A program made the translations under genes and the position numbers. Source: Halorientalis regularis (GTDB lineage Archaea > Halobacteriota > Halobacteria > Halobacteriales > Haloarculaceae). Taken from it: a DNA stretch of 64,000 nt. Below are positions 1 to 64,000 of the stretch, piece after piece. The notes beneath the pieces were generated by a model. It did not search any database. It was not told the origin of the DNA and was given only the letters and a program-made list of their open reading frames with translations. Each line of letters starts with the position of its first letter. Position 1 is the first letter of the stretch. The DNA is taken from assembly GCF_023698535.1 (NCBI RefSeq), contig NZ_JALJCL010000003.1, positions 248,001-312,000 of the forward strand. The letters are read 5' to 3'.

Positions 1-1
1 G

Positions 2-598
2 CTCGAGAACAGCTACACGCTCGACGCGGCCGTCGACGGCTCGCTACTGGCCAAGGCCGGCGCGATGATCGCCTACACGGGCGATCTCTCCTTCACTGGG
101 CAGGCCTCGGCCGAGGGCGGCATCACCGGCTTCCTCAAGGAGGCCGCGACCGGCGAGGGGACGCCCGTGATGACCGTCGAGGGGCAGGGCCACGTCTACC
201 TGGCCGACCGGGAGAAGAAAGTCCAGATCCTCGAACTCGACGCCGGGGAGTCGGTCACGGTCAACGGCGAGGACGTACTGGCGTTCGATCCGGAACTCGA
301 CTACGAGATCAGTAGCATCGACAGCCTCGCCGGCTCGTTCGCGGGTGGGTTTACGAACGTCTACCTCGAAGGTCCCGGCTACGTGGCGCTGACGACTCAC
401 GGCGACCCAGTCGTGATGGAGCCACCGGTCACGACCGACCCGAGCGCGACCGTCGCCTGGAGCGGAACCACGCCCGACGTGTCGGTCAACACCAACCTCT
501 CGGACATGATCGGCCAGGAGTCCGGCGAGCGCTTCCAGATGGAGTTCACCGGGACCGGCGGCTTCGTCGTCGTTCAGCCGTACGAGGAACACGTCTGA
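2..598 (+). CDS. AIM24 family protein (5' end outside window)
   Basis: The reading frame is open from the first bases of the window, so the true start lies upstream. About 198 codons remain. The visible part has the Gly-rich, beta-strand-rich pattern of the AIM24/DUF124 family (TRAP-like fold): the pieces LLAKAGAMIAYTGDLSF, GQGHVYLAD and LELDAGESVTVNGEDVLAF are typical of the barrel strands. The family's biochemical role in archaea is not established. No signal peptide or membrane segment is visible in the part present. The gene ends 167 bases before the next gene on the same strand, with no obvious operon partner. Family assignment is by recognition of the sequence pattern. Confidence 0.85.
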   Translation, partial: LENSYTLDAAVDGSLLAKAGAMIAYTGDLSFTGQASAEGGITGFLKEAATGEGTPVMTVEGQGHVYLADREKKVQILELDAGESVTVNGEDVLAFDPELDYEISSIDSLAGSFAGGFTNVYLEGPGYVALTTHGDPVVMEPPVTTDPSATVAWSGTTPDVSVNTNLSDMIGQESGERFQMEFTGTGGFVVVQPYEEHV

Positions 599-765
599 CA
601 GCTCTGGGGGACACTCCCCGCCAGTCCGCGTTCACCCAGCGTCCCCGTCGACTCTGTATACCTAGCGACACCGACTAAAACGACCCCGCTTGTACACAGC
701 ACAACGCCAATGCTCACCGAGACATCGACCGCCGCGTCGTCGTCCGCGACGAGGGACGCGAACGC

Positions 766-1800
766 ATGACCGGGGACGGAGCGGACGCGGACCCGATCCG
801 GATCGAGCGGTGGCCCGATCCCGCCTGCCGGTTCGGTTTCGAGGACGGGACAGCGCTCCTCCGCGCCGTGAACGACCCGTTCGAGGCGACCTTCGGGCCG
901 GTGACGGCCGGCCAACCGGTGGCCGCCGCGATGGCCGACCTCGGCGTCACCCCCGTGTCGACCGACGGTTTCGAGGCGGTCCTGTCCAGCGATGGCCCCG
1001 TCCGAGTTCGGGCCGACGGGGACGCCGCTGCAGACAGCGGGGCGAAGCGATACCTCGCGCGTGTCGTTCCGTCAGATCCGGACGGCGAGGCGGTTCTTGC
1101 GTTCGTCCCGCGCCCCGGAGAGGGGGACGAGGGGTCGGTTGACATCGACGTGGACCACGTGGCGAGCGTGGTCAGTCACGACCTCCGGAACCCGCTCGAC
1201 GTGGCGACGGCCCGGCTCCGGGCCGGTCGCGAGACGGGCGACGACGACCATTTCGAGCGGGTCGCCGCCGCACACGACCGCATGGAACGGATCATCCGGG
1301 ACGTGCTGACGCTGGCTCGCGGCCGGGACGTGGTCGATCCCGACGAGACGGTCGCCCTCGACGTGGTCGCCGAGGACGCGTGGGAGACCGTCGAGACCGC
1401 AGACGCGACCCTCACCGTCGACGGCTCGCTCCCGACGACGACCGCCGACGCCGACCGCGTTGGCCGCCTCTTCGAGAACCTGTTCCGGAATGCGGTCGAA
1501 CACGGGTCGACGGGTCCCGACGAGGCCACCGAATCGACCGATGCCGTCACCGTGACGGTCGGTCCGCTGGGGGGAACCCGGACCGGTTTCTATGTCGAAG
1601 ACGACGGCCCCGGGATCCCCGAGACCGACCGCGAGCGTGTCTTCGAGCCGGGATACAGCACCGACGACCACGGCACTGGGCTAGGGCTGGCCATCGTCGC
1701 CCGCATCGCCGCCCTCCACGGCTGGTCGATCGCGGTCGGCGAGTCCACGTCGGGCGGCGTCCGATTCGAGGTGACCGGGATCGAGCCGGAATCGCCGTGA
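766..1800 (+). CDS. Soluble sensor histidine kinase
   Basis: This 344-residue cytoplasmic kinase has no membrane segment. Residues 1-120 form a divergent N-terminal sensor region. The HisKA dimerisation segment has the phospho-acceptor His138 in SVVSHDLRNPLDV. The HATPase domain has its N box in ENLFRNAVEHGS, G1 in DDGPGIP and G2 in GTGLGLAIV near the C terminus. An upstream ATG at 710 is in another frame, so ATG 766 is taken. A PAS/GAF/HTH_10 regulator begins 40 bases downstream on the same strand, and the two probably form one signalling unit. No response-regulator receiver domain is present nearby, which is common for haloarchaeal kinases. Confidence 0.92.
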   Translation: MTGDGADADPIRIERWPDPACRFGFEDGTALLRAVNDPFEATFGPVTAGQPVAAAMADLGVTPVSTDGFEAVLSSDGPVRVRADGDAAADSGAKRYLARVVPSDPDGEAVLAFVPRPGEGDEGSVDIDVDHVASVVSHDLRNPLDVATARLRAGRETGDDDHFERVAAAHDRMERIIRDVLTLARGRDVVDPDETVALDVVAEDAWETVETADATLTVDGSLPTTTADADRVGRLFENLFRNAVEHGSTGPDEATESTDAVTVTVGPLGGTRTGFYVEDDGPGIPETDRERVFEPGYSTDDHGTGLGLAIVARIAALHGWSIAVGESTSGGVRFEVTGIEPESP

Positions 1801-1840
1801 GTCTCAAGTATCACTGCCCGGAACCCACGAGGCGAACGAG

Positions 1841-3370
1841 ATGAACGGCCGAGCCCGGAACGCACCGATCGGGATGCTCGACGTCGCGCCCAACGGGGCC
1901 GTCAGGGACCTGAACCCGGCCGCCCGCGAGTTGCTCGACCTCGGCGGGGCCGACGTGACCGACGAGCCCATCGACGCGGTGTTCCCCGAGTCCGTCGAGG
2001 CACGGGTTCCGGGAGCCTTCGAGCAGCCACCCGAACGCGAGCGGTCGTTCGACGCGTACTACCCCGCCCTCGACCGCTGGCTCGACGTGTCGCTGGTCCC
2101 CGACGGCGAGGCGGTGTATCTGTACCTGCGCGACAGGACCGAACAACGGCGGACGGAACGGCAACTCGCGGACGCACGCGGGGACGTGGACCGGCTGACG
2201 GTCACCAGCGAACTGATCGCGGACGTGCTGGGGGAACTGGTCGCGGCCTCGACCCGCGCGGAGATCGCGGAGACGATCTGTGCACAACTGGGCGAGACGG
2301 ACCTCTACGAGTTCGCCTGGGTCGGCGAGCGTGCGGTCGGCAGCGACGACCTCGTGATGCGCGCGGCGGCTGGGGCGGACAACCGGACGCTCGACCGCAT
2401 CGCGGACGAACTCGACGGCGACGGGCGGGTCCCGGCGCGGCGAGCGATCGAGAGCGGCGAACCGGAGACCGTCCAGTCCCTCGGCGAGGCCGACGCCGTT
2501 CCCGAAGCGATCCGGCGGGCGGCCTTCGCAGACGGCGTCCAGTCACTGCTCGCAGTCCCGCTGACCGACGGCGAGAGTGTCCACGGCGTGGTCGGCGTCT
2601 ACGCGTCCGACCGGGACGCCTTCTCCGAGCGCGAACGACGCAACTTCGGCATCGTCGGCGAGATGGCAGGGTTCGCGGTGACCGCCGCACGCAACCGCTC
2701 GCTGTTGTCGGCCGACACCGTCGTCGAACTCGTGTTCGCACTGACCGACGGCGACGCGCCGCTGGTTGCGGCCGCAGCCGAGACGGAGACGTCGCTGTCG
2801 GTGACCGGTCTGGTCCCCGACGGTGACCGACTCGTTTGCTATCTCGACGCCGAGGGTGACGCGCCCGGCGCGGTCGAGCGCTCGCTCGACGGCGAGGCGG
2901 TCCTCGGGACGCGGATCGTCGCGGACCACGACGACGGCGGATCGTTCGAGGTGATCCTCGACGAGTCGACGCCGCTCGGGCAGCTCGTGGGACAGGGCGC
3001 GACGCTCCGCTCGGCGACCTACGACGCGGCCGAGGGACGGATCGTCGTCGAGTTACCGCCCGATGCGGAGGTTCGACGGATCGCCGACGCGTTCTCGCGA
3101 GCCCACGACGCGACCGTCGTGGCGAAACGCGAGCGCCGGCGGGAGGCGACGACCGTCGGCGAGTTCAGGGAGACGCTCGGCGACCGACTCACCGACCGAC
3201 AGGAGAACGCCCTCCGGACCGCCTTCTTCGCCGACTACTTCGAATCGCCCCGTGGGAGTACCGCCGAGGAAGTCGCCGAGGCGCTCGGGATCACCGGTCC
3301 CACACTCCTGCACCACCTCCGGGCCGGCCAGCGAAAGCTCCTCGACGAGTTCTTCGAGACGACTGACTGA
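1841..3370 (+). CDS. PAS-GAF-BAT-HTH_10 transcriptional regulator
   Basis: A 509-residue bacterio-opsin-activator (BAT) type regulator. Residues 1 to about 95 look like a PAS fold (APIGMLDVAPNGAV, ending in YLYLRDRTEQRR). About 120-290 is a GAF domain (EIAETICAQLGETDLYEFAW to LLAVPLTDGESVHGVVGVY). About 300-430 is the BAT-associated linker domain. About 450-505 is the C-terminal HTH_10 helix-turn-helix (LTDRQENALRTAFFADYFESP, then TAEEVAEALGITGPTLLHHLRAGQ). Such proteins read a small molecule or redox/light cue and bind promoters; the ligand is unknown here. It follows a soluble histidine kinase at 40 bases and probably shares its transcript. Confidence 0.93.
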   Translation: MNGRARNAPIGMLDVAPNGAVRDLNPAARELLDLGGADVTDEPIDAVFPESVEARVPGAFEQPPERERSFDAYYPALDRWLDVSLVPDGEAVYLYLRDRTEQRRTERQLADARGDVDRLTVTSELIADVLGELVAASTRAEIAETICAQLGETDLYEFAWVGERAVGSDDLVMRAAAGADNRTLDRIADELDGDGRVPARRAIESGEPETVQSLGEADAVPEAIRRAAFADGVQSLLAVPLTDGESVHGVVGVYASDRDAFSERERRNFGIVGEMAGFAVTAARNRSLLSADTVVELVFALTDGDAPLVAAAAETETSLSVTGLVPDGDRLVCYLDAEGDAPGAVERSLDGEAVLGTRIVADHDDGGSFEVILDESTPLGQLVGQGATLRSATYDAAEGRIVVELPPDAEVRRIADAFSRAHDATVVAKRERRREATTVGEFRETLGDRLTDRQENALRTAFFADYFESPRGSTAEEVAEALGITGPTLLHHLRAGQRKLLDEFFETTD

Positions 3371-3522
3371 GCCCCAGTCGCCAGTTGTCGAATTGAACGC
3401 TACTGAATTCGGGGAACGCATATCGAGTTGTCTGTGCAGAGAGTCTGCGAACTCATCGGCAGCCGACGGAAGAGACGGTCCGTGAGGTATCTTTTTCAGC
3501 GAGGCTTCGATAGCCGGTCGTG

Positions 3523-3915
3523 ATGGATTCGGGGTTCAAGCGCGTTTTTGTTGAAGAAGCATACAGGAGTATCGCGCCGCTCGTGTTGAGTTTATTCGGC
3601 TGGTCGATCATTTACACGTCGATGCAATCGCCACCGTTTTCGGCATCGTTCCTGCTCGTTCTGGTTCTCCTGACCACGGTGTATCTGGCTGGACTTTTCG
3701 TGGTGACTCGGATCGTAACCGGCCAGACAGCAGCCACGACCACCAGGATCAATAACTTCGGTCTCGGTAGTAGTGTCGGGCTGTTCGTTTTCCTGTTTCT
3801 CGTACTCGTGCGTGGCCGGTCGGCACTCCTTCTTGTCGCGTATGTGATCGCGGAGGCGATCGGTATCGGAATCCTACGTCGGACCCCAAATGACGTGATT
3901 TCGAGTCATAAGTGA
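3523..3915 (+). CDS. Small multispanning membrane protein, function unknown
   Basis: A 130-residue protein with three or four hydrophobic segments: around residues 17-35 (APLVLSLFGWSIIYT), 42-65 (FLLVLVLLTTVYLAGLFVV), 80-100 (GLFVFLFLVLV) and 103-118. I do not recognise the family. A GTG immediately precedes the ATG (3520), and either could initiate. Codon use is visibly less GC-rich than the flanking genes, which may indicate recent acquisition. No partner gene is obvious: it stands between a regulator and a 288-base stretch (3916-4204) in which I see nothing. Confidence 0.6.
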   Translation: MDSGFKRVFVEEAYRSIAPLVLSLFGWSIIYTSMQSPPFSASFLLVLVLLTTVYLAGLFVVTRIVTGQTAATTTRINNFGLGSSVGLFVFLFLVLVRGRSALLLVAYVIAEAIGIGILRRTPNDVISSHK

Positions 3916-4204
3916 GTCTCCTGTGTCGTGCACGCACCGAAGTGAACTATTGATTGGCTGTCGGGAAGGGGCTGTATGAACCAACGGGTTCATACCGGAT
4001 ACAGCGCGGAAACCCACCCTTTCAGTAGTTGCTGAAGGAGGAGTATTGATATTTTCTGCTCCGACTCTTACTGGTTCTGAGAGCCGTGCACCGGGTGCAT
4101 GGAGACCTCGATTTCTCTGCGATTGGTCGTCAAAACCGATATCTGCCGAATCAGCAACTACTGTTGAGCCGTGGGTTAGCTTACTCACCGACAAGAGGCG
4201 GGGT

Positions 4205-4576
4205 GTGGACATCGACACCGTCGCCGAGCGCGCCAGCGAGTCCCTTCGTGCCGAATTTGGCGGGGCGATTCTGGCGGTCGGCCGCTACAGCAAGGCCGCT
4301 GACCAGCAGGCACGGACGGTCTACACCGCCACCTTCGAGCGGTCCCACGGCGAGAACACCTCCAGGAGCGTCCTCGAGGACGCTCCCGGAGACCATCGCC
4401 CGGGTGCTTACGAGACGAGCCACGACGAACGCCTGACCGCGACCGTCCGGATCTACGAGACGCTCGTCGACGTGGTCGTGCCGCTGGCCGGTGGCAAAGG
4501 TGTCGTCGTCGCGGTCGAGCGGGGGAGGGACTCACCGATGACCGACGTGATCGGGACGGTCCAGGCGGCGGAATAG
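4205..4576 (+). CDS. Hypothetical protein, possibly truncated at its C terminus
   Basis: A soluble, acidic 123-residue reading frame starting at a GTG (VDIDTVAERASESL). The frame is open further upstream to 4046, but that stretch has no coding character. I do not recognise the family; the size and the ATVRIYETLVDVVVPL strand-rich C-terminal half recall small haloarchaeal proteins of about 120 residues, but this is weak. Its stop codon lies exactly where homology of the opposite-strand hydrolase fragment ends, so the last residues (about GTVQAAE) may have been created by the deletion that joined the two genes. Confidence 0.5.
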   Translation: MDIDTVAERASESLRAEFGGAILAVGRYSKAADQQARTVYTATFERSHGENTSRSVLEDAPGDHRPGAYETSHDERLTATVRIYETLVDVVVPLAGGKGVVVAVERGRDSPMTDVIGTVQAAE

Positions 4577-4916
4577 CGACGTTCGCCTCGGCGACGTAGC
4601 CGCCCCCGGCCAGCGAGGTGGCCACGTCCTCGGCCTGGCTCTCGACGGTCGTGTCGCCGAACCAGCCGTGGACGAACACGAACAGTTCATCGACCACGGG
4701 CAGGTCGTTACCAAAGCTGAACCAACTGCTCACGTCGACGACCTCGTCGATCTCGACGCCGGTCTGTGCCGACGCCGACCTGGCCACCGCCGTCAGTCCC
4801 GTCCCGGCCGCGGCCGTCGTACCGATACCCCGGAGGACGGAGCGTCTGTCGAGTTCGCGTCCGCTTCGATTCGCCTCTCGTGTGCTGTTACGGTCTGCCA
4901 TGCGACGACCGAACAA
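4577..4916 (-). pseudogene. N-terminal fragment of a Tat-exported alpha/beta hydrolase
   Basis: From ATG 4901 (or 4916) the minus strand encodes a classic twin-arginine signal (DRRSVLRGIGTTAAAGTG, cleavage near SASAQ) followed by a lipase-like start ELFVFVHGWFGD containing the oxyanion-hole HG. After GYVAEANVAI the protein-like sequence stops abruptly. The frame then runs on antisense through the plus-strand gene ending at 4576, with Arg/Pro-rich shadow sequence, and meets a stop only at 4185. Roughly two thirds of a normal hydrolase, including the Ser/Asp/His triad, is missing. I read this as a deletion pseudogene. Confidence 0.8.
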
Positions 4917-5013
4917 TGTTGTGTTCGCGAGGAATGTATTCTTACGGTCATAAGCGTATTTTTATAAGTATCGACTAATATGGATGTTCTCAGGTTCGGA
5001 AGGCCGAGTCAGC

Positions 5014-5709
5014 ATGTGGGAAGTCGCCTTCACCATGACGCCGGAGCGCGGGTACTTCGACCGCGGGGAGCAGGCGCTGTGGGAGGCCGGCGTCTACCTC
5101 GAGACGGTGCGATCCCTGGAGTTTCTCGCGGACGGGACGGTGCTGGTCGTCTACGAGATCGACGGCACGGCGGCGGCACTCGAAGAGTGTCTGGCCGCGG
5201 CCCCGGAGAAGGTCGTCGACGCGACGGTCACCCAGCGCAGCGAGCCGCTCGTGGCACAACTGCGCTTTCACCCCGACGAGACCTTCGAGCGGTTGCTCTC
5301 GGTCCACCAGTCCTTCGGTGTCTCCGTCGAATTCCCGATCCACTACGTCGAGCACGAGCCCGCGACCGTCGAACTCGTCGAGACGGGGAGTCAGGAGGCA
5401 CTGCGGAACCGGATCGCCGAGACCCGGGAGCTGGCCGACGTCCACGTCAAGCACGTCCACCAGCACGAACCGACCACGCGACGGCAGTTCCGTGAGCTGA
5501 CCGACCGACAGCGCGAAGTACTGGTCGCCGCCGTCGGGTGTGGCTACTACCGGAATCCACGGGAGGCCACCCACGAAGAGATCGCCGCGGAGCTGGGCTG
5601 TTCGGCGAGCGTCGTCGGCCAGCACCTCCGCCGGATCGAGCAACAGCTGGTGTCCGCGACCGTCCCCGAACGGCTGGACGGCGCGACCATCGAGAGCCCG
5701 GACGCCTGA
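5014..5709 (+). CDS. HTH_10 (BAT-type) transcriptional regulator
   Basis: A 231-residue regulator. Residues 1-150 are the BAT-type N-terminal alpha/beta sensor domain. Residues about 160-220 hold the HTH_10 motif (LTDRQREVLVAAVGCGYYRNP, then THEEIAAELGCSASVVGQHL). An in-frame ATG also exists at 4984. The TATA-like tttataag at 4961-4968 predicts transcription from about 4990, downstream of that ATG, so 5014 is preferred. No metabolic target is suggested by the neighbours. It is one of three proteins of this family in the window, with 1841-3370 and 38901-39560. Confidence 0.88.
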   Translation: MWEVAFTMTPERGYFDRGEQALWEAGVYLETVRSLEFLADGTVLVVYEIDGTAAALEECLAAAPEKVVDATVTQRSEPLVAQLRFHPDETFERLLSVHQSFGVSVEFPIHYVEHEPATVELVETGSQEALRNRIAETRELADVHVKHVHQHEPTTRRQFRELTDRQREVLVAAVGCGYYRNPREATHEEIAAELGCSASVVGQHLRRIEQQLVSATVPERLDGATIESPDA

Positions 5710-5777
5710 TTTCCGGGTGTCCTGTGGCGTGGTAACGGCCACCAGAGCTAAGCCGGTCGAACCCCCAGTAGGGTGCC

Positions 5778-6074
5778 ATGACCGATTCAGACGCCGACGA
5801 GGCCACCGAACGGGAGCGGCTCATCTTCGGCGCTGGCTTTGCCTTCGGTGTGATGTTCACCATGTCGATCCTGGCGGTCGTGGTCGCCACGGTCGTCCCG
5901 CGGCCGGTCGCACTGCCGAGTCTGCTCACCTCGGCGGTCGTCCTCCCGATCGTCGCGGCAGTTCTGCTCGCGGCGGTGGCCGGCGTCGCACTGTACACGT
6001 TCGCGCTCCCCGAACACGGGTTCGGGCTGGCCGGGGTCACGCTGTTCGGCGAGGTCGACATCGACGGCGAGTAG
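5778..6074 (+). CDS. Small two-helix membrane protein
   Basis: A 98-residue protein with a short acidic N-terminal tail (MTDSDADEATERERL) and two hydrophobic helices around residues 17-45 and 52-80, then a short tail. It resembles the many small conserved haloarchaeal two-TM proteins of unknown function. It lies between a BAT regulator and a DUF5783 gene on the same strand, 35 bases before the latter, so cotranscription with the latter is plausible. No function can be assigned from sequence. Confidence 0.7.
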   Translation: MTDSDADEATERERLIFGAGFAFGVMFTMSILAVVVATVVPRPVALPSLLTSAVVLPIVAAVLLAAVAGVALYTFALPEHGFGLAGVTLFGEVDIDGE

Positions 6075-6109
6075 CGGTTGTTTTAGGGCTGGCTCGCCCA
6101 GAGACAGGT

Positions 6110-6436
6110 ATGGCCGACTTCGACCCCGAGCAGTTCGAGGACAAGTACGCGAACTACTTCACGGAACTCCAGCGGGCCTACAAGAACGCCTTCCAGACGA
6201 TGAACGACCGGTTCGATTCGGAGTTGATCCACGGCATCGACCAGTTCGTCCTCTCGGAGAGCGAACCGTTCTACGAAGGCGACGGCCAGTTCCGGATCGA
6301 ACTCCCCGAGGACGCCTACGACCAGCTCCAGGGCGTCGTCGTCGGCGAGGAGAAGTTCGACGAGATCATGGACCGGTATCTCGACGAGATCGAGACGGAA
6401 CTCCAGCGCGTGTTCGGGTTCGACACGAGTAGCTGA
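6110..6436 (+). CDS. DUF5783 family protein
   Basis: A 108-residue, highly acidic, soluble, mostly helical protein beginning MADFDPEQFEDKYANYF and carrying LQRAYKNAFQTMNDRFDSEL. I recognise the haloarchaeal family DUF5783, conserved in length and start but without a known function. Start ATG 6110 is chosen because the conserved N terminus begins there, although the frame is open upstream through the preceding gene. No membrane segment or metal motif is visible. Confidence 0.85.
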   Translation: MADFDPEQFEDKYANYFTELQRAYKNAFQTMNDRFDSELIHGIDQFVLSESEPFYEGDGQFRIELPEDAYDQLQGVVVGEEKFDEIMDRYLDEIETELQRVFGFDTSS

Positions 6437-6478
6437 ACGAGCGGGTGGCTATTTTTCCGAGGCGCTCGACGGACCGAT

Positions 6479-6694
6479 ATGAACCGACAGCACGTCTCGT
6501 CGGGCACCGAGTGGGAGGAGCAAGTGGGCTACTCGCGGGCCGTCCGCACGGGTGACAGGGTCGTCGTCTCGGGGACGACTGCGACGGACGACGACGGCGA
6601 CCCCGTGGCCGTGGGCGACCCGTACGAGCAGGCCAGACGGGCGCTGGAGATCGTCGAGTCGGCGCTGGCCGAGGCCGTCGTCGGCTCGGCCTGA
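6479..6694 (+). pseudogene. RidA (YjgF/YER057c) family gene with internal deletion
   Basis: The start MNRQHVSSGTEWEEQVGYSR and DRVVVSGTTATDDDGDPVAV to RRALEIVESALAE are a clear RidA N-terminal half (enamine/imine deaminase family, normally about 125-130 residues). After ALAE the frame jumps to AVVGSA and stops at residue 71. The substrate-binding Arg and Glu and all central strands are absent. The end resembles the usual C terminus of the family, so the simplest explanation is an internal deletion of about 55 codons that preserved the frame. A functional trimer is not expected. Confidence 0.75.
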
Positions 6695-6902
6695 GCGGTC
6701 TCGTCCCCCGCCGAAGTACGTGCGAGCTGTCATCAGGGGCAACTGATCAGATGCACGTCACTCCGGATAGTACCGTGCTATGGCGGGTCCGGTCAGCCTC
6801 GCCGCGCGACGGTGGAGGACGGCGGCAGAGGTGTTGTCGATCAAACACTACCTCGAAAGTAATACATAACACCGTGGGGGGTCAGGTTGGCGACAACACA
6901 GC

Positions 6903-8384
6903 ATGTCCGACGGACCGGCGGCCGACGACGCGGTGACGGACGGGGGCCAGAACTCCTGGTTCGCGAACTACTTCGGGTTCGCAGAACACGGCACGGACCT
7001 GCGGACGGAGATCGTCGCGGGGATCACGACCTTCCTGACGATGAGTTACATCGTCGTCGTGAACCCGGCGATCATGACGCAGTTCCCGGGGCCGGACGGC
7101 AAACCCGGCATCGCTATCGAAGGGTACACGCCGGGCGAGGTCCAGCAGATGCTGGCCGTCGTGACGATCCTCGCCGCGGCGACGGCGATCTTCGTGATGG
7201 CGTTTTACGCCAACAGACCGTTCGGGCAAGCGCCCGGCCTCGGCCTGAACGCCTTCTTCGCGTTCACGGTCGTCGGCGCGATGGGGATCCCCTGGCAGAC
7301 CGCCCTCGCCGCGGTCGTGACCGAGGGGGTGCTGTTCATCGTCCTGACGGCGGTCGGGGCACGGAAGTACATCATCGAGTTGTTCCCCGAACCCGTGAAG
7401 TTCGCCGTCGGCACCGGGATCGGGCTCTTTCTGGCGATCATCGGACTGGAGGCGATGCGGATCGTCGTGGACGACCCCACGACGCTCGTGACGCTGGGGC
7501 CGATCGCGACCGATCCCGTGGCGATCCTCTCGGTCGTCGGCCTGTTCCTGACGCTGATGCTGTACGTCCGCGGCCTGAAGGGTGCGATCGTCATCGGCAT
7601 CCTGGCGACGGCGGTCATGGGCGCGGTGGCGACCTTCGCCGGCCTCGTCGAGCCGGGCGTCGCCGCCGCCGAGTTCGTCCGCAACGGCGGCCTCGACATG
7701 AGTCGGATGACCGCGGCCCAGTACGACATCACGCCGCTGTTCGGCGCCTTCCTCGACGGGTTCGCGAACGTCGACGCCTTCGCGTTCTCGCTGATCGTGT
7801 TCACGTTCTTCTTCGTGGACTTCTTCGACACCGCCGGGACGCTGACCGGCGTCTCCCAGATCGCGGGCTTTCTCGACGAGAAGGGGAACCTCCCCGAGAT
7901 CGAAAAGCCGCTCATGGCCGACGCCATCGGGACGACCGTTGGCGGCATCCTCGGCACCTCGACCGTGACGACCTACATCGAGTCCTCGACCGGCGTCGAG
8001 GAAGGCGGTCGGACCGGAATGACCGCGCTCGTGGTCGGCCTGCTCTTCCTCGCGGCGCTGATCGTCGTCCCGCTCGCGGCGGCGATTCCGCTGTACGCGT
8101 CCCACATCGCGCTGGTGGTCGTCGCCCTGCTGATGCTCCAGAACGTCACGGACATCCAGTGGGACGACCTCAGCCACGCCGTGCCGGCGGGCATGACCAT
8201 CCTGATCATGCCGCTGACCTACTCGATCTCCTACGGGATCGCCGCGGGGATCATCAGCTATCCCCTGGTGAAGGCCGCCCAGGGCGAGTGGCGTGATGTC
8301 CACGTCGGCCAGTGGCTGCTGGCAGTCGCGTTCGTCGTCTACTTCGCCGTCCGGACCAGCGGCGTGCTGACGACGGTCGCCTGA
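6903..8384 (+). CDS. NCS2 family purine/pyrimidine permease (AzgA-like)
   Basis: A 493-residue inner-membrane transporter with about 12-14 helices. It has the NCS2/AzgA start TDLRTEIVAGITTFLTMSYI and NPAIM, the QAPGLGLNAFFAFTV motif of the substrate site, and FFDTAGTLTGVSQIAGFLD with the conserved acidic residue in the second core helix. AzgA-type members import hypoxanthine, guanine or adenine with protons; the exact base cannot be told here. An AT-rich stretch (aagtaatacataac, about 6857-6870) some 35-45 bases upstream may be its promoter. The next gene is a small secreted protein, not a purine enzyme. Confidence 0.92.
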   Translation: MSDGPAADDAVTDGGQNSWFANYFGFAEHGTDLRTEIVAGITTFLTMSYIVVVNPAIMTQFPGPDGKPGIAIEGYTPGEVQQMLAVVTILAAATAIFVMAFYANRPFGQAPGLGLNAFFAFTVVGAMGIPWQTALAAVVTEGVLFIVLTAVGARKYIIELFPEPVKFAVGTGIGLFLAIIGLEAMRIVVDDPTTLVTLGPIATDPVAILSVVGLFLTLMLYVRGLKGAIVIGILATAVMGAVATFAGLVEPGVAAAEFVRNGGLDMSRMTAAQYDITPLFGAFLDGFANVDAFAFSLIVFTFFFVDFFDTAGTLTGVSQIAGFLDEKGNLPEIEKPLMADAIGTTVGGILGTSTVTTYIESSTGVEEGGRTGMTALVVGLLFLAALIVVPLAAAIPLYASHIALVVVALLMLQNVTDIQWDDLSHAVPAGMTILIMPLTYSISYGIAAGIISYPLVKAAQGEWRDVHVGQWLLAVAFVVYFAVRTSGVLTTVA

Positions 8385-8467
8385 CCCCAGCGGTTCGCGA
8401 GCCGACAGCTATATTATTCGGTCAAATGGGCGTGAAAATAACCGGCGGACAACCGCCGGGTACGACG

Positions 8468-8707
8468 ATGCAATTCCGCAAGCCACTCGCCATCGTGTTC
8501 GCGGCACTGCTCACGATCACGTTGCTCAGCAGCGGCGCAGTCGCACAGACGGACGGAACGGACACACAGAGCGAGGGTTGTACCGTCGTCATCGACGACG
8601 ACCGGACGATTCTGGACCTGCTCGGCGGCGGTGACGGCGGGATCGTCCTCACCACGCAGAAGCTGTTCGAGATCGTCGTGCAGTTGCTCACCGGAAACTG
8701 TCTGTAA
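8468..8707 (+). CDS. Small exported protein of unknown function
   Basis: A 79-residue protein beginning MQFRKPLAIVFAALLTITLL, a Sec-type signal peptide ending near SSGAVAQ. The mature part is about 50 residues, acidic, with two cysteines (GCTVV and a C-terminal GNCL) that could form a disulfide. The frame extends upstream to 8312, but that part overlaps the permease gene; the ATG at 8468 directly precedes the signal peptide. I do not recognise homologues. A strong hairpin and T tract follow 50 bases after the stop. Confidence 0.7.
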   Translation: MQFRKPLAIVFAALLTITLLSSGAVAQTDGTDTQSEGCTVVIDDDRTILDLLGGGDGGIVLTTQKLFEIVVQLLTGNCL

Positions 8708-8756
8708 CGACGGGCGGCAACACGGCCAGCTGTCGGGGAAAGCACGAGCACAGCAC

Positions 8757-8845
8757 CGGATCGCGCGCGAGAGCGCGCGATCCGCTTTTTTCGCCCACGT
8801 TTTTGCCGCGAGTGGTGGCTGCAGGCCACCCGAGCGGGAAAAAGC
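8757..8845 (+). repeat. Palindromic double-T-tract intergenic element, copy 1
   Basis: A perfect 12-bp stem (8757-8768 with 8773-8784, loop gaga) is followed by a six-T run (8786-8791), an eight-base spacer, a second T run (8800-8804) with GC, then a second hairpin ggtggc/gccacc (8814-8830) and an A run (8839-8843). Copies 2 (14679-14795) and 3 (18894-19165) share this order: hairpin(s), T tract, spacer, T tract plus GCG, second hairpin, GACGTA/A-rich end. The first hairpin with T run may also act as transcription terminator for the secreted-protein gene at 8468-8707. Confidence 0.7.
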
Positions 8846-8892
8846 TGGGAGACCAAAAGCCTAAGCACGGTGAGAGCATAATCGGAGATACC

Positions 8893-9264
8893 ATGAGTAC
8901 TGAAACCGAGGGCGGCGACGACGACCTCCGAGAGCAGATTTCGAACTTCCTGCGCCGGAACTTCCCGCAGATTCAGATGCACGGCGGGAGCGCGGCTATC
9001 GAGAGCATCGACCGAGAGACCGGCGAGGTCTCGATCCAGCTCGGCGGCGCGTGTTCGGGCTGTGGCATCTCCCCGATGACGATCCAGGCGATCAAGACCC
9101 GCATGACCAAGGAGCTCCCCGAGATCGAGACGGTCCACGCCAACACCGGCGGCGACATGGGGGGCAGCGAGGGCATGGCCGGCGGTTCCACCAGCCCCTC
9201 GTTCCCGGGCCACGAGTCCAGCAGCGGCGACGAGAGCGACGAAGGCCCCGAAGCGCCGTTCTGA
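8893..9264 (+). CDS. NifU C-terminal domain Fe-S scaffold protein
   Basis: A 123-residue protein. Residues about 14-85 are the NifU C-terminal domain (LREQISNFLRRNFPQIQMHGG, then GEVSIQLGGACSGCGISPMT) with the CxxC pair CSGC that bridges a 4Fe-4S cluster, followed by the usual TIQAIKTRM helix. The last 40 residues are a low-complexity Gly/Ser/Glu tail seen in haloarchaeal members. Predicted role: scaffold or carrier for Fe-S cluster assembly in the cytoplasm. It stands alone after the copy 1 palindromic element, without other suf genes. Confidence 0.92.
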   Translation: MSTETEGGDDDLREQISNFLRRNFPQIQMHGGSAAIESIDRETGEVSIQLGGACSGCGISPMTIQAIKTRMTKELPEIETVHANTGGDMGGSEGMAGGSTSPSFPGHESSSGDESDEGPEAPF

Positions 9265-9476
9265 GTCGGGTTCCGCGTTTTTTCTCAGGTCCGCGAGCGA
9301 CAGCGCCGGGCGGCGACGGTGAAGCGATCATGGGCCAGCAGGACGGCCAGGTCACACTCCCGCGCGACGCGGGGAAACCAGGGGGCCGACGGGCGCAGGC
9401 GAGACGGCCCCGGCCAGTGTACGTGGGATCGAACCGTTCCGGCGGGTATTAGTCCCGTCGGCCCGGCAGGTCCGAC

Positions 9477-10013
9477 ATGGCCAATCAGGAGCTCATCGAC
9501 GCGCTCAGGGACGCCGACGCCGTGAAGTTCGGCGAGTTCGAGCTGTCCCACGGCGGCACCTCCAGCTACTACGTCGACAAGTACGTCTTCGAGACCGACC
9601 CCCGGTGTCTGGAGCTGATCGCCCAGGCCTTCGCCGACCGCGTGGGCCAGTCCAAACTCGCCGGCGTGGCGCTGGGGGCGGTCCCACTCGTGGCCGTCAC
9701 GAGCGTCGAGACCGGCCACCCCTACGTCATCGCGCGCAAGCAGGCCAAGGAGTACGGCACCGGCAACCGCATCGAGGGTGAACTCACCGAGGGCGAGGAA
9801 GTCGTCGTCCTCGAAGACATCGCGACGACCGGCCAGAGCGCCGTCGACGCCGTCGAAGCGCTCCGGGAGGCGGGCGCAGCCGTGGATCGCGTCCTCGTCG
9901 TCGTCGACCGGCAGGAAGGGGCGACCGAGCACCTGGCAGACCACGACATCGAACTGGAGTCGCTGTTGACCGCCGAGGACCTGCTCGAGGACGCCGAGGG
10001 AATCGACGGCTGA
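9477..10013 (+). CDS. pyrE: Orotate phosphoribosyltransferase
   Basis: A 178-residue PyrE, converting orotate and PRPP to orotidine monophosphate in pyrimidine synthesis. It has the family start [20 protein letters not shown], the SGxxS-like [12 protein letters not shown] segment, the [15 protein letters not shown] loop, and the PRPP-binding motif [14 protein letters not shown] with the acidic pair ED. Length is normal. A 49-codon membrane-protein ORF starts 7 bases after its stop with a purine-rich stretch between, so the two are probably cotranscribed. The 212 bases upstream (9265-9476) hold no feature I can support. Confidence 0.95.
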
Positions 10014-10020
10014 AGGGAGT

Positions 10021-10170
10021 ATGCGCGAGGAACCCCCGGGCCCGGAGAACGCCGATGGCTTCTTCGACCGCTTCGTCCACCCGTGGCTGGCGCGAGCGGC
10101 GTCGCTCGGCGTCTGTACGCTCGTCCTCGCGGGGTTTTTCGTTCGCAGGGAGTGGCGAGCGCGGGGGTGA
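10021..10170 (+). CDS. Small single-helix membrane protein coupled to pyrE
   Basis: A 49-residue ORF starting MREEPPGPENADGFFDRFV, with one hydrophobic helix (ARAASLGVCTLVLAGFFV, about residues 28-44) and a basic C-terminal tail (RREWRARG), which suggests that the C terminus faces the cytoplasm. The ATG is 7 bases after the pyrE stop, with the purine-rich agggagt just before it as a plausible Shine-Dalgarno. It reads as a genuine small gene, but the family is unknown to me. Confidence 0.6.
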   Translation: MREEPPGPENADGFFDRFVHPWLARAASLGVCTLVLAGFFVRREWRARG

Positions 10171-10186
10171 GTCGGGACCGCCGGCC

Positions 10187-10363
10187 TCACTCGGTGGGTT
10201 CCAGAAAGATCGTCCCGCCACCGACCAGGAGGCCGGTGATGCCAGCCACCAGCGACCACTGGCCGAGCGAGCCTTCGAGCGCGGCCGCGAGCAAGACGAG
10301 GCCGACCAGTTTGCTCACGCGGTCGAGCCAGCGGAGGCCACGCGGCGAGAGTGGGACTTGCAT
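10187..10363 (-). CDS. Small membrane protein, function unknown
   Basis: A 58-residue minus-strand ORF: MQVPLSPRGLRWLDRVSKL, then two hydrophobic stretches (LVGLVLLAAALEG and WSLVAGITGLLVGGGTIFL) and the end EPTE. It is convergent with the small membrane protein gene ending at 10170 and is divergently transcribed from the one starting at 10423. Codon use and hydrophobic pattern look coding, though no family is recognised. Confidence 0.55.
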   Translation of the reverse strand: MQVPLSPRGLRWLDRVSKLVGLVLLAAALEGSLGQWSLVAGITGLLVGGGTIFLEPTE

Positions 10364-10422
10364 CTACCCGGAGACTCGACAGCGGGCGGTCTTCAACGTA
10401 CTGAAGCGGACGTGGGTTCCCG

Positions 10423-10629
10423 GTGGCGTCGCGGGGCCGGGTGGTCAGGCCCGGGACCGTCCGGACGACGGTTTCGCGAACGCTGGCACGCTTCCCAGAG
10501 CCAGTCCCGCTCCCCTGGCAGTTCTGGGCCGGTGCCGGCGTGTTCGGCTCCGTCTTCGCGTATCTGCTCTCGAAGTACGACCGCGATTCCGGCCGCTACA
10601 GCGCCGAGAGCGCCGACAACCAGGTCTAG
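10423..10629 (+). CDS. Small membrane protein, function unknown
   Basis: A 68-residue ORF from GTG 10423; an in-frame stop at 10402 limits the start. It has a basic N-terminal third with many Arg and Thr residues, one hydrophobic helix (PWQFWAGAGVFGSVFAYLL, about residues 32-51) and a charged tail KYDRDSGRYSAESADNQV. The sense of the helix and tail is convincing. The first 20 residues are less so, and a later GTG could be the start. No function is known. Confidence 0.5.
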   Translation: MASRGRVVRPGTVRTTVSRTLARFPEPVPLPWQFWAGAGVFGSVFAYLLSKYDRDSGRYSAESADNQV

Positions 10630-10781
10630 GCCCCCGTGCGTCGACGGCCACCGTGATCGCAGTGTCGCCGTTTCTCTCGTGGTCGGTGGGCGGTTTTGAA
10701 GCGAGGATCACGGCCGACAGGCCTGTGCGCGGCCCGCACAGCACCGTTGGGTCTTTGTGGCTGTGCGCCCTACGGACGGCG

Positions 10782-11027
10782 ATGGCAAACCTCGAACTCT
10801 ACGAGCTGGAGGGCTGTCCGTACTGTGCGAAGGTCATCGAGAAGCTGGACGAGCTGGGTCTGGACTACGAGTCCCACATGGTCCCGCGGAGTCACGACGA
10901 GCGGACCGAGGTGCAGGAAGTCAGCGGCCAGACCGGCGTTCCCGTGCTGGTCGACCCGGACAACGGCGTCGAGGGGATGCCCGAGTCCGACGACATCGTG
11001 GAGTACCTCGAAGAGACCTACGCCTGA
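10782..11027 (+). CDS. Glutaredoxin-like / GST N-terminal domain protein
   Basis: An 81-residue thioredoxin-fold protein with the active-site motif CPYC (ELEGCPYCAKVIEKL, Cys at residues 12 and 15), the cis-Pro TGVPVLVDPDNG and the end SDDIVEYLEETYA typical of the glutathione-S-transferase N-terminal/glutaredoxin family. Predicted role: cytoplasmic thiol-disulfide exchange, presumably with gamma-glutamylcysteine, the halophile low-molecular-weight thiol. A second protein of this type lies at 20548-20823. No operon partner is evident. Confidence 0.9.
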   Translation: MANLELYELEGCPYCAKVIEKLDELGLDYESHMVPRSHDERTEVQEVSGQTGVPVLVDPDNGVEGMPESDDIVEYLEETYA

Positions 11028-11140
11028 TTCTCCGGCGTCACGGGCAGGTCGCCTGCGCGCCCGTGGCGCCAGGCGGCCGACGCCGGTCGCGGCGGCGTTT
11101 CGCGGTCCGTGCGCCCGGTAGCGACCACGGGCGAACCCGA

Positions 11141-11150
11141 TACTATATAC
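11141..11150 (+). promoter_or_regulatory. TATA box of a leaderless gene
   Basis: The sequence tactatatac is centred about 26 bases before the ATG at 11172. This is the standard archaeal TATA-to-start distance, so the transcript should begin at or next to the A of the ATG without a leader. Confidence 0.7.
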
Positions 11151-11171
11151 CCTGACAGGACAATCAAGGAT

Positions 11172-11660
11172 ATGGTCGCGGACGGTGCGCACATCCTGCT
11201 CAGCATGGCGCTGGTCTATCTACTGTTGCGCGAGCGCCGGCCGGAGCCATACTTCGTCGCTGTTCTCGCGGCGTCGATACCGGACGCGGACAAATTCGTC
11301 TTCACCCCGCTGGTCAGACTCGGGTACCTCGATGGCGTCGTCTGGTTCCACCGGGGCGTGATGCACTCCCTGCTGTTCGGTGCGATTCTCGTCGCCGTCC
11401 TCTCACTGTTTGGCTCCCGGCGGGCGGCGATCATCGGCGTCGTCTCACACCTCTGTCTGGACTTTCTGACCGGCGGCGTCCGATTGCTGGTGCCGCTGGA
11501 CAACGGCCTGTACGGGCTGGAGATCGGCTGGCTCCTGACCAACGTCGCGGCGATGGTCGTCGCCGCCACCATCCTGTTCGCCGGGCTCGTCGACCGGCGG
11601 TATCGGTCGCGGATCCGGTCGGCCCTGGCGCGGTTGGCTCTCCGCGAGCAACGCGAGTAG
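11172..11660 (+). CDS. Membrane-bound metal-dependent hydrolase (YdjM/DUF457 family)
   Basis: A 162-residue membrane protein with four hydrophobic segments. It carries the family's metal-ligand pattern: HILLS near the start, SIPDADKF, the strongly conserved WFHRGVMHS, and SHLCLDFLTGG. This His/Asp set defines the YdjM/LexA-regulated, membrane-bound hydrolase family, whose substrate is unknown. The ATG at 11172 is preferred over 11109 because a TATA box sits 26 bases before it. Confidence 0.85.
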   Translation: MVADGAHILLSMALVYLLLRERRPEPYFVAVLAASIPDADKFVFTPLVRLGYLDGVVWFHRGVMHSLLFGAILVAVLSLFGSRRAAIIGVVSHLCLDFLTGGVRLLVPLDNGLYGLEIGWLLTNVAAMVVAATILFAGLVDRRYRSRIRSALARLALREQRE

Positions 11661-11681
11661 CAGAACCAGACGCGGCCGCCG

Positions 11682-12644
11682 TCAGGCCGGCGTCTCGTCG
11701 GCCCGTTCCTTGATCAGGTCCTTGAGGTCTTCCACGTCGCGGATGTTCTCGATCTCTTCGCGCTCGATGAGAGCGGTGCCGTCGACCGATTCTTGCCGGG
11801 CGCGGTCGACGACGTAGATCGAGGTGGTCCGGGTGACCCGGCCGACCGAGGACATGATCCGGGCGCGTTTCTCGGCAGTCTCGGTGAACTCCGAGTGGCC
11901 GGTGAGCATACGCGACTCGCGGCGCTCGTCCTCGCTGATCGTCTTGAACGGCGCGCGGTCAGTCGGGTGCACGTCGAAGCCGACGCGGGTGAGGACGGCG
12001 ACGACGGGCTCGTCGTCGGGGTCGACCTCGGGGTCCTCGGGCATCGGCTCGTCCTCGCGGACCTCGTCGGCCCCGTCGATCACGTCGACGGGCGAGGTGA
12101 GTGGGGCCTCGAACAGCTCTTCGAGCTGGGTCGCCACGTCGACGGAGGCGTCCATGCCGTCCTCGTACTTGGATACTGTGCGGCGGGAGACGCCGAGTTC
12201 CTGGGCGAGACGGCCCAGCGACCAGTCCCGGTCCTCGCGGACGTCGGCCAGCACCTCGCTGTCGATGTTGACGTAGAGGCCACCGGGCGCGGCGTAGATC
12301 AGCGGCGGTACCTCCTCGACGAACAGGTCCATCGCGGTGTCGGGGGAGAGGACCGGAACGCCGTGGCGGAAGTAGACGACACCGGGCTTGAGCTCCTCGT
12401 CGCGAGTCCGCAACCCGATGACGACGGGCGTCGCTCGCAGGTACTCGCCGAGGCGGCGCATCTCCGCGCCGGTCTTGGCGTCGAAAGCGTCGATGTTGCC
12501 GAGAATCTTCACCAGTACCGTGTCTTCACCGCGGCGGGCCGCGACGTCGAAGCTCTTGGGCCGGATCGCACACCGGTCGCTCACGAGAAATCCCGCGTCC
12601 CGCAACATCGCGGTGACGTTACCGACCAGTGCGGATCGTGACAT
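11682..12644 (-). CDS. COG1395-type HTH transcriptional regulator
   Basis: A 320-residue archaeal protein. The N-terminal 120 residues are a Mrr/Holliday-nuclease-like alpha/beta domain ([21 protein letters not shown], then [21 protein letters not shown]). A cro/C1-type HTH follows ([23 protein letters not shown]), then a long C-terminal domain including [13 protein letters not shown]. It matches the archaeal COG1395 family of putative HTH regulators, widespread in Euryarchaeota and of unknown regulon. ATG 12644 is chosen over the GTG at 12653. It is divergent from tiaS, 147 bases away. Confidence 0.9.
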
Positions 12645-12790
12645 CAGGGACACTTTAGTAATCCCTCACATAAAAACGTTTGTGACGGCGGGACACGCCC
12701 CGTCCGGTGGTTTTCGAAGTCCATCGGCGATAGATTGATATACTAAGATTTGGCGAAACGCGTTACTCCGCCGACCCGGAAGGGGCGGTC

Positions 12791-14098
12791 GTGACCATCG
12801 TCGGGCTGGACGACACCGATTCCCGGACGCGAGGGATGTGTACGACCTACGCCGCCGCCGTGCTGGCCGAGCGGGTCCGTCGCGCGGGCGGGCACGTGGA
12901 GCGTCTGCTCCTGGTCCGGCTGAATCCGGCCGTCGAGTACAAGACACGGGGCAACGCCGCGCTGGCGGTCCACTGTGACCTCGGCGTCGACGAGGCCTTC
13001 GAACTGGCGACGGCCCTGGTCGAGGAAACCGCCGAGACCGGCGACGACCGGACCAATCCGGGCGTGGTCGCCGTCACCGACGACCTCGGCGCGAAGTCGG
13101 ACTGGCTTCGGACCCTGCCCCGGCGAGCGATCCGGGAGATTCTCGATCCGGAGACCGACGTGCGCGAACCCCTCGAATCGGGTGGGTACCGCCACCGGGG
13201 CTGGGGGAACGGCCGCGGCCTCGTCGGTGCGAGCGCGGCCGCCGGCGCGTGGGCCGGGCTGGGCGATAGAGGCCCCGTGGCCCAGCCCGCGGACTGGACC
13301 TACGAGTGCCTGACCTACCGCGAGCGCGACCGCTGGGGGAGCGAGCGCGACGTGGAGCCAGAATCGGTCTTTTCGGTGGCCGAGGAGTTCTACCCCGACA
13401 TCTGGGACACGGTCGACCGCGGCGAGGGCGAGGCGGTCTGTGTCCCGAACACGCCAGGCCCGGTGCTGTACGGCATCCGCGGTGACGACCGCGAGCGCGT
13501 CGAGGCGGCCGCCGAGGCCATCGAGAGCGAACCCGTCGCCCGCCGGGCGACGTTCGTCACGAATCAGGGGACCGACCAGCACCTGCAAACTGTCGGGCCG
13601 GGCGAGATCACCGAGGATCGGGCCGTCCGCGTCACCGGCGAGGTGGTCGAGGGTCCCGAAACCCGGGAGGGCGGGCACGTCTTCTTCGCGCTCGGGTTCC
13701 CGAATTCCGCGGTCGCTCCCCTCCAGTGTGCGGCGTTCGAGCCGACCAAGCGATTCCGTGACCGCGTGCGCGCGCTCCGGGTCGGCGACCGCGTGACCGT
13801 CTGTGGGGAGGTCAGCGATGAAACCTGCAAACTGGAGAAGTTCGCGGTTCGGGGCCTCGAGACCACGGAACTCGTCACGCCGGACTGCCCCGAGTGCGGG
13901 CGGTCGATGGAGAGCGCGGGCGCGAACGCGGGGTATCGCTGTCGGGACTGCGGGACCGGGGCAGAGGGGAAGGTCGAGCGCACGGTCGAGCGCGACCTCG
14001 AAGTGGGCTGGTACGAAGTCCCGCCGTGTGCGCGACGGCACATTGCGAAGCCGCTGGTGAGAGGTGGGTTCGATGGGCCGACCCATCCCGAGCGATGA
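12791..14098 (+). CDS. tiaS: tRNA(Ile2) 2-agmatinylcytidine synthetase
   Basis: A 435-residue enzyme that uses ATP and agmatine to modify C34 of the AUA-decoding tRNA-Ile, an essential archaeal step. It has the N-terminal family signature VGLDDTDSRTRGMCTTY with the catalytic DDTD, GGHVERLLLVRLNPAVEYKTRGN, and the GYRHRGWGNGRGLVGA segment. It then carries an OB-fold domain (VRVTGEVVEGPETREGGHVFF) and a C-terminal zinc ribbon (CPECGRSM with RCRDCGTGA). The start is GTG. Length is normal. No partner genes are needed. Confidence 0.95.
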   Translation: MTIVGLDDTDSRTRGMCTTYAAAVLAERVRRAGGHVERLLLVRLNPAVEYKTRGNAALAVHCDLGVDEAFELATALVEETAETGDDRTNPGVVAVTDDLGAKSDWLRTLPRRAIREILDPETDVREPLESGGYRHRGWGNGRGLVGASAAAGAWAGLGDRGPVAQPADWTYECLTYRERDRWGSERDVEPESVFSVAEEFYPDIWDTVDRGEGEAVCVPNTPGPVLYGIRGDDRERVEAAAEAIESEPVARRATFVTNQGTDQHLQTVGPGEITEDRAVRVTGEVVEGPETREGGHVFFALGFPNSAVAPLQCAAFEPTKRFRDRVRALRVGDRVTVCGEVSDETCKLEKFAVRGLETTELVTPDCPECGRSMESAGANAGYRCRDCGTGAEGKVERTVERDLEVGWYEVPPCARRHIAKPLVRGGFDGPTHPER

Positions 14099-14104
14099 GA
14101 GCGG

Positions 14105-14590
14105 TCAGTCCTCGGCAGGGGGTCGGTCCGCGGTTCGCCGTCGGTACGCATCGAACGCGACGAGAATGATCCCGGCCACGACGAATGCGGCCCCCGCCAT
14201 CCCCAGCGGAAGCAAGACGAACATCGCAGGGAACCAGAGGAGCCCCATCCCGGGCCCTTCCCGGTGCGTCGTGATCTCGTAGGCACGGCCGTCGCGCTGG
14301 ATCACGTACCGGCCAACGCCATCATCGATATACATGAACTCGGGTGCAGTCTCGGACTCGTCTTCGACGACGTACTCGCCGCGTTCGATGGTTCGGTCGA
14401 CGGCCGTCTGCCCGCGTTCCGAGAGGTTCGCGTACTGGAGATGTCCCTCCGTCGAGGCGTCGAACACCGCGGCGTCGTTCTGGAGGTCGTGGACGTACTC
14501 GGAATCGAAGACGACGAAGCCGCCGCCGGCCGCGCCGACGAGCATGACAGCGCCGATGGCCAGTACTGCCATCCCCCGATCCCAGTCCAT
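14105..14590 (-). CDS. Membrane protein with extracytoplasmic domain
   Basis: A 161-residue protein: an N-terminal helix (MAVLAIGAVMLVGAAGGGFVVF, residues 6-27), an 80-residue acidic domain (SEYVHDLQNDAAVFDASTEG to GRYVIQRDGRAYEITTHREG), then two hydrophobic stretches near residues 112-145 and a basic tail. The frame is open upstream to 14776, but that part crosses the palindromic element copy 2, so ATG 14590 is used. I recognise no family. It is convergent with tiaS at 6 bases. Confidence 0.65.
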   Translation of the reverse strand: MDWDRGMAVLAIGAVMLVGAAGGGFVVFDSEYVHDLQNDAAVFDASTEGHLQYANLSERGQTAVDRTIERGEYVVEDESETAPEFMYIDDGVGRYVIQRDGRAYEITTHREGPGMGLLWFPAMFVLLPLGMAGAAFVVAGIILVAFDAYRRRTADRPPAED

Positions 14591-14678
14591 GCGGGTGCTG
14601 TAGCTGTCAGCGGTACGTACTTTCTGCGGCGGTGCGGGGCGGTTGCGGTCGCGGGGCGGTTGCGGTCGGCACCAGCAT

Positions 14679-14795
14679 CCGGCGCGCGGAGCGCGCCGGT
14701 TCCCGGGATTCGCGCCGCTGGCGCGAATCCCGTGTTTTTCCCCAAGTTTTTGCGATGGGGGGTGCGCCACGCGCACCCCCCGACGTAAAAAGTGG
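14679..14795 (+). repeat. Palindromic double-T-tract intergenic element, copy 2
   Basis: Three perfect hairpins in a row: a 9-bp stem (14679-14687 with 14691-14699), a 12-bp stem (14704-14715 with 14721-14732), then T tracts at 14735-14739 and 14747-14751 separated by seven bases. TGCGA follows, then a 10-bp stem (14757-14766 with 14772-14781) and gacgtaaaaag. The order of parts is the same as in copies 1 (8757) and 3 (18894), while the stem sequences differ and stay self-complementary. Confidence 0.75.
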
Positions 14796-14800
14796 GGGAC

Positions 14801-15757
14801 TTAGTAGGAATCCACGTCCGTCCCCACCGAGCAGACGTACTCGCCGGTGGCGGCCTGCGGGAGGCGGCGGGTGCGCCAGAACACGCCCTGGGAGTCGGCG
14901 GTGACTTCGGCCTTGGACTGGCCGAACACGTCGGTGACCTCGAAGAGGGTGTCGTTGCGGGCGACGCGGTCGCCGAGGTCCTTGTGGAAGGTGACGAGGC
15001 CGCCAGCGGGCGCGCCGTACTGCTCGAAGCCGGTGGCCCGAGTCTGGGGTTCGGGGACGTGGGTCTCGTCGGTGAAGCCGTAGTACGCCAGTACGTTCTG
15101 GACGCCCCGGACGCCGACTTCGATGGAGTGGTCGTCCCAGCCGACACAGCCCCCCAGTTCGGGGTCGATAGTGGGGACGCCGTCGTCGGGACCGGCGCGG
15201 GCGAGCTGGCCGTCGGGGCCTTTCTGATCGAGGATGTAGCCACAGCCGAAGACCTTCGCGAGTTCGAGGCACTCGTCGTGGAGGCGGTGGCGCGGGCCAC
15301 AGCGGACGCGACACTCCTCGATCATCCGGGAGGTCGAGCCCTGGTGGAGGTCGAGAATGAGGTCGGCACGGGTGGCGGCCTCGAAGGTGGCGGCGGCGAT
15401 GCGCTCGCTCGAGGTGCCGCGTTCGTCGCCGGGGTAGGTCCGGTTCATCTTCGTGTCGTCGACCGGGTTGCGGTGTTCGGCGACCTGGAAGGCGTGGTAG
15501 TTGACGATGCCGACGATGAGGATGGTGCCGGCGATCTCGTCGGGGTCGAGTCGGGGGACGAGTCGCTGGATCACGCCGACGCCGTTGAGTTCGTCGCCGT
15601 CGCTGGCGGCCTGCACGTAGAGGGTCTTCCCGCTGTCGGCACCGTTGACGACCGCGACCGGCAGTCCGACCTCGGTGCCGTCACGGGTCTCGCCGACGAA
15701 TAGGCGCCCGGTATCGATCTCGCCGGGGGCCGCAGTCGCCGTGCCGAGGCTGGTCAT
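14801..15757 (-). CDS. Succinylglutamate desuccinylase/aspartoacylase family (M14-like) protein
   Basis: A 318-residue zinc carboxypeptidase-fold protein. The metal site is seen in the expected order: ASDGDELNG (degenerate HxxE position), then PVDDTKMNRTYPGD and LILDLHQGST with the third ligand His. The C terminus (VTFHKDLGDRVARNDTLFEV) is the usual barrel domain. The family removes acyl groups from amino acids; the first His of the usual HGDE is replaced (SDGDE), so specificity or activity may differ. ATG 15757 is chosen over an earlier in-frame ATG nine bases upstream (15766). It is divergent from a small membrane gene. Confidence 0.85.
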   Translation of the reverse strand: MTSLGTATAAPGEIDTGRLFVGETRDGTEVGLPVAVVNGADSGKTLYVQAASDGDELNGVGVIQRLVPRLDPDEIAGTILIVGIVNYHAFQVAEHRNPVDDTKMNRTYPGDERGTSSERIAAATFEAATRADLILDLHQGSTSRMIEECRVRCGPRHRLHDECLELAKVFGCGYILDQKGPDGQLARAGPDDGVPTIDPELGGCVGWDDHSIEVGVRGVQNVLAYYGFTDETHVPEPQTRATGFEQYGAPAGGLVTFHKDLGDRVARNDTLFEVTDVFGQSKAEVTADSQGVFWRTRRLPQAATGEYVCSVGTDVDSY

Positions 15758-15867
15758 TATCACCACAGCGCGGTTGCACGGTCTTAGGAGATTCGATATG
15801 CTCCACGCCCTGCCGGAATCCGGACGAAGACCGACGCGATTTTGCCCGGGGAGTCGCTAGCGAGAGT

Positions 15868-16248
15868 GTGACAGACGACGCTGACGCACCCGCGAGTCCG
15901 GACGGCGGTCCCGCGAGTAGCGCGAACGGGGCCGCGTCGGAGGCCGGCCCCGAGGCGGGCACGACGGCAGACGCCGAGGCCGGGTGGGAGGACACCCGCC
16001 CCGACCGCCCGGGCGGGAAGGCAGCGATGATCGAAGCGCTGAACGTCCGGGACAACGCCTTCCGCGGGTTCATCTTCGGCTTCGTGTTCACGACCGCGGT
16101 GTTCACGTTCTTCGTCGTCGTGCCCGGTGTGAGTCGGTCGCCACTGTACTACGTGGCCCTGGCGTTCGTCCTCGCGACGGGGCTGGGCGCGCTGGTGACG
16201 GCGGCGCTGGTGCTGCGCGAGGCGTATCGACTCTCGAAGACGCTCTAG
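15868..16248 (+). CDS. Small two-helix membrane protein with acidic N-terminal tail
   Basis: A 126-residue protein starting at GTG. The first 55 residues are a disordered Ala/Gly/Asp-rich tail, followed by LNVRDNAFRGFIFGFVFTTAVF and a second helix (YYVALAFVLATGLGALVTAALVL) and a short amphipathic end. It resembles small conserved haloarchaeal two-TM proteins without known function. The stop overlaps by 4 bases the stop region of the convergent PhoU/TrkA_C gene. Confidence 0.7.
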   Translation: MTDDADAPASPDGGPASSANGAASEAGPEAGTTADAEAGWEDTRPDRPGGKAAMIEALNVRDNAFRGFIFGFVFTTAVFTFFVVVPGVSRSPLYYVALAFVLATGLGALVTAALVLREAYRLSKTL

Positions 16249-17477
16249 CCGTCTTCAGGTTCGTCGCCGGCCAGATCGGCCAGCCGGTCGGCCCCCGAAC
16301 GGGTACCCTTCGCGATCAACACGTCGCCGGGATGGAGTTCGGTCTCCGGGCCGGGCGAGATGACCCAGCTTCCGCCCTCGCGGCCGGTGCGTTCGCTCTC
16401 GGTGCGCCCGCGTCGGACGGCGATGACGCGCATCCCGGTCTCGGTCTTGACCATCTTCTCCCCGAGCGTGACGCCCGCGAGGTCGCTGTCGGGGGCGACG
16501 GTCAGCCGGACGATCACCTCGTCGGATTCTCTGACTGCTTCGGCGACGACGGGGTGGGTGCCCAGCCCCCGCAACACGCCCTCGCTGATCTCCAGGGCGG
16601 CGTCGCTGATGACCTCGGTCGCGCTGGCGAGCTGGACGAGTCCCCGGAGATTCACGGGGTCGTCGACGCGGCCGGCGGCCTGAAGGGTCCAGGCCTCGAA
16701 GCGGGACTGGAGGGCGTCGACCTCGGCTTCCAGTTCCAGCACTTCCTCGGCAACGGCGTCCGAATCGAACAGCACCGCGCCGTAGGCCAGATCGACGGCG
16801 AGTTCGCTCATGTTTTTCATGTGGACGATGGAGTCCACGGCGCGTTCGAGGTCGTCGATCCCCGGTTCGGGGGGTTCGGGCGGGACGTACGCCTGGCCGG
16901 TAGCGTCCTCGTAGACGCCGGCGATGCCCTCCTCCGAGCCCCGGAAGATGACCACGTCGTCGGGTCGGAGCGTGGTCTCCGGCCCGGGATTGAACAGCCA
17001 CTCGCCCTCGCGGCGGATGGCGATGGCGCGGACGCCGGTCTCGGTTTCGAGGTTGATAGTTTCGAGCGTGCGGTCGGCGAAGGGCGAATCCGGGACGACG
17101 ACGGCGCGCACGACCGTCTCGACGGCCTCGGGGAGGGTGGCCCGCATGGCGTCGGGGAGGCCGATGTCCTCCAGCACGACCTTGGCGATGTCGCCGGCGG
17201 CGTCGGAGACTTTCTCGGCGGCCCCGACGACCCCGAGGACGGGGGCGAGCGCCTCGGCGTCCGCGGGATTACGGGCGGCCATGAGCAGGCCCATCCGGGC
17301 GCGCAACTGGAGCACGTCCATCTTGGCTTCCAGTTCCAGCACCTCCTCGGCCACCTCGTCGGAGCCGAGCAGGACCGCCGAGTACGAGAGGTCGATCAGC
17401 AGTTCCGCGGTGTCTTTCATCTCGGCCAGCAGTTCCTTGACGCTGACCGGCTCGTACTCGACGTCGTCGACTGCCAT
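16245..17477 (-). CDS. Double PhoU-TrkA_C protein, K+ channel regulator type
   Basis: A 410-residue cytoplasmic protein made of two tandem modules. Residues about 10-110 and 215-310 are PhoU-like helical bundles with near-identical cores (LLIDLSYSAVLLGSDEVAEEV against LAVDLAYGAVLFDSDAVAEEV). Residues about 120-195 and 320-400 are TrkA_C (RCK_C) domains (TGVRAIAIRREGEW and TGMRVIAVRRGRTE). Such proteins are thought to gate or regulate potassium channels and transporters; no channel gene is adjacent here. The internal duplication is clear by eye. Confidence 0.9.
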   Translation of the reverse strand: MAVDDVEYEPVSVKELLAEMKDTAELLIDLSYSAVLLGSDEVAEEVLELEAKMDVLQLRARMGLLMAARNPADAEALAPVLGVVGAAEKVSDAAGDIAKVVLEDIGLPDAMRATLPEAVETVVRAVVVPDSPFADRTLETINLETETGVRAIAIRREGEWLFNPGPETTLRPDDVVIFRGSEEGIAGVYEDATGQAYVPPEPPEPGIDDLERAVDSIVHMKNMSELAVDLAYGAVLFDSDAVAEEVLELEAEVDALQSRFEAWTLQAAGRVDDPVNLRGLVQLASATEVISDAALEISEGVLRGLGTHPVVAEAVRESDEVIVRLTVAPDSDLAGVTLGEKMVKTETGMRVIAVRRGRTESERTGREGGSWVISPGPETELHPGDVLIAKGTRSGADRLADLAGDEPEDG

Positions 17478-17756
17478 ACCCGAGGCTCCTCGTCGCCGAG
17501 GGAAAAGCGTTGCCCGGCGACAGCCACCGCCAGTTCGGTGTCAAATCCCCAACCGGTCCGGGCGGCGCGCGGGCTCAGAGGGGCGGGCCGTCCCGCGCCA
17601 GCTACAGTCCAATCACCCAACATTATCGCCACAAGGTGGATAGTTTTAACATTTTAGCGTGTATTTTATTCGCCCGTCCAGTCCATCCCCGGCGGGCGGA
17701 TTGCATGTCCCGGCCAAAAGATAATGCTTTTCCCGGCAGGTAGAGAACCGGGGGGT

Positions 17757-18893
17757 ATGTCCGACGAGCTCAAGAAAGGGCTTGAGGGTGTCCTGGTCGC
17801 CGAGTCGGAACTGAGTTACATCGACGGTGATGCCGGCGAACTCATCTACCGGGGCTACTCGATCGACGATCTGGCGCGTGACGCGAGCTACGAGGAAGTG
17901 CTGTACCTGCTGTGGCACGGCCGCCTCCCGAACAGCGAGGAGCTCGCCGAATTCACCGAGGCCATGAGCGCCGAGCGGGACCTGCACGACGACGTGTACG
18001 ACCTGGTGCGCTCGCTGGCCGAGGCCGACGAGAACCCGATGGCCGCGCTGCGGACAGCCGTCTCCAGTCTCTCGGCACACGACCCCGACGCCGAGGCCGA
18101 TCCCCAGGATCGGGACGCCAACCTCCGGAAGGGGCGGCGCATCACCGCGAAGATCCCGACGATCATCGCGGCGTTCACCCGGATCCGCGACGGCGAGGAG
18201 CCGGTCGCGCCCCGGGAGGACCTCACCCACGCCGAGAACTTCCTGTACATGCTCAACGGCGAGGAGCCCGACGAGGTGCTCGCCGAGACGTTCGACATGG
18301 CGCTCGTGCTCCACGCCGACCACGGACTGAACGCCTCGACGTTCTCTTCGATGGTGATCTCCTCGACGCTCGCGGACCTGCATTCGGCCATTCCGGGCGG
18401 GATCGGCGCACTCTCGGGCTCGCTGCACGGCGGTGCGAACCAGGACGTGATGGAGGCCCTGCTCGACCTCGACGAGTCCGGCAAGGAGCCGGTCGAGTGG
18501 GCCAAGGACAAGCTCGAAGCCGGCGAGCGCGTCCCCGGCTTCGGCCACCGCGTCTACAACGTCAAGGACCCCCGGGCCCGCATCCTCTCGGACAAGTCCA
18601 AGGCCCTCGGCGAGGCCGCTGGCTCGCTGAGGTGGTTCGAGTACTCCACCTCGATCGAGGACTGGATGAAAGACGAAAAGGGCCTTGCCCCGAACGTCGA
18701 CTTCTACTCGGCGTCGACGTACTACCAGATGGGTATCCCGGTCGACATCTTCACGCCCATCTTCGCGATGAGCCGCGTCGGCGGCTGGATCGCCCACGTC
18801 CTCGAACAGTACGAGGACAACCGGCTGATCCGCCCGCGTGGCCGCTACATCGGCTCGACCGACGAGGAGTTCGTGCCGGTCGAGGAGCGGTAG
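17757..18893 (+). CDS. Citrate synthase
   Basis: A 378-residue type I-like citrate synthase, condensing oxaloacetate and acetyl-CoA in the TCA cycle. The catalytic and binding landmarks are present: LVLHADHGLNAS with the first His, GSLHGGANQDVMEALL, PGFGHRVYNVKDPRA with the second His, and PNVDFYSAS with the catalytic Asp, then the Arg-containing IRPRGRYIG near the end. ATG 17757 matches the family start (MSDELKKGLEGVLVAESEL); an earlier in-frame ATG at 17724 lies in the AT-rich promoter-like segment. The 279 bases upstream contain an AT-rich stretch (17640-17670) but no other gene. Confidence 0.95.
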   Translation: MSDELKKGLEGVLVAESELSYIDGDAGELIYRGYSIDDLARDASYEEVLYLLWHGRLPNSEELAEFTEAMSAERDLHDDVYDLVRSLAEADENPMAALRTAVSSLSAHDPDAEADPQDRDANLRKGRRITAKIPTIIAAFTRIRDGEEPVAPREDLTHAENFLYMLNGEEPDEVLAETFDMALVLHADHGLNASTFSSMVISSTLADLHSAIPGGIGALSGSLHGGANQDVMEALLDLDESGKEPVEWAKDKLEAGERVPGFGHRVYNVKDPRARILSDKSKALGEAAGSLRWFEYSTSIEDWMKDEKGLAPNVDFYSASTYYQMGIPVDIFTPIFAMSRVGGWIAHVLEQYEDNRLIRPRGRYIGSTDEEFVPVEER

Positions 18894-19165
18894 GGAGATT
18901 CGACCGCAGGAAGAATCTCCGAACTAGCGAACGGCGACCGCAGGGAGCCGTGAGCAGGGAGACGCGACTGCAAGGAGCGTCTCCGGAAGCCGAGCGGGGA
19001 GGCACGACCCGCGAGGCAGTGAGTGAGCGGTCCGTTTTTGCTCGAGCTTTTTGCGAGTAGTGCGGGATCGAAGGTCCCACATACCGTGCGAACGGGCGGC
19101 TTCGCCGCCCGTGAGCAGAGAGTGGGACCCCGGAGGCGCGCCCGACGACGTACAAAGGTCGTCTT
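18894..19165 (+). repeat. Stem-loop array and double-T-tract element, copy 3
   Basis: Three consecutive stem-loops (18894-18920, 18931-18951, 18958-18984) have different stems but the same 13-base loop, consensus cgacygcargrag. Then come T tracts (19034-19038, 19048-19052) with TGCGAG, and a nested cruciform: ggtcccac (19073-19080) pairs with gtgggacc (19122-19129) and encloses a 9-bp hairpin (19092-19100 with 19104-19112). A cgacgtacaaagg end follows. It begins at the citrate synthase stop, overlapping its last base, and reaches the end of the Sua5 gene, filling the whole gap. Confidence 0.75.
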
Positions 19166-19733
19166 ACAGCCAGCTTTCGATCTCGTCGGCCACCGGCCCC
19201 CGCCTGTGAATCTCGCCGGCTTCGACGTCGACGACGGTACTGCCGCCGCCCGGAGTCTCCCCGCCGTCGAGGAGGACCGCGGCGGCCTCGCGGATCGGCT
19301 CGCCCAGTTCAGCCAGTTCGCGGACACTGCCGGTCCCGCTGACGTTGGCACTCGTCGAGGTAACCGGGTGGAACGCGTCCAGGAGTTCCAGCGCCATCTC
19401 GTGATCGGGCACGCGCACGCCGACCTGCTCGCCGCCGGCGGTGAGTACGTCCGGCACCACGTCTTTGCGGTCGACCAGCACCGTCACGGGACCGGGCAGG
19501 AACTCGTGCATGAACGCCCGCTCGTCGGCGGTCGGGACGGTGTACTCCAGGGCGGTCTCGATGTCGGGCACGGCCAGCGACACGGGTTTGTCGCGGTCCC
19601 GGCCCTTGGCCTCGAAGACGCGTTCGACGGCGTCGGCGTCGGTGGCGTCCGCACCGAGGCCGTAGACGGTTTCGGTGGGGTAAACCACGAGGTCGCCGGC
19701 GGCAAGTGCACTGGCCGCGTCGTCGACGGACAT
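19164..19733 (-). CDS. L-threonylcarbamoyladenylate synthase (Sua5/YrdC)
   Basis: A 189-residue YrdC-domain enzyme making the threonylcarbamoyl-AMP intermediate of the tRNA t6A modification. The family features are LAAGDLVVYPTETVYGLGADA near the N terminus, KGRDRDKPVSLAV, LPGPVTVLVDRKD, VRVPDH and the conserved STSANVSG. Only the YrdC domain is present; the Sua5 C-terminal domain is missing, as in short YrdC/TsaC-type members. ATG 19733 is chosen; the frame continues upstream only to a TTG at 19760. Its end meets the copy 3 palindromic element. Confidence 0.93.
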   Translation of the reverse strand: MSVDDAASALAAGDLVVYPTETVYGLGADATDADAVERVFEAKGRDRDKPVSLAVPDIETALEYTVPTADERAFMHEFLPGPVTVLVDRKDVVPDVLTAGGEQVGVRVPDHEMALELLDAFHPVTSTSANVSGTGSVRELAELGEPIREAAAVLLDGGETPGGGSTVVDVEAGEIHRRGPVADEIESWL

Positions 19734-19778
19734 ATCCGACACTCGAACGGCGACGGCCAAAAGCGCGGGGATGGCGAG

Positions 19779-19934
19779 TCACTCCGATCGGGGTTCGGTG
19801 AGGTTCTCGACCCGACCGTCACAGTCGGGACAGGACGTGAGTCGCTCGGCGGAACAGCACCGCGCGCCACAGTCCAGACACTCGTAGAGGTCTTCGCCCT
19901 CGGCACACGGAGCCGGATCGGTCGGCGTTGGCAT
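19779..19934 (-). CDS. Rubrerythrin-like zinc-ribbon small protein
   Basis: A 51-residue protein (MPTPTDPAPCAEGEDLYECL) with two Cys knuckles, CLDCGARC and CPDCDGRV, spaced as in the small haloarchaeal rubrerythrin-like domain proteins. It probably binds one zinc or iron. An upstream in-frame ATG at 19949 gives five more residues, but MPTPTDP is the usual start of the family. Two extra cysteines (CC after the first knuckle) are unusual. Function unknown. Confidence 0.75.
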   Translation of the reverse strand: MPTPTDPAPCAEGEDLYECLDCGARCCSAERLTSCPDCDGRVENLTEPRSE

Positions 19935-20008
19935 ACGAGAGAGTGTCATACTCGACGCGAGAAATCGTTCGACGCACGGATCGAGTGGCGAGCGGTCCCG
20001 GCGTCGTC

Positions 20009-20548
20009 TCAGAGGTCGTCGATGGCGGCCTCGACCGCGTCGTAGTCGGGGAACTCGGGCCACTCGTCGGCGACCCAGGCGTACTGGATCACGCGTTCGG
20101 CGTCGAGCAGGAACACGGCGGGCCGGGGTTCGCTGACGCCGGCCATCCCGTCGAGGTCGTGGGCGATGTCGTACTGCTCGGCCACGCCGTTTTGCGGGTC
20201 CGAGAACAGGCGGTAGTCGGCGTCCTCGATCCCGCGTTCCTGGACGGTTTGCTTGTGTTCGTACGGCGAGGAGACCGAGAGGCCGACGACGGTCAGGTCG
20301 TCGTCACGCTCCCGGTGGCCCCACTGGCGGTCGCGAATCTCGTTCCACATGTAGGTCGTCGGGAAAGCCCCGTCCATGGTGTGAAAGAGCAGGAGGACTG
20401 GGCCGTCGGCGGTGAGGTCCGACAGCGCAGTATCTTCCCAGTACTCGTGGTTGACGAGGGGGCGTTCGAAGTCGGGGGCCTGCTCGCCTTCTTCGGGGTG
20501 GTCGGTGTCGGTGAGGTCGACGACCTCGAAGTCGAGTCCCATCGCCAT
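20009..20548 (-). CDS. Redoxin-domain (peroxiredoxin-like) protein lacking any cysteine
   Basis: A 179-residue thioredoxin-fold protein of the AhpC-TSA/redoxin type: GEQAPDFERPLVN, then PVLLLFHTMDGAFPTTYMWN and DDLTVVGLSVSSPYEHKQ, RLFSDPQNGVAEQYDI and PAVFLLDAERVIQYAWV. The strand and loop order is that of peroxiredoxins, but no Cys occurs anywhere. The peroxidatic position in the helix start after TMDGAFP carries no Cys. It therefore cannot be a classical peroxidase. Its ATG overlaps the stop of the upstream glutaredoxin gene (tgatg), so the two are translationally coupled and likely act together. Confidence 0.88.
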   Translation of the reverse strand: MAMGLDFEVVDLTDTDHPEEGEQAPDFERPLVNHEYWEDTALSDLTADGPVLLLFHTMDGAFPTTYMWNEIRDRQWGHRERDDDLTVVGLSVSSPYEHKQTVQERGIEDADYRLFSDPQNGVAEQYDIAHDLDGMAGVSEPRPAVFLLDAERVIQYAWVADEWPEFPDYDAVEAAIDDL

Positions 20549-20823
20549 CAGGCGGCACCTCCGGTCTCGTCGGCGTCCCCGTAGGTGCGGTCGAGATAGT
20601 CGACGATGTTGGCGCTTTCGGACATCGTGACGCCGGTGGCCTCGTCGACCATGGCGGGGACGGTTCGCTTGCCCGAGATGCGTTTGACCACGTCCCGGTC
20701 GGAGTGCATCGGTTCGACGAACCGCGACCGGTAGTCGAGGTCGTAGGCCTCGAGCTTGCGGACGACGCGTTCACAGAACGGACACGCCTGCAGGCGGTAG
20801 AGTGTGATTTCCGGGTCGCTCAT
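20548..20823 (-). CDS. Glutaredoxin family protein
   Basis: A 91-residue thioredoxin-fold protein with the active site CPFC (LYRLQACPFCERVVRKLEAY), cis-Pro in KRTVPAMVDEATG and the GST-N-like end SESANIVDYLDRTYG. It probably carries out thiol-disulfide exchange with the halophile thiol gamma-glutamylcysteine (inference). The stop codon overlaps the start of the Cys-free redoxin gene by one base (tgatg). The frame runs far upstream, but MSDPEITLYRLQ is the conserved start. Divergent from the CNNM gene, 173 bases away. Confidence 0.9.
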   Translation of the reverse strand: MSDPEITLYRLQACPFCERVVRKLEAYDLDYRSRFVEPMHSDRDVVKRISGKRTVPAMVDEATGVTMSESANIVDYLDRTYGDADETGGAA

Positions 20824-20996
20824 CGGTGGGTCATTGGAGCGAGACCCGGGTAAGCCCTTCGGGCGTTCGTGCCGCGACCGCACGGACGCTCGCCGGAACG
20901 CGTCCGGAATCGGGGTCGAAAGCGCCGAAATCGCGGGATGGCGCGCATTACGGCGATGACAAGTCTTAATCCCGCCGACGGCAAAGTCAGCGGGTA

Positions 20997-22400
20997 ATGG
21001 GCGCAGCCTCGGCCGTCGCGCCGCTGATCGAACCCCTGCCCGTCGCGGCACAGGTGCTGGGCGTGCAGTTGACCGACAGTCTCGTCACCGGCGTCGGGAT
21101 CGCGGTCGTCTTCCTCTTGCTCGTGCTGTCGGCGTTTTTCTCCTCGTCGGAGATCGCCATGTTCTCGCTGGCGGCCCACCGCGTCGACGCGCTCGTCGAG
21201 GACGGCGTTCCCGCAGCGAAGACGCTGGAGAACCTCAAAGCGGATCCACACCGCCTGCTCGTGACGATCCTGGTCGGGAACAATCTGGTCAACATCGCGA
21301 TGACCTCGATCACGACCGGGTTGCTGGCGATCTACTTCAACCAGGGCGTCGCCGTCGCCGTCTCGACGTTCGGGATCACCGCGCTGGTCCTGCTGTTCGG
21401 GGAGAGCGCCCCCAAGAGCTACGCGGTCGAGAACACCGAATCGTGGGCGTTGACCATCGCCCGCCCGCTGAAGTTCGCCGAGCGCGTGCTGTGGCCGCTG
21501 ATCGTCGTCTTCGACTTTCTCACCCAGCAGGTCAACCGCGTCACCGGCGGCCAGACCGCCATCGAGACCTCTTACGTCACCCGCCAGGAGATCCGCGACA
21601 TCATCGAGACGGGCGAGCGCGAGGGCGTGCTGGACGAGGAGGAACGGGAGATGCTCCAGCGCACGCTCCGGTTCAACAACACCATCGCCAAGGAGGTCAT
21701 GACACCGCGGCTGGACGTGGACGCTATCTCGAAAGACGCCACCGTCGAGGAGGCCATGGAGCAGTGTGTCCAGTCGGGCCACGCCCGGCTCCCGGTCTAC
21801 GAGGGGAGTCTCGACAACGTCATCGGGGTCGTCCACATCCGTGATCTGGTCCGTGACCGCAACTACGGCGGTGTGGCCGACGGGAACCTCGAACTGGAGG
21901 ACCTGATCGAGCCGACCCTGCACGTCCCCGAGTCCAAAAACGTCGACGACCTGCTCGCCGAGATGCGCGACGAACGCCTCCACATGGTCGTCGTCATCGA
22001 CGAGTTCGGGACGACCGAGGGACTGGTGACGATGGAGGACCTCACCGAGGAGATCGTCGGCGAGATTCTGGAGGGAGAAGAGGAGGAACCCATCGAATTC
22101 GTCGGCGACGACAGCGCCATCGTCAAAGGCGAGGTCAACATCGAGGAGGTCAACGAGGCCCTGGACATCGACATCCCCGAGGGCGAGGAGTTCGAGACCA
22201 TCGCGGGCTTCATCTTCAACCTCGCGGGCCGCCTCGTCGAGGAGGGCGAGGAGATCGAGTACGACGGCGTCGAGATCCGCGTCGAGCAGGTCGAGAACAC
22301 CCGCATCATGAAAGCGCTGGTCACTCGCAAGCCCCAGCCCGGCGAACCACACGTCGACGAGACGGACGACGAACCCCAGCCCGAAACCCAGCCCGAGTGA
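20997..22400 (+). CDS. CNNM/CorC-HlyC family membrane protein with CBS pair
   Basis: A 467-residue protein. Residues about 25-190 are the DUF21/CNNM membrane domain with four hydrophobic segments (VVFLLLVLSAFFSSSEIAMFS, and LVTILVGNNLVNIAMT). About 210-340 is a CBS pair (VMTPRLDVDAISKDATVEEA to GLVTMEDLTEEIVGEI). About 350-440 is the CorC_HlyC transporter-associated domain (IVKGEVNIEEVNEALDIDIP, then FNLAGRLVEEGEEI). Members are linked to magnesium or cobalt efflux and to membrane stress; the name hemolysin is historical. It stands as a single gene. Confidence 0.93.
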   Translation: MGAASAVAPLIEPLPVAAQVLGVQLTDSLVTGVGIAVVFLLLVLSAFFSSSEIAMFSLAAHRVDALVEDGVPAAKTLENLKADPHRLLVTILVGNNLVNIAMTSITTGLLAIYFNQGVAVAVSTFGITALVLLFGESAPKSYAVENTESWALTIARPLKFAERVLWPLIVVFDFLTQQVNRVTGGQTAIETSYVTRQEIRDIIETGEREGVLDEEEREMLQRTLRFNNTIAKEVMTPRLDVDAISKDATVEEAMEQCVQSGHARLPVYEGSLDNVIGVVHIRDLVRDRNYGGVADGNLELEDLIEPTLHVPESKNVDDLLAEMRDERLHMVVVIDEFGTTEGLVTMEDLTEEIVGEILEGEEEEPIEFVGDDSAIVKGEVNIEEVNEALDIDIPEGEEFETIAGFIFNLAGRLVEEGEEIEYDGVEIRVEQVENTRIMKALVTRKPQPGEPHVDETDDEPQPETQPE

Positions 22401-22464
22401 CGCCCGTTTCCGCGCTCGATATCCACCCAGCACTCATCAGTAGAGAGATACCTATCGGGACACG

Positions 22465-24192
22465 ATGGTTGGGGCTGCGGACGTGGTCGGCGTGGGGCTC
22501 GCGAGCGTCGCGATTCCGGCGTTCGGACTGATCGCCGGCGCGAGCAAGCACAGGAGCAAGCCGGGGGTGCGGGGATTCGTCGTGGCGGTCGTCGGCATCG
22601 GATGCTGGTCGCTGGCGAGCGGCCTTCGCGCGCTGGTCGGCGACCCGGGCGTCCAGTTCGTCTCGGTCGTCGGACAACTCACGGCCGTGAACGTGACGAT
22701 CCTCGGCTGGGCGTTGCTGGTCGCGGAGTTCGTCCGCCGACGCCGGATCGGACTGTGGTCGAAACCGGTTGCGGCAGTGCTCGTGATCCCCGCCTGTACC
22801 GTCGCACTCGCCGTGACCAGCCCCTGGCACCACCTGGTGTACACGAGCGGGTCGGTCGTGACGGCGGCGGGATTCCGCCAGTTCGGACTCGGGCCGTGGT
22901 ATCCGATTCACGTCGTCTACGTCCTGTCGCTGAGTATCGGTGCCGCGGTGGTGTTGTTCCGCGAGCTGCCAGGTTCGAGCGGGTTTCACCGACGGCAAGT
23001 GACGTTGCTGTTTCTGGGGTGGCTCGTCGGCACGCTCGGCGCGTTCGATTTCTTCCTCAAGAACGTCTGGCCGTGGCCGTTCCCGCCGTACGTCGACGTC
23101 ACGCCGGTGGGGTTCCTGGTTGGGAGTGCCGTCTGGGGGCTTGCGCTGTTCCGTCACGACCTGTTCGAGCTGGTACCCATCGGCCGGCGGACGGCCGTCG
23201 AAACGATGCCGGACGCGGTGCTGACGGCCGACGTCGAGGGGCGGATCGTCGACGCGAACCCCGCCGCCCGGTCCCTGCTGGCCTCGGATCCCATTCGGAA
23301 GCGCGTCTCGGCCGTGTTCGCCGACTATCCCGGGCTCCTCGAACACTACCGCGATTGCGAGGAGCGGACGACGGACGTGCAGATCCTCGACGACGGGACC
23401 GTCAGACACTTTTCCGCGACGACGACGCCCATCGTCGAGCGAGGGCAACAGACCGGGACGGTGATCGTGCTGCGGGACGTGAGCGCGCTGAAGCGTCGCG
23501 AACAGGAACTCGACCGCCACAGGCAGGTCTACAACCGCATCGTGCGACACAATCTCCGGAACGAGCTCACGGTCATCAGGGGAAACGCCGAGGAGATCGC
23601 CCGGCGAGGCGACGGCCAGCTGACCGAGTTCGCTGACACGATCCGTGACCGGAGCAACGAACTCATCGAGACGAGCGAGAAGGCGCGCCGCATCATGCGC
23701 ATCATCGAGGCCGATAGCCACCAGCTGACGGTCGAGAGCCGGACGCTCGTCGACGGCATCGCAGCGGAGATGCGCGAGCAGTACCCGTCGGCGTCGATCG
23801 AGACGAGCGGTCCGGCCAAAGCCTGGGTCAGCGCCCACGAGGATCTCGAGGTCGCCGTGGAGAACCTGGTCGAGAATGCCGTCGTGCACAACGAGGGGGC
23901 GCCGACCGTCGAGATTTCGATAGAGAAAACCGGCGAGACGGTCGAGATCGCCGTCACCGACGACGGGCCGGGCATCCCCGACAGCGAGATCGCCGTTCTC
24001 GACCGGCTCACTGAAACCGCCCTCGAACACAGCAGCGGGGCAGGTCTCTGGCTGGTCAACTGGATCGTGACGAAATCCGACGGCGACCTCGATTTCGCAG
24101 TGACCGACCGCGGGACGACCGTCACGGTCACCTTGCAGGCCGCGACCGTCCGGGGCGACGACGTGACGGAGTCCCGGGAGCTGGCTCACTGA
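22465..24192 (+). CDS. 7TM-PAS sensor histidine kinase
   Basis: A 575-residue membrane kinase. Residues 1-235 hold seven hydrophobic segments of the haloarchaeal histidine-kinase N-terminal 7TM type (including GWALLVAEFV, SPWHHLVYTSGSV and FFLKNVWPWPFPPY). About 240-345 is a PAS domain (AVETMPDAVLTADVEGRIVDANPA). About 350-410 is a HisKA-like segment (RIVRHNLRNELTVI, with the phospho-acceptor His in RHNLRNE). About 460-560 is HATPase (VENLVENAVVHNEG, DDGPGIPD, SSGAGLWLVNWIV). Ligand unknown. It is followed by degraded DNA (24239-24878). Confidence 0.93.
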   Translation: MVGAADVVGVGLASVAIPAFGLIAGASKHRSKPGVRGFVVAVVGIGCWSLASGLRALVGDPGVQFVSVVGQLTAVNVTILGWALLVAEFVRRRRIGLWSKPVAAVLVIPACTVALAVTSPWHHLVYTSGSVVTAAGFRQFGLGPWYPIHVVYVLSLSIGAAVVLFRELPGSSGFHRRQVTLLFLGWLVGTLGAFDFFLKNVWPWPFPPYVDVTPVGFLVGSAVWGLALFRHDLFELVPIGRRTAVETMPDAVLTADVEGRIVDANPAARSLLASDPIRKRVSAVFADYPGLLEHYRDCEERTTDVQILDDGTVRHFSATTTPIVERGQQTGTVIVLRDVSALKRREQELDRHRQVYNRIVRHNLRNELTVIRGNAEEIARRGDGQLTEFADTIRDRSNELIETSEKARRIMRIIEADSHQLTVESRTLVDGIAAEMREQYPSASIETSGPAKAWVSAHEDLEVAVENLVENAVVHNEGAPTVEISIEKTGETVEIAVTDDGPGIPDSEIAVLDRLTETALEHSSGAGLWLVNWIVTKSDGDLDFAVTDRGTTVTVTLQAATVRGDDVTESRELAH

Positions 24193-24238
24193 CGGGACAC
24201 CGAGAGAGCCGCTGCCGTCACACGACCGCCGAGACGGC

Positions 24239-24315
24239 GATCTCGTTGAAGCAGACGGGGATGCCGAAGAAGACGGCGGTCTGAGCGATGGCGAAGGAGG
24301 GGATGAGCGCGGCGA
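24239..24315 (-). pseudogene. Stray 77-bp copy of an internal piece of the PiT permease gene
   Basis: Bases 24239-24315 match 25288-25364, inside the phosphate permease gene, with only two differences over 77 bases (for example gaagcagacgg against gaaggagacgg). Both lie in the same orientation. The copied part encodes the FAIAQTAVFFGIPVSFNEI helix of the permease on the minus strand. There is no reading frame or start around it, so it is a duplicated fragment left by recombination or by loss of a second permease gene. Confidence 0.85.
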
Positions 24316-24389
24316 GTGAGGGGGCGACCGAAGTGCCCTGCGGTGTGACCAGCACAGCTCAATTTGGCTCGTTGCCACAACGGTCGAGT

Positions 24390-24878
24390 ATGCCCTCCTT
24401 CCGGACGAAGCGTGGTCGGTGCTACCTCGACGGGGGCACCCTGCGCATCGAGTCGAGTATCCGCGGGTACGCCCGCCGGCTCCACGAGGGGAACCGGCTC
24501 CTGTTCTGGGCGTCCGTCGTCGCCGTGCTGGTCGCGGTCGGGACGCCGCTCTCGCTGCTCCTCTCGGGCGAGTACCAGGACCCCTGGTTGATTCTCGGCG
24601 GCGTGGCCCTCGTGGTCGTGCTCGCTCGGGTCGGCAACTCCCTCTGAGGGTTCACGAGCGACGAGGCGATTCCGCTCGGCGACGTGGTGCGCGTCACGGC
24701 CACGGAGGGAACGACTGGCCTCACCCGGCCGCGGTTCGTCGTTCACTACGACCGCGACGGGGAGCGCGAGAAGCGGTACGTCATGCTGCCGTCGTTGTGG
24801 CTCGACCACGGCGAGGAGGCGTTCGAGCGGGCGAAAACGATCTTTCGCGACGTCGGAGTTCCCGTCGAGGCGGGCTAG
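24390..24878 (+). pseudogene. Membrane protein gene interrupted by one in-frame TGA
   Basis: The first part (MPSFRTKRGRCYLDGGTLRI to VVVLARVGNSL) has two hydrophobic helices and stops at TGA 24645-24647. The same frame then continues without shift (GFTSDEAIPLGDVVRV, then EKRYVMLPSLWLDHGEEAF) to 24878. The downstream part is well-formed coding sequence but lacks its own good start. A single C-to-T change of a CGA codon would explain the stop. Either it is a recent nonsense pseudogene or translation reinitiates at GTG 24684. Family unknown; the two parts together make 162 codons. Confidence 0.7.
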
Positions 24879-25084
24879 CCACGCAACTGCGCGATGGCGG
24901 CCCGGAACTGGTCGTCGCCGCGGACGACGTGGGCGGCCAGATCCGCGAGGCCACCCAGCAGGCCCGCCAGTACGACGCCGGCCGCGAGATCGAAACCCAC
25001 GGCGAGCGCGATGACAGTCCCGAGCAAACCGCCGACGACGGCGGCCGCGACGGACTGGCCCGGCGTGTCGCAGTAGGGGATCAC
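24875..25084 (-). CDS. Small membrane protein downstream of PiT permease
   Basis: A 69-residue ORF starting at GTG 25084 (VIPYCDTPGQSVAAAVVGGL), with two hydrophobic helices (AAAVVGGLLGTVIALAVGF and AGVVLAGLLGGLADLAA) and the tail RGDDQFRAAIAQLRG. It lies 44 bases after the PiT gene stop on the same strand, so it is probably cotranscribed with the phosphate permease. Its end overlaps the interrupted gene on the opposite strand by 4 bases. Function unknown. Confidence 0.6.
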   Translation of the reverse strand: MIPYCDTPGQSVAAAVVGGLLGTVIALAVGFDLAAGVVLAGLLGGLADLAAHVVRGDDQFRAAIAQLRG

Positions 25085-25128
25085 GGGCGTGGTACGGTGT
25101 GGAAGCGAAAAAAGCTGACTCCGACCGA

Positions 25129-26316
25129 TCAGGCCAGCAGTACGTCGACGGCGGTGAACACGCCGTAGCCCAGGGTAAAGGCGAGGACGAGCGACCCGAT
25201 CCACGCGAGGACGGTGTAGCCCATCTTCGCGCCGCTGACGCCGCTCCCGCCGGCGGCGAAGCCGCTCCCGATGATGGCGCTGACGATGATCTCGTTGAAG
25301 GAGACGGGGATGCCGAAGAAGACGGCGGTCTGGGCGATGGCGAAGGAGGGGATGAGCGCGGCGATGGAGCGGCGCGGCCCCAGCGCCGAGTAGTCCTGGC
25401 TGAGCGCCTTGATCATCCGGGGCGCGCCGGTCCAGGATCCCAGCAGGAGGCCGAGCCCGCCGCCCAGCAGGACCGCGACGAGCGGAATCTCGAAGGGGTC
25501 GAGCAGGGGAAGCAGGGGGCCGAGCGCCAGACCCACCTGACTGCCACCGGCGGAAAACGCGACCAATCCACCGAGCGCGAGCAGGAAGTGGCGCTGGCCG
25601 GCTTCGGGGTTCCCGCGGAGGTCCCACCAGAGGACGACGGCGACGAGTGTCGCGGCCGCCAGCGTCGCGCCGACGTAGACGAGCAGCGACGAGAAGTCGG
25701 GGAGTGCGGTGGCGGCGACGCCGGTCAGCGACGCGGCTTCGCCGGGCGGTCCGAGGACGACGAACCGGACGTTCGCGAGGATCGCGCCGACGACGCCGGC
25801 CAGCAGGGGGACCGCTATCGACTCGGGGACCCGTTCGTCCCGGAGCGTCCTGGCGGTTCCGTAGGCGATGCCGCCGCCGGCGAAGGGGACGGCGACCCAC
25901 AGCGCGACGATCTCCTGGTACTTGGCCCAGGCGGGGTCGCCGCCCAGCGCCAGCCCGACGCCGACGACCGCGCCGGTGACGGTGAAGGCGGTGGCGATGG
26001 GGTAGCCGGCGAACACGCCGATGGCGACCAGCACCGCCGCGGTGATGAGCGCGACGACGGCTGCGGTGGGCGAGAGCGTCACGTTCAGGATGAGTTCCCG
26101 GCCGACCGCCTCGGTGACGTTCGCGCCCTGCAGGACGGCCCCGGCCAGCCCGAGCAGGCCGACGATGAAGCCGGCCCGCATGACCGAGATGGCGTTGGCA
26201 CCGACCGCCGGGGCGAACGGCGTCGACCCCGACGACCCCGCGCCGATGGCCCACGCCATGAACAGACTTGCGGCTCCGGCGACCAGAAACGTCGCGAGCG
26301 TGCCTCCAGCGACCAT
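25129..26316 (-). CDS. Inorganic phosphate transporter (PiT family)
   Basis: A 395-residue permease with about ten helices. It starts at ATG 26316 (MVAGGTLATFLVAGAASLF); the longer frame to 26415 adds a basic, non-membrane leader and is unlikely. The PiT repeat motifs are degenerate but recognisable: GSSGSTPFAPAVGANAISV in the N-terminal repeat and FFGIPVSFNEIIVSAIIGSG in the C-terminal repeat. It is expected to import phosphate with sodium or protons. A small membrane gene follows on the same strand. The second PiT gene (46144-47337) is more canonical. Confidence 0.85.
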   Translation of the reverse strand: MVAGGTLATFLVAGAASLFMAWAIGAGSSGSTPFAPAVGANAISVMRAGFIVGLLGLAGAVLQGANVTEAVGRELILNVTLSPTAAVVALITAAVLVAIGVFAGYPIATAFTVTGAVVGVGLALGGDPAWAKYQEIVALWVAVPFAGGGIAYGTARTLRDERVPESIAVPLLAGVVGAILANVRFVVLGPPGEAASLTGVAATALPDFSSLLVYVGATLAAATLVAVVLWWDLRGNPEAGQRHFLLALGGLVAFSAGGSQVGLALGPLLPLLDPFEIPLVAVLLGGGLGLLLGSWTGAPRMIKALSQDYSALGPRRSIAALIPSFAIAQTAVFFGIPVSFNEIIVSAIIGSGFAAGGSGVSGAKMGYTVLAWIGSLVLAFTLGYGVFTAVDVLLA

Positions 26317-26446
26317 TCGATAGACGGCTACTGCGGGCACGCGTAATAAGCTGCCGTCATCGGGCGCTCGGCACGGCGGTATACATCGTTTTTTGCGCCG
26401 TGGTTGCCGAATCATTATACGTGATGGCGTGGACAGTGGATGGTAG

Positions 26447-26590
26447 GTGGGGGCAGTGGTACTCGAACGACTACGGCGGTTCGCCGGTCAGCACGGGGAG
26501 TACGAGTGTCAACGCTGTGGGTCAGAGTACGAGGCCCGGCGACAGGTTTGCCCGGACTGTGGCGGGTTCTCCATCGAACGGGACTGGTGA
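26447..26590 (+). CDS. Small zinc-finger protein (two CxxC knuckles)
   Basis: A short ORF of 47 codons from GTG 26447 (GTG 26456 is also possible). It contains VLERLRRFAGQHGEYECQ, then CQRCGSEYEARR and VCPDCGGFSIERDW, a treble-clef or zinc-ribbon pair. A TATA-like tcattatacg at about 26412-26421 lies 25-30 bases before the GTG, fitting a leaderless start. Haloarchaea carry many such zinc microproteins, often regulatory; this one's role is unknown. It precedes the cysteine synthase gene by 102 bases. Confidence 0.65.
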   Translation: MGAVVLERLRRFAGQHGEYECQRCGSEYEARRQVCPDCGGFSIERDW

Positions 26591-26692
26591 CCCGAACGGG
26601 GGAGCGAGGGTCGTCCCCCGCACTGTTTTGGGTGTCGGTTGAGGGGGACGCGGCGACGACTCCTCGTGTGACGACCGAGCCACGGCGATACT

Positions 26693-27646
26693 ATGAGTGA
26701 GACGAGTCTGTCCGACGACGCGCGGAGTACAGGTGCGGTCGAAGCCGCCGGATCGGCGACGGAGCTGATCGGTGAGACCCCGCTGGTCGATCTCTCGGCG
26801 TTCGCGCCGAACTGTTACGCCAAGGTCGAGGCGGCCAACCCCTTCTCCGTCAAAGACCGGATCGCCCGCGAGATGATCGCACAGGCCGAAGACGAGGGAC
26901 TGGTCGACGAGGACACCCACGTCGTCGAGCCCACGAGCGGCAACACCGGCATCGGGCTGGCGTTCGTCTGCGCTGCGAAGGGGTACGACGTGACGCTGAC
27001 CATGCCCGGGTCCATGAGCGAGGAGCGCCGCCAGTTGCTCCGGGCGCTGGGCGCGGACCTGGAACTCACGCCGGCCGACGACGGGATGTCGGGCGCGATC
27101 GACCGCGCCGAGGCACTGCTGGCAGAGGCCGACGACGGGTTCGTGCCCCAGCAGTTCGAGAACGACGCCAATCCCCGCGCCCATCGCGAGACGACCGGCC
27201 CGGAAATCTGGGCGGACACCGACGGCGCGGTCGACGCCGTCGTCGCCGGCGTCGGCACCGGCGGGACGATTACGGGCGTCTCGAAACACATCGAGGAGGA
27301 CCGCGGCGCCTCACTGCGCTCGGTCGCGGTCGAGCCCGCGGGGTCACCCATCCTCTCGAAGGGCGAGGGCGGCTCACACGGCATCCAGGGCATCGGGCCG
27401 AGTTTCGTCCCCGACACCCTCGACCCGGACGTGATCGACGAGGTGCGGACGATCCACGAGGACGACGCGAAAGCGACCACCCGACGACTGGCCCGGGAGG
27501 CGGGTCTGCTCGTCGGGGTCTCCAGCGGCGCGGCGGCGGCCGCGGCGTTCGACGTGGCCCGGGACTACCCCGAGGAAGTGACCGTGGTGATCCTGCCGGA
27601 CACCGGCGAGCGATACCTCTCGACGGGGCTGTTCGACGAGGCGTGA
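26693..27646 (+). CDS. cysK: Cysteine synthase (O-acetylserine sulfhydrylase)
   Basis: A 317-residue fold-type II PLP enzyme, making cysteine from O-acetylserine and sulfide. It has the PLP lysine in [14 protein letters not shown], the substrate loop [13 protein letters not shown], the phosphate-binding [14 protein letters not shown] and the SSGAAAAAA Ser near the C terminus. Its 20-residue N-terminal extension is acidic. A related cystathionine beta-synthase-like activity cannot be excluded from sequence alone. No cysE is near. Confidence 0.93.
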
Positions 27647-27680
27647 CGGCGGTGACCGAACCGACGGGGACGACTACGTC

Positions 27681-27947
27681 CTAGCCGCGCCCTCGCTCTG
27701 ACTCGATCCGGCGTCGCCAGTCGAAAACGAGACCGAGGCCGACGAAAAGGAGTGCCGTCACCGCTCCCTCCAGCAGTGTCGTCGACAGGTCGCCCCGATC
27801 GAGGAGCGGACTGATCGTGATCCAGGCCACGAACCGGACGACACCGCGTTTCAGTTCTCGCAGCTGAGTCGTGTCTGTCCATGCGTGACGATCTGAGAGA
27901 CGGTCCAGGTGCTCCGGGCTACAGCGGCAGAACTGAAAGAAGTTCAC
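27681..27947 (-). CDS. Small membrane protein, function unknown
   Basis: An 88-residue ORF from GTG 27947. Its first 35 residues (NFFQFCRCSPEHLDRLSDRH) are soluble with two close cysteines. Then follow an amphipathic or hydrophobic stretch (GVVRFVAWITISPLL) and a strong helix (LEGAVTALLFVGLGLVFDW) with a basic end RRRIESERGRG. It is convergent with cysK and lies just beyond the katG stop on the same strand. The start is uncertain, and no family is recognised. Confidence 0.5.
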   Translation of the reverse strand: MNFFQFCRCSPEHLDRLSDRHAWTDTTQLRELKRGVVRFVAWITISPLLDRGDLSTTLLEGAVTALLFVGLGLVFDWRRRIESERGRG

Positions 27948-27977
27948 TCCGGCTACAGGACGCCGGTTGACCGCCGC

Positions 27978-31118
<3,141 letters not shown>

Positions 31119-31170
31119 TCAGCGGAGCGGAAGACGGGCTTTTCCGTCCGAAACTTCTACCTCGGTGTCC

Positions 31171-31857
31171 ATGCCATCCGCACTGTTCGTCGTCAGCGAA
31201 GAAGGTTACTGGGGCGAGGAATGTATCGAACCGCTCACCACACTCAGCGACGCCGGAGTCGACATCGAGGTCGCCACCCCGAGCGGGCGCGAACCGGTGA
31301 TCGACGAGCGCTCGATCGACCCCGAGGAGGTCGGCGAGGAGACCGCCGAACACGTCCGTGAAGTCGCCGAATCCGACGAACGACTGGCCGACCCGACGCC
31401 GCTGGCACAGGTCGATCCCGGCGGGTACGACGCGGTCGTGTTCCCCGGCGGCCACGGCACCGCGTGGGACGTGAACCAGGACCGGCACGCCCGGGCCGCG
31501 CTCCGGACGGCGGTCGAGGCGGGCGACAGCAAGGCGCTGGTCGTCTGTCACGCCGCCGGCATCCTCGCGTTCACCCGCGATTCCGACGGCGGGTTCCTCG
31601 TGGAGGGCCGTGACGTGACCGGTTTCCCCAACGCCTGGGAGGAGGGCATCGTCGACGAGAACGACACCATGCCCGACGGGCGAAAACTGCCATACTGGGT
31701 CGAGGACGAGGTGCGCGCGGCCGGCGGGAATTTCGACCCCGACCTCGGTGACGACACGTCCGTCACCGTCGACGGCGACCTCGTGACTGCGCGGGGGCCG
31801 CCGTCCTCGCACGCGGCCGCCGTGACGCTGCTGGCGGAGATGGGCGTCGAGTACTGA
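31171..31857 (+). CDS. DJ-1/PfpI family (Hsp31-like) protein
   Basis: A 228-residue class I glutamine-amidotransferase-fold protein. The nucleophile Cys is in [13 protein letters not shown] and the conserved Glu of the Hsp31 subgroup in [24 protein letters not shown] is the oxyanion region. Members act as glyoxalase III/deglycase or chaperone on stress-damaged proteins. A GTG six bases upstream (31165) is an alternative start. It lies divergent from DUF5828 and 70 bases before upp. Confidence 0.9.
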
Positions 31858-31927
31858 CGACCGTCGGCCAGCGTGCCAGCGGCCGCGATCCGTCCGATTT
31901 TATGCTGTCGGCGGTGACATCGCCAGT

Positions 31928-32602
31928 ATGGCCATCGAACGACGCGGCGACGCGTACCTCGTCACGCACGCGCTCGCCACGCACACGCTCTCGGACCTGC
32001 GTAGTGTCGAGACCGAACAGGTCGCCTTCCGCAAAGGACTCGTGAAACTCGGCCGCATCTGTGGCTACGAGATCATCGACGGGGCGATGGACACGGAGTA
32101 CGTCGAGATCGAGACGCCGCTGACCGACACGATGGGCGAACGCGTCACCGGCCTCGACGATGTGGTGATCGTCAACGTCCTCCGGGCGGCCACCCCCTTC
32201 GTCGAAGGGCTTCTGAAGGCCTTCCCGCACGCGAAACAGGGTGTCATCAGCGCCGGCCGCGACGAGAGCGCCGGGATGGACGACGAGGGGCAGTTCCCCA
32301 TCGACGTGGACTACGAGAAGATGCCCGAGATCACCGACGAGGACACCGTCATCGTCGCCGACCCGATGCTGGCGACGGGGTCGACCATGACCGCCGTGCT
32401 GGAGCGGGTCACCGCCGCGGGCGACCCCGAGAACCTCCTGGTCCTCTCGGCGGTCAGCGCCCCGGCCGGGATCACCCGCGTCGCCGAGCAGTTCCCCGCT
32501 GTCGACCTGCTCACCGTCAGCATCGACGACCACCTCGACGACGACGGCTTCATCGTCCCCGGTCTGGGTGACGCCGGCGACCGCGCGTTCCGCACGACCT
32601 GA
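31928..32602 (+). CDS. upp: Uracil phosphoribosyltransferase
   Basis: A 224-residue salvage enzyme converting uracil and PRPP to UMP. It has the family features [18 protein letters not shown], the PRPP-binding [20 protein letters not shown] and the uracil-binding C-terminal [18 protein letters not shown]. Length is as expected. It stands between the DJ-1 gene and the convergent IMPACT-family gene. The 153 bases after its stop (32603-32755) hold nothing I can support. Confidence 0.96.
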
Positions 32603-32755
32603 CCCGACAGTGTGGGGAATGTCGACGCACGTCGAAACCCCCCGGTTTCACCTGGAAAACCGCAATACAACGACCGATCTGTAACCTGCACCCGAACACC
32701 AGTTCGGCTATTTATATGTCAGCGTGTTCGACCGTGCTGGCGGTGTGACCGCGTC

Positions 32756-33352
32756 TCACTCGATGGTCGCCCGGCCGCTGGTCGCGCTCCGGATGCGGTC
32801 CCGGAGGGCGGCGGCGTCGGCGACCGGGACGCGCACGTCGAAGGTCACGTCGGCCCGGTACTCGGCGTCGAACTCGACGCCCTCGGATTCGAGGATGCCA
32901 CGGACGGTGCCGGAGTCGTCGTATTCGACGGTTATCGAGAACGACTCGTGGGGACGGCGTTCGGTGATCCCGGCGTCCTCGACGGCGACCGTGACCCCCT
33001 GTGAGTAGGCGCGGGCCAGGCCACCCACGCCGAGTTTCGTCCCGCCGTAGTAGCGGGTGACGACGACGACGACGTTCTCCAGGTTCTCGCCCTGGAGGAC
33101 GTTCAGCGCGGGTTTCCCGGCGGATCCGGAGGGTTCGTCGGCGTCAGAGGCCCACTCGGTGAGCGGGTCGGTCCGGACGCGGTAGGCCGGGACGTTGTGG
33201 GTCGCGTCGGCGTACGCCTCGCGGATCTCTTCGACGAAGGCCTCTGCGGCCTCGACACTGGTCGCGGGGGCGGCGTGGCCGACGAACTCCGAGCCCCTGA
33301 TCTCGAAGGCGGCCCGGCCGCGCCCGGCGAGGGTCCAGTAGCGGTCGGTCAC
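32756..33352 (-). CDS. YigZ/IMPACT family protein
   Basis: A 198-residue protein. Residues about 15-125 are the UPF0029 (Impact N-terminal) domain with GSEFVGHAAPATSVEAAEAF, the DDGEPSGSAG-like signature SDADEPSGSAGKPAL, and VVVVTRYYGGTKLGVGGLARAY. The C-terminal DUF1949 ferredoxin-like domain follows (ITVEYDDSGTVRGILESEGV). GTG 33352 is chosen because the conserved part begins at TDRYWTLAGRG; the frame continues only to a TTG at 33379. Biochemical role is uncertain; eukaryotic relatives regulate translation under stress. Confidence 0.9.
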   Translation of the reverse strand: MTDRYWTLAGRGRAAFEIRGSEFVGHAAPATSVEAAEAFVEEIREAYADATHNVPAYRVRTDPLTEWASDADEPSGSAGKPALNVLQGENLENVVVVVTRYYGGTKLGVGGLARAYSQGVTVAVEDAGITERRPHESFSITVEYDDSGTVRGILESEGVEFDAEYRADVTFDVRVPVADAAALRDRIRSATSGRATIE

Positions 33353-33451
33353 TGGCGGGGATAGCGGGGCGAGGATCAAACCCCTTCCGCCGTCGTTTTC
33401 GGGGCCGAGCCGTGCCGACCTTATTTGTCACTCGGGCACCCTGTAGGGGGT

Positions 33452-34834
33452 ATGTCACGGTCGACCGGTGACGAAATGCTCGACGAGATGCTCGGCGGGG
33501 GCGTGCCCGAGGGCCGGACGCTCCTCGTCCGTGGCCCGTCGGGCGTGGGAAAGAGCCGCCTCGCGATGCAGTTTCTCGACGCGGGCGCCGACGCGGACGA
33601 GGACTGTCTGTACGTGACCACTGACGAGCCCCTCGGGGTCGTCCGGACATCGCTGGACCCGGCCGAGCGCATCACGCTCGCGGCCGTCCACCGGGACACG
33701 AGCGGCGGCGGCGGTGTCCGCTTCGTCACCGCCGACGGTGCCGACACGATCCCGTTCGGTTCGCTGATCGAGCGCCTGAGCGAGGACCAGTGGGACCGGC
33801 TGGTCGTCGACGGGGCCGGCGGGCTGGTCGAACTCGCGCCGGATCGCGAGCGGGGCCGTCACGGCCGCTTTCACCTGCTCGAACGGCTCGACGACCACGA
33901 GACGACGGCGGTGTTGACCGCCACTGACGACGAACCGGAGTCGGTCGCGCGCCTGGCCCACGGCGTCGTCGACTGCTGGCGCGAGGAGGTCGAGGGCGAC
34001 GCCCGACCGTTCTGCCGGGTCGAGAAACTCCGGAGCCGGGACCACGACACCCGCCGGCACGCACTCGCCCACGACGACGACGGCGTCGCCGTGTCGGCAC
34101 GGGAGTGGGCGACCCACGAGGACCCCTTCCGGACCGGTATCCCGGGCCTCGACGACCTCACCGGCGGGTTCGTCCGCAACGGGACCACCCTCCTCGAACA
34201 CGACGGGACGGCCGACCACTGGCCCTTTACCGCCGCGCTAACCGCCCGCGCCGTCGAGCAGGACGCACCGGTCGTGCTGGTGACCGCGCCGGGAACGCTC
34301 GTCAACCGGGTGGACGGCCTGCTGGCCGAGGCGGTCGCCCCAGTCACCGAGTTGATGGACCGGAACCTGCTGTACCTGATCGACCCAATCAGCCGAAGCC
34401 CGAACGAACCGGTCGTCGCCAGCCTCGACTCCGACAACGTCGTCCTGCAGGCGGAGGAGGGCAGTATCCAGGAGGCGTTCCGGACGCTGGTCGCGGAACT
34501 GGGCGGTCGGGTCGAGGAGGCCGTGGCGATCATCGAACACTCGGCGATGGCCCACCTGGTCACCGAAAACGAGTCCCGACAGCTCTACTACTGGGCCGAC
34601 GGCAACGTGATGAACGGCGAGTACGACCTCACACTGGTACTGGCCGGCGACCGCTCGGTGGCCGGCGACCGGCTCACCGCCTTCTTCTCGGGCGTCGCGG
34701 ATCAGGTGATGCGCACCTGGCGCGGGAGCGACGAACTCCAGTACCTCTCGGTCCCCAAATCGCCCGCCGGGACGCCCGGCCACACCCGCGTCGTCGAACC
34801 GCTAGAGGACCCCCCGTACGTCCAGTTGCGCTGA
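33452..34834 (+). CDS. KaiC-like RecA-superfamily ATPase, two domains
   Basis: A 460-residue protein with two tandem KaiC/RadA-like domains. The first has an intact Walker A (VRGPSGVGKSRLAM, residues about 28-41) and a Walker B-like strand (WDRLVVDGAGGLVEL). The second begins TGIPGLDDLTGGFVRNGTTLL, but its P-loop is degenerate (EHDGTADHWPF, no GKT/S), so only the first should bind ATP. The C terminus has the usual VMRTWRGSDELQYLSVPK. Such haloarchaeal proteins are thought to be signalling ATPases. Convergent with the 2Fe-2S gene, one base apart. Confidence 0.88.
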   Translation: MSRSTGDEMLDEMLGGGVPEGRTLLVRGPSGVGKSRLAMQFLDAGADADEDCLYVTTDEPLGVVRTSLDPAERITLAAVHRDTSGGGGVRFVTADGADTIPFGSLIERLSEDQWDRLVVDGAGGLVELAPDRERGRHGRFHLLERLDDHETTAVLTATDDEPESVARLAHGVVDCWREEVEGDARPFCRVEKLRSRDHDTRRHALAHDDDGVAVSAREWATHEDPFRTGIPGLDDLTGGFVRNGTTLLEHDGTADHWPFTAALTARAVEQDAPVVLVTAPGTLVNRVDGLLAEAVAPVTELMDRNLLYLIDPISRSPNEPVVASLDSDNVVLQAEEGSIQEAFRTLVAELGGRVEEAVAIIEHSAMAHLVTENESRQLYYWADGNVMNGEYDLTLVLAGDRSVAGDRLTAFFSGVADQVMRTWRGSDELQYLSVPKSPAGTPGHTRVVEPLEDPPYVQLR

Positions 34835-34835
34835 C

Positions 34836-35213
34836 TCACTCGCGGCCGCCCCAGACGCGTTTCTCCGGAATCTCGACGGTCACGTCCCGGGTCAGCCGGT
34901 ACTGGCAGGAGAGTCGCGGATAGCCGAACCGGTCGGCCAGCCGGTCGTGCCAGTGGTCGGGGGCCGTCTCGCCCTCGCGGATACGCACCCCACAGGTGGC
35001 ACAGAACCCGCGCCCCCCGCAGTTCAGCCGCTCGGTGTAGCGAGTGTAGGGGGAGATGCCGGCGTCGCGCAACACGTCCCGGAGGACCGCGCCGACGGGC
35101 GCGGTGAGCTGACGGGTTCCGTCGTCGGTACGGACCGTGACGGTGACGGCCTCGGCGGCGTCGGGCCTGCCGTCGTCGGCGTCACCGTCGGCGGGCGGCG
35201 ACTGGTCGGTCAC
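34836..35213 (-). CDS. 2Fe-2S plant-type ferredoxin-like protein
   Basis: A 125-residue protein with a disordered acidic 20-residue N terminus and a beta-grasp 2Fe-2S domain. Cluster ligands are in LNCGGRGFCATCGVRI (Cx5Cx2C) and LSCQYRLTRDVTVE. It is more basic and shorter than the respiratory ferredoxin at 47428. Its ATG overlaps the stop of the upstream ACT-domain gene by 4 bases (atga), so it is translated together with an amino-acid-sensing-like protein. Electron partner unknown. Confidence 0.88.
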   Translation of the reverse strand: MTDQSPPADGDADDGRPDAAEAVTVTVRTDDGTRQLTAPVGAVLRDVLRDAGISPYTRYTERLNCGGRGFCATCGVRIREGETAPDHWHDRLADRFGYPRLSCQYRLTRDVTVEIPEKRVWGGRE

Positions 35214-35713
35214 TGCAACTCGATCTTGCGCACGTAGTCGCGGTCACGGATCTCGTTGAGGAGGTCGCCGGGCAGGGCCGCCTCGGTCACGATGTAGAGC
35301 TTGGGGTCGACGGCGAACTCGGGGTCTTCCGAGACGGTCTGGCGCATCGAGATGCCCTCGTCGGCGATCATGCCTGCGATCTCGGCGACGATGCCGGGCT
35401 GTTCGGTGTCGTAGACGTCGACGGTCAGGACGTGCAGGTCCAGCACCGGAGCCAGGTCCATCAGGCTGGGGATCTGGGAGATGTTCTGGAAGATCCGCCG
35501 CAGTTGCTCGTCGTCGAGGATGGCGTCGGTCGTCGAGTCCACGACCCGCCGATCCACGTCGATCTCCCGGGCGATGCCGGTGTTGGGAATCTCGATGCCG
35601 CCCGAGACGACCCGGCCGTCGTCGTTGACCGAGAAGCCCCGTTCGAGGAGGAGCCGGATGACCGCCTGCTGGGAGGGACTGCCCTCGAATTTCTCCATGA
35701 TCTCCGCGAACAT
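35210..35713 (-). CDS. ACT-domain amino-acid-binding regulator
   Basis: A 167-residue protein. The N-terminal 85 residues are helical, with a degenerate winged-helix look (SPSQQAVIRLLLERGFSV, then NTGIAREIDVDRRVVDSTTD), followed by an ACT domain (LHVLTVDVYDTEQPGIVAEI and GMIADEGISMRQTVSED). This layout is found in archaeal ACT transcription regulators. ATG 35713 fits the conserved start MFAEIMEKFEGSPS; the frame runs further but without coding character. The stop overlaps the downstream 2Fe-2S gene start by 4 bases. Divergent from the enolase-superfamily gene. Confidence 0.85.
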   Translation of the reverse strand: MFAEIMEKFEGSPSQQAVIRLLLERGFSVNDDGRVVSGGIEIPNTGIAREIDVDRRVVDSTTDAILDDEQLRRIFQNISQIPSLMDLAPVLDLHVLTVDVYDTEQPGIVAEIAGMIADEGISMRQTVSEDPEFAVDPKLYIVTEAALPGDLLNEIRDRDYVRKIELQ

Positions 35714-35855
35714 ACTCCCCAACACGACCGCCGACCGTAGTATGTCTTGGCATCGGGACGTCCGGGCGACGGCCGAAACCGTGACGCCCGGGTCATAAAG
35801 ACGCGTCCCGATTCGTGAGAACCGGTACCAGTGAGGCCGACGACGGGGACACGAG

Positions 35856-36956
35856 ATGCAGATAACCGGAGTCACGCAACATCACGTCAGCCAGCCGCTC
35901 GAGGATAGCTTCGGACCGAACTGGATCCCCGGCTACCCGCAGGGGAGCCACGAGGCCGAAGTGTTCGAGATCGAGACCGACGCCGGCATCACGGGCGTCA
36001 CCGCGAGCCCGAGTTTCGCCGGCGGGCTCGACTACGCCACACCGCTCTCGCTGTTCCTGCAGGGCGAGGACCCCCACGACGTCGAGGGGATCATGCGCAA
36101 GCTGGAGACCGTCGACCTGATCGGGCCGCGGCCGTGGCACCTCGAACTCGCGCTGTGGGACATCGTCGGCAAGGACGCCGGCAAACCCGTCTACGAGTTG
36201 CTCGGCGGGAGCGACGACCCGATCCGGGCCTACGCCAGCACCGGCGAGGTCCAGCCGGCCGACGAGCGCATCGAGTACGTCCAGGAGCGCGTCGACGAGG
36301 GGTTCGAGGCCGTCAAGCTCCGGATCGCCGAGCGGTCGGATCTCGACGTGGTTCGTGCGGTCCGCGAGGCGTTCCCCGATCTCACGCTCATGGTCGACGC
36401 AAACAAGGGGTGGGCGGTCCGTGTGATGGAAGAGGAGACCCAGTGGTCGGTGGCCGAGGCCGAAGCGGTCGCCCGCGAGCTGGCCGACATCGGCGGGATC
36501 GAGTGGTTCGAAGAACCGCTGCCACGCCACGACTACGCGGGATACGCACGCCTGCGTGACGCCGCCGAGGTCCCCATCGCCGGCGGGGAGTTCAACGGCG
36601 GCCCACAGGAGCTGTACGAGTTCCTCGGCCGCGACGCCGTGGACGTGCTTCAGCCCGACGCGGCGCTCGTGACCGGGATCAAGCGGGCCGTCGAGGTCGC
36701 CGGGGCCGCCCGGAACCAGGGCGTGCGGTTCGTCCCGCACACCTGGACCAACGCCATCGGCTTCGCCGCCAACCTGCACGTGATGGCCGCGGTCGGCGCC
36801 GACTGGTGTGAGTTCCCCCACGACCCGCCGTGGACGCCCGAGGCGTGGTCGGCACCGATCCACGGCGAGTTCGCCGCGGACGGCACCGTCACGCCGCCCC
36901 AGGGGCCGGGACTGGGCGTCGAACTGAACCGCGACCTGCTGGAGGGCGACCGATGA
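35856..36956 (+). CDS. Enolase-superfamily sugar acid dehydratase
   Basis: A 366-residue mandelate racemase/muconate lactonizing enzyme family protein. Visible landmarks: the barrel lysine in AVKLRIAERSD, metal ligands in LMVDANKGWA (Asp), WFEEPLP (Glu) and PIAGGEFNGG (Glu), and the late His in VPHTWTNAIGF, matching dehydratases of sugar acids. Together with the coupled SDR it suggests oxidation and dehydration of a sugar or sugar acid; the exact substrate (arabinonate, galactonate, fuconate or other) cannot be told. Its stop overlaps the SDR start by 4 bases. Confidence 0.88.
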   Translation: MQITGVTQHHVSQPLEDSFGPNWIPGYPQGSHEAEVFEIETDAGITGVTASPSFAGGLDYATPLSLFLQGEDPHDVEGIMRKLETVDLIGPRPWHLELALWDIVGKDAGKPVYELLGGSDDPIRAYASTGEVQPADERIEYVQERVDEGFEAVKLRIAERSDLDVVRAVREAFPDLTLMVDANKGWAVRVMEEETQWSVAEAEAVARELADIGGIEWFEEPLPRHDYAGYARLRDAAEVPIAGGEFNGGPQELYEFLGRDAVDVLQPDAALVTGIKRAVEVAGAARNQGVRFVPHTWTNAIGFAANLHVMAAVGADWCEFPHDPPWTPEAWSAPIHGEFAADGTVTPPQGPGLGVELNRDLLEGDR

Positions 36957-37750
36957 CGGTCCTCGACGAGTTCCGGCTGGACGGGTCGGTCGCGCTGGTG
37001 ACCGGCGCGGCGGGCGGGCTGGGCAGTGCCTTCGCGGCCGCGATGGCCGAGGCCGGCGCGGACGTGGTCGTCGCGGATCTCGACGAATCCGGCGCGCAGG
37101 CGGTCGCCGACGACCTCGAAGACGAAACGGAGGCCGAGACGCTGGCCCTGGAAGTGGACGTGACCGACGAGGCGGCCGTCGAGGGGATGGTCGAGGCGAC
37201 GCTCGACCGGTTCGGTCGGCTCGACGCCGCCTTCGCGAACGCGGGCATCGGCGAACTCGAACGCCCCGTCGAACACTACGAGATGGCCCAGTGGGACCGC
37301 ATCGTCGACGTGAACCTCCGTGGTGTGTGGCTCACCGACCTGTACGCCGCCCGCGCGATGGCCGAGCAGGAGTCCGGTGGGTCCATCGTCAACACGGCCT
37401 CCGTCTACGGGCTGGTCGGCAGTGACGCGATGGGGTACAACCCGGCCTACGCCGCCTCGAAGGGTGGGGTCGTCAACCTCACGCGGACGCTCGGGGCCGA
37501 GTGGGCCCCCGAGATTCGGGTCAACGCCATCGCGCCGAGTCACGCCCGGACGAACATCGGCGGCGGCTACCTCGACGAGGACAGCCGCGTCGGGCAGGAC
37601 ATCGAGGAGGATATCGTCGAGAACACGCCCGCCGACCGGATCGCGGAGCCCGAGGCGCTCCAGGGGATGGCCCTGTTCCTGGCCAGCGAGGCCGCCCGCT
37701 ACTGCACCGGCTACACCTACGCCGTCGACGGCGGGTGGCTGGCCCGGTAA
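36953..37750 (+). CDS. Short-chain dehydrogenase/reductase
   Basis: A 265-residue classical SDR. It has the cofactor motif VTGAAGGLGSAFA (TGxxxGxG), ADLDESG after strand 2 (Asp favours NAD), NAG in FANAGIGELE, catalytic Ser in NTASVYGLVG and the YxxxK motif in NPAYAASKGGVVNLT, then APSHARTNIGG. It is coupled (atga overlap) to the enolase-superfamily dehydratase, so both probably serve one sugar oxidation pathway. ATG 36953 is chosen; the frame is open upstream inside the previous gene. Confidence 0.92.
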   Translation: MTVLDEFRLDGSVALVTGAAGGLGSAFAAAMAEAGADVVVADLDESGAQAVADDLEDETEAETLALEVDVTDEAAVEGMVEATLDRFGRLDAAFANAGIGELERPVEHYEMAQWDRIVDVNLRGVWLTDLYAARAMAEQESGGSIVNTASVYGLVGSDAMGYNPAYAASKGGVVNLTRTLGAEWAPEIRVNAIAPSHARTNIGGGYLDEDSRVGQDIEEDIVENTPADRIAEPEALQGMALFLASEAARYCTGYTYAVDGGWLAR

Positions 37751-37906
37751 CGGCGTGTCGTCGAGCGATTCGTTTCCGGTGGATTCCCGTACACCGGCGA
37801 GAACACCGGTGAGAGGTGTATTTACGGACGCCAGTGTGAGAGAGAGAGTGGTTTAATTCAGCGCACAGGCTAGAATTACAGTCGTCGACGTATTGTATCA
37901 AATACG

Positions 37907-38341
37907 ATGGGCCGAGAGACGCGGGAGTTACAGATGCACGTCACGCCCACGGAGGTCGCGGCCGGGGAGACATCGTACGTGAGGGTTGTTGACGGAGAGG
38001 GGGTTCCCGTTTCGGGCGCAGTTGTGTCTCTCTCGTCCGGCGAGAGGGCGACGACGGATCAGGAAGGCATGGCCGCGTTCGTGACCGACGAACCAGGACA
38101 ATACGTCCTCACGGCAGAGAAATCCGCCGGCGAGTATGCCGAGTTCATCTCCGACAACGCGATCGTCGAAGTACGAGCGGAAGACGTTCGATCCGAACCC
38201 TCGGAACCGACGGAGCTCGACGGTGGCGACAGCGATGTGACTGGTACCGAGGCGCAAACGGAGTCGCAATTTTGGGATCAGGTACGGGTCGGGATCGAAC
38301 GAGGACTGCCGACGATAATCTACGAAGGAAGCGACACGTGA
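37907..38341 (+). CDS. Hypothetical protein with an Ig-like/carboxypeptidase-regulatory-like domain
   Basis: A 144-residue acidic protein. The middle (VTPTEVAAGETSYVRVVDGE, then GAVVSLSSGERATTDQEG and YVLTAEKSAGEY) has the strand pattern of a beta-sandwich domain of the carboxypeptidase-regulatory type, commonly found on surface proteins. However, no signal peptide or anchor is present. The second half is low-complexity (Glu/Thr/Asp) and ends with GIERGLPTIIYEG. An ATG at 37934 (MHVTPTEV) is an alternative start. The gene is less GC-rich than its neighbours. Function unknown. Confidence 0.55.
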   Translation: MGRETRELQMHVTPTEVAAGETSYVRVVDGEGVPVSGAVVSLSSGERATTDQEGMAAFVTDEPGQYVLTAEKSAGEYAEFISDNAIVEVRAEDVRSEPSEPTELDGGDSDVTGTEAQTESQFWDQVRVGIERGLPTIIYEGSDT

Positions 38342-38423
38342 CACACAGAAGACAGGCTGTCGCTTATAAAGACACGGCTCGATTAGCGGGAATCACTACG
38401 GTCCGAGAGCCAGATCAGCGGGT

Positions 38424-38855
38424 ATGGCACTCACACTACCGAGTGACGCGGACGCGTGGATCGACGCGTGGGGCGAGAAACTGAACGACTCGGCGGAGTA
38501 CAGCGAGGTCGGCGCGGGCTGGGGCGTCGACTTCAACGGCGACTTCCTCTTTCACATCCGGCCCGACGACACATACGACGGCGAGGACCTGTACTTCTTC
38601 GTCGGCCTCGAAGACGGCGTGTGTACCGACGCATTCCGGACGGGCGACCCCGACGGCGTCGACTGGGGTTTTGCCTTCCGTGGCGAGTACAGCACCTGGA
38701 AGCGCCTGCTCCGGCAGGACCTGGGGGCCATCGACGGGCTGATGAGCGGCGAGTTCGAGCTGGACGGGGACATGCAGCGGACTCTCCAGTACAGCGACGC
38801 GGCCGTCGTCATGACCGAGGAGGCCGCGGCCGTCGAGACCGAGTTCGAGTACTGA
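38424..38855 (+). CDS. SCP2 sterol-binding-like domain protein
   Basis: A 143-residue soluble acidic protein whose strand order (FNGDFLFHIRPDDTYDGEDL, FVGLEDGVCTDAF, then WGFAFRGEYSTWKRLLRQDL, GAIDGLMSGEFELDGDMQRT) is that of the SCP2-like lipid-binding fold. The segment WKRLLRQDLGAIDGLMSG is the family hallmark. It presumably binds a hydrophobic ligand, not necessarily a sterol. A BAT-type regulator follows 45 bases downstream on the same strand. Confidence 0.8.
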   Translation: MALTLPSDADAWIDAWGEKLNDSAEYSEVGAGWGVDFNGDFLFHIRPDDTYDGEDLYFFVGLEDGVCTDAFRTGDPDGVDWGFAFRGEYSTWKRLLRQDLGAIDGLMSGEFELDGDMQRTLQYSDAAVVMTEEAAAVETEFEY

Positions 38856-38900
38856 GCCGGGGGACAGACCCATGACAGCAGCTCTCGTGAGGGAACACTG

Positions 38901-39560
38901 ATGCGCGCAGTGGAGCTCCGGCTGTTGCCCGACGGGCAGGCGTTCCCGGGCGTCGACGCGGCCATCGGGAGCGTCGCGGGGGTCCGCCGGGAGGCGCTGG
39001 TGGCCCTGGAGTGGCACAGCGACGGGACCTACGCGCTCCTGTACCGCCTGGCCGGCGACGACGCCGCGGCGCTATCGACCGTCTTCGGCGAGCGCGACGA
39101 CGTGTACGACTACGACGTGATCGACGGCGGCGACGGCCAACTGTTCGCGTTCGTCCACGTCAGCGAGCGCGAGACGCTGAGCGAGTTGCTCGCCATCGCC
39201 GAGTCCTACGCCCTCCTGCTCGACCCGCCCTTCCGGTACACGGATCGAGGTGTGCGGGTCACGGTCGCGGGCACCGAGGCGGCGCTGCAGGCGGCCTTCG
39301 CCGAGGTGACCGACCGGATCGCCGTCGACGTCGAGTGGATCGGCGAGTACACGCCCGACGAACCGGGGTATCTCGGCCGGTTGACCGACCGCCAGCGCGA
39401 GGCGGTGCTGGTCGCCCACGAGCTGGGCTACTACGAGACGCCGCGGGCCACGTCCTTCGAGGCCGTGGCCGAGGAACTGGGGTGTGCGCCGAGCACCGCG
39501 AACGAACTGCTCCGGCGGGCCGAGTCGGTCCTGCTGGACGCGCTGCTGGCGCAGTCCTAG
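38901..39560 (+). CDS. HTH_10 (BAT-type) transcriptional regulator
   Basis: A 219-residue regulator: an N-terminal BAT sensor domain (residues 1-150) and a C-terminal HTH_10 ([21 protein letters not shown], then [21 protein letters not shown]). It may be cotranscribed with the SCP2-like gene 45 bases upstream. Its stop overlaps by 4 bases the end of hisB on the opposite strand. Confidence 0.88.
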
Positions 39561-40144
39561 AGTTCGCCTTTCGTGCTCGGCGTGTCGCTGCGGCGCTCGT
39601 CGATCCGGGTGGCGTCGTCCAGCGCCCGCGCCAGCGCCTTGAACAGCGCCTCGACCTGGTGGTGGGCATTCTCGCCGGTGACGGCGGCGTGCAGGGTGAG
39701 GCCGGCGTTCGTCGCCAGCGAGCGCAGGAAGTGCTGGCCCATCTGGCTGGTAAAGTCGCCGACGGTCTCCTGGGCGAACGTGCCGTCGAACTCGAAGAAC
39801 GGGCGGCCCGACACGTCGACGACGACCTCGGCGACGGCCTCGTCGAGGGGGACCTTGCGGTCGGCGTAGCGGCGGATGCCGCGTTTGTCGCCCAGCGCCT
39901 CCTCGAAGGCCTGACCGAGAGTGATCGCCACGTCCTCGACGGTGTGGTGGTCGTCGATCTCCAGGTCGCCGTCGCAGTCCACGGTGAGGTCGAACAGGCC
40001 GTGCTTGGCCAGCGATTCCAGCATGTGGTCGAAGAAGCCGATCCCGGTATCGACCGTCGCGTCGCCGTCGCCGTCCACGTCGAGGGTCACCTCGATCTCG
40101 GTTTCGGCGGTCTCGCGGGTCACCGCCGCCGTCCGGTCGCTCAT
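39557..40144 (-). CDS. hisB: Imidazoleglycerol-phosphate dehydratase
   Basis: A 195-residue HisB, sixth step of histidine synthesis. The metal-binding repeats are present: [16 protein letters not shown] and [16 protein letters not shown] in the first half, then [17 protein letters not shown] and [19 protein letters not shown] in the second. Length is normal for the monofunctional enzyme. hisA lies 5.1 kb away on the same strand, with a plus-strand ABC transporter cassette between them. Confidence 0.96.
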
Positions 40145-40263
40145 ACCACGACACAGACGGCCGGATGCTAAATGCCCTTGCGTTCGTTCACGAGCCGGGA
40201 CCGAACGGTGAATCAGGTTACCGAAGCAGGGGTCTTTTTTGAATGGAGTGTTATCGAAGATTG

Positions 40264-41346
40264 ATGACCGAATCCGGGCGGCGGTCTCTGGTCAGTAGAC
40301 GAGCGTTCCTCGCAACGGGCGCCGCGACGGCGACTGCACTGGCTGGGTGTGTCGGGAGCGGCGGCGGGAGCGACACTCTCAGGGTATCGACTTGGAGCGG
40401 AACGAACAAAACGGTCTTCGAGAACGTCGTCAAGCCGAAATACGAGGACGAAACCGGAAACTCGCTGGAAGTGGTCGGGAACTGGTCGGGTATCGTGCCG
40501 AAAGTCCGCCAGTCGCCGGAGGACAGCCCGCCGTTCGACGTGACAATCGGTGGGAGCCGAATCACGTACCGTGGCAATCAGGACGACCTCTGGGAGCCAG
40601 TCCGGTACGACAATCTCAGCAACAGCGACAAGTTGAAAGACCGGCTCATGCAGTACGAAGCGGCAAAGACGGCCGTCCCGGTCTCGTACGGAGTTCACGC
40701 CTACGTCTACAACAAAGACGCGACTACCTGGACGCCGGAGACGTGGAGCGATATCGTCTCGGACGAGGCGTCGAACGTGACCCTTTCGAGTGCATTCTGG
40801 TTGAAGAACCTGATGATGGCGGCGGTGATCGACGACAGCGAACCGCTCGCACAGGAGGTGTACGACAGGCAAAACGCCGATGCGCTCTTCGATCTGATCG
40901 AAGAGGTACCGACGACGAGTTTCTACCAGGGTGCACAGGACCTCTGGACGAAGCTCAATCAGGGGATCGCGAACGTCGGTCACTACTTCTTCGCGTACGG
41001 GCTGGCGAAGGCGGCGTCCTCGGACAAACTGAACATCGGCGTGACCGTCCCGCCGAAGACGACGGGATACATCGACTACTATCACGTCGTCCGTGGGTCG
41101 GGCAAGCGGGAGATGGCCGAGGAGTTCCTCGACTTCCTCATCAGTTCGGAGTTACAGACGGCGTACGCAAAGGAGTTCAACCTGGGGATGTCGAACACGA
41201 ACACGGAGTATCCCGAGCAGACACGGGAGCAACTACCGACGAGCAACGACGAACTCGGCGACGTCGGGTTCCGCGACTTCGCACGGGTCGCGGACTACTC
41301 CTCGGAACTGAACAAGCGCTACCGGAAGCTGGTGCAGAACAACTGA
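40264..41346 (+). CDS. ABC importer substrate-binding lipoprotein
   Basis: A 360-residue class-II solute-binding protein with a Tat signal ([15 protein letters not shown]) and lipobox LAGC, so it is anchored outside the membrane. The body ([20 protein letters not shown], then [13 protein letters not shown] and [24 protein letters not shown]) resembles the spermidine/putrescine (PotD) and iron-binding family. ATG 40264 is preferred over 40243. It is the first gene of a four-gene importer operon (40264-44151) with ATPase and two permeases. Confidence 0.9.
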
Positions 41347-41355
41347 GGACGGACG

Positions 41356-42471
41356 ATGCTCGAAGTTGAGGGGGTCACGACACGGTACGGAGAACTGACC
41401 GCTGTCGACGACGTCTCGTTGACCGTGGCGGACGGCGAGCTGTTCTGTCTGCTCGGGCCGAGCGGGTGCGGGAAGTCGACAGTCCTGCGGACCATCGCCG
41501 GCTTCGAGGAGCCGGCGAGCGGGGACATCTCGATACGCGGGACCGACATAACCGGCCGGCCGCCACACCAGCGGGACTGCTCGATCGTCTTCCAGGACTG
41601 GGCACTGTTTCCACACAAGACCGCCTTGGAGAACGTCGCGTTCGGTCTGAAGATGCAGGGGGTCGATGCGGCCGAGCGCCGGGAGCGGGCACAGGAGGCG
41701 CTCGACCTCGTCGAGGTGGGGTCACAGGCCGAGGCAGCCCCCGACGAACTGAGCGGCGGGCAGCGACAGCGGGTCGCCCTGGCGCGGTCGCTGACGGTCG
41801 ATCCGGATCTGCTCTTGCTCGACGAGCCGCTCTCGAACCTCGACCGTCGGCTGCGCGAATCGATGCAGATCGAGCTCAAAGACATTCAGCGCCGTCTGGA
41901 GACGACGATGGTGTACGTGACCCACGATCAGAACGAGGCGTTCACGCTCGCGGACCGGCTTGGCGTGATGAACGACGGGGAGCTGGTGCAGGTCGGGGAC
42001 CCGGGGACGGTATACGACGATCCCAAAAGCCGCTTCGTCGAGGCGTTTCTCGGGTCGACAAACTTCGTCCCGTGTCGCGTCGTCGCTGTCGAGGAGCAGC
42101 CGATACTGGCGGCACCGTTCGGCGTCCGGTTCCAAGCGCCCATCGACGCCGGGTCGCTGGCGCAGGATGATACCATCGTCGTCTCCCTTCGTCCCGAGCG
42201 GCTGGACCTCAACCCGGCCGCGGAGGTGGCGGCGAGGGCCGTCGAGGACGGTGGCGTCGCCACGGACGAGGTGAGCGTTCCCTGTGCAGTCGTCGAGACG
42301 ATTCGCCGGGGTTCCAGCGTCCGGATCCGGCTGTCGGCCGAGGAGACGGACCTGTTCGTCGAGGTACCGGTCGAAGAGGGTATCGATATGACGGCTGGCG
42401 ATACCGTCGCGTTACAGTGGGCCACCGATGACGCCGTCTACTTCGCCGAGACGGGTGAGCGGTGCCGATGA
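41356..42471 (+). CDS. ABC importer ATPase (PotA/FbpC-like)
   Basis: A 371-residue ATPase: Walker A LLGPSGCGKSTVLRTIAG, Q-loop VFQDWALFPHKTALENV, signature LSGGQRQRVALARS, Walker B DLLLLDEPLSNLD, and switch VYVTHDQNEAFTLAD. A C-terminal TOBE domain (about 280-365) follows. It belongs to the group that energises polyamine, iron or thiamine import. It starts 9 bases after the binding-protein gene stop and its stop overlaps the first permease start (atga). Confidence 0.94.
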   Translation: MLEVEGVTTRYGELTAVDDVSLTVADGELFCLLGPSGCGKSTVLRTIAGFEEPASGDISIRGTDITGRPPHQRDCSIVFQDWALFPHKTALENVAFGLKMQGVDAAERRERAQEALDLVEVGSQAEAAPDELSGGQRQRVALARSLTVDPDLLLLDEPLSNLDRRLRESMQIELKDIQRRLETTMVYVTHDQNEAFTLADRLGVMNDGELVQVGDPGTVYDDPKSRFVEAFLGSTNFVPCRVVAVEEQPILAAPFGVRFQAPIDAGSLAQDDTIVVSLRPERLDLNPAAEVAARAVEDGGVATDEVSVPCAVVETIRRGSSVRIRLSAEETDLFVEVPVEEGIDMTAGDTVALQWATDDAVYFAETGERCR

Positions 42472-43361
42472 GCACGGGAACGGGTCGGCTCTCCGTTCCG
42501 GCGCTGCCGGAGCGCTGGCGGACGCTGTTGTTGTTGCTCCCCGTCTTGCTTCTGGACATCGGCGCCTTCCTCGTGCCGATGGGATACCTGCTCAGGCTCA
42601 GCGTCACCGCGCGGACGTCACAGGGCGCGTTCGTCGAGGGGTCCTGGTCAATCGACGGGTACCGGTACGTCGCCTCGTCGGATCTCGTTCACCAGATCTT
42701 CGCGTTCACGGTCTCGTTCGGGGTCGGGGTGACGCTGCTCGCGGTCGCCATCGGCGTCGTGTACGCGTACGCGGCGTGGCAGGCGGGGCGTGCCGGCCGC
42801 ATCGCGCTTTTGAGCGTGGCCGTGCTCTCGCTGTTTACGACGCTCGTGATCAAACTGTTCGCCGTCGTGTTGGTGTTTGCGCCACAGGGTGTTCTCAACG
42901 ACCTGCTAACCGGGGTCGGACTGCTATCGGAGCCGGTACTGCTGGTCGACAACCTCGTCGGAGCGGTGCTCGGCCAGCTGTACATCGTCACGCCGTATGC
43001 GATTCTCGCGGTGTACGCAGTGCTGTCGACGCTCGACAGGCATCAGGTCGAGGCCGCACGGGACCTGGGCGCCGGTCGGTGGGACGCGTTCCGCGAGGTG
43101 ATACTCCCACATATCCGTCCCGGTATCGCCGTCGCGACCGTGGTGAGTTTCACCTGGTCCATCGGTGCGTACGCCGCCCCGTTGCTGTTGGGATCGGGAA
43201 GCGAGCAGACGACGGGCATCCTGATTTCCGAGCTGTTGCTCACGCAGTTCGACTGGCCGGCGGCGGCGGCACTCGCAGTCATCACGGTGACGCTCGTGTT
43301 CTCGATCCTGATGGTCATACTGTGGCGGTTCGACGAGAGCGGAGGGATCCTCAATGCGTAA
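42468..43361 (+). CDS. ABC importer permease 1
   Basis: A 297-residue permease with six helices and the BPD_transp_1 coupling loop EAARDLGAGRWDAFREVILPHIRPG (conserved EAA and G). It is of the PotB type. ATG 42468 overlaps the ATPase stop (atga); a GTG at 42462 is an alternative. It overlaps permease 2 by 8 bases. Confidence 0.92.
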   Translation: MSTGTGRLSVPALPERWRTLLLLLPVLLLDIGAFLVPMGYLLRLSVTARTSQGAFVEGSWSIDGYRYVASSDLVHQIFAFTVSFGVGVTLLAVAIGVVYAYAAWQAGRAGRIALLSVAVLSLFTTLVIKLFAVVLVFAPQGVLNDLLTGVGLLSEPVLLVDNLVGAVLGQLYIVTPYAILAVYAVLSTLDRHQVEAARDLGAGRWDAFREVILPHIRPGIAVATVVSFTWSIGAYAAPLLLGSGSEQTTGILISELLLTQFDWPAAAALAVITVTLVFSILMVILWRFDESGGILNA

Positions 43362-44151
43362 GCGTATCGGGACGTGGTTGTTCCGAGCGGTCGTCGGTCT
43401 CCTCGTCGTGTTTCTGTCGCTTCCGCTGTTGATCGTCGTCGCGACGGCGTTCGACGCGTCGGGTGCGGTGGTGTTCCCGCCCGAACAGTTCTCCGTGCGG
43501 TGGTTCGGGGCGCTTCTCGAACGACCGACCTGGATCCGCTCGGTACTGAACAGCCTGTTCATCGCAGGGGGAACGACGGTCGTCTCGATGATCGTCGGTG
43601 TGGCGGCCGCACTCGGTGTCCGTCGGTTCAGTGGGGCCGGTCGAACGGCGGTCGTTGGCCTGACCGTCCTCCCGCTTTTCGTCCCGGGTATCGTCATCGG
43701 GATCGTCCTGTTGACGTTCTTCAGTCGCTTCGGCCTCCAGCAGAGTTACCTCGCGATCATCGTCGCACACTCGCTGTGGGCGACGCCGCTGACGTTCTCG
43801 GTCGTGCAGGCGTCGTTCGCCCGGTTCGACTGGCACGTCGCAGAAGCGGCGCGAGACCTCGGTGCGACCCCCAGACGGGCGTTCCTGACGGTCGTCGCTC
43901 CGAACGTTCGTGCCGGACTCCTCGTCGCGGCACTGGTCGCGTTCGTCGTGAGCCTCCAGGAGTTCATCATGACGCTGTTTCTCTCCGGGCCGGATACCCG
44001 AACCGTCCCGGTCCAGGCCTGGAACTCGCTCAGACAGGGGCTGGATCCGCTGGTCAGCGTCGTCTCGACGATCCTGATCGTCGCCGTGACGGTTCTGATC
44101 CTCGCGGCGAGTGCCCTCGTCGGCCTCGACCGACTGGCTACCGACACCTGA
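43354..44151 (+). CDS. ABC importer permease 2
   Basis: A 265-residue permease with six helices, PotC-like, coupling loop EAARDLGATPRRAFLTVVAPNVR. It is the last gene of the operon formed by binding protein, ATPase and two permeases. No enzyme that would reveal the substrate is adjacent, although a small membrane protein and a rhodanese lipoprotein follow within 300 bases on the same strand. Confidence 0.92.
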   Translation: MRKRIGTWLFRAVVGLLVVFLSLPLLIVVATAFDASGAVVFPPEQFSVRWFGALLERPTWIRSVLNSLFIAGGTTVVSMIVGVAAALGVRRFSGAGRTAVVGLTVLPLFVPGIVIGIVLLTFFSRFGLQQSYLAIIVAHSLWATPLTFSVVQASFARFDWHVAEAARDLGATPRRAFLTVVAPNVRAGLLVAALVAFVVSLQEFIMTLFLSGPDTRTVPVQAWNSLRQGLDPLVSVVSTILIVAVTVLILAASALVGLDRLATDT

Positions 44152-44206
44152 CGCGATGACGCGCGTCTGACTGAGTTATTTGTGTGTGACCGGTGACCAC
44201 ACTGGT

Positions 44207-44392
44207 ATGCACAAGCGCGACGCGCTCGGCGCGCTCGTGGCGGCCACAGGACTGTTGTTCGTCGACACCGGCCCGACGCTGCCCGTCGCTGTGGTGCTGT
44301 TCGCGGCTGGGGCGTACCTGCTCGCCGCCCCGCGGTTTTCCGGGTCTCGGCGGCGCGTTGACCGCCCCGGCGGCCGGCAGGACCGGACCTGA
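44207..44392 (+). CDS. Small two-helix membrane protein
   Basis: A 61-residue ORF starting MHKRDALGALVAATGLLFV, with two short hydrophobic helices (residues 5-20 and 24-42) and an Arg-rich cytoplasmic tail (RFSGSRRRVDRPGGRQDRT). The frame is open to 44180, but the hydrophobic protein begins at 44207. It lies between the ABC operon and a rhodanese gene. Function unknown. Confidence 0.6.
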   Translation: MHKRDALGALVAATGLLFVDTGPTLPVAVVLFAAGAYLLAAPRFSGSRRRVDRPGGRQDRT

Positions 44393-44445
44393 ACTCGAAC
44401 ACGACAGGCGTCATCGTTTTGCCTCCGGGGTGCTGGCTTACTGAC

Positions 44446-45291
44446 ATGGATCGCCGTCGATTCCTGGTGGCGGTGGGGGCCGCCGCCGGCCTGACGGGTT
44501 GTATGGGGGGATCCTCGGACGGGACGCCGAGCGACGCCGGACCGGGGAGTGGCGGGACCGACAGCGGGACGCCGGAACCGGTCTCGGCCGAGAACGACGG
44601 GTATCCCGATCCGTCGGGGATCGACGAGACGCCGCCAGCACCGGACGCGGACACGTCGTCGTTCCGGACAATCACCTACGAACAGGGGATCGAGGTCCCG
44701 CTGGTGCCCATCGACGTAGCCTACGACTGGTACCGCCGGCGCGACGCGCGCTTCGCGGACGCCCGTGGCGAGCGACAGTACGCGACCTCGCACATCACCG
44801 GCGCAGTCCTCAGTCCGGCCAGCGGCCGCCGGGACGACCCGGCGGCGGCCTGGCCGCAGAGCGACCGGATCGTAACCTACTGTGGCTGCCCACACCATCT
44901 CTCGTCGATGCGGGCGGCCCAGCTGTATCAGAACGGCTACGAGGAGGTGTACGCCATCGACGAGGGGTTCTGGGAGTGGCACCGGCTGGACTACCCGATG
45001 ACCGGCGAGAACGTCGAGTACCAGCCCTACGGGTTCCTGATCGAAGGAGCCGCCGACCCCGCGACCGCCGGCGAGTACGCCTGGGCCCGGACGGCCGACG
45101 GGAGTCAGGAGGAAGCCCACCCCATCGGATCGGACGGCTCCTACGAACTCGTCTTGCACTTCTCGGACGTGACCGACGGGACGCAGATCACCGTCGAGAC
45201 GCCCTCCTACAGCCTCACCGAGCCCCTCGGCGAGTTGACCAGTGGCGTCGTGACCCGGGAGGGAACCGTCGCTGGCGGCACGCGGGCCTGA
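44446..45291 (+). CDS. Rhodanese-domain lipoprotein
   Basis: A 281-residue exported protein with a Tat-type start DRRRFLVAVGAAAG and lipobox LTGC. A Ser/Gly/Asp/Pro linker follows, then a rhodanese domain (EVPLVPIDVAYDWYRRRDAR to DEGFWEWHRLDYPMTG) with catalytic Cys in IVTYCGCPHHLSSM. An acidic beta-rich C-terminal domain of about 90 residues completes it. It probably transfers sulfane sulfur or binds metal outside the membrane. It is convergent with hisA; the two stops are adjacent (45291 and 45292). ATG 44446 is chosen by the signal peptide. Confidence 0.87.
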   Translation: MDRRRFLVAVGAAAGLTGCMGGSSDGTPSDAGPGSGGTDSGTPEPVSAENDGYPDPSGIDETPPAPDADTSSFRTITYEQGIEVPLVPIDVAYDWYRRRDARFADARGERQYATSHITGAVLSPASGRRDDPAAAWPQSDRIVTYCGCPHHLSSMRAAQLYQNGYEEVYAIDEGFWEWHRLDYPMTGENVEYQPYGFLIEGAADPATAGEYAWARTADGSQEEAHPIGSDGSYELVLHFSDVTDGTQITVETPSYSLTEPLGELTSGVVTREGTVAGGTRA

Positions 45292-46014
45292 CTACTCGAC
45301 CGCGGCCATCGCGTCTTCGAGCGTGAACTGCCCCTCGTAGAGGGCGCTCCCGACGACGACGGCGCTCGCGCCGGCCGCCTGCAGGTCGCGCACGTCGTCG
45401 ATGGTGGCGACGCCGCCGCTGGCGATCACGGGGATGTCGACGGCCTCGACGACCCGGCGGACGGGGTCGGTCCGCACTCCTTCTAGCTGGCCCTCCACGT
45501 CCACGTCGGTAAAGAGGATCGCCCCCGCGCCGCGGTCCTCGTACCGGGTCGCGGCCTCGGCCGGGTCGAGGCCGGTGCCTTCGGTCCAGCCCGAGACGAC
45601 GACCTCGCCGTCCTTGGCGTCGAGACTGACCGTCACGCTTCCGGGATGGGCCTCGCTGATCTCCGCGACGATCTCGGGTGTCTCGACGGCGGCGGTGCCG
45701 AGGATGACGCGGTCGACGCCCCGGTCCAGCAGATCGGTGGCGTCGGCGACGGTGCGGATGCCACCGCCCAGTTGTACGTCCACGTCGACCTCGTCGAGGA
45801 TGGCGTCGACGGCGGGGGCGTTCTCGCGCTCGCCCTCGAACGCGCCGTCGAGGTCGACGAGGTGGAGGGTGCGTGCGCCGGCCTCGACCCAGCGGCGGGC
45901 GGCCTCGACGGGATCGCCGTACTCCGTGCCGGTGCCGCGCTCGCCGCCGACGAGCTGGACGACCTGCCCGTCCTGCATGTCCACGGCGGGGACGACCTCG
46001 AACTCGGGAAACAT
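45292..46014 (-). CDS. hisA: ProFAR isomerase HisA
   Basis: A 240-residue (beta/alpha)8 enzyme of histidine synthesis. It has the N-terminal catalytic Asp in VVPAVDMQDGQVV, LHLVDLDGAFEG, VQLGGGIRT with the phosphate loop, and the second catalytic Asp in FTDVDVEGQLEG, then VIASGGVATIDDV and VVVGSALYEG. The half-barrel phosphate motifs are intact. It is divergent from the PiT gene, 129 bases apart. Confidence 0.96.
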   Translation of the reverse strand: MFPEFEVVPAVDMQDGQVVQLVGGERGTGTEYGDPVEAARRWVEAGARTLHLVDLDGAFEGERENAPAVDAILDEVDVDVQLGGGIRTVADATDLLDRGVDRVILGTAAVETPEIVAEISEAHPGSVTVSLDAKDGEVVVSGWTEGTGLDPAEAATRYEDRGAGAILFTDVDVEGQLEGVRTDPVRRVVEAVDIPVIASGGVATIDDVRDLQAAGASAVVVGSALYEGQFTLEDAMAAVE

Positions 46015-46143
46015 GTGCCCGACTCCGCGGGCGACTGCGGAAAGCGTGTCGGTCGCAGGCGGCCGAGCGACGGGTACCTCCCAACGATGGCGGGTATCGT
46101 CGGAAGCGCCATCGTTTAATCGCCGGCACTCGGACGGCCGAGT

Positions 46144-47337
46144 ATGGTATCGGTGCTTCTCGTGGTCGGACTTCTCGTCGCGGTGTTCGTCGGGTTCAAC
46201 ATCGGCGGTTCTTCGACGGGCGTGGCGTTCGGTCCGGCGGTCGGGAGCAAAACCATCTCGAAGATCGTCGCGGCAGGGCTGATGAGCGGCTTTTTCCTGC
46301 TCGGCGGCGCGACCCTGGGAACCGAGGTCATCGAGACGATGGGCGGGGACATCGTGCCGGCAGAGATGTTCACGCTCGCGACCAGCGTGGGCGTCCTGTT
46401 TTTCGTCGGGTTCGCGCTGCTCATCTCGAACCTCTTCGGCGTCCCCGCCTCGACATCGATGACGGCGGTCGGGGCCATCGCAGGGCTGGGCGTCGCGACC
46501 GGCACGATAGACTGGAGCGTCATGGGGCAGATCGTCTCGTGGTGGCTGTTCGCGCCGGTACTCGCGTTCTGGGTCTGTGCCGTCATCGGTCGGTACTTCT
46601 ACCCGTACATCCAGCAGTGGTTCCCGCTCGAAGGCGCAAGGGGTTCGCCGGTTGTAATCGACAGATCAGGGGCGATTCCGCTGCCGCGGAAGCGACCCGG
46701 AACCGGGAACAAGGAGGTGCTCGCCGGGTTCCTGGTCGTCGGCATCGCCTGTTATATGGCCTTCTCGGCGGGTGCGTCCAACGCGGCCAACGCCGTCGCA
46801 CCGCTGGTCGGAAGCGGCCGGCTCGGCCTGTATCCGGGCGTGTTCCTCGCCAGCGGCGCGGTGGCGCTCGGCGCGTTCACCATCGCCCGCCGGACGCTCG
46901 ATACCGTCGGCAACGACCTGACCGACCTGCCGATCCTAGCGGCGCTCATCGTCGAATCGGTGAGTGCGACCATCATCACGGCACTCTCGTGGATGGGGAT
47001 TCCCGCGAGTCTGGCGGTCAGCGCGACCATGTGTATCGTCGGGCTGGGCTGGGGTCGGGCGACCCGGACGACGACCATCTCCGACGCCGCGAGCGCAGCA
47101 GTCAAAGGCGAGAGTGCCACGGAGATGTCGGTCGACGTGCTCGCGGCCGACGAGGCGGAGGCGATGGACGAGGGCACGAGCGTCTCGAAGATCGGTGAGG
47201 AAGAGCAGACCGAAATCACGGCAGCGGACCTGTTCGACCCGGCAGCGACGGGGCGAGTGGTGATGCTGTGGATTCTCACGCCGACGCTGTCGGGCGTGGC
47301 GTCGTACCTGCTCTTCCGGTTCGCGCCGGTGTTTTGA
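46144..47337 (+). CDS. Inorganic phosphate transporter (PiT family)
   Basis: A 397-residue permease with about ten helices and canonical PiT signatures in both repeats: FVGFNIGGSSTGVAFGPAVG and AFSAGASNAANAVAPLVGSG. VPASTSMTAVGAIAG and IPASLAVSATMCIVGLGWG are the matching substrate-helix repeats. A large acidic cytoplasmic loop (residues about 310-360) precedes the last helix. It should import phosphate coupled to a cation. This is the better conserved of the two PiT proteins in the window. Confidence 0.92.
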   Translation: MVSVLLVVGLLVAVFVGFNIGGSSTGVAFGPAVGSKTISKIVAAGLMSGFFLLGGATLGTEVIETMGGDIVPAEMFTLATSVGVLFFVGFALLISNLFGVPASTSMTAVGAIAGLGVATGTIDWSVMGQIVSWWLFAPVLAFWVCAVIGRYFYPYIQQWFPLEGARGSPVVIDRSGAIPLPRKRPGTGNKEVLAGFLVVGIACYMAFSAGASNAANAVAPLVGSGRLGLYPGVFLASGAVALGAFTIARRTLDTVGNDLTDLPILAALIVESVSATIITALSWMGIPASLAVSATMCIVGLGWGRATRTTTISDAASAAVKGESATEMSVDVLAADEAEAMDEGTSVSKIGEEEQTEITAADLFDPAATGRVVMLWILTPTLSGVASYLLFRFAPVF

Positions 47338-47427
47338 CCACCTGCCCCGAAAAATCCGGCATAATTGTTCATCGGGGGAACCCGAAAACAGCAAAGTCTA
47401 ACAGTCGGGGGACCGAATGAAAAGGTG

Positions 47428-47817
47428 ATGCCCACGGTAGAGTACCTTAATTACGAAGTACTGGACGATCACGGTTGGGACATGTACGACAACGAGACGT
47501 TCGACAAGGCCGCAGACGCCGACCTCGACGACGAGGACTACGGCACTCTGGAGGTCAACGAGGGTGAGTACATCCTCGAGGCCGCCGAATCCCAGGGCTA
47601 CGACTGGCCGTTCTCCTGTCGCGCCGGCGCGTGTGCGAACTGCGCCGCCATCGTCGTCGAAGGCGAGATCGACATGGACATGCAGCAGATCCTCTCAGAC
47701 GAGGAGGTCGAAGACAAGAACGTCCGTCTGACCTGTATCGGCAGCCCCGACGCCGACGAGGTCCGGATCGTCTACAACGCGAAGCACCTCGACTACCTGC
47801 AGAACCGCGTCATCTAA
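47428..47817 (+). CDS. fdx: Halophilic 2Fe-2S ferredoxin
   Basis: A 129-residue plant-type ferredoxin with the halophile-specific acidic insert near the N terminus (residues about 10-45, rich in Asp and Glu). Cluster ligands are in [16 protein letters not shown] (Cx4Cx2C) and RLTCIGSPD. It is the electron acceptor of 2-oxoacid oxidoreductases in haloarchaea. The gene's last three codons and stop (from 47808) form the beginning of direct repeat A, so an element's edge coincides with its 3' end. It is the last recognisable core gene before the island. Confidence 0.96.
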
Positions 47818-47985
47818 ACCTGCAGCGTACCCACAATGTGGGTACACATTCTTGAGTGAACGACCGTGGAAACAGTTAGTAGTGGAAATACTACGCGGTA
47901 GAAGCCCTCTATCGGGTTTTCCATCATGTGTTGAGTTGCCCCCAGATGCTCCTGTAGGCCCAAGGTTGGTAGACAGGGCAAAGGA
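47808..47985 (+). repeat. Direct repeat A, left border of a 2.9-kb module
   Basis: It aligns without gaps to 50732-50910 over about 178 bases at roughly 85-90 percent identity, estimated by eye. The central part, about 47860-47921, is identical in both. The conserved core contains a small hairpin gtagt/actac and an aagccc...gggtttt stem followed by a T run. This recalls the right ends of haloarchaeal IS1341-type (TnpB-only IS605) elements, from memory and not searched. The repeat starts inside the last codons of fdx. Confidence 0.8.
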
Positions 47986-48031
47986 CTGAAGCAAAATTTG
48001 AGGCGTGTGTCCCGTTCCCCATCTCGCTTGA

Positions 48032-48547
48032 TCATTCACTACTCGCGCGCGTACGGAAGGAGGCACCAGACTTGAACTCGGTCAGTTCTTCGATGCGCGA
48101 TTCCAGTTCTTCAATCTCATTGCAGAGTTCCTCGGCTCCGTCGCTTTCACTCGCTGCGAGTTGGTCCTTGAGACCCTGCAGTCGCGTCTCCTTCTCGTCT
48201 TCATTGACCTCGGATTTTCGGGCATACTCGCTTTCGTTTATCTCGTATACGTCCGACTCTGAGAGTTCGGTCACATCAAGTGCGTCGTCTACCTTGTCAG
48301 TATCGACACTCGTTAGTTGTTCGCGATTGATACCGGCGGCTTCCAGCGCCTTCAAGACCAGCTCCTCATCTTTGAGCGAGCGATTACGGCGGGAGGTACG
48401 TTGGACAGAGCCGAACTGGCCGCTGACGGGTTGGTCGTGGTGCAGTCGGCTGATCAATACTTCGGCAACCGACTTGCGCAAGTCGTTAGCATTCCGCTGC
48501 ACGTCCGAAAGTAGCGTGTAGATATTCACAAGTGCAGGTGTCTCCAC
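48032..48547 (-). CDS. Hypothetical acidic coiled-coil protein
   Basis: A 171-residue soluble protein from GTG 48547 (VETPALVNIYTLLSDVQRNA). The N-terminal half is helical with a basic patch (SVQRTSRRNRSLKDEEL). The C-terminal half (residues about 115-160) is a Glu/Lys-rich helix likely to form a coiled coil (EDEKETRLQGLKDQLAASE, then CNEIEELESRIEELTEF). It resembles small proteins of haloarchaeal plasmids and viruses, but I recognise no family. A TATA-like tttatatga lies at about 48592-48602. It sits downstream of the 600-residue gene inside the repeat-bounded module. Confidence 0.6.
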   Translation of the reverse strand: METPALVNIYTLLSDVQRNANDLRKSVAEVLISRLHHDQPVSGQFGSVQRTSRRNRSLKDEELVLKALEAAGINREQLTSVDTDKVDDALDVTELSESDVYEINESEYARKSEVNEDEKETRLQGLKDQLAASESDGAEELCNEIEELESRIEELTEFKSGASFRTRASSE

Positions 48548-48742
48548 GTTGTTGAGTTTCCCGACGAATAGGACGACAATCTACTCCGGTATCTCATATA
48601 AATTTGCGATAAAACGGCTCCACAGTAAATCTGTATTTGAGATCTTAGTAGTGAATTTAGAAGGGAAATTGGTAAGACCGAGTGAGACAATTATCAATTC
48701 TTCATTATGAGGTTGTTCGATAGCTTGTAGGAACAACTTAGA

Positions 48743-50545
48743 CTACCGATTGTAATCGACAAATACAGCCTGCGCGCTGCGGTTTTTACCACCGTAATCT
48801 ACAATCTTCACGCGGATAGTGTCATACTTTTCAAGATCCTGTGGGGCTTGATTGACAAAAATCTTCAAACTATTCTTAGTTCCCATAATCGTCGCCGGAG
48901 GGGAACTGTAGTCAACTTCCTTAAGAACAAGTAATATTTCTTCTCCTAACTCTACTACTTCAGATGGATCACGCTGTTGCGCACGTCGGTGTGCCCGTTC
49001 CGCTTGATGATCATCATACTTCGTTGATGAAGTATACTTGCTGTCCCCTTCACCTTTCGTACTAGATGCCATTTCGCCGGGTATCTCTTGTCTGAGAACA
49101 GTCTTCTCACTTTCAGTTTTCGACATCGACTGTTCTCCATCAGATTCTGGTTCTGAAGAAACACCATCATCTATTGACGAGCCGGGTTTTGATTCAGTAT
49201 CACGGTTTATAGATTCCTTTACAGTATTTCCGCTACCATTTGATCCAACCCCTGGAAACCTGTTTGGATCAAGTAAGTTTGATTCCACTCCTCTATCATT
49301 CTCATCTCCCGGGTCTGTAGGAAATTCATTTAATATGGCGAATGCTTCTGGGAGTTCTTCCGGATCAGGGTTAATAGGGATAACCCGGCCAGATTCTGGC
49401 GATACTGGCAGTTGAACTTCTCCATCAAAATATTCTTCATCTTGTTCCAGTGGGGCACTGGTAGTTATTGCTGGAAAATCTGTTACGATGTCACCATCAC
49501 CATGAACCGTTCTGTATCCAGCAAAATTAAAATCATTATACTTTGCGTATTGCTTTCTGTAAGAAAGGTTACCACTAGCAAGACCCTCTTCTTCAATCAA
49601 AATTGAGTTGATTGCAAATTTCCAAAGTAAATCAGCATCTCTAGGCAAGGCTCTATAAATAATGGAAAACCCGTCAGTAAGATCAGCTAGTTCGTTAGGG
49701 GGGATTTTGATATTTGCAGAGCGTGCAGAGTAATCTACCGGGAAGTCATCTAATCGACTTCTAGGGAGAACTATCCCAAATTCAGCACCATACCGATCCT
49801 CCACTTCCATAGAAGTGAGCTTGACAAACCCGTAGCTGTTCATCCTTTCCCACAGGCTATTCAATTCGTTTTTGAGTTTATCGTTGATTTCCCCAGGTAT
49901 TTCTTTGGGAAGTTCAAATATATGAGTATCTATTTCTGGAGTTTCAATAAAAACAACATCCCTGTCAATACCGAGGACATTTCGGTTTGATTCATCGCTA
50001 TAATCATCTTTAAAAGTTGCAGAATCTTGGAACCATTTAGTTTTCAGATAGCTACACAACGCAATTTCAAGGGCTTTCTCATCATCTCCCATCTCTGAGG
50101 AATGCGTAATAATTGTCATATATTTGTATCCAGCAGCCCGCGCAACTGTCGACAATAGAGGTCGAATGAGGTTACCAGATTCACCAAGGATAGAGTAGAC
50201 CCATCTCCCTGCTTCACCGGGATAGAGGGCTTCAACATCATGGGTTTCTACAATCTGAATTAAAATATCAACACGCTCTTTGACAGGTTGCTGTTCGAGA
50301 GTTTGGATATATGCATCGGAGTTCTTCAATTCCGCATCTAAGTTGTCCTCACTCTTTTTTGAAATATGTCCGAGGTCGCAAACGAGAGAAAATAATCGAT
50401 TAAAAAAGAATTCGCCGACTTCGTTACCGCCGCTCTTGATTATTTCAGCACCCTGCTTGGTTATCTCGTAAGTATTGGCTGAAGTATAATCATCCGTAAC
50501 ACGAATATAGTAGTTACCGTCCTCACGACACTTCAAATATGGCAT
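48743..50545 (-). CDS. Large protein of unknown function with a TRAM-like C-terminal domain
   Basis: A 600-residue protein. Residues 1-330 are unfamiliar alpha/beta sequence with a possible winged-helix start (MPYLKCREDGNYYIRVTDDY, then YEITKQGAEIIKSGGNEVGE). About 330-500 is low-complexity and Ser/Glu-rich. The last 70 residues (VVELGEEILLVLKEVDYSSP to YDTIRVKIVDYGGKNRSAQA) have the beta-barrel pattern of a TRAM/OB domain, which often binds RNA. ATG 50545 has a TATA box 26 bases upstream. Base composition is far AT-richer than the core genes. It lies with the 171-residue gene inside the repeat-bounded module; a defence or mobile role is only an inference. Confidence 0.65.
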   Translation of the reverse strand: MPYLKCREDGNYYIRVTDDYTSANTYEITKQGAEIIKSGGNEVGEFFFNRLFSLVCDLGHISKKSEDNLDAELKNSDAYIQTLEQQPVKERVDILIQIVETHDVEALYPGEAGRWVYSILGESGNLIRPLLSTVARAAGYKYMTIITHSSEMGDDEKALEIALCSYLKTKWFQDSATFKDDYSDESNRNVLGIDRDVVFIETPEIDTHIFELPKEIPGEINDKLKNELNSLWERMNSYGFVKLTSMEVEDRYGAEFGIVLPRSRLDDFPVDYSARSANIKIPPNELADLTDGFSIIYRALPRDADLLWKFAINSILIEEEGLASGNLSYRKQYAKYNDFNFAGYRTVHGDGDIVTDFPAITTSAPLEQDEEYFDGEVQLPVSPESGRVIPINPDPEELPEAFAILNEFPTDPGDENDRGVESNLLDPNRFPGVGSNGSGNTVKESINRDTESKPGSSIDDGVSSEPESDGEQSMSKTESEKTVLRQEIPGEMASSTKGEGDSKYTSSTKYDDHQAERAHRRAQQRDPSEVVELGEEILLVLKEVDYSSPPATIMGTKNSLKIFVNQAPQDLEKYDTIRVKIVDYGGKNRSAQAVFVDYNR

Positions 50546-50566
50546 ATGCACTCATATTGTAGTTGC

Positions 50567-50575
50567 ATAAATAAA
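50567..50575 (-). promoter_or_regulatory. TATA box of the 600-residue gene
   Basis: On the minus strand the sequence tttatttatg is centred about 26 bases before ATG 50545, predicting a leaderless transcript for the unknown large protein. Confidence 0.6.
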
Positions 50576-50731
50576 CCCCCGGCAGAGATTGTCTCTGATG
50601 TGATGTTCTTATTGTTAGATCATCGGTGTTCGGTTAAGCACTGGATCGCCTCGTGAAGGCTTCAACCACTCGTTCGGGCAGTAGTTGGCGGGATCGCTCT
50701 GGTTGTCGAGCTTCACGGAACAACAACTCCA

Positions 50732-50910
50732 CGTCATCTAAACCTGCAGCGTGCCCACATTGTGGGTACACATTCTTGAAGGAGCGACCGTGGAAACAGT
50801 TAGTAGTGGAAATACTACGCGGTAGAAGCCCTCTATCGGGTTTTCCACCATGTGCTAAATTGCCCCCAGATACTTCTGCGGGCCCAATGTTGATAGACTG
50901 GACAAAAAGG
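50732..50910 (+). repeat. Direct repeat B, right border of a 2.9-kb module
   Basis: This is the second copy of the repeat at 47808-47985, in the same orientation. It shares the fdx 3' end sequence gtcatctaaacctgcagcg but is preceded by unrelated, gene-fragment-like sequence (50640-50731). Differences are scattered single bases without gaps, so the duplication is old or the copies came from different relatives of one element. Confidence 0.8.
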
Positions 50911-50984
50911 TCTTTCCACGCTTGGACTTGTAATAAATACGGCGTTTCGAGTATAATAAGATATAACAGCGAGCATATAAAGGT

Positions 50985-51300
50985 GGTGTCCGGAGAGGTG
51001 ATCACGGGGACGTGGCGTCAAACCCACAGTCTAGCCCCTAGCCGTGAAAATGGCCGCAAGGTAAGGGGCGGAGCCTCTCCTACGAACACCCTATGAGGTG
51101 TTCACTGCGAGAGATCCCTCGCGAAAAGGCCACAACAAGTTCACATGGGCTTGTTGGGTGCGGTTGGATGGCCACTCGCGAAGCGGACCCCTGACTGATC
51201 ACCAGTGGTCGCAGCAGGCGGGTGGGCCCTTCTCCGTGAGGAGAAGTGCGCTCCGGTATAGCCTTCGGGCAAAATACCGGGTCGTTCGTCCAGCCGATTT
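50985..51300 (+). ncRNA. Candidate structured RNA, unknown class
   Basis: About 300 bases with no convincing ORF but many perfect stems: 51084-51090/51097-51103; 51107-51111/51118-51122; 51128-51132/51169-51173 enclosing 51133-51139/51150-51156; 51229-51235/51240-51246 closed by a GUGA tetraloop; and 51253-51259/51274-51280 enclosing a C(UUCG)G hairpin (261-270). Longer-range pairs include 51034-51039/51064-51069 and 50997-51004/51196-51203. TATA-like boxes lie at 50958-50967 and 50975-50980. It matches none of RNase P RNA, 7S RNA or rRNA as I know them. It is followed by a nuclease-like gene on the same strand. Confidence 0.6.
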
Positions 51301-51386
51301 TGAATGCATCTGACTAAGCTGGGAGATATAGTTATCCTACAGATCGATCACCGGTAGAATCTCTGTGCCAGAACTATGCGAGGTAC

Positions 51387-51392
51387 TTTATA
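51387..51392 (+). promoter_or_regulatory. TATA box of the nuclease-like gene
   Basis: The sequence tttata is centred about 25 bases before ATG 51415, giving a leaderless start there. This argues against the upstream in-frame ATG at 51376. Confidence 0.65.
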
Positions 51393-51414
51393 CCGAGGAG
51401 TCGCGCATGTTGAC

Positions 51415-52626
51415 ATGAAGACGAGATTTATCAAGACAACGAGCGGAGTCGATATTTGCGAAGGTGCAGCATGGTACGCATACCGCGAGCGTCTGGGACT
51501 CAGCCACTACAATGAGTTCCCAATCGCTACCGACTTAGATGCATTCAGCGAGGGTTCGCAGGCCCGAGAAACCCTCAAGAAATTCAGTGAGTATCTCGAT
51601 GAGGGCGTCATCGCGATGGTTAGAAACCAGAGCCCTGACCTGCTGATGGGGGGATTCCTCATCTCTTCAATTGGCGATGTACCCGGCGCTCAGTCACCAG
51701 AACACGGCTTCAGGTTCATCATTTGTCGCTCAGGAGAGTGGGAGTGTAACTGTGAGGGTAGTTGCACAGATGGGTGCGGCGTCATCGCAGACTTCCCGGT
51801 CTCTCGGAGTGCTAGCCCGGAAGACATCGTTACAAGAGCGAATGCTGAGAGCGAGATTGCTGCCTCGATTTTAGAATCTGCACTGAGGCTCCGTCAACAA
51901 GGGGATAGCGCTTCGGAAACTGTCAAAACATCCGATGGCGAAGAAATAACCTTCGAGTACGACAGCGAGGAGGACAGGTTGCGTGGTGTGAGTTTTCTTC
52001 AGGCAGTCACACTCAATCCATCGGACACACAGTGGTGGTCGTATCAGACGTTCCCCTACTGGTCGAGTACTCCGCATCAGGGGACGACAGGAAACGTCAA
52101 GAACGCCGGTCGCAAGCAGTTGCTCGCGGCCTACCACAACTACGATAACCGGCTTGAAACACTGGAAGAGGAGGACACGACCGACCCGACAGCTGTTGAC
52201 GGCGCTGAGGCCATCGATGTACTGGGAACAGATCAGGTGGAAACGCTCTGTACGGAGTATCTCAGGACACACGAGTACGAAGGGTACCAGCACGTATTTC
52301 CGACCGGAGGCGATCTGCAAGCGGCGGATACGCTGGCACGGACTGCTAACGGCACCCGCGTCGCAACTCAGGTGACGATGGAAGGTGGCAAGGCCTCAAA
52401 ATTCCGGAAGTTGGCCAGTTTCGCAGCAGAGCAGGACGACTCTGGTGCAGTTGATCTGTGGTACTTCGGCAAGGGTGTCGATGAAAGTGATGTTCCAGAA
52501 GATGTCGAAGTCAAAATTGAGGTTCGGTCCATCGGTGACGTGTTCGAGTCAATGACTGATTCTGTCTGCTTGAATGCGATGCTAGAAGTCCCTGATCCGC
52601 AGGGAGAACCGGCCACAATGGGATAG
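51415..52626 (+). CDS. Unknown protein with possible restriction-endonuclease-like domain
   Basis: A 403-residue soluble protein (MKTRFIKTTSGVDICEGAAW). Residues 1-145 include a Cys cluster (WECNCEGSCTDGCGV) that may bind metal. A linker of acidic sequence follows. Residues about 270-370 (VETLCTEYLRTHEYEGYQHV, then FPTGGDLQAADTLARTANGT and VATQVTMEGGKASKF) are laid out like an Mrr/PD-(D/E)xK nuclease. However, the usual Q-x-K third motif reads QVT, so activity is doubtful. It stands right behind the candidate structured RNA. Downstream, the +1 frame remains coding-like to about 52804. Start chosen by the TATA box. Confidence 0.6.
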   Translation: MKTRFIKTTSGVDICEGAAWYAYRERLGLSHYNEFPIATDLDAFSEGSQARETLKKFSEYLDEGVIAMVRNQSPDLLMGGFLISSIGDVPGAQSPEHGFRFIICRSGEWECNCEGSCTDGCGVIADFPVSRSASPEDIVTRANAESEIAASILESALRLRQQGDSASETVKTSDGEEITFEYDSEEDRLRGVSFLQAVTLNPSDTQWWSYQTFPYWSSTPHQGTTGNVKNAGRKQLLAAYHNYDNRLETLEEEDTTDPTAVDGAEAIDVLGTDQVETLCTEYLRTHEYEGYQHVFPTGGDLQAADTLARTANGTRVATQVTMEGGKASKFRKLASFAAEQDDSGAVDLWYFGKGVDESDVPEDVEVKIEVRSIGDVFESMTDSVCLNAMLEVPDPQGEPATMG

Positions 52627-52804
52627 GGAGGACTTCATCTGTCTTCTCCAAGCAGACGCGCGTGTCGACGTTCTGGGACGCATCCAGAACGTCGAGATTA
52701 CCGACGAGCGAGGAACACGACACATTCGTGATGAATGGATCGAACTCGCGGAGACAGGTGAAGAATTCCGCCGTATCGTCTTGCACAAGCTGACTAACGC
52801 TGGG
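52586..52804 (+). pseudogene. Coding-like fragment in +1 frame after the nuclease-like gene
   Basis: After the stop of the preceding gene, the next frame reads NRPQWDREDFICLLQADARV, then DVLGRIQNVEITDERGTRHI and EFRRIVLHKLTNAGSLFW without stops. This is convincing protein-like sequence, but there is no ATG in the first part. It is either the frame-shifted C-terminal extension of the nuclease-like gene or the remnant of a separate gene, cut where the antisense zinc-finger gene begins. Confidence 0.45.
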
Positions 52805-52960
52805 TCACTCTTCTGGCGCGATGACCTTTTCGCAAGCAGGACACTCGGCCCAGATGCCCTCGCTGCCGTCGTCCCTCTTGAATTCGACAAGGAGCCACGT
52901 CTCAGGGACCCGCTCGCCGCAGTCCGGACAGCGACCAAGAGACGATTCGTCGGTGTTCAT
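52805..52960 (-). CDS. Small two-CxxC zinc-binding protein (DUF7837-like)
   Basis: A 51-residue protein MNTDESSLGRCPDCGERVPE with a second knuckle WAECPACEKVIAPEE. The pattern CPDC...W-L-EF/Y-DDG...WAECPxC is the small haloarchaeal family I know as DUF7837. One zinc ion is expected. The role is unknown; members are frequent in accessory regions. The frame is open upstream, but MNTDES is the natural start. Confidence 0.75.
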   Translation of the reverse strand: MNTDESSLGRCPDCGERVPETWLLVEFKRDDGSEGIWAECPACEKVIAPEE

Positions 52961-53211
52961 GCAAAGGGGAATGGAAGGAGTGTGTGACTGGTTTTTCCAA
53001 TCGGTAGTATGGTGTTCTCGAACGTAAGGTTTCGGTGAGAGTGGGCTTCTGGGAAACACTGGAATTCCGGAGGGCTGAGTTACCGCCACAGTTAACTCAC
53101 AGATATTCAGGGATTAGGATGCGACTCAACCCCCAAAAAGTGGATGTAGCTGATCCAGTATAACGAGTGGGTGACCCGAGGGAATTTGAGGCCTCACTGC
53201 GATTTTAGAGT

Positions 53212-53310
53212 ATGATCAATGACCCAGACCCCAATGATACGTGTGCCGGTGGAATTGGCCCTGAGCCCGGACTGGATAGGATCAGCGAGGAGCCGGACTT
53301 AGATGAATGA
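53212..53310 (+). CDS. 32-residue microprotein coupled to the next ORF
   Basis: The ORF reads MINDPDPNDTCAGGIGPEPG and ends DRISEEPDLDE: acidic, Pro/Asp-rich, one Cys. Its stop overlaps the next start by 4 bases (atga), the standard translational coupling in this genome, which supports both small genes being real. A TATA-like ttttagag lies only about 10 bases upstream, so its promoter position is unclear. No homologue is known to me. Confidence 0.45.
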   Translation: MINDPDPNDTCAGGIGPEPGLDRISEEPDLDE

Positions 53311-53504
53311 GCAGGGAAGCCCACCGACAAGCCGCCTGTCGACAACTCAAACGAATGTTTGCCGATTATCACTTGGAAGACAGCGAATCCAGATCATTTC
53401 CGGAAATTAATGAAGAAGCACTTGAGGCCAAGGTTAGTGAAATAGAATCTGAACTCAGAGCCGAACTACACAGACAAGGCAACAGCACCGAGGCTGAACA
53501 GTAG
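53307..53504 (+). CDS. 65-residue helical protein, second of a coupled pair
   Basis: A helical, charged protein (MSREAHRQAACRQLKRMFAD, then EALEAKVSEIESELRAELHR) with a likely coiled coil in its C-terminal half. The atga overlap with the 32-residue ORF suggests a two-gene unit; size and polarity would fit an antitoxin or regulator, but nothing shows this. A hairpin region follows at 53677-53751. Confidence 0.5.
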   Translation: MSREAHRQAACRQLKRMFADYHLEDSESRSFPEINEEALEAKVSEIESELRAELHRQGNSTEAEQ

Positions 53505-53676
53505 TCGGAAAACCCGAGACCTCTAATTGGGGATCTTGATCTTATTCACCAGAGCCATAGACACGGTGTACTCCTACTCGGAGGGCCACATCTGAAACCC
53601 GTAGTTGTATCTCAAATGTAGTTGTCCGGAAGTGCTGCAGTCTTATGTTATATATTTATGGAAGAGAATTAAATGG

Positions 53677-53751
53677 GAGGGAAGCTTCCCTCACCATTCG
53701 ACCATCGCTGTCTAATGGATACGGCTCCCTCACTTCCAGCCGTATTCCATT
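53677..53751 (+). terminator. Two adjacent strong inverted repeats between convergent genes
   Basis: A perfect 16-base palindrome gagggaagcttccctc (53677-53692) is followed by a 13-bp stem with one bulged base (53714-53726 with 53738-53751). They lie between the plus-strand 65-residue gene and the end of the minus-strand gene at 53772. The position between converging genes suggests a bidirectional terminator; a protein-binding site is the alternative. The first palindrome is not followed by a T run. Confidence 0.45.
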
Positions 53752-53771
53752 ATGGGCCTCTAGTCTCAGTA

Positions 53772-54149
53772 CTACGAGAGATCGCGTTGAACTTCTATTC
53801 CATCTGACTCTGTGATGAGTGTAGCCTCCATTTCGTAATTAGTTTCACTAGCATACTGCTGTGTGATTTCCATCCATTGAGACTGATGAACATCCGAGAC
53901 AATAATCGCAGCACCCCACTCATTTAAATCGTCATTCATGTGGATTTCTAATTCACGCCCAACTGGATCATCAGCATCCCTGTTCTCTGGAATAAACAGG
54001 TAGAAAATCGGCACAAACTCTGTTCCTTCAGTGGTCTTATGGACTACAGTCTGAATACTCGCACCTAATCGATCCGCGATGTTCTCGGCTTCATCTGGGC
54101 GAAGCGGTCGAGGTGGGAGTTTACTCGCTAACGCTGATGGACTAATCAT
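53772..54149 (-). CDS. Hypothetical protein, 125 residues
   Basis: A soluble acidic protein (MISPSALASKLPPRPLRPDE). The middle VVHKTTEGTEFVPIFYLFIP, then DDLNEWGAAIIVSDVHQSQW and YEMEATLITESDGIEVQRD, alternates strands and helices. I recognise no family. AT-richer than core genes. It may be expressed from its own promoter in the AT-rich 54150-54476 gap. Confidence 0.6.
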   Translation of the reverse strand: MISPSALASKLPPRPLRPDEAENIADRLGASIQTVVHKTTEGTEFVPIFYLFIPENRDADDPVGRELEIHMNDDLNEWGAAIIVSDVHQSQWMEITQQYASETNYEMEATLITESDGIEVQRDLS

Positions 54150-54476
54150 AGTTCAGCACCCTGAGAGACGTTTTTTCGAGTACACGGGGACATACGCGGT
54201 GTTGGCTTCAGGGGTGCTACATCTTCTTTCATTTTCCCTCTAATGAGCTGCAACGGTCTGAGCCCGATTTGTGAGGAGTGTTTTGATTTCATCACATAAG
54301 GGGAAAAGGAATCGGGTATAAAATCCTTTGTGGGCTAAGTCAGAGTTCCGACATTACTATAATAGACTCTAAGACAATATTGGCGGCGAACCTCGGACAT
54401 CTGGTTTATACTATAACTAAACAATAAGTTAAAGTAAGTGTATAGAACCACCGTTCACCTACCAAGAGGCATTACC
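54150..54476. other. AT-rich intergenic stretch, 327 bases
   Basis: It contains several TATA-like runs (tataaaatcc near 54320, actataatag near 54355, atactataac near 54408), but no gene, RNA fold or repeat that I can support. It is the 5' region of the 125-residue gene on the minus strand and the 3' flank of the GHKL gene. Confidence 0.4.
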
Positions 54477-56753
54477 TCATTTACTATTACAGGTATGATT
54501 GATGACTGGAATATTCTGGATGCTGTCCACCGGCTCCTGATGGCGAGAGTATTCATCCCACGTATCGTACCCACCCGGAGGAAGTAATTCATCTCTTTCG
54601 GCGATCTCGGCAATAAGTCTCGGTTCACGCAACAGCTCTACAGGATCAACCAGCTTGATACAGAAGGGGAGGATTCTATTCCAACCATTGAGTTGACGTT
54701 TGACCCGCCCTGATACATCGTCTTCGAAGGCAATGATCACGATTTGTTGGATCGTACACTGCGGCCGTTGCTCCGCGATTTCTGCAGCATAGTCCGTTAC
54801 CCGACTAAGCTTATTGAGATCAAGGCTAAGACTTGGATCACCGAAGACGATGTCACCACTCTCCCCGTGTTCACCGATTACATCAATATCTCCAACTGCG
54901 ATGCGTAGCTCAATATCGGTGTTGTAGCCGTTCTGTCGAAGGACGTCTTCGAATCGATTCTTCAATTCCTGATGCAATTCGCTTTCTCCTCCGACATCCG
55001 CACCCCAGAGTTCATCTTCACGTAGAAGATCCCATGGGGTTCTGGAGCTTATCATCTCACTAAGTCGCTCTATGAAGGAGGAATGGACGTCGATGTCATC
55101 CTTATTCGTCGTGAGGGGGAGGTCTGCGTCAGGGTCCAAGGAAAGCGTATTGACGTACCCTTTGATGTGGTTGTCTCGGTTGTGTACCTTATTCCCCGAG
55201 AAGTCGGGAATTGTCTGCTGACGTACCTGCCGGCCATTCACGTAGTATCGGATGTCTGCATCCATGATACTATTATCTGCAACAGTTCTGAATCCGGGAT
55301 TTTGACCCGTTTCGTTCTGTCTTAGCGGAGTTCCGTTCGGGTATCGATCAGCTCGATAGTATTGGATTGTGTGCGACTCATCCCAACGGCTAATCTGCAG
55401 GTCAGTCAGCAGGTAGTCCACAGAATCATGAGTGAATTCGCTGTTGTTCGCAGTAATTGGGAAGGTCCACTTGTTTCGTTTCTGAGGACTATCGCTATCG
55501 TCTCGGTACTCATTCCCACGCAGTTTCGGGAGTAACGGGATGATTGCATCCCAGACCTGAGTTGCCTGCTCAGCCTGCGTGCCCATGTCTGTTGCTTCCG
55601 AAGAATTGCTACTCTGCTCGTAGCACTTGTCCCGGTAGCTATAGTAGATGGTCAAAGGCATTCTATCAATGATTTCAACCGGATCGGCGTCCAGATCAGT
55701 GTCATTAGGGATGGCATCATTGCCATTGGCCATCTTCAGCAGCATCGCATAGACAACGCTAATTTGTTCTCTCAGGGCTTGAGCGTAGGTCCAGAGTAGT
55801 TCATTCGAGTTCTGATACCCCTCCTTCCAAACATCTTTCCGGAATCGATTGTACGGGCACTCCAGTCGGACACGAGTCCCAGATTCTCCGAGGTCCATCT
55901 GCCCATCCCAATCGTACCAACGGTCGTTCGACACAACCCGAGGATGTTTAGATTCTGAGAGCGGGCCATCAACCAGATAGACCGGATCATCTTGACCGGT
56001 TGTAGTGAGGATCTGGAAGGAACTCTGAGCCGGTTCGATCCCTTCGTCCCTGAGAACCCACTCGAAGAATGCTATGGAAGCCTTGAGCCCAACGCCAAAT
56101 TCATTATACAGACCGTCTCCTGCGCTGATACCGGGTCCGAACAACTTCAAGAACAGAGTGGCTGGGCCGATTCCCGGCCCTCGATCGGCTATTTCAATGA
56201 AGACTCGGTCTCCATCCTCATCTCGAACCAGTCTAAGTTCGACAGTCGCTTCTTCGTCGATTTTGCCACGAGATGTCTCGAAAGATTCGACCGAGAGTTG
56301 CGAACTGATCGCGTTTTCGAGGACGTCATAGATGCCGCCCTGAGTCTTCTTAATAAGGCTGCCAAGCGCATCTACCATCCGGGTGAGAGACGTCGTTTCA
56401 TTCACTGCCCAATCCAATTGTATCTCTTCGCCCGGTTCAATTGCGCCGCTGTCAAAATCCTCGGATTTAACGAGGTCTTCAACCTCGAAGTCTTCGGGGT
56501 CAACGCTTGCTTCGCCGACGCCAAGCAGATCAACAGCGATGTCCTCGACGGAAACTCCAAATTCAAACTGACGGTTCAGGTCTTCGACAAACTCTGGGAG
56601 TTGTCCATGGAGGCGTTTAGCTAATTCTTTTTCCAAGACTTCCCGATCTTCGTCGTCTAACTCTTTATCTACTCGAAGGGGGACGTCTACCTCTGTTGTA
56701 TCCTCAGAGGCTCCACCACTTCTTTCGGGATGGTTTTCGTCTTTTGAGAGCAT
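54477..56753 (-). CDS. GHKL ATPase with possible C-terminal nuclease domain
   Basis: A 758-residue protein. Residues about 120-260 form a GHKL (Hsp90/MutL/MORC-type) ATP-binding fold: N box IYDVLENAISSQ (141-152), the DxGxG motif IADRGPGIGPATL (188-200), then a lid GPGISAGDGLYNEF and GVGLKASIAF (220-229). A long middle domain follows. Residues about 590-700 (ESELHQELKNRFEDVLRQNG, then LRIAVGDIDVIGEHGESGDI) resemble a PD-(D/E)xK nuclease core. Fusion of a GHKL ATPase with a nuclease is seen in MutL and in predicted anti-phage proteins. A TATA box is 27 bases upstream, so it is leaderless and single. Function in defence is an inference. Confidence 0.75.
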   Translation of the reverse strand: MLSKDENHPERSGGASEDTTEVDVPLRVDKELDDEDREVLEKELAKRLHGQLPEFVEDLNRQFEFGVSVEDIAVDLLGVGEASVDPEDFEVEDLVKSEDFDSGAIEPGEEIQLDWAVNETTSLTRMVDALGSLIKKTQGGIYDVLENAISSQLSVESFETSRGKIDEEATVELRLVRDEDGDRVFIEIADRGPGIGPATLFLKLFGPGISAGDGLYNEFGVGLKASIAFFEWVLRDEGIEPAQSSFQILTTTGQDDPVYLVDGPLSESKHPRVVSNDRWYDWDGQMDLGESGTRVRLECPYNRFRKDVWKEGYQNSNELLWTYAQALREQISVVYAMLLKMANGNDAIPNDTDLDADPVEIIDRMPLTIYYSYRDKCYEQSSNSSEATDMGTQAEQATQVWDAIIPLLPKLRGNEYRDDSDSPQKRNKWTFPITANNSEFTHDSVDYLLTDLQISRWDESHTIQYYRADRYPNGTPLRQNETGQNPGFRTVADNSIMDADIRYYVNGRQVRQQTIPDFSGNKVHNRDNHIKGYVNTLSLDPDADLPLTTNKDDIDVHSSFIERLSEMISSRTPWDLLREDELWGADVGGESELHQELKNRFEDVLRQNGYNTDIELRIAVGDIDVIGEHGESGDIVFGDPSLSLDLNKLSRVTDYAAEIAEQRPQCTIQQIVIIAFEDDVSGRVKRQLNGWNRILPFCIKLVDPVELLREPRLIAEIAERDELLPPGGYDTWDEYSRHQEPVDSIQNIPVINHTCNSK

Positions 56754-56774
56754 TCGCCACAGATTGGCGGATGG

Positions 56775-56786
56775 TTTAAAATATAA
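56775..56786 (-). promoter_or_regulatory. TATA box of the GHKL ATPase gene
   Basis: On the minus strand ttatattttaaa is centred about 27 bases before ATG 56753, the distance of a leaderless haloarchaeal promoter. Confidence 0.65.
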
Positions 56787-57019
56787 CCTTGGGTGGGTGC
56801 TGCAGTGCAGCAGAATATTATTCTAATAGAATAGACCTGCCTGAGTTATTTGTACAAGCGCGACAAAATGTCACTGTTCAGTCGACCGTCAGGCTTGCAG
56901 CCCAGTAGTAAACCTTCCTAAATTACCAGTAGTGGAGTTCTGTGACCTCTTGATCCACCTGTAGATTATGGAGGCTTAGCCACTTACTGGTTGTATGTGA
57001 CTGTACTACAGTATTCTTT

Positions 57020-57070
57020 CACCGCTGGACATGGCAATCGGGATTCAAGGTTCGATTCCTTGGGCGGTGC
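57020..57070 (+). other. tRNA-like remnant: acceptor stem and T arm only
   Basis: A 7-bp acceptor-like stem pairs caccgct (57020-57026) with ggcggtg (57063-57069), the last pair being T-G. Directly inside its 3' side lies a canonical T arm: stem caagg/ccttg (57046-57050, 57058-57062) with loop ttcgatt. Only 19 bases (57027-57045) remain where D and anticodon arms should be. It is read as a tRNA gene that has lost its middle, possibly an old integration site. The rest of 56754-57093 holds only the GHKL promoter. Confidence 0.55.
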
Positions 57071-57093
57071 TGGCCCTCAAGGGCCGTGAAACA

Positions 57094-57312
57094 ATGACTG
57101 AAGAGTTTGGTATGGAATGTCCACAGTGTGGAAATCGTACAGTGCGAGTCGACATGCCTCCAGAGTTTCCAGATACAGCTCGACTCGAAGAAATCATTCT
57201 AAAAGCCGGCAGGGACGAGATAACTGTAATCAGTTTCGTGTGTGCCTCGTGTAGCTTCAATCTGGAACGTGAAGTCACCGTCAAAGACTCCGAGAGCGAT
57301 AAGTCAACGTAG
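57094..57312 (+). CDS. Small zinc-ribbon protein
   Basis: A 72-residue protein (MTEEFGMECPQCGNRTVRVD) with knuckles CPQC and CASC (SFVCASCSFNLEREV) 46 residues apart, a long zinc-ribbon loop. ATG 57094 is chosen because the frame upstream runs through the tRNA-like remnant. Divergent from the GHKL ATPase gene, but promoter sharing is not evident. Function unknown. Confidence 0.65.
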   Translation: MTEEFGMECPQCGNRTVRVDMPPEFPDTARLEEIILKAGRDEITVISFVCASCSFNLEREVTVKDSESDKST

Positions 57313-57350
57313 TTAATCCTCCAACAAACCGAGTAAGTACTTGGATGGTT

Positions 57351-57668
57351 TTACCAACCATCGAAAAGCCGATCATCACCGTCAACCTGAATCAGAGTCT
57401 CACTTGGGTCTAGCCCTGATGAGAGATCGTCGAGTTGGCGTTGATCGCGTTTAGAGGTGTCTACCCCAGTATCTATTTCGACTACGGGATCACGTCCAAA
57501 CGGACTATCAGCGGTTACATCAGGAATCCGGCCGTTTCGTTTCTTTGGGTCCGGGTATTCTGATGTGTGATCGGCACGGACGTCTGAATAGCCGAGATTC
57601 TTGAACAGATCTGCTTGGGATTCTACACGGTCGTCGTGATCATCGTCACCACCGAAGAGGTTGAACAT
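57351..57668 (-). CDS. Hypothetical protein with nuclease-like sequence pattern
   Basis: A 105-residue protein starting MFNLFGGDDDHDDRVESQAD. The conserved-looking part is YPDPKKRNGRIPDVTADSPF, then DPVVEIDTGVDTSKRDQRQL. The spacing of Asp (PDVTA) and Glu/Asp (VEID) recalls a small PD-(D/E)xK-like fold, without a clear lysine. Very acidic. I recognise similar haloarchaeal proteins only vaguely. An in-frame ATG 15 bases upstream (57683) is possible. Confidence 0.55.
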   Translation of the reverse strand: MFNLFGGDDDHDDRVESQADLFKNLGYSDVRADHTSEYPDPKKRNGRIPDVTADSPFGRDPVVEIDTGVDTSKRDQRQLDDLSSGLDPSETLIQVDGDDRLFDGW

Positions 57669-57683
57669 GGGTACCAATAGCAT

Positions 57684-58039
57684 ACCCTATGACTAAGAGT
57701 TGTCGGTGGTATAACTACATCACAGGATTCGTGTGGTGCCTGTGCTGTGTCTATCGGGAAAGTTAGAATAAGGACTGGGAATCTTGTATGACGCCCTTGA
57801 CCCAATAACAGAAGTGGGACATAACATTGGACCGCTTATTGATCTGATCAAACCATCAGGGAGTTGCGGATAACCCCACTAACGGTTTCGTACGGTAATA
57901 GAGAGCGGCACTACGGAATACTCCGCCGATCTCCTGGCGCGCTTGCATAGTCAGGGCTTCCGGTTGCCGCTCTCCAGTGTATGATCGAGACTGATGGTAC
58001 TTGTATTTTGAACAGCCCCTGTTTTCCTGTCCTCCCTCG
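57684..58039. other. Intergenic stretch of 356 bases
   Basis: No gene is supported. One short open stretch (57774-57881, reading LYDALDPITEVGHNIGPLID) looks coding but has no start codon and may be a gene remnant. No tRNA, repeat or strong hairpin was seen. Confidence 0.4.
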
Positions 58040-58522
58040 CTATTCGCCGTACTCAACGGGGATCTCTCGTGGTACCGTTTTATGGCTATGTATATTGATT
58101 ATCACCTTGTCTTGGAGGTTATCCCGGACTGCGTTCTCCCAGATTTCAAGATGCAATTCCCAACAGTCTTCAAGCGTTTCCTGACTGACCTCCACAAGAT
58201 AATCAACACCTTCGGTCTCCATTGCTGCTTGACCAACAGTTGATTCCAGCGGATATATCGTATCTACGGGCGCGTCGTCGGCGAGGAAGTCCACTGGAGG
58301 TATATTCAAAGAGGCATCCGAAATATTCGGCCACAAGTCTCCTTGTATATTCTCGTAGAGAGTTCCTTCAACTCGTCCTTCCAATGGACGGTCAAATCGT
58401 ACTTGATGGTCTCTATTTACGGAGTCGGCGGAGAAGTTCCGTTCCAGTCCTGTAAGGATGTCATCTACCTCGACTACAAGGACAAAATCCTCCGATAATT
58501 CATGAAGTTGCGGTTGAGTCAT
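58040..58522 (-). CDS. Hypothetical protein coupled to an RHH-type regulator
   Basis: A 160-residue soluble acidic protein (MTQPQLHELSEDFVLVVEVD). The strand-rich body (DSVNRDHQVRFDRPLEGRVE, then VDYLVEVSQETLEDCWELHL and DKVIINIHSHKTVPREIPVE) matches nothing I know. Its start overlaps the stop of the upstream regulator gene by 4 bases (atga), so both are made together. It may be the toxin-like or effector half of a pair, which remains a guess. Confidence 0.6.
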   Translation of the reverse strand: MTQPQLHELSEDFVLVVEVDDILTGLERNFSADSVNRDHQVRFDRPLEGRVEGTLYENIQGDLWPNISDASLNIPPVDFLADDAPVDTIYPLESTVGQAAMETEGVDYLVEVSQETLEDCWELHLEIWENAVRDNLQDKVIINIHSHKTVPREIPVEYGE

Positions 58523-59499
58523 TGTTCTGTCCCCCAGATAGCCGACTCAAGAGAGCCCGATTCAACGACATCAGAAAACGGAGTGTGATTTCGCATGAGA
58601 TCTCGCGCCTCGGCAGGCGTCCAAATACCGTCATCCACACCGATAGCTAGCATTCGGGACAGAATTCGGCGGCTTGAATAGCAGTAACGCTTGTCATCGT
58701 ACTCACGCGCGAGAACTTTCTGGACGTACTCGGCATTCCGTTGTTTGGACTTCTGTCTGGCGCGGAAATACTGAGGTGTCGCGTCGTACCACTTCCGCAC
58801 AATCTCGCCTTTTGTGGGGTCATATGTCCCAGACAGGGCGGATAGCGTTCCCGTGTCTTCGTACTCTTCAGCAACATCATTGAACACTGCATCGGTCGCG
58901 CCCCGCTCATAATAGTGGGCGGCGATGTCGTTCCGGAGTTCTTGCACAACCTCCGGGCTGCAGAGACGCTCGTCTAGAGTTGTGTGCGGGTGAAGCACAC
59001 CCTTTCTTGCCAGTTGATGTATGTATTTGTCTACCGTTTCAGTCGACGTGTCGAACAGATTTGTAGCAATCTGCCGGAGATGGTACCGCGAATACGGAGG
59101 CCCACTGATTTCATCATGGCAGTCATGCCACCGAATAGCCCCAGCAAGGACTTTGCTACGATTGGTCTGACTGACGACCTCAGTATCGGAAAAATCCGCC
59201 TCGCCCGGGTCAACAACCGCATCACGTGAAATATTGTTGTAGTCCACTCTACTGCTACAGCTGTCCTCGTCCTGTAAGGGGGCATCCTGCCGCCTCCCAA
59301 CAGATGAGTCTTCAATAGTGCCGTCTTCGAGAGCCGAAACCATCTGATCCGGTTCTAGCTCATCCATGATGTAGACAAGCTCAATACCAGCTCTGGCGGC
59401 TTCAGAAAGGGAAATACCCTTCTCAGAACACCAATTTTCTAGCGATTTTTTTCGTTTGTCACACAACCTTGTTGTGATAGTCGATTCTTTTTTACTCAT
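58519..59499 (-). CDS. DNA-binding protein with ribbon-helix-helix N terminus
   Basis: A 326-residue protein. Residues about 4-45 look like a ribbon-helix-helix (ESTITTRLCDKRKKSLENWC, then SEKGISLSEAARAGIELVYI). A linker of about 60 acidic residues follows. Residues about 115-180 resemble a winged helix (YSRYHLRQIATNLFDTSTET, then VDKYIHQLARKGVLHPHTTL). The C-terminal third is helical with basic patches (RKWYDATPQYFRARQKSKQR). It reads as a plasmid- or virus-type regulator or initiator. Its stop overlaps the next gene's start, forming a two-gene operon. Confidence 0.65.
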   Translation of the reverse strand: MSKKESTITTRLCDKRKKSLENWCSEKGISLSEAARAGIELVYIMDELEPDQMVSALEDGTIEDSSVGRRQDAPLQDEDSCSSRVDYNNISRDAVVDPGEADFSDTEVVSQTNRSKVLAGAIRWHDCHDEISGPPYSRYHLRQIATNLFDTSTETVDKYIHQLARKGVLHPHTTLDERLCSPEVVQELRNDIAAHYYERGATDAVFNDVAEEYEDTGTLSALSGTYDPTKGEIVRKWYDATPQYFRARQKSKQRNAEYVQKVLAREYDDKRYCYSSRRILSRMLAIGVDDGIWTPAEARDLMRNHTPFSDVVESGSLESAIWGTEQ

Positions 59500-60181
59500 C
59501 TATTCTCACACGGGTGGTATTTTGATCCACCCGTACCGGAGTTTTCAAGGGTTGGCGTATAAGACTTCTCTACCTAGTAAAAGATACCACACATGTATTT
59601 GTAACACATCCGAAGAACATTCTCTCGAACATTATGGCCCCGTTGCTTGTCCATTCTCAACGTGGGAACAAGCACCTTTAGGCCTGTGGGGCCGATATAG
59701 CGCACTAATTCGAGAAGTCAATACAGTCGTAGAATTATTACTATTCTTTCTAGGGATGGAACTCTTATATGGTTAGGTGACATAGCTGGTTACAACGGTA
59801 CCGTCAGCTAGCAATAAAAGAAAGAAATTTTATACAAACTATCTCTAAGGATGTAACCCTTATAAGCAGAGAGATAATAGGTTAAATTGAGAGGCCAGTC
59901 GGAAACTCGTGAAAGGAACGATCACGAGTGAAACAGAGAGTGGGGACAGCGAGACTCCGACATATGAGTGAGTCCGCGTTCCAACGACTCGTTCTATTCT
60001 GTTCGATCTCTATTAACTCACTCAACTAACGGTAGCAACCACCCCCCACGGGGGGCATAGGTTTCGAGATGACATTCCTGAGATGTGTTACACAAAGTTG
60101 GATGAATATTGGCGATTTTTGCTTAGATTCTCTTCTCAAACCATACGAGTGGAAATCGACTGTTGATGATGTGCTACAGGA
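59500..60181. other. Long AT-rich intergenic region, 682 bases
   Basis: No complete gene is supported. It contains TATA-like runs around 59820-59885, an inverted repeat ctcgtg/cacgag (about 59906-59930), a perfect 14-base palindrome ccccccacgggggg (60042-60055), and an open, coding-like stretch 60017-60166 (HGGHRFRDDIPEMCYTKLDE) without a start codon that looks like a gene fragment. An origin or a lost gene are both possible, and nothing decides between them. Confidence 0.4.
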
Positions 60182-60589
60182 CTACTCCAGCCAGACACCA
60201 GCCTGCGTCATAACTTCTTCAAGCGATTCGATACGATTGCGTAGGTCATCAACTTCGGTCTGGAGGTACTGGACCTGTTCATCCACACTCAGGCCGTCTG
60301 CGGGAGACTCAATCCGTTCCAGCACATCAACTGCATCGCCCGTCAGCTCGACCCGGGTATCTGGAAGACTTGGTCTCTGTGGATGAGATACTTGCTCGAT
60401 CTCGGCAATACCTGCTTCCGAGAGCCATTCTAACCGACGTCGAATGCGGTTGTGGTCAACACCGATGGACTGGGTGAGTTCGCTTGTGTGATTTGCATCC
60501 TCTTGATCTATGCATTTTAGTACGAGCTGTGCTAGAGCATCTAACTCTCGTCCATTCACAACTAGTGATTGGGTATTTTCTATCGACAT
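60182..60589 (-). CDS. Winged-helix DNA-binding protein with coiled-coil tail
   Basis: A 135-residue protein. Residues about 15-85 form a winged helix-turn-helix of MarR/ArsR type (ALAQLVLKCIDQEDANHTSE, then SIGVDHNRIRRRLEWLSEAG and the wing EQVSHPQRPSLPDTRVELTG). Residues about 100-130 are a coiled coil (DEQVQYLQTEVDDLRNRIES). The layout is common in haloarchaeal plasmids and prophages. It might regulate the flanking island genes. ATG 60589; an AT-rich promoter region lies upstream. Confidence 0.75.
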   Translation of the reverse strand: MSIENTQSLVVNGRELDALAQLVLKCIDQEDANHTSELTQSIGVDHNRIRRRLEWLSEAGIAEIEQVSHPQRPSLPDTRVELTGDAVDVLERIESPADGLSVDEQVQYLQTEVDDLRNRIESLEEVMTQAGVWLE

Positions 60590-60872
60590 ATGTATAGTTG
60601 ATCTTTATGACATAAAAGACTTCCATGCTTTCTAGTTCCGCACGAGAGATGCTGCACGTAGCGTTCTACGGACGCACTATAACTATTTCACAGCGTTTCA
60701 AAGCAGAATAATTCGGCGTCGGGTATACCCCGTGGGTAAGGCCGGTAATGGATCATCGACCGAGGCTACAACGCTCACTACTCAAAAATGATTATTATTT
60801 TATAATTAGTCTAGAGTGCAGGGTTGGGGTCCCGTCAGAATGCTTGAAACATCGTCAAATCCGTACTGACAA

Positions 60873-61271
60873 TTATGTCGATGTAGATGGGGTGTCTCGT
60901 GAGATATTGAACCGGCAAATGCGGAATTCTTGAGCATCCGGTGGTAAGCCGAAAAGATAGAGGTACCCCTGCTCACAATACCGTATCCAGTAGGCCGTTG
61001 AGTCACTCAACAGCTTGGCTTGCAAATATGGTCGAGTTGGATATTCTCTGTCGGAATAGTAGTGAATCCGATTACTATGGATATACCTCTCAGTCTCTTT
61101 CTTCTCAGCCCTTTTCTCAACGATCTCTCGAACCTCGTCCCATGGCTCCAATGCAGGACTGTCAACTAATTCACTCTGACCTTCAGCCCGCCACGAGATT
61201 CCCCGTATATCCACGAGTTCATCGAATACTCCACTGATTTTTTGGAAGGCTGTTTCTTCGCTGTCTGTCAT
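60873..61271 (-). CDS. Hypothetical protein, 132 residues
   Basis: A soluble protein (MTDSEETAFQKISGVFDELV). It has a Trp-containing segment (DIRGISWRAEGQSELVDSPA), a helical charged middle (EIVEKRAEKKETERYIHSNR), then a strand-rich end (AYWIRYCEQGYLYLFGLPPD). The sequence looks coding and folded, but I recognise no family. It is divergent from the drmD transcript, 136 bases from the leader ORF. The gap 60590-60872 (283 bases) on its other side holds nothing I can support. Confidence 0.55.
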   Translation of the reverse strand: MTDSEETAFQKISGVFDELVDIRGISWRAEGQSELVDSPALEPWDEVREIVEKRAEKKETERYIHSNRIHYYSDREYPTRPYLQAKLLSDSTAYWIRYCEQGYLYLFGLPPDAQEFRICRFNISRDTPSTST

Positions 61272-61375
61272 CAACGGTTGTCGAGAAGGGGTCGTTGATA
61301 AGACTTCAGGGCTTATCCAACACTGTTTGAAATTAGAGCGTCTTCATCGATTCATCGGCGGAAATAGAGGCGCGG

Positions 61376-61383
61376 ATTTTTAT
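61376..61383 (+). promoter_or_regulatory. TATA box of the drmD transcript
   Basis: The sequence tttttatg lies about 27 bases before the ATG at 61407 of the 45-residue leader ORF. This predicts a leaderless mRNA that begins with that ORF and continues into drmD. Confidence 0.6.
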
Positions 61384-61406
61384 GTCATGGATACGACCGG
61401 CGAGAC

Positions 61407-61544
61407 ATGACTATCCAGAGGCTCACATCAGTTGGCAACGCCGACTGGGATTCTATACAAAATGGTCAACAGAGGCCTCAGTCAAACATTGTCACTATGC
61501 GGGCCGAGCCGCCAACAGCTCCTTCCTCTTCAATTGACGAATGA
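61407..61544 (+). CDS. 45-residue leader ORF coupled to drmD
   Basis: The ORF reads MTIQRLTSVGNADWDSIQNG, then QQRPQSNIVTMRAEPPTAPS, and ends SSIDE. It is polar and probably disordered. It begins at the predicted transcript start, and its stop overlaps the drmD ATG by 4 bases (atga), so ribosomes reading it would be delivered to drmD. It may be a regulatory leader peptide or a small DISARM-associated protein. Nothing similar is known to me. Confidence 0.5.
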   Translation: MTIQRLTSVGNADWDSIQNGQQRPQSNIVTMRAEPPTAPSSSIDE

Positions 61545-64000
61545 GTTCACAACTCCCCTCAAATATCCAACCCGGGTCTGTCGTAGAAAACCGGAATCGT
61601 CTATGGAGAGTTGACGCTGTAAATGGTAGCGTTGTTACGGCTACTCCTTTAGACGGAAACACCGGCGATAGGCATCGATTCTATGTGCCGGTCGAGAACA
61701 TCGAGGAAGGAAGGCTGGAACCACCGGATTCAGAGAAAATCGGCAACCCAGAATTTCAGCGTCTTCTGAATCGAGCTTACCGTCTCTCGATGCTACACGG
61801 GACAGCCCCACTTGTGAGTCTCCAGCGATCAAGGGTGATCCCGACTGAATACCAGCTTACTCCAGTTGTGATGGCTCTGGATATGCCCCGTGTCCGGATG
61901 CTACTGGCGGATGACGTCGGTCTTGGGAAAACTATCGAGGCGGGGCTCATCACCAGCGAGCTTATGGCTCGCAACAAAGCGGATCGAATTCTCATCATCA
62001 CGCCTGCGAATCTTCGGGAACAATGGCGGGAGGCGTTCAATTATTTCTTCCACATTGATGCGGACATCATCAGCCGACGCCACCGGAAGGCGATGGAGAA
62101 GGAGATTCCACCGGGAACCAGTCCGTGGGAACACTTCTCGAAGCTAATCGTCAGCATCGACTATGCCAAGCAAAACAGCGTTCGGCACGAAATTCTCGAT
62201 CAAGACTGGGATCTCGTGATCATTGACGAGGCACATCAAGCGGCGAAGCCTCACGAATCTGGGGCAAACGAAACGGTTGATATGCAACGTTGGGATTTTG
62301 CTACCGAAATCACCGACCACGCAGAACACTGTCTCCTCTTGACGGCCACGCCGCACAACGGTTACACTGATTCCTTCGCCAGTCTGATCCGAATGCTTGA
62401 CGTCGACGCTGTCTCCGGGCCTCGACACGACCCCACGATTCATCGAGAAGTCGCTCGAAAGCACGTCGTTCAACGCCGGAGAGATGACGTCAAACAATGG
62501 TTCTCCGATAGTGACGGGAAAAGTCCCTTCCCAGAACGTGACCAAGACGAGGTTCGGGTCACACCGACGAAGTACGAACAAGAGACGTACGACGCCGTCA
62601 GAGAGTATGGTGAACTGCTGATGTCGTCCGCCCAGCGTTCCAGTTCTAAGAGCCAAACGCTGGCACGCTGGTCCGTTATCCACTTCCTCAAGCGAGCGCT
62701 GAGCAGTCCAGAGGCACTCCGACAATCACTGAAGAATCGTCAAGACAAGCTCGAAGGCCGGTTGGATGATCTCGACGAGGAAGATACACAGACTGTAATC
62801 GAGGAGACTGCCGGGATTTCTGAATCGATGGCACAGGCAAATGCACTCGACGACGATCCCGGAGAGGAGTATAGCGAGGAGGAAGTCGGAGAGCGAGTTG
62901 AACGGGTTGTCACCGGTGACAAGGCCGCTATCGAACAAGAGCTGGAAGTCCTCGAAGGCGTCGCAGAGAAGGCGGAAAAGGTCACTAAAACCCGTGACGC
63001 AAAGCTACAGCAACTCCTCGACGAAACCCTTCCCAATCGGTTCCAGTACCCCCGTGTCATCATCTTCACAAAGTACGTGGACACGCTGGAGTACCTCGAA
63101 GAGCAGATCAAGGACTCGCAGAGCGACGAGACCGATGTCTTCACCCTTCACGGGTCTCTTAACGAAGCCCAGCGGAAAGAGCGCTTCAAGGAGTTTGAGG
63201 ACTCCACACGGGGCGTCCTCATCGCTACCGACGTCATCAGCGAGGGGATGAATCTCCAGCACGCCGCAAACCAGATCATTCACTACGAGCTGCCGTGGAA
63301 CCCGAACCGGCTGGAACAACGGAATGGTCGAATCGACCGGTACGGACAGAAGAACGACGAGGTCGTCATCCGGACGATGGTCGTCGAGGACCAAATGGAC
63401 GTCGCCATCCTCGAAAAGCTGGTTCAGAAAGCGAACAACATTAGACAGGAGTACGGGTTCTCACCGCCGTACTTCGGTGACGACGAGGGGATCCTCGAAC
63501 TCCTCAAAGACGAAGGGATCGACGCCGGGGTTCCACAGGCGACACTCGAAGAGTTCGGAGGAGGTACCACACCATCTGAGCGAGACAGTGCAAGCGTCTT
63601 CGACGACGAGACGCTCGACCGAATCAAGTCAGAGTCCTTCTACGGTCACACCGAAGTCGGGCTACAAGAGGTGCAAAAGCGCAAAGAAGAGACGCACCAG
63701 CGGATTGGCGGGCAGGGCAGCTTGGAGCAGTTCGTAAAGAGTGCCCTGAACCTGTTCAGCTGTTCGTATGACATGAACGTCCAAGGGCACCTCGACATAG
63801 AGGTCACCGCTGATCGGCTTCAAGGGCCGGACATCGAGCGAGAGTACGAGGATGTGACGTTCGACCCGAACGAGGCATCCCAGTCCTCCGATACGGAGAT
63901 GCTCGACATCGCTCACCCACTCGTGCAGCGGCTTATCGAAGCAGTCAAGGAAACTGCATTAACCGACGAGGAACGGTACGGGCGGACGGCCATACGGGGA
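61541..64000 (+). CDS. drmD: DISARM system SNF2-like helicase DrmD (3' end outside window)
   Basis: 820 codons without a stop run to the window end. An in-frame stop at 61535 forces the ATG at 61541. The SNF2/DEAD helicase motifs are in order: Q-like IPTEYQLTPVVMAL, Walker A LLADDVGLGKTIEAGLI (about residues 121-137), Ia LIITPANLREQW, II VIIDEAHQAAK (about 228), III LLLTATPHNGY, IV VIIFTKYVDTLEYL, V VLIATDVISEGMNLQHA, VI NRLEQRNGRIDRYGQ. The N-terminal 100 residues (GSVVENRNRLWRVDAVNGSV) match DrmD rather than generic SNF2 or RapA. In class 1 DISARM it acts with an adenine methylase, DrmA, DrmB and DrmC against incoming phage DNA. Those partners would lie downstream. Confidence 0.85.
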   Translation, partial: MSSQLPSNIQPGSVVENRNRLWRVDAVNGSVVTATPLDGNTGDRHRFYVPVENIEEGRLEPPDSEKIGNPEFQRLLNRAYRLSMLHGTAPLVSLQRSRVIPTEYQLTPVVMALDMPRVRMLLADDVGLGKTIEAGLITSELMARNKADRILIITPANLREQWREAFNYFFHIDADIISRRHRKAMEKEIPPGTSPWEHFSKLIVSIDYAKQNSVRHEILDQDWDLVIIDEAHQAAKPHESGANETVDMQRWDFATEITDHAEHCLLLTATPHNGYTDSFASLIRMLDVDAVSGPRHDPTIHREVARKHVVQRRRDDVKQWFSDSDGKSPFPERDQDEVRVTPTKYEQETYDAVREYGELLMSSAQRSSSKSQTLARWSVIHFLKRALSSPEALRQSLKNRQDKLEGRLDDLDEEDTQTVIEETAGISESMAQANALDDDPGEEYSEEEVGERVERVVTGDKAAIEQELEVLEGVAEKAEKVTKTRDAKLQQLLDETLPNRFQYPRVIIFTKYVDTLEYLEEQIKDSQSDETDVFTLHGSLNEAQRKERFKEFEDSTRGVLIATDVISEGMNLQHAANQIIHYELPWNPNRLEQRNGRIDRYGQKNDEVVIRTMVVEDQMDVAILEKLVQKANNIRQEYGFSPPYFGDDEGILELLKDEGIDAGVPQATLEEFGGGTTPSERDSASVFDDETLDRIKSESFYGHTEVGLQEVQKRKEETHQRIGGQGSLEQFVKSALNLFSCSYDMNVQGHLDIEVTADRLQGPDIEREYEDVTFDPNEASQSSDTEMLDIAHPLVQRLIEAVKETALTDEERYGRTAIRG

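Follow-up and report, generated by a model that had tools for sequence, protein, structure and literature searches.

A structured non-coding RNA in Halorientalis regularis and its rare relatives on plasmids and accessory regions of haloarchaea

In a 64,000-nt stretch of the Halorientalis regularis genome (referred to as the window), we found a locus on the plus strand that is best explained as the gene of a non-coding RNA of ~310 nt that stands alone and acts in trans, belonging to a new and rare haloarchaeal family on plasmids or in accessory regions. We favour this explanation, with some reserve, because it is the best fit to all sites at which the RNA occurs. Judged by conserved sequence and pairing, the window RNA and its homologues constitute a new RNA family.

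The RNA probably extends from ~50990 to ~51300, its 5' end being placed by the position of TATA-like boxes and by the predicted helices (Table 1). On the plus strand, 50,990-51,300 folds with a minimum free energy of -147.9 kcal/mol (z -5.16; none of 100 shuffles was as good), compared with z -2.64 for the minus strand. In the predicted anatomy, a variable 5' domain is followed by two to three hairpins, and these by a conserved 3' domain of ~135 nt forming a four-way junction. At least seven stems, long-range complementary blocks, a C-GUGA-G tetraloop (51236-51239) and a C(UUCG)G tetraloop (51263-51268) had been pointed out in an earlier sequence-only reading and are all present, as are the TATA boxes that it had noted just upstream. 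The region carrying these boxes aligns nearly gap-free with an AT-rich stretch upstream of the Halalkalicoccus copies described below, and we infer that it is the active promoter of the RNA. Matches to "-35/-10" elements were given no weight, since this promoter type is bacterial and the RNA archaeal.

Table 1. Predicted features of the RNA locus and its immediate surroundings (window coordinates)
Feature	Position	Strand	Observations
Direct repeat B, one copy	50729-50906		upstream of the RNA and outside it; other copy at 47805-47982
Putative promoter region with TATA-like boxes	50950-50985	+	from sequence: TATAAT at 50952-50957, GATATAAC at about 50960-50966, CATATAAAG at about 50975 (box 50976-50981); all upstream of the RNA
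Structured non-coding RNA gene, approximate transcript	50990-51300	+	fold z, homologues, covariation; ends predicted
5' domain	50992-51080	+	closing helix GGAGAGG (50992-50998) / CCUCUCC (51074-51080)
Hairpin GAACACC/GGUGUUC	51084-51103	+	fold; helix not conserved in Halalkalicoccus
Helix 3, hairpin GCGAG-AGAUCC-CUCGC	51107-51122	+	both-sided changes in 3 pairs
Helix 4, hairpin GCC.ACAACAAG/CUUGUUGGGU	51129-51160	+	both-sided changes in 4 pairs
Conserved 3' domain, four-way junction	51161-51296	+	closed by helix 5 (51161-51171 with about 51285-51296); helix 5: 95.5% of cells paired, covariation in 3 pairs
Long arm, helices 6 and 7	51172-51225	+	both-sided changes in 5 pairs of helix 7; invariant GAA/AG internal loop (51180-51182 / 51216-51217); invariant AUC in terminal loop
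Helix 8, hairpin CUUCUCC-GUGA-GGAGAAG	51229-51246	+	100% of cells paired, covariation in 3 pairs; loop is GAAA in G368, larger in Halalkalicoccus
Helices 9 and 10, hairpin	51250-51283	+	conserved AUAG/AAA(U) internal loop, UUCG loop; helix 9: 95.7% of cells paired
416-aa ORF, nuclease-like by eye	51376-52626	+	no Pfam or PADLOC match

A blastn search of haloarchaeal genomes, as the sequence-only reading had suggested, did uncover homologues. Two Halalkalicoccus jeotgali B3 plasmids (NC_014299 and NC_014301, plasmids 2 and 4) contain stretches of 76% identity, in intergenic positions where no gene is annotated; the two copies are identical, and so are the 8-kb stretches surrounding them. A further copy resides in G094, a second genome placed in Halalkalicoccus. 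The alignment with the Halalkalicoccus copies runs on, at lower identity, to the predicted 3' end of the RNA. Towards the 5' end, the window sequence is largely lineage-specific: the Halalkalicoccus 5' domain is built differently, and its interior does not align with that of the window domain, although both admit a closing helix (GUGGAGGG/CCCUCCGC in Halalkalicoccus). A first covariance model, made from the window, H. jeotgali and G094 sequences only, was used to search 392 genomes from the order and revealed one new member (E 1e-18) in a genome of another family, G368. Covariance-model E values of the homologues ranged from 1e-18 to 1e-93. The G368 copy, in which no 5' domain can be recognised and which directly adjoins the beginning of a divergent gene, may thus be decayed; it is located on a 1.5-Mb contig in which no mobile gene was identified.

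In total, the RNA was present in four of the 392 genomes sampled from the order. A second model, now including G368, yielded no further member in the families of G368 (171 genomes), Halalkalicoccus (10 genomes) and the window (146 genomes), nor across the class (392 genomes) or in two other families. Hence, as far as these sequence searches reach, the family is rare and patchy, its members being located on plasmids or within a genomic island; the search scored only a few candidates per genome, which has to be kept in mind. Two weak model matches (L067 and L068) were discarded as they are situated within protein genes. Pattern-scan candidates from genome contigs and viral contigs were rejected by the covariance model or matched it only in the pattern-selected stretch; the genome-contig scans also missed H. 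jeotgali, and the collection may simply lack members. Phage records gave no match to the RNA.

The covariation alignment comprised four sequences (window, H. jeotgali, G094 and G368) fitted to the model. Standard pairs filled 91.1% of the pair cells, compared with 83.8% in shuffles, and 25 pairs had changed on both sides with pairing kept, compared with 11.0 +/- 2.5 in the shuffled control; sliding the partner by 1-3 columns left 39-49% standard pairs and 2-7 both-sided pairs. Compensatory changes therefore exceed both controls, although some may represent single events, as the sample amounts to just three independent lineages once the two Halalkalicoccus rows, 96% alike, are taken as one. Since this alignment had been fitted to the model, the 3' domain was also aligned by MAFFT without constraint and folded with RNAalifold, which gave essentially the same helices with a weak covariation term, owing to partial misalignment of G368.

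Among variable pairs, G-U outnumbered A-C by 43 to 6 (28:4 and 15:2), from which we conclude that the molecule is an RNA read from the plus strand. By this sequence criterion, pairing is kept at the RNA level on that strand, and neither in DNA nor on the opposite strand. This bears on the idea that the locus is a structured DNA element of a plasmid, such as an oriT, a single-strand origin or a resolution site, for which the position of the H. jeotgali copies within a transfer-gene cluster would speak; with 43 G-U against 6 A-C cells pointing to RNA-level pairing on one strand, we consider it very unlikely.

Stability was not relied upon, because that of the 3' domain alone is unexceptional in some homologues: its z ranged from -1.0 to -4.5, with G368 at -1.0 (no better than shuffles) and one Halalkalicoccus domain at -1.3. 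The case for structure rests on covariation, not on energy. Two unpaired loops are invariant or nearly so, GAA/AG in the long arm and AUAG/AAA in the last hairpin, and these are the most promising sites for functional contacts. We do not claim a pseudoknot in which GGUGAU (50997-51002) would pair with AUCACC of the helix-7 loop: the window pseudoknot has 8 bp and was matched by 9 of 1000 shuffles, and support was absent in the other lineages (253 of 1000 shuffles for Halalkalicoccus and 404 of 1000 for G368; G094 was left out of the count).

The locus is non-coding as judged by comparison of the copies, and reading frames are not conserved. The Halalkalicoccus copies contain stops in every frame and gaps of 1, 2 and 11 nt, and substitutions between copies show no codon periodicity, which bears out the earlier statement that no plausible protein is encoded.

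Covariance models of Rfam 15 gave no match to the window RNA at gathering score. With permissive filters and a 601-base query, 4227 Rfam models produced at E<=10 only a chance lncRNA match, located upstream of the RNA. RNase P RNA and archaeal SRP RNA models did not match, Rfam was likewise silent at the H. jeotgali plasmid 4, G094 and G368 loci, and ARAGORN detected neither tRNA nor tmRNA in the window. The earlier assertion that the RNA is neither RNase P RNA nor 7S RNA thus holds even at E<=10, and, with no known class assigned, its novelty stands; the literature we searched contained nothing describing it. That a divergent housekeeping RNA (RNase P, 7S/SRP) or another known class is concealed here, as its similar size might suggest, appears extremely improbable given the negative Rfam scan and the absence of the RNA from nearly all haloarchaea searched, unlike housekeeping RNAs. 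Elsewhere in the window, at 45951-46000 (+), Rfam reported a Guanidine-II (mini-ykkC) match of 36.6 bits (gathering 32). The two GGACGACC hairpins there are presumably Leu/Gly-Asp-Asp-Leu codons in a GC-rich open frame, and the match is probably a false positive.

The RNA is followed, about 75 nt downstream and in the same direction, by the 416-aa ORF, which had led to the proposal of a guide-like or regulatory RNA working with this protein. HEARO and the OMEGA RNAs of IscB/TnpB are structured RNAs, a few hundred nt long and located close to a nuclease-like ORF, and the window RNA resembles them in size and in this proximity. It differs in lacking an Rfam match, and the neighbouring protein has no RuvC/HNH or TnpB/IscB/Cas Pfam domain; no such gene is annotated at the homologous sites either. 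None of the ORFs near the Halalkalicoccus and G368 copies resembles the 416-aa protein. Conversely, relatives of the protein occur in two genomes (G021 and G027) where the RNA was not found, and a distant relative on Haloarcula taiwanensis plasmid pNYT1 is separated from the preceding gene by only about 90 nt, leaving no room for the RNA just upstream. A guide or co-factor role for this protein is thereby largely refuted and retains a very slim chance. What stood of the sequence-only reading is the unclassified, highly folded RNA gene, now supported by homologues, covariation, the correct strand and the absence of an Rfam family; what did not stand is the partnership with the adjacent protein. 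As the pNYT1 relative lies near an SNF2 helicase and a restriction-modification gene, the 416-aa protein is possibly an undescribed defence-island nuclease. Its weak PDB sequence matches (E 0.04 and above) were treated as chance, and its predicted structure (pLDDT 36) was unusable.

Neighbouring genes differ at each site (window, Halalkalicoccus and G368). The island that holds the window RNA has a G+C content of about 0.40-0.58, compared with 0.66-0.73 to the left; among its products are DrmD-like and DrmMI-like proteins, a DruE-like helicase and a protein that weakly matches HATPase_c. In the Halalkalicoccus plasmids, the RNA occupies a 1.5-kb gap of the transfer-gene cluster; it runs antisense to the genes on either side and is upstream of none. 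In G368, it is found between a gene for a signal-peptide protein and a methyltransferase fragment, both named by eye from their translations. As far as gene content tells, the RNA has no conserved neighbour, and since its homologues sit beside entirely different genes, it probably acts independently of its neighbour. A cis-regulatory 5' leader (riboswitch or thermometer) would agree with the same-direction gene that follows the RNA in the window. However, the next gene is convergent in Halalkalicoccus, the next same-strand ORF in G368 is unrelated and begins about 330 nt away, and no conserved placement before one gene family was seen at the three kinds of sites, which makes a leader very unlikely.

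The neighbourhoods of the window and Halalkalicoccus copies have in common a DrmD/DrmMI-like pair and a transporter of PiT-type look, the latter close to the RNA in the window and G094 only, in a different arrangement. It could be asked if the RNA is a component of the DISARM-like DrmD/DrmMI module, which is 6-14 kb away in both. Methyltransferases of this kind were matched in 32 of the 57 haloarchaeal genomes tested, which corresponds to background frequency, and a DrmMI-like gene was not found in G368; we therefore give this possibility hardly any credence. At 61538-64000 of the window and 420-11209 of L075, genes for a DrmD-like helicase and a DrmMI-like methyltransferase are followed by one for a DruE-like helicase of 1766 aa; among the few proteins scanned, none matched DrmB or DrmC. 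The protein with the weak HATPase_c match (758 aa, 54477-56753, minus strand) has a nuclease-like C-terminus by eye and no PADLOC family, and is a candidate defence protein. Direct repeat B, which had been noted beside the RNA, is indeed there; its two 178-nt copies, 90% identical, are the only ones in the genome, and neither 57 relatives nor PLSDB plasmids contain any. Enclosed between them is an orphan gene (602 aa) whose G+C content is lower (about 0.40).

As a trans-acting RNA, the molecule would be expressed from a TATA promoter of its own, folding into a compact particle. Its conserved four-way-junction domain, with the invariant GAA/AG loop, the conserved AUAG/AAA loop and a GNRA or larger loop on helix 8, would be the functional core docking to a common host or RNA partner, and the variable 5' domain would supply element-specific contacts. 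Such a division of labour would be the same as in the GOLLD-type ornate RNAs of mobile elements. The RNA would most likely serve the mobile DNA that carries it, in expression, maintenance or transfer, acting as RNA only or as a ribonucleoprotein scaffold rather than by base-pair guiding.

The closest analogy is with GOLLD and ROOL, large structured non-coding RNAs of mobile elements whose own functions are poorly understood; they measure about 600-800 nt and belong to bacterial phages (PMC12286853). Like them, the window RNA resides on mobile or accessory DNA without a conserved protein partner, and like GOLLD it combines a conserved 3' domain with a variable 5' domain, a resemblance in layout only and not homology. 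It differs in its length of about 310 nt, its location on archaeal plasmids or islands and the absence of a tRNA from the window, and no GOLLD or ROOL Rfam model matched. By analogy, it is conceivable, although we hold this only tentatively, that the family is an archaeal counterpart of the ornate RNAs, with a conserved 3' core and an exchangeable 5' domain, forming an RNA-only or ribonucleoprotein particle in the service of its element. The bacterial, structured Bacillus-plasmid and lactis-plasmid RNA motifs (PMC2864571) share the plasmid association; unlike these, the window RNA is archaeal and without an Rfam match.

The literature searched described no large structured RNA from haloarchaeal plasmids. 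To our knowledge, few large structured RNAs outside the housekeeping classes are known in haloarchaea. The secondary structure of the present RNA has been tested by evolution, its coordinates are defined and the cultured strain H. jeotgali B3 carries copies, so that its transcription, its partners and the phenotype of its deletion are directly testable.
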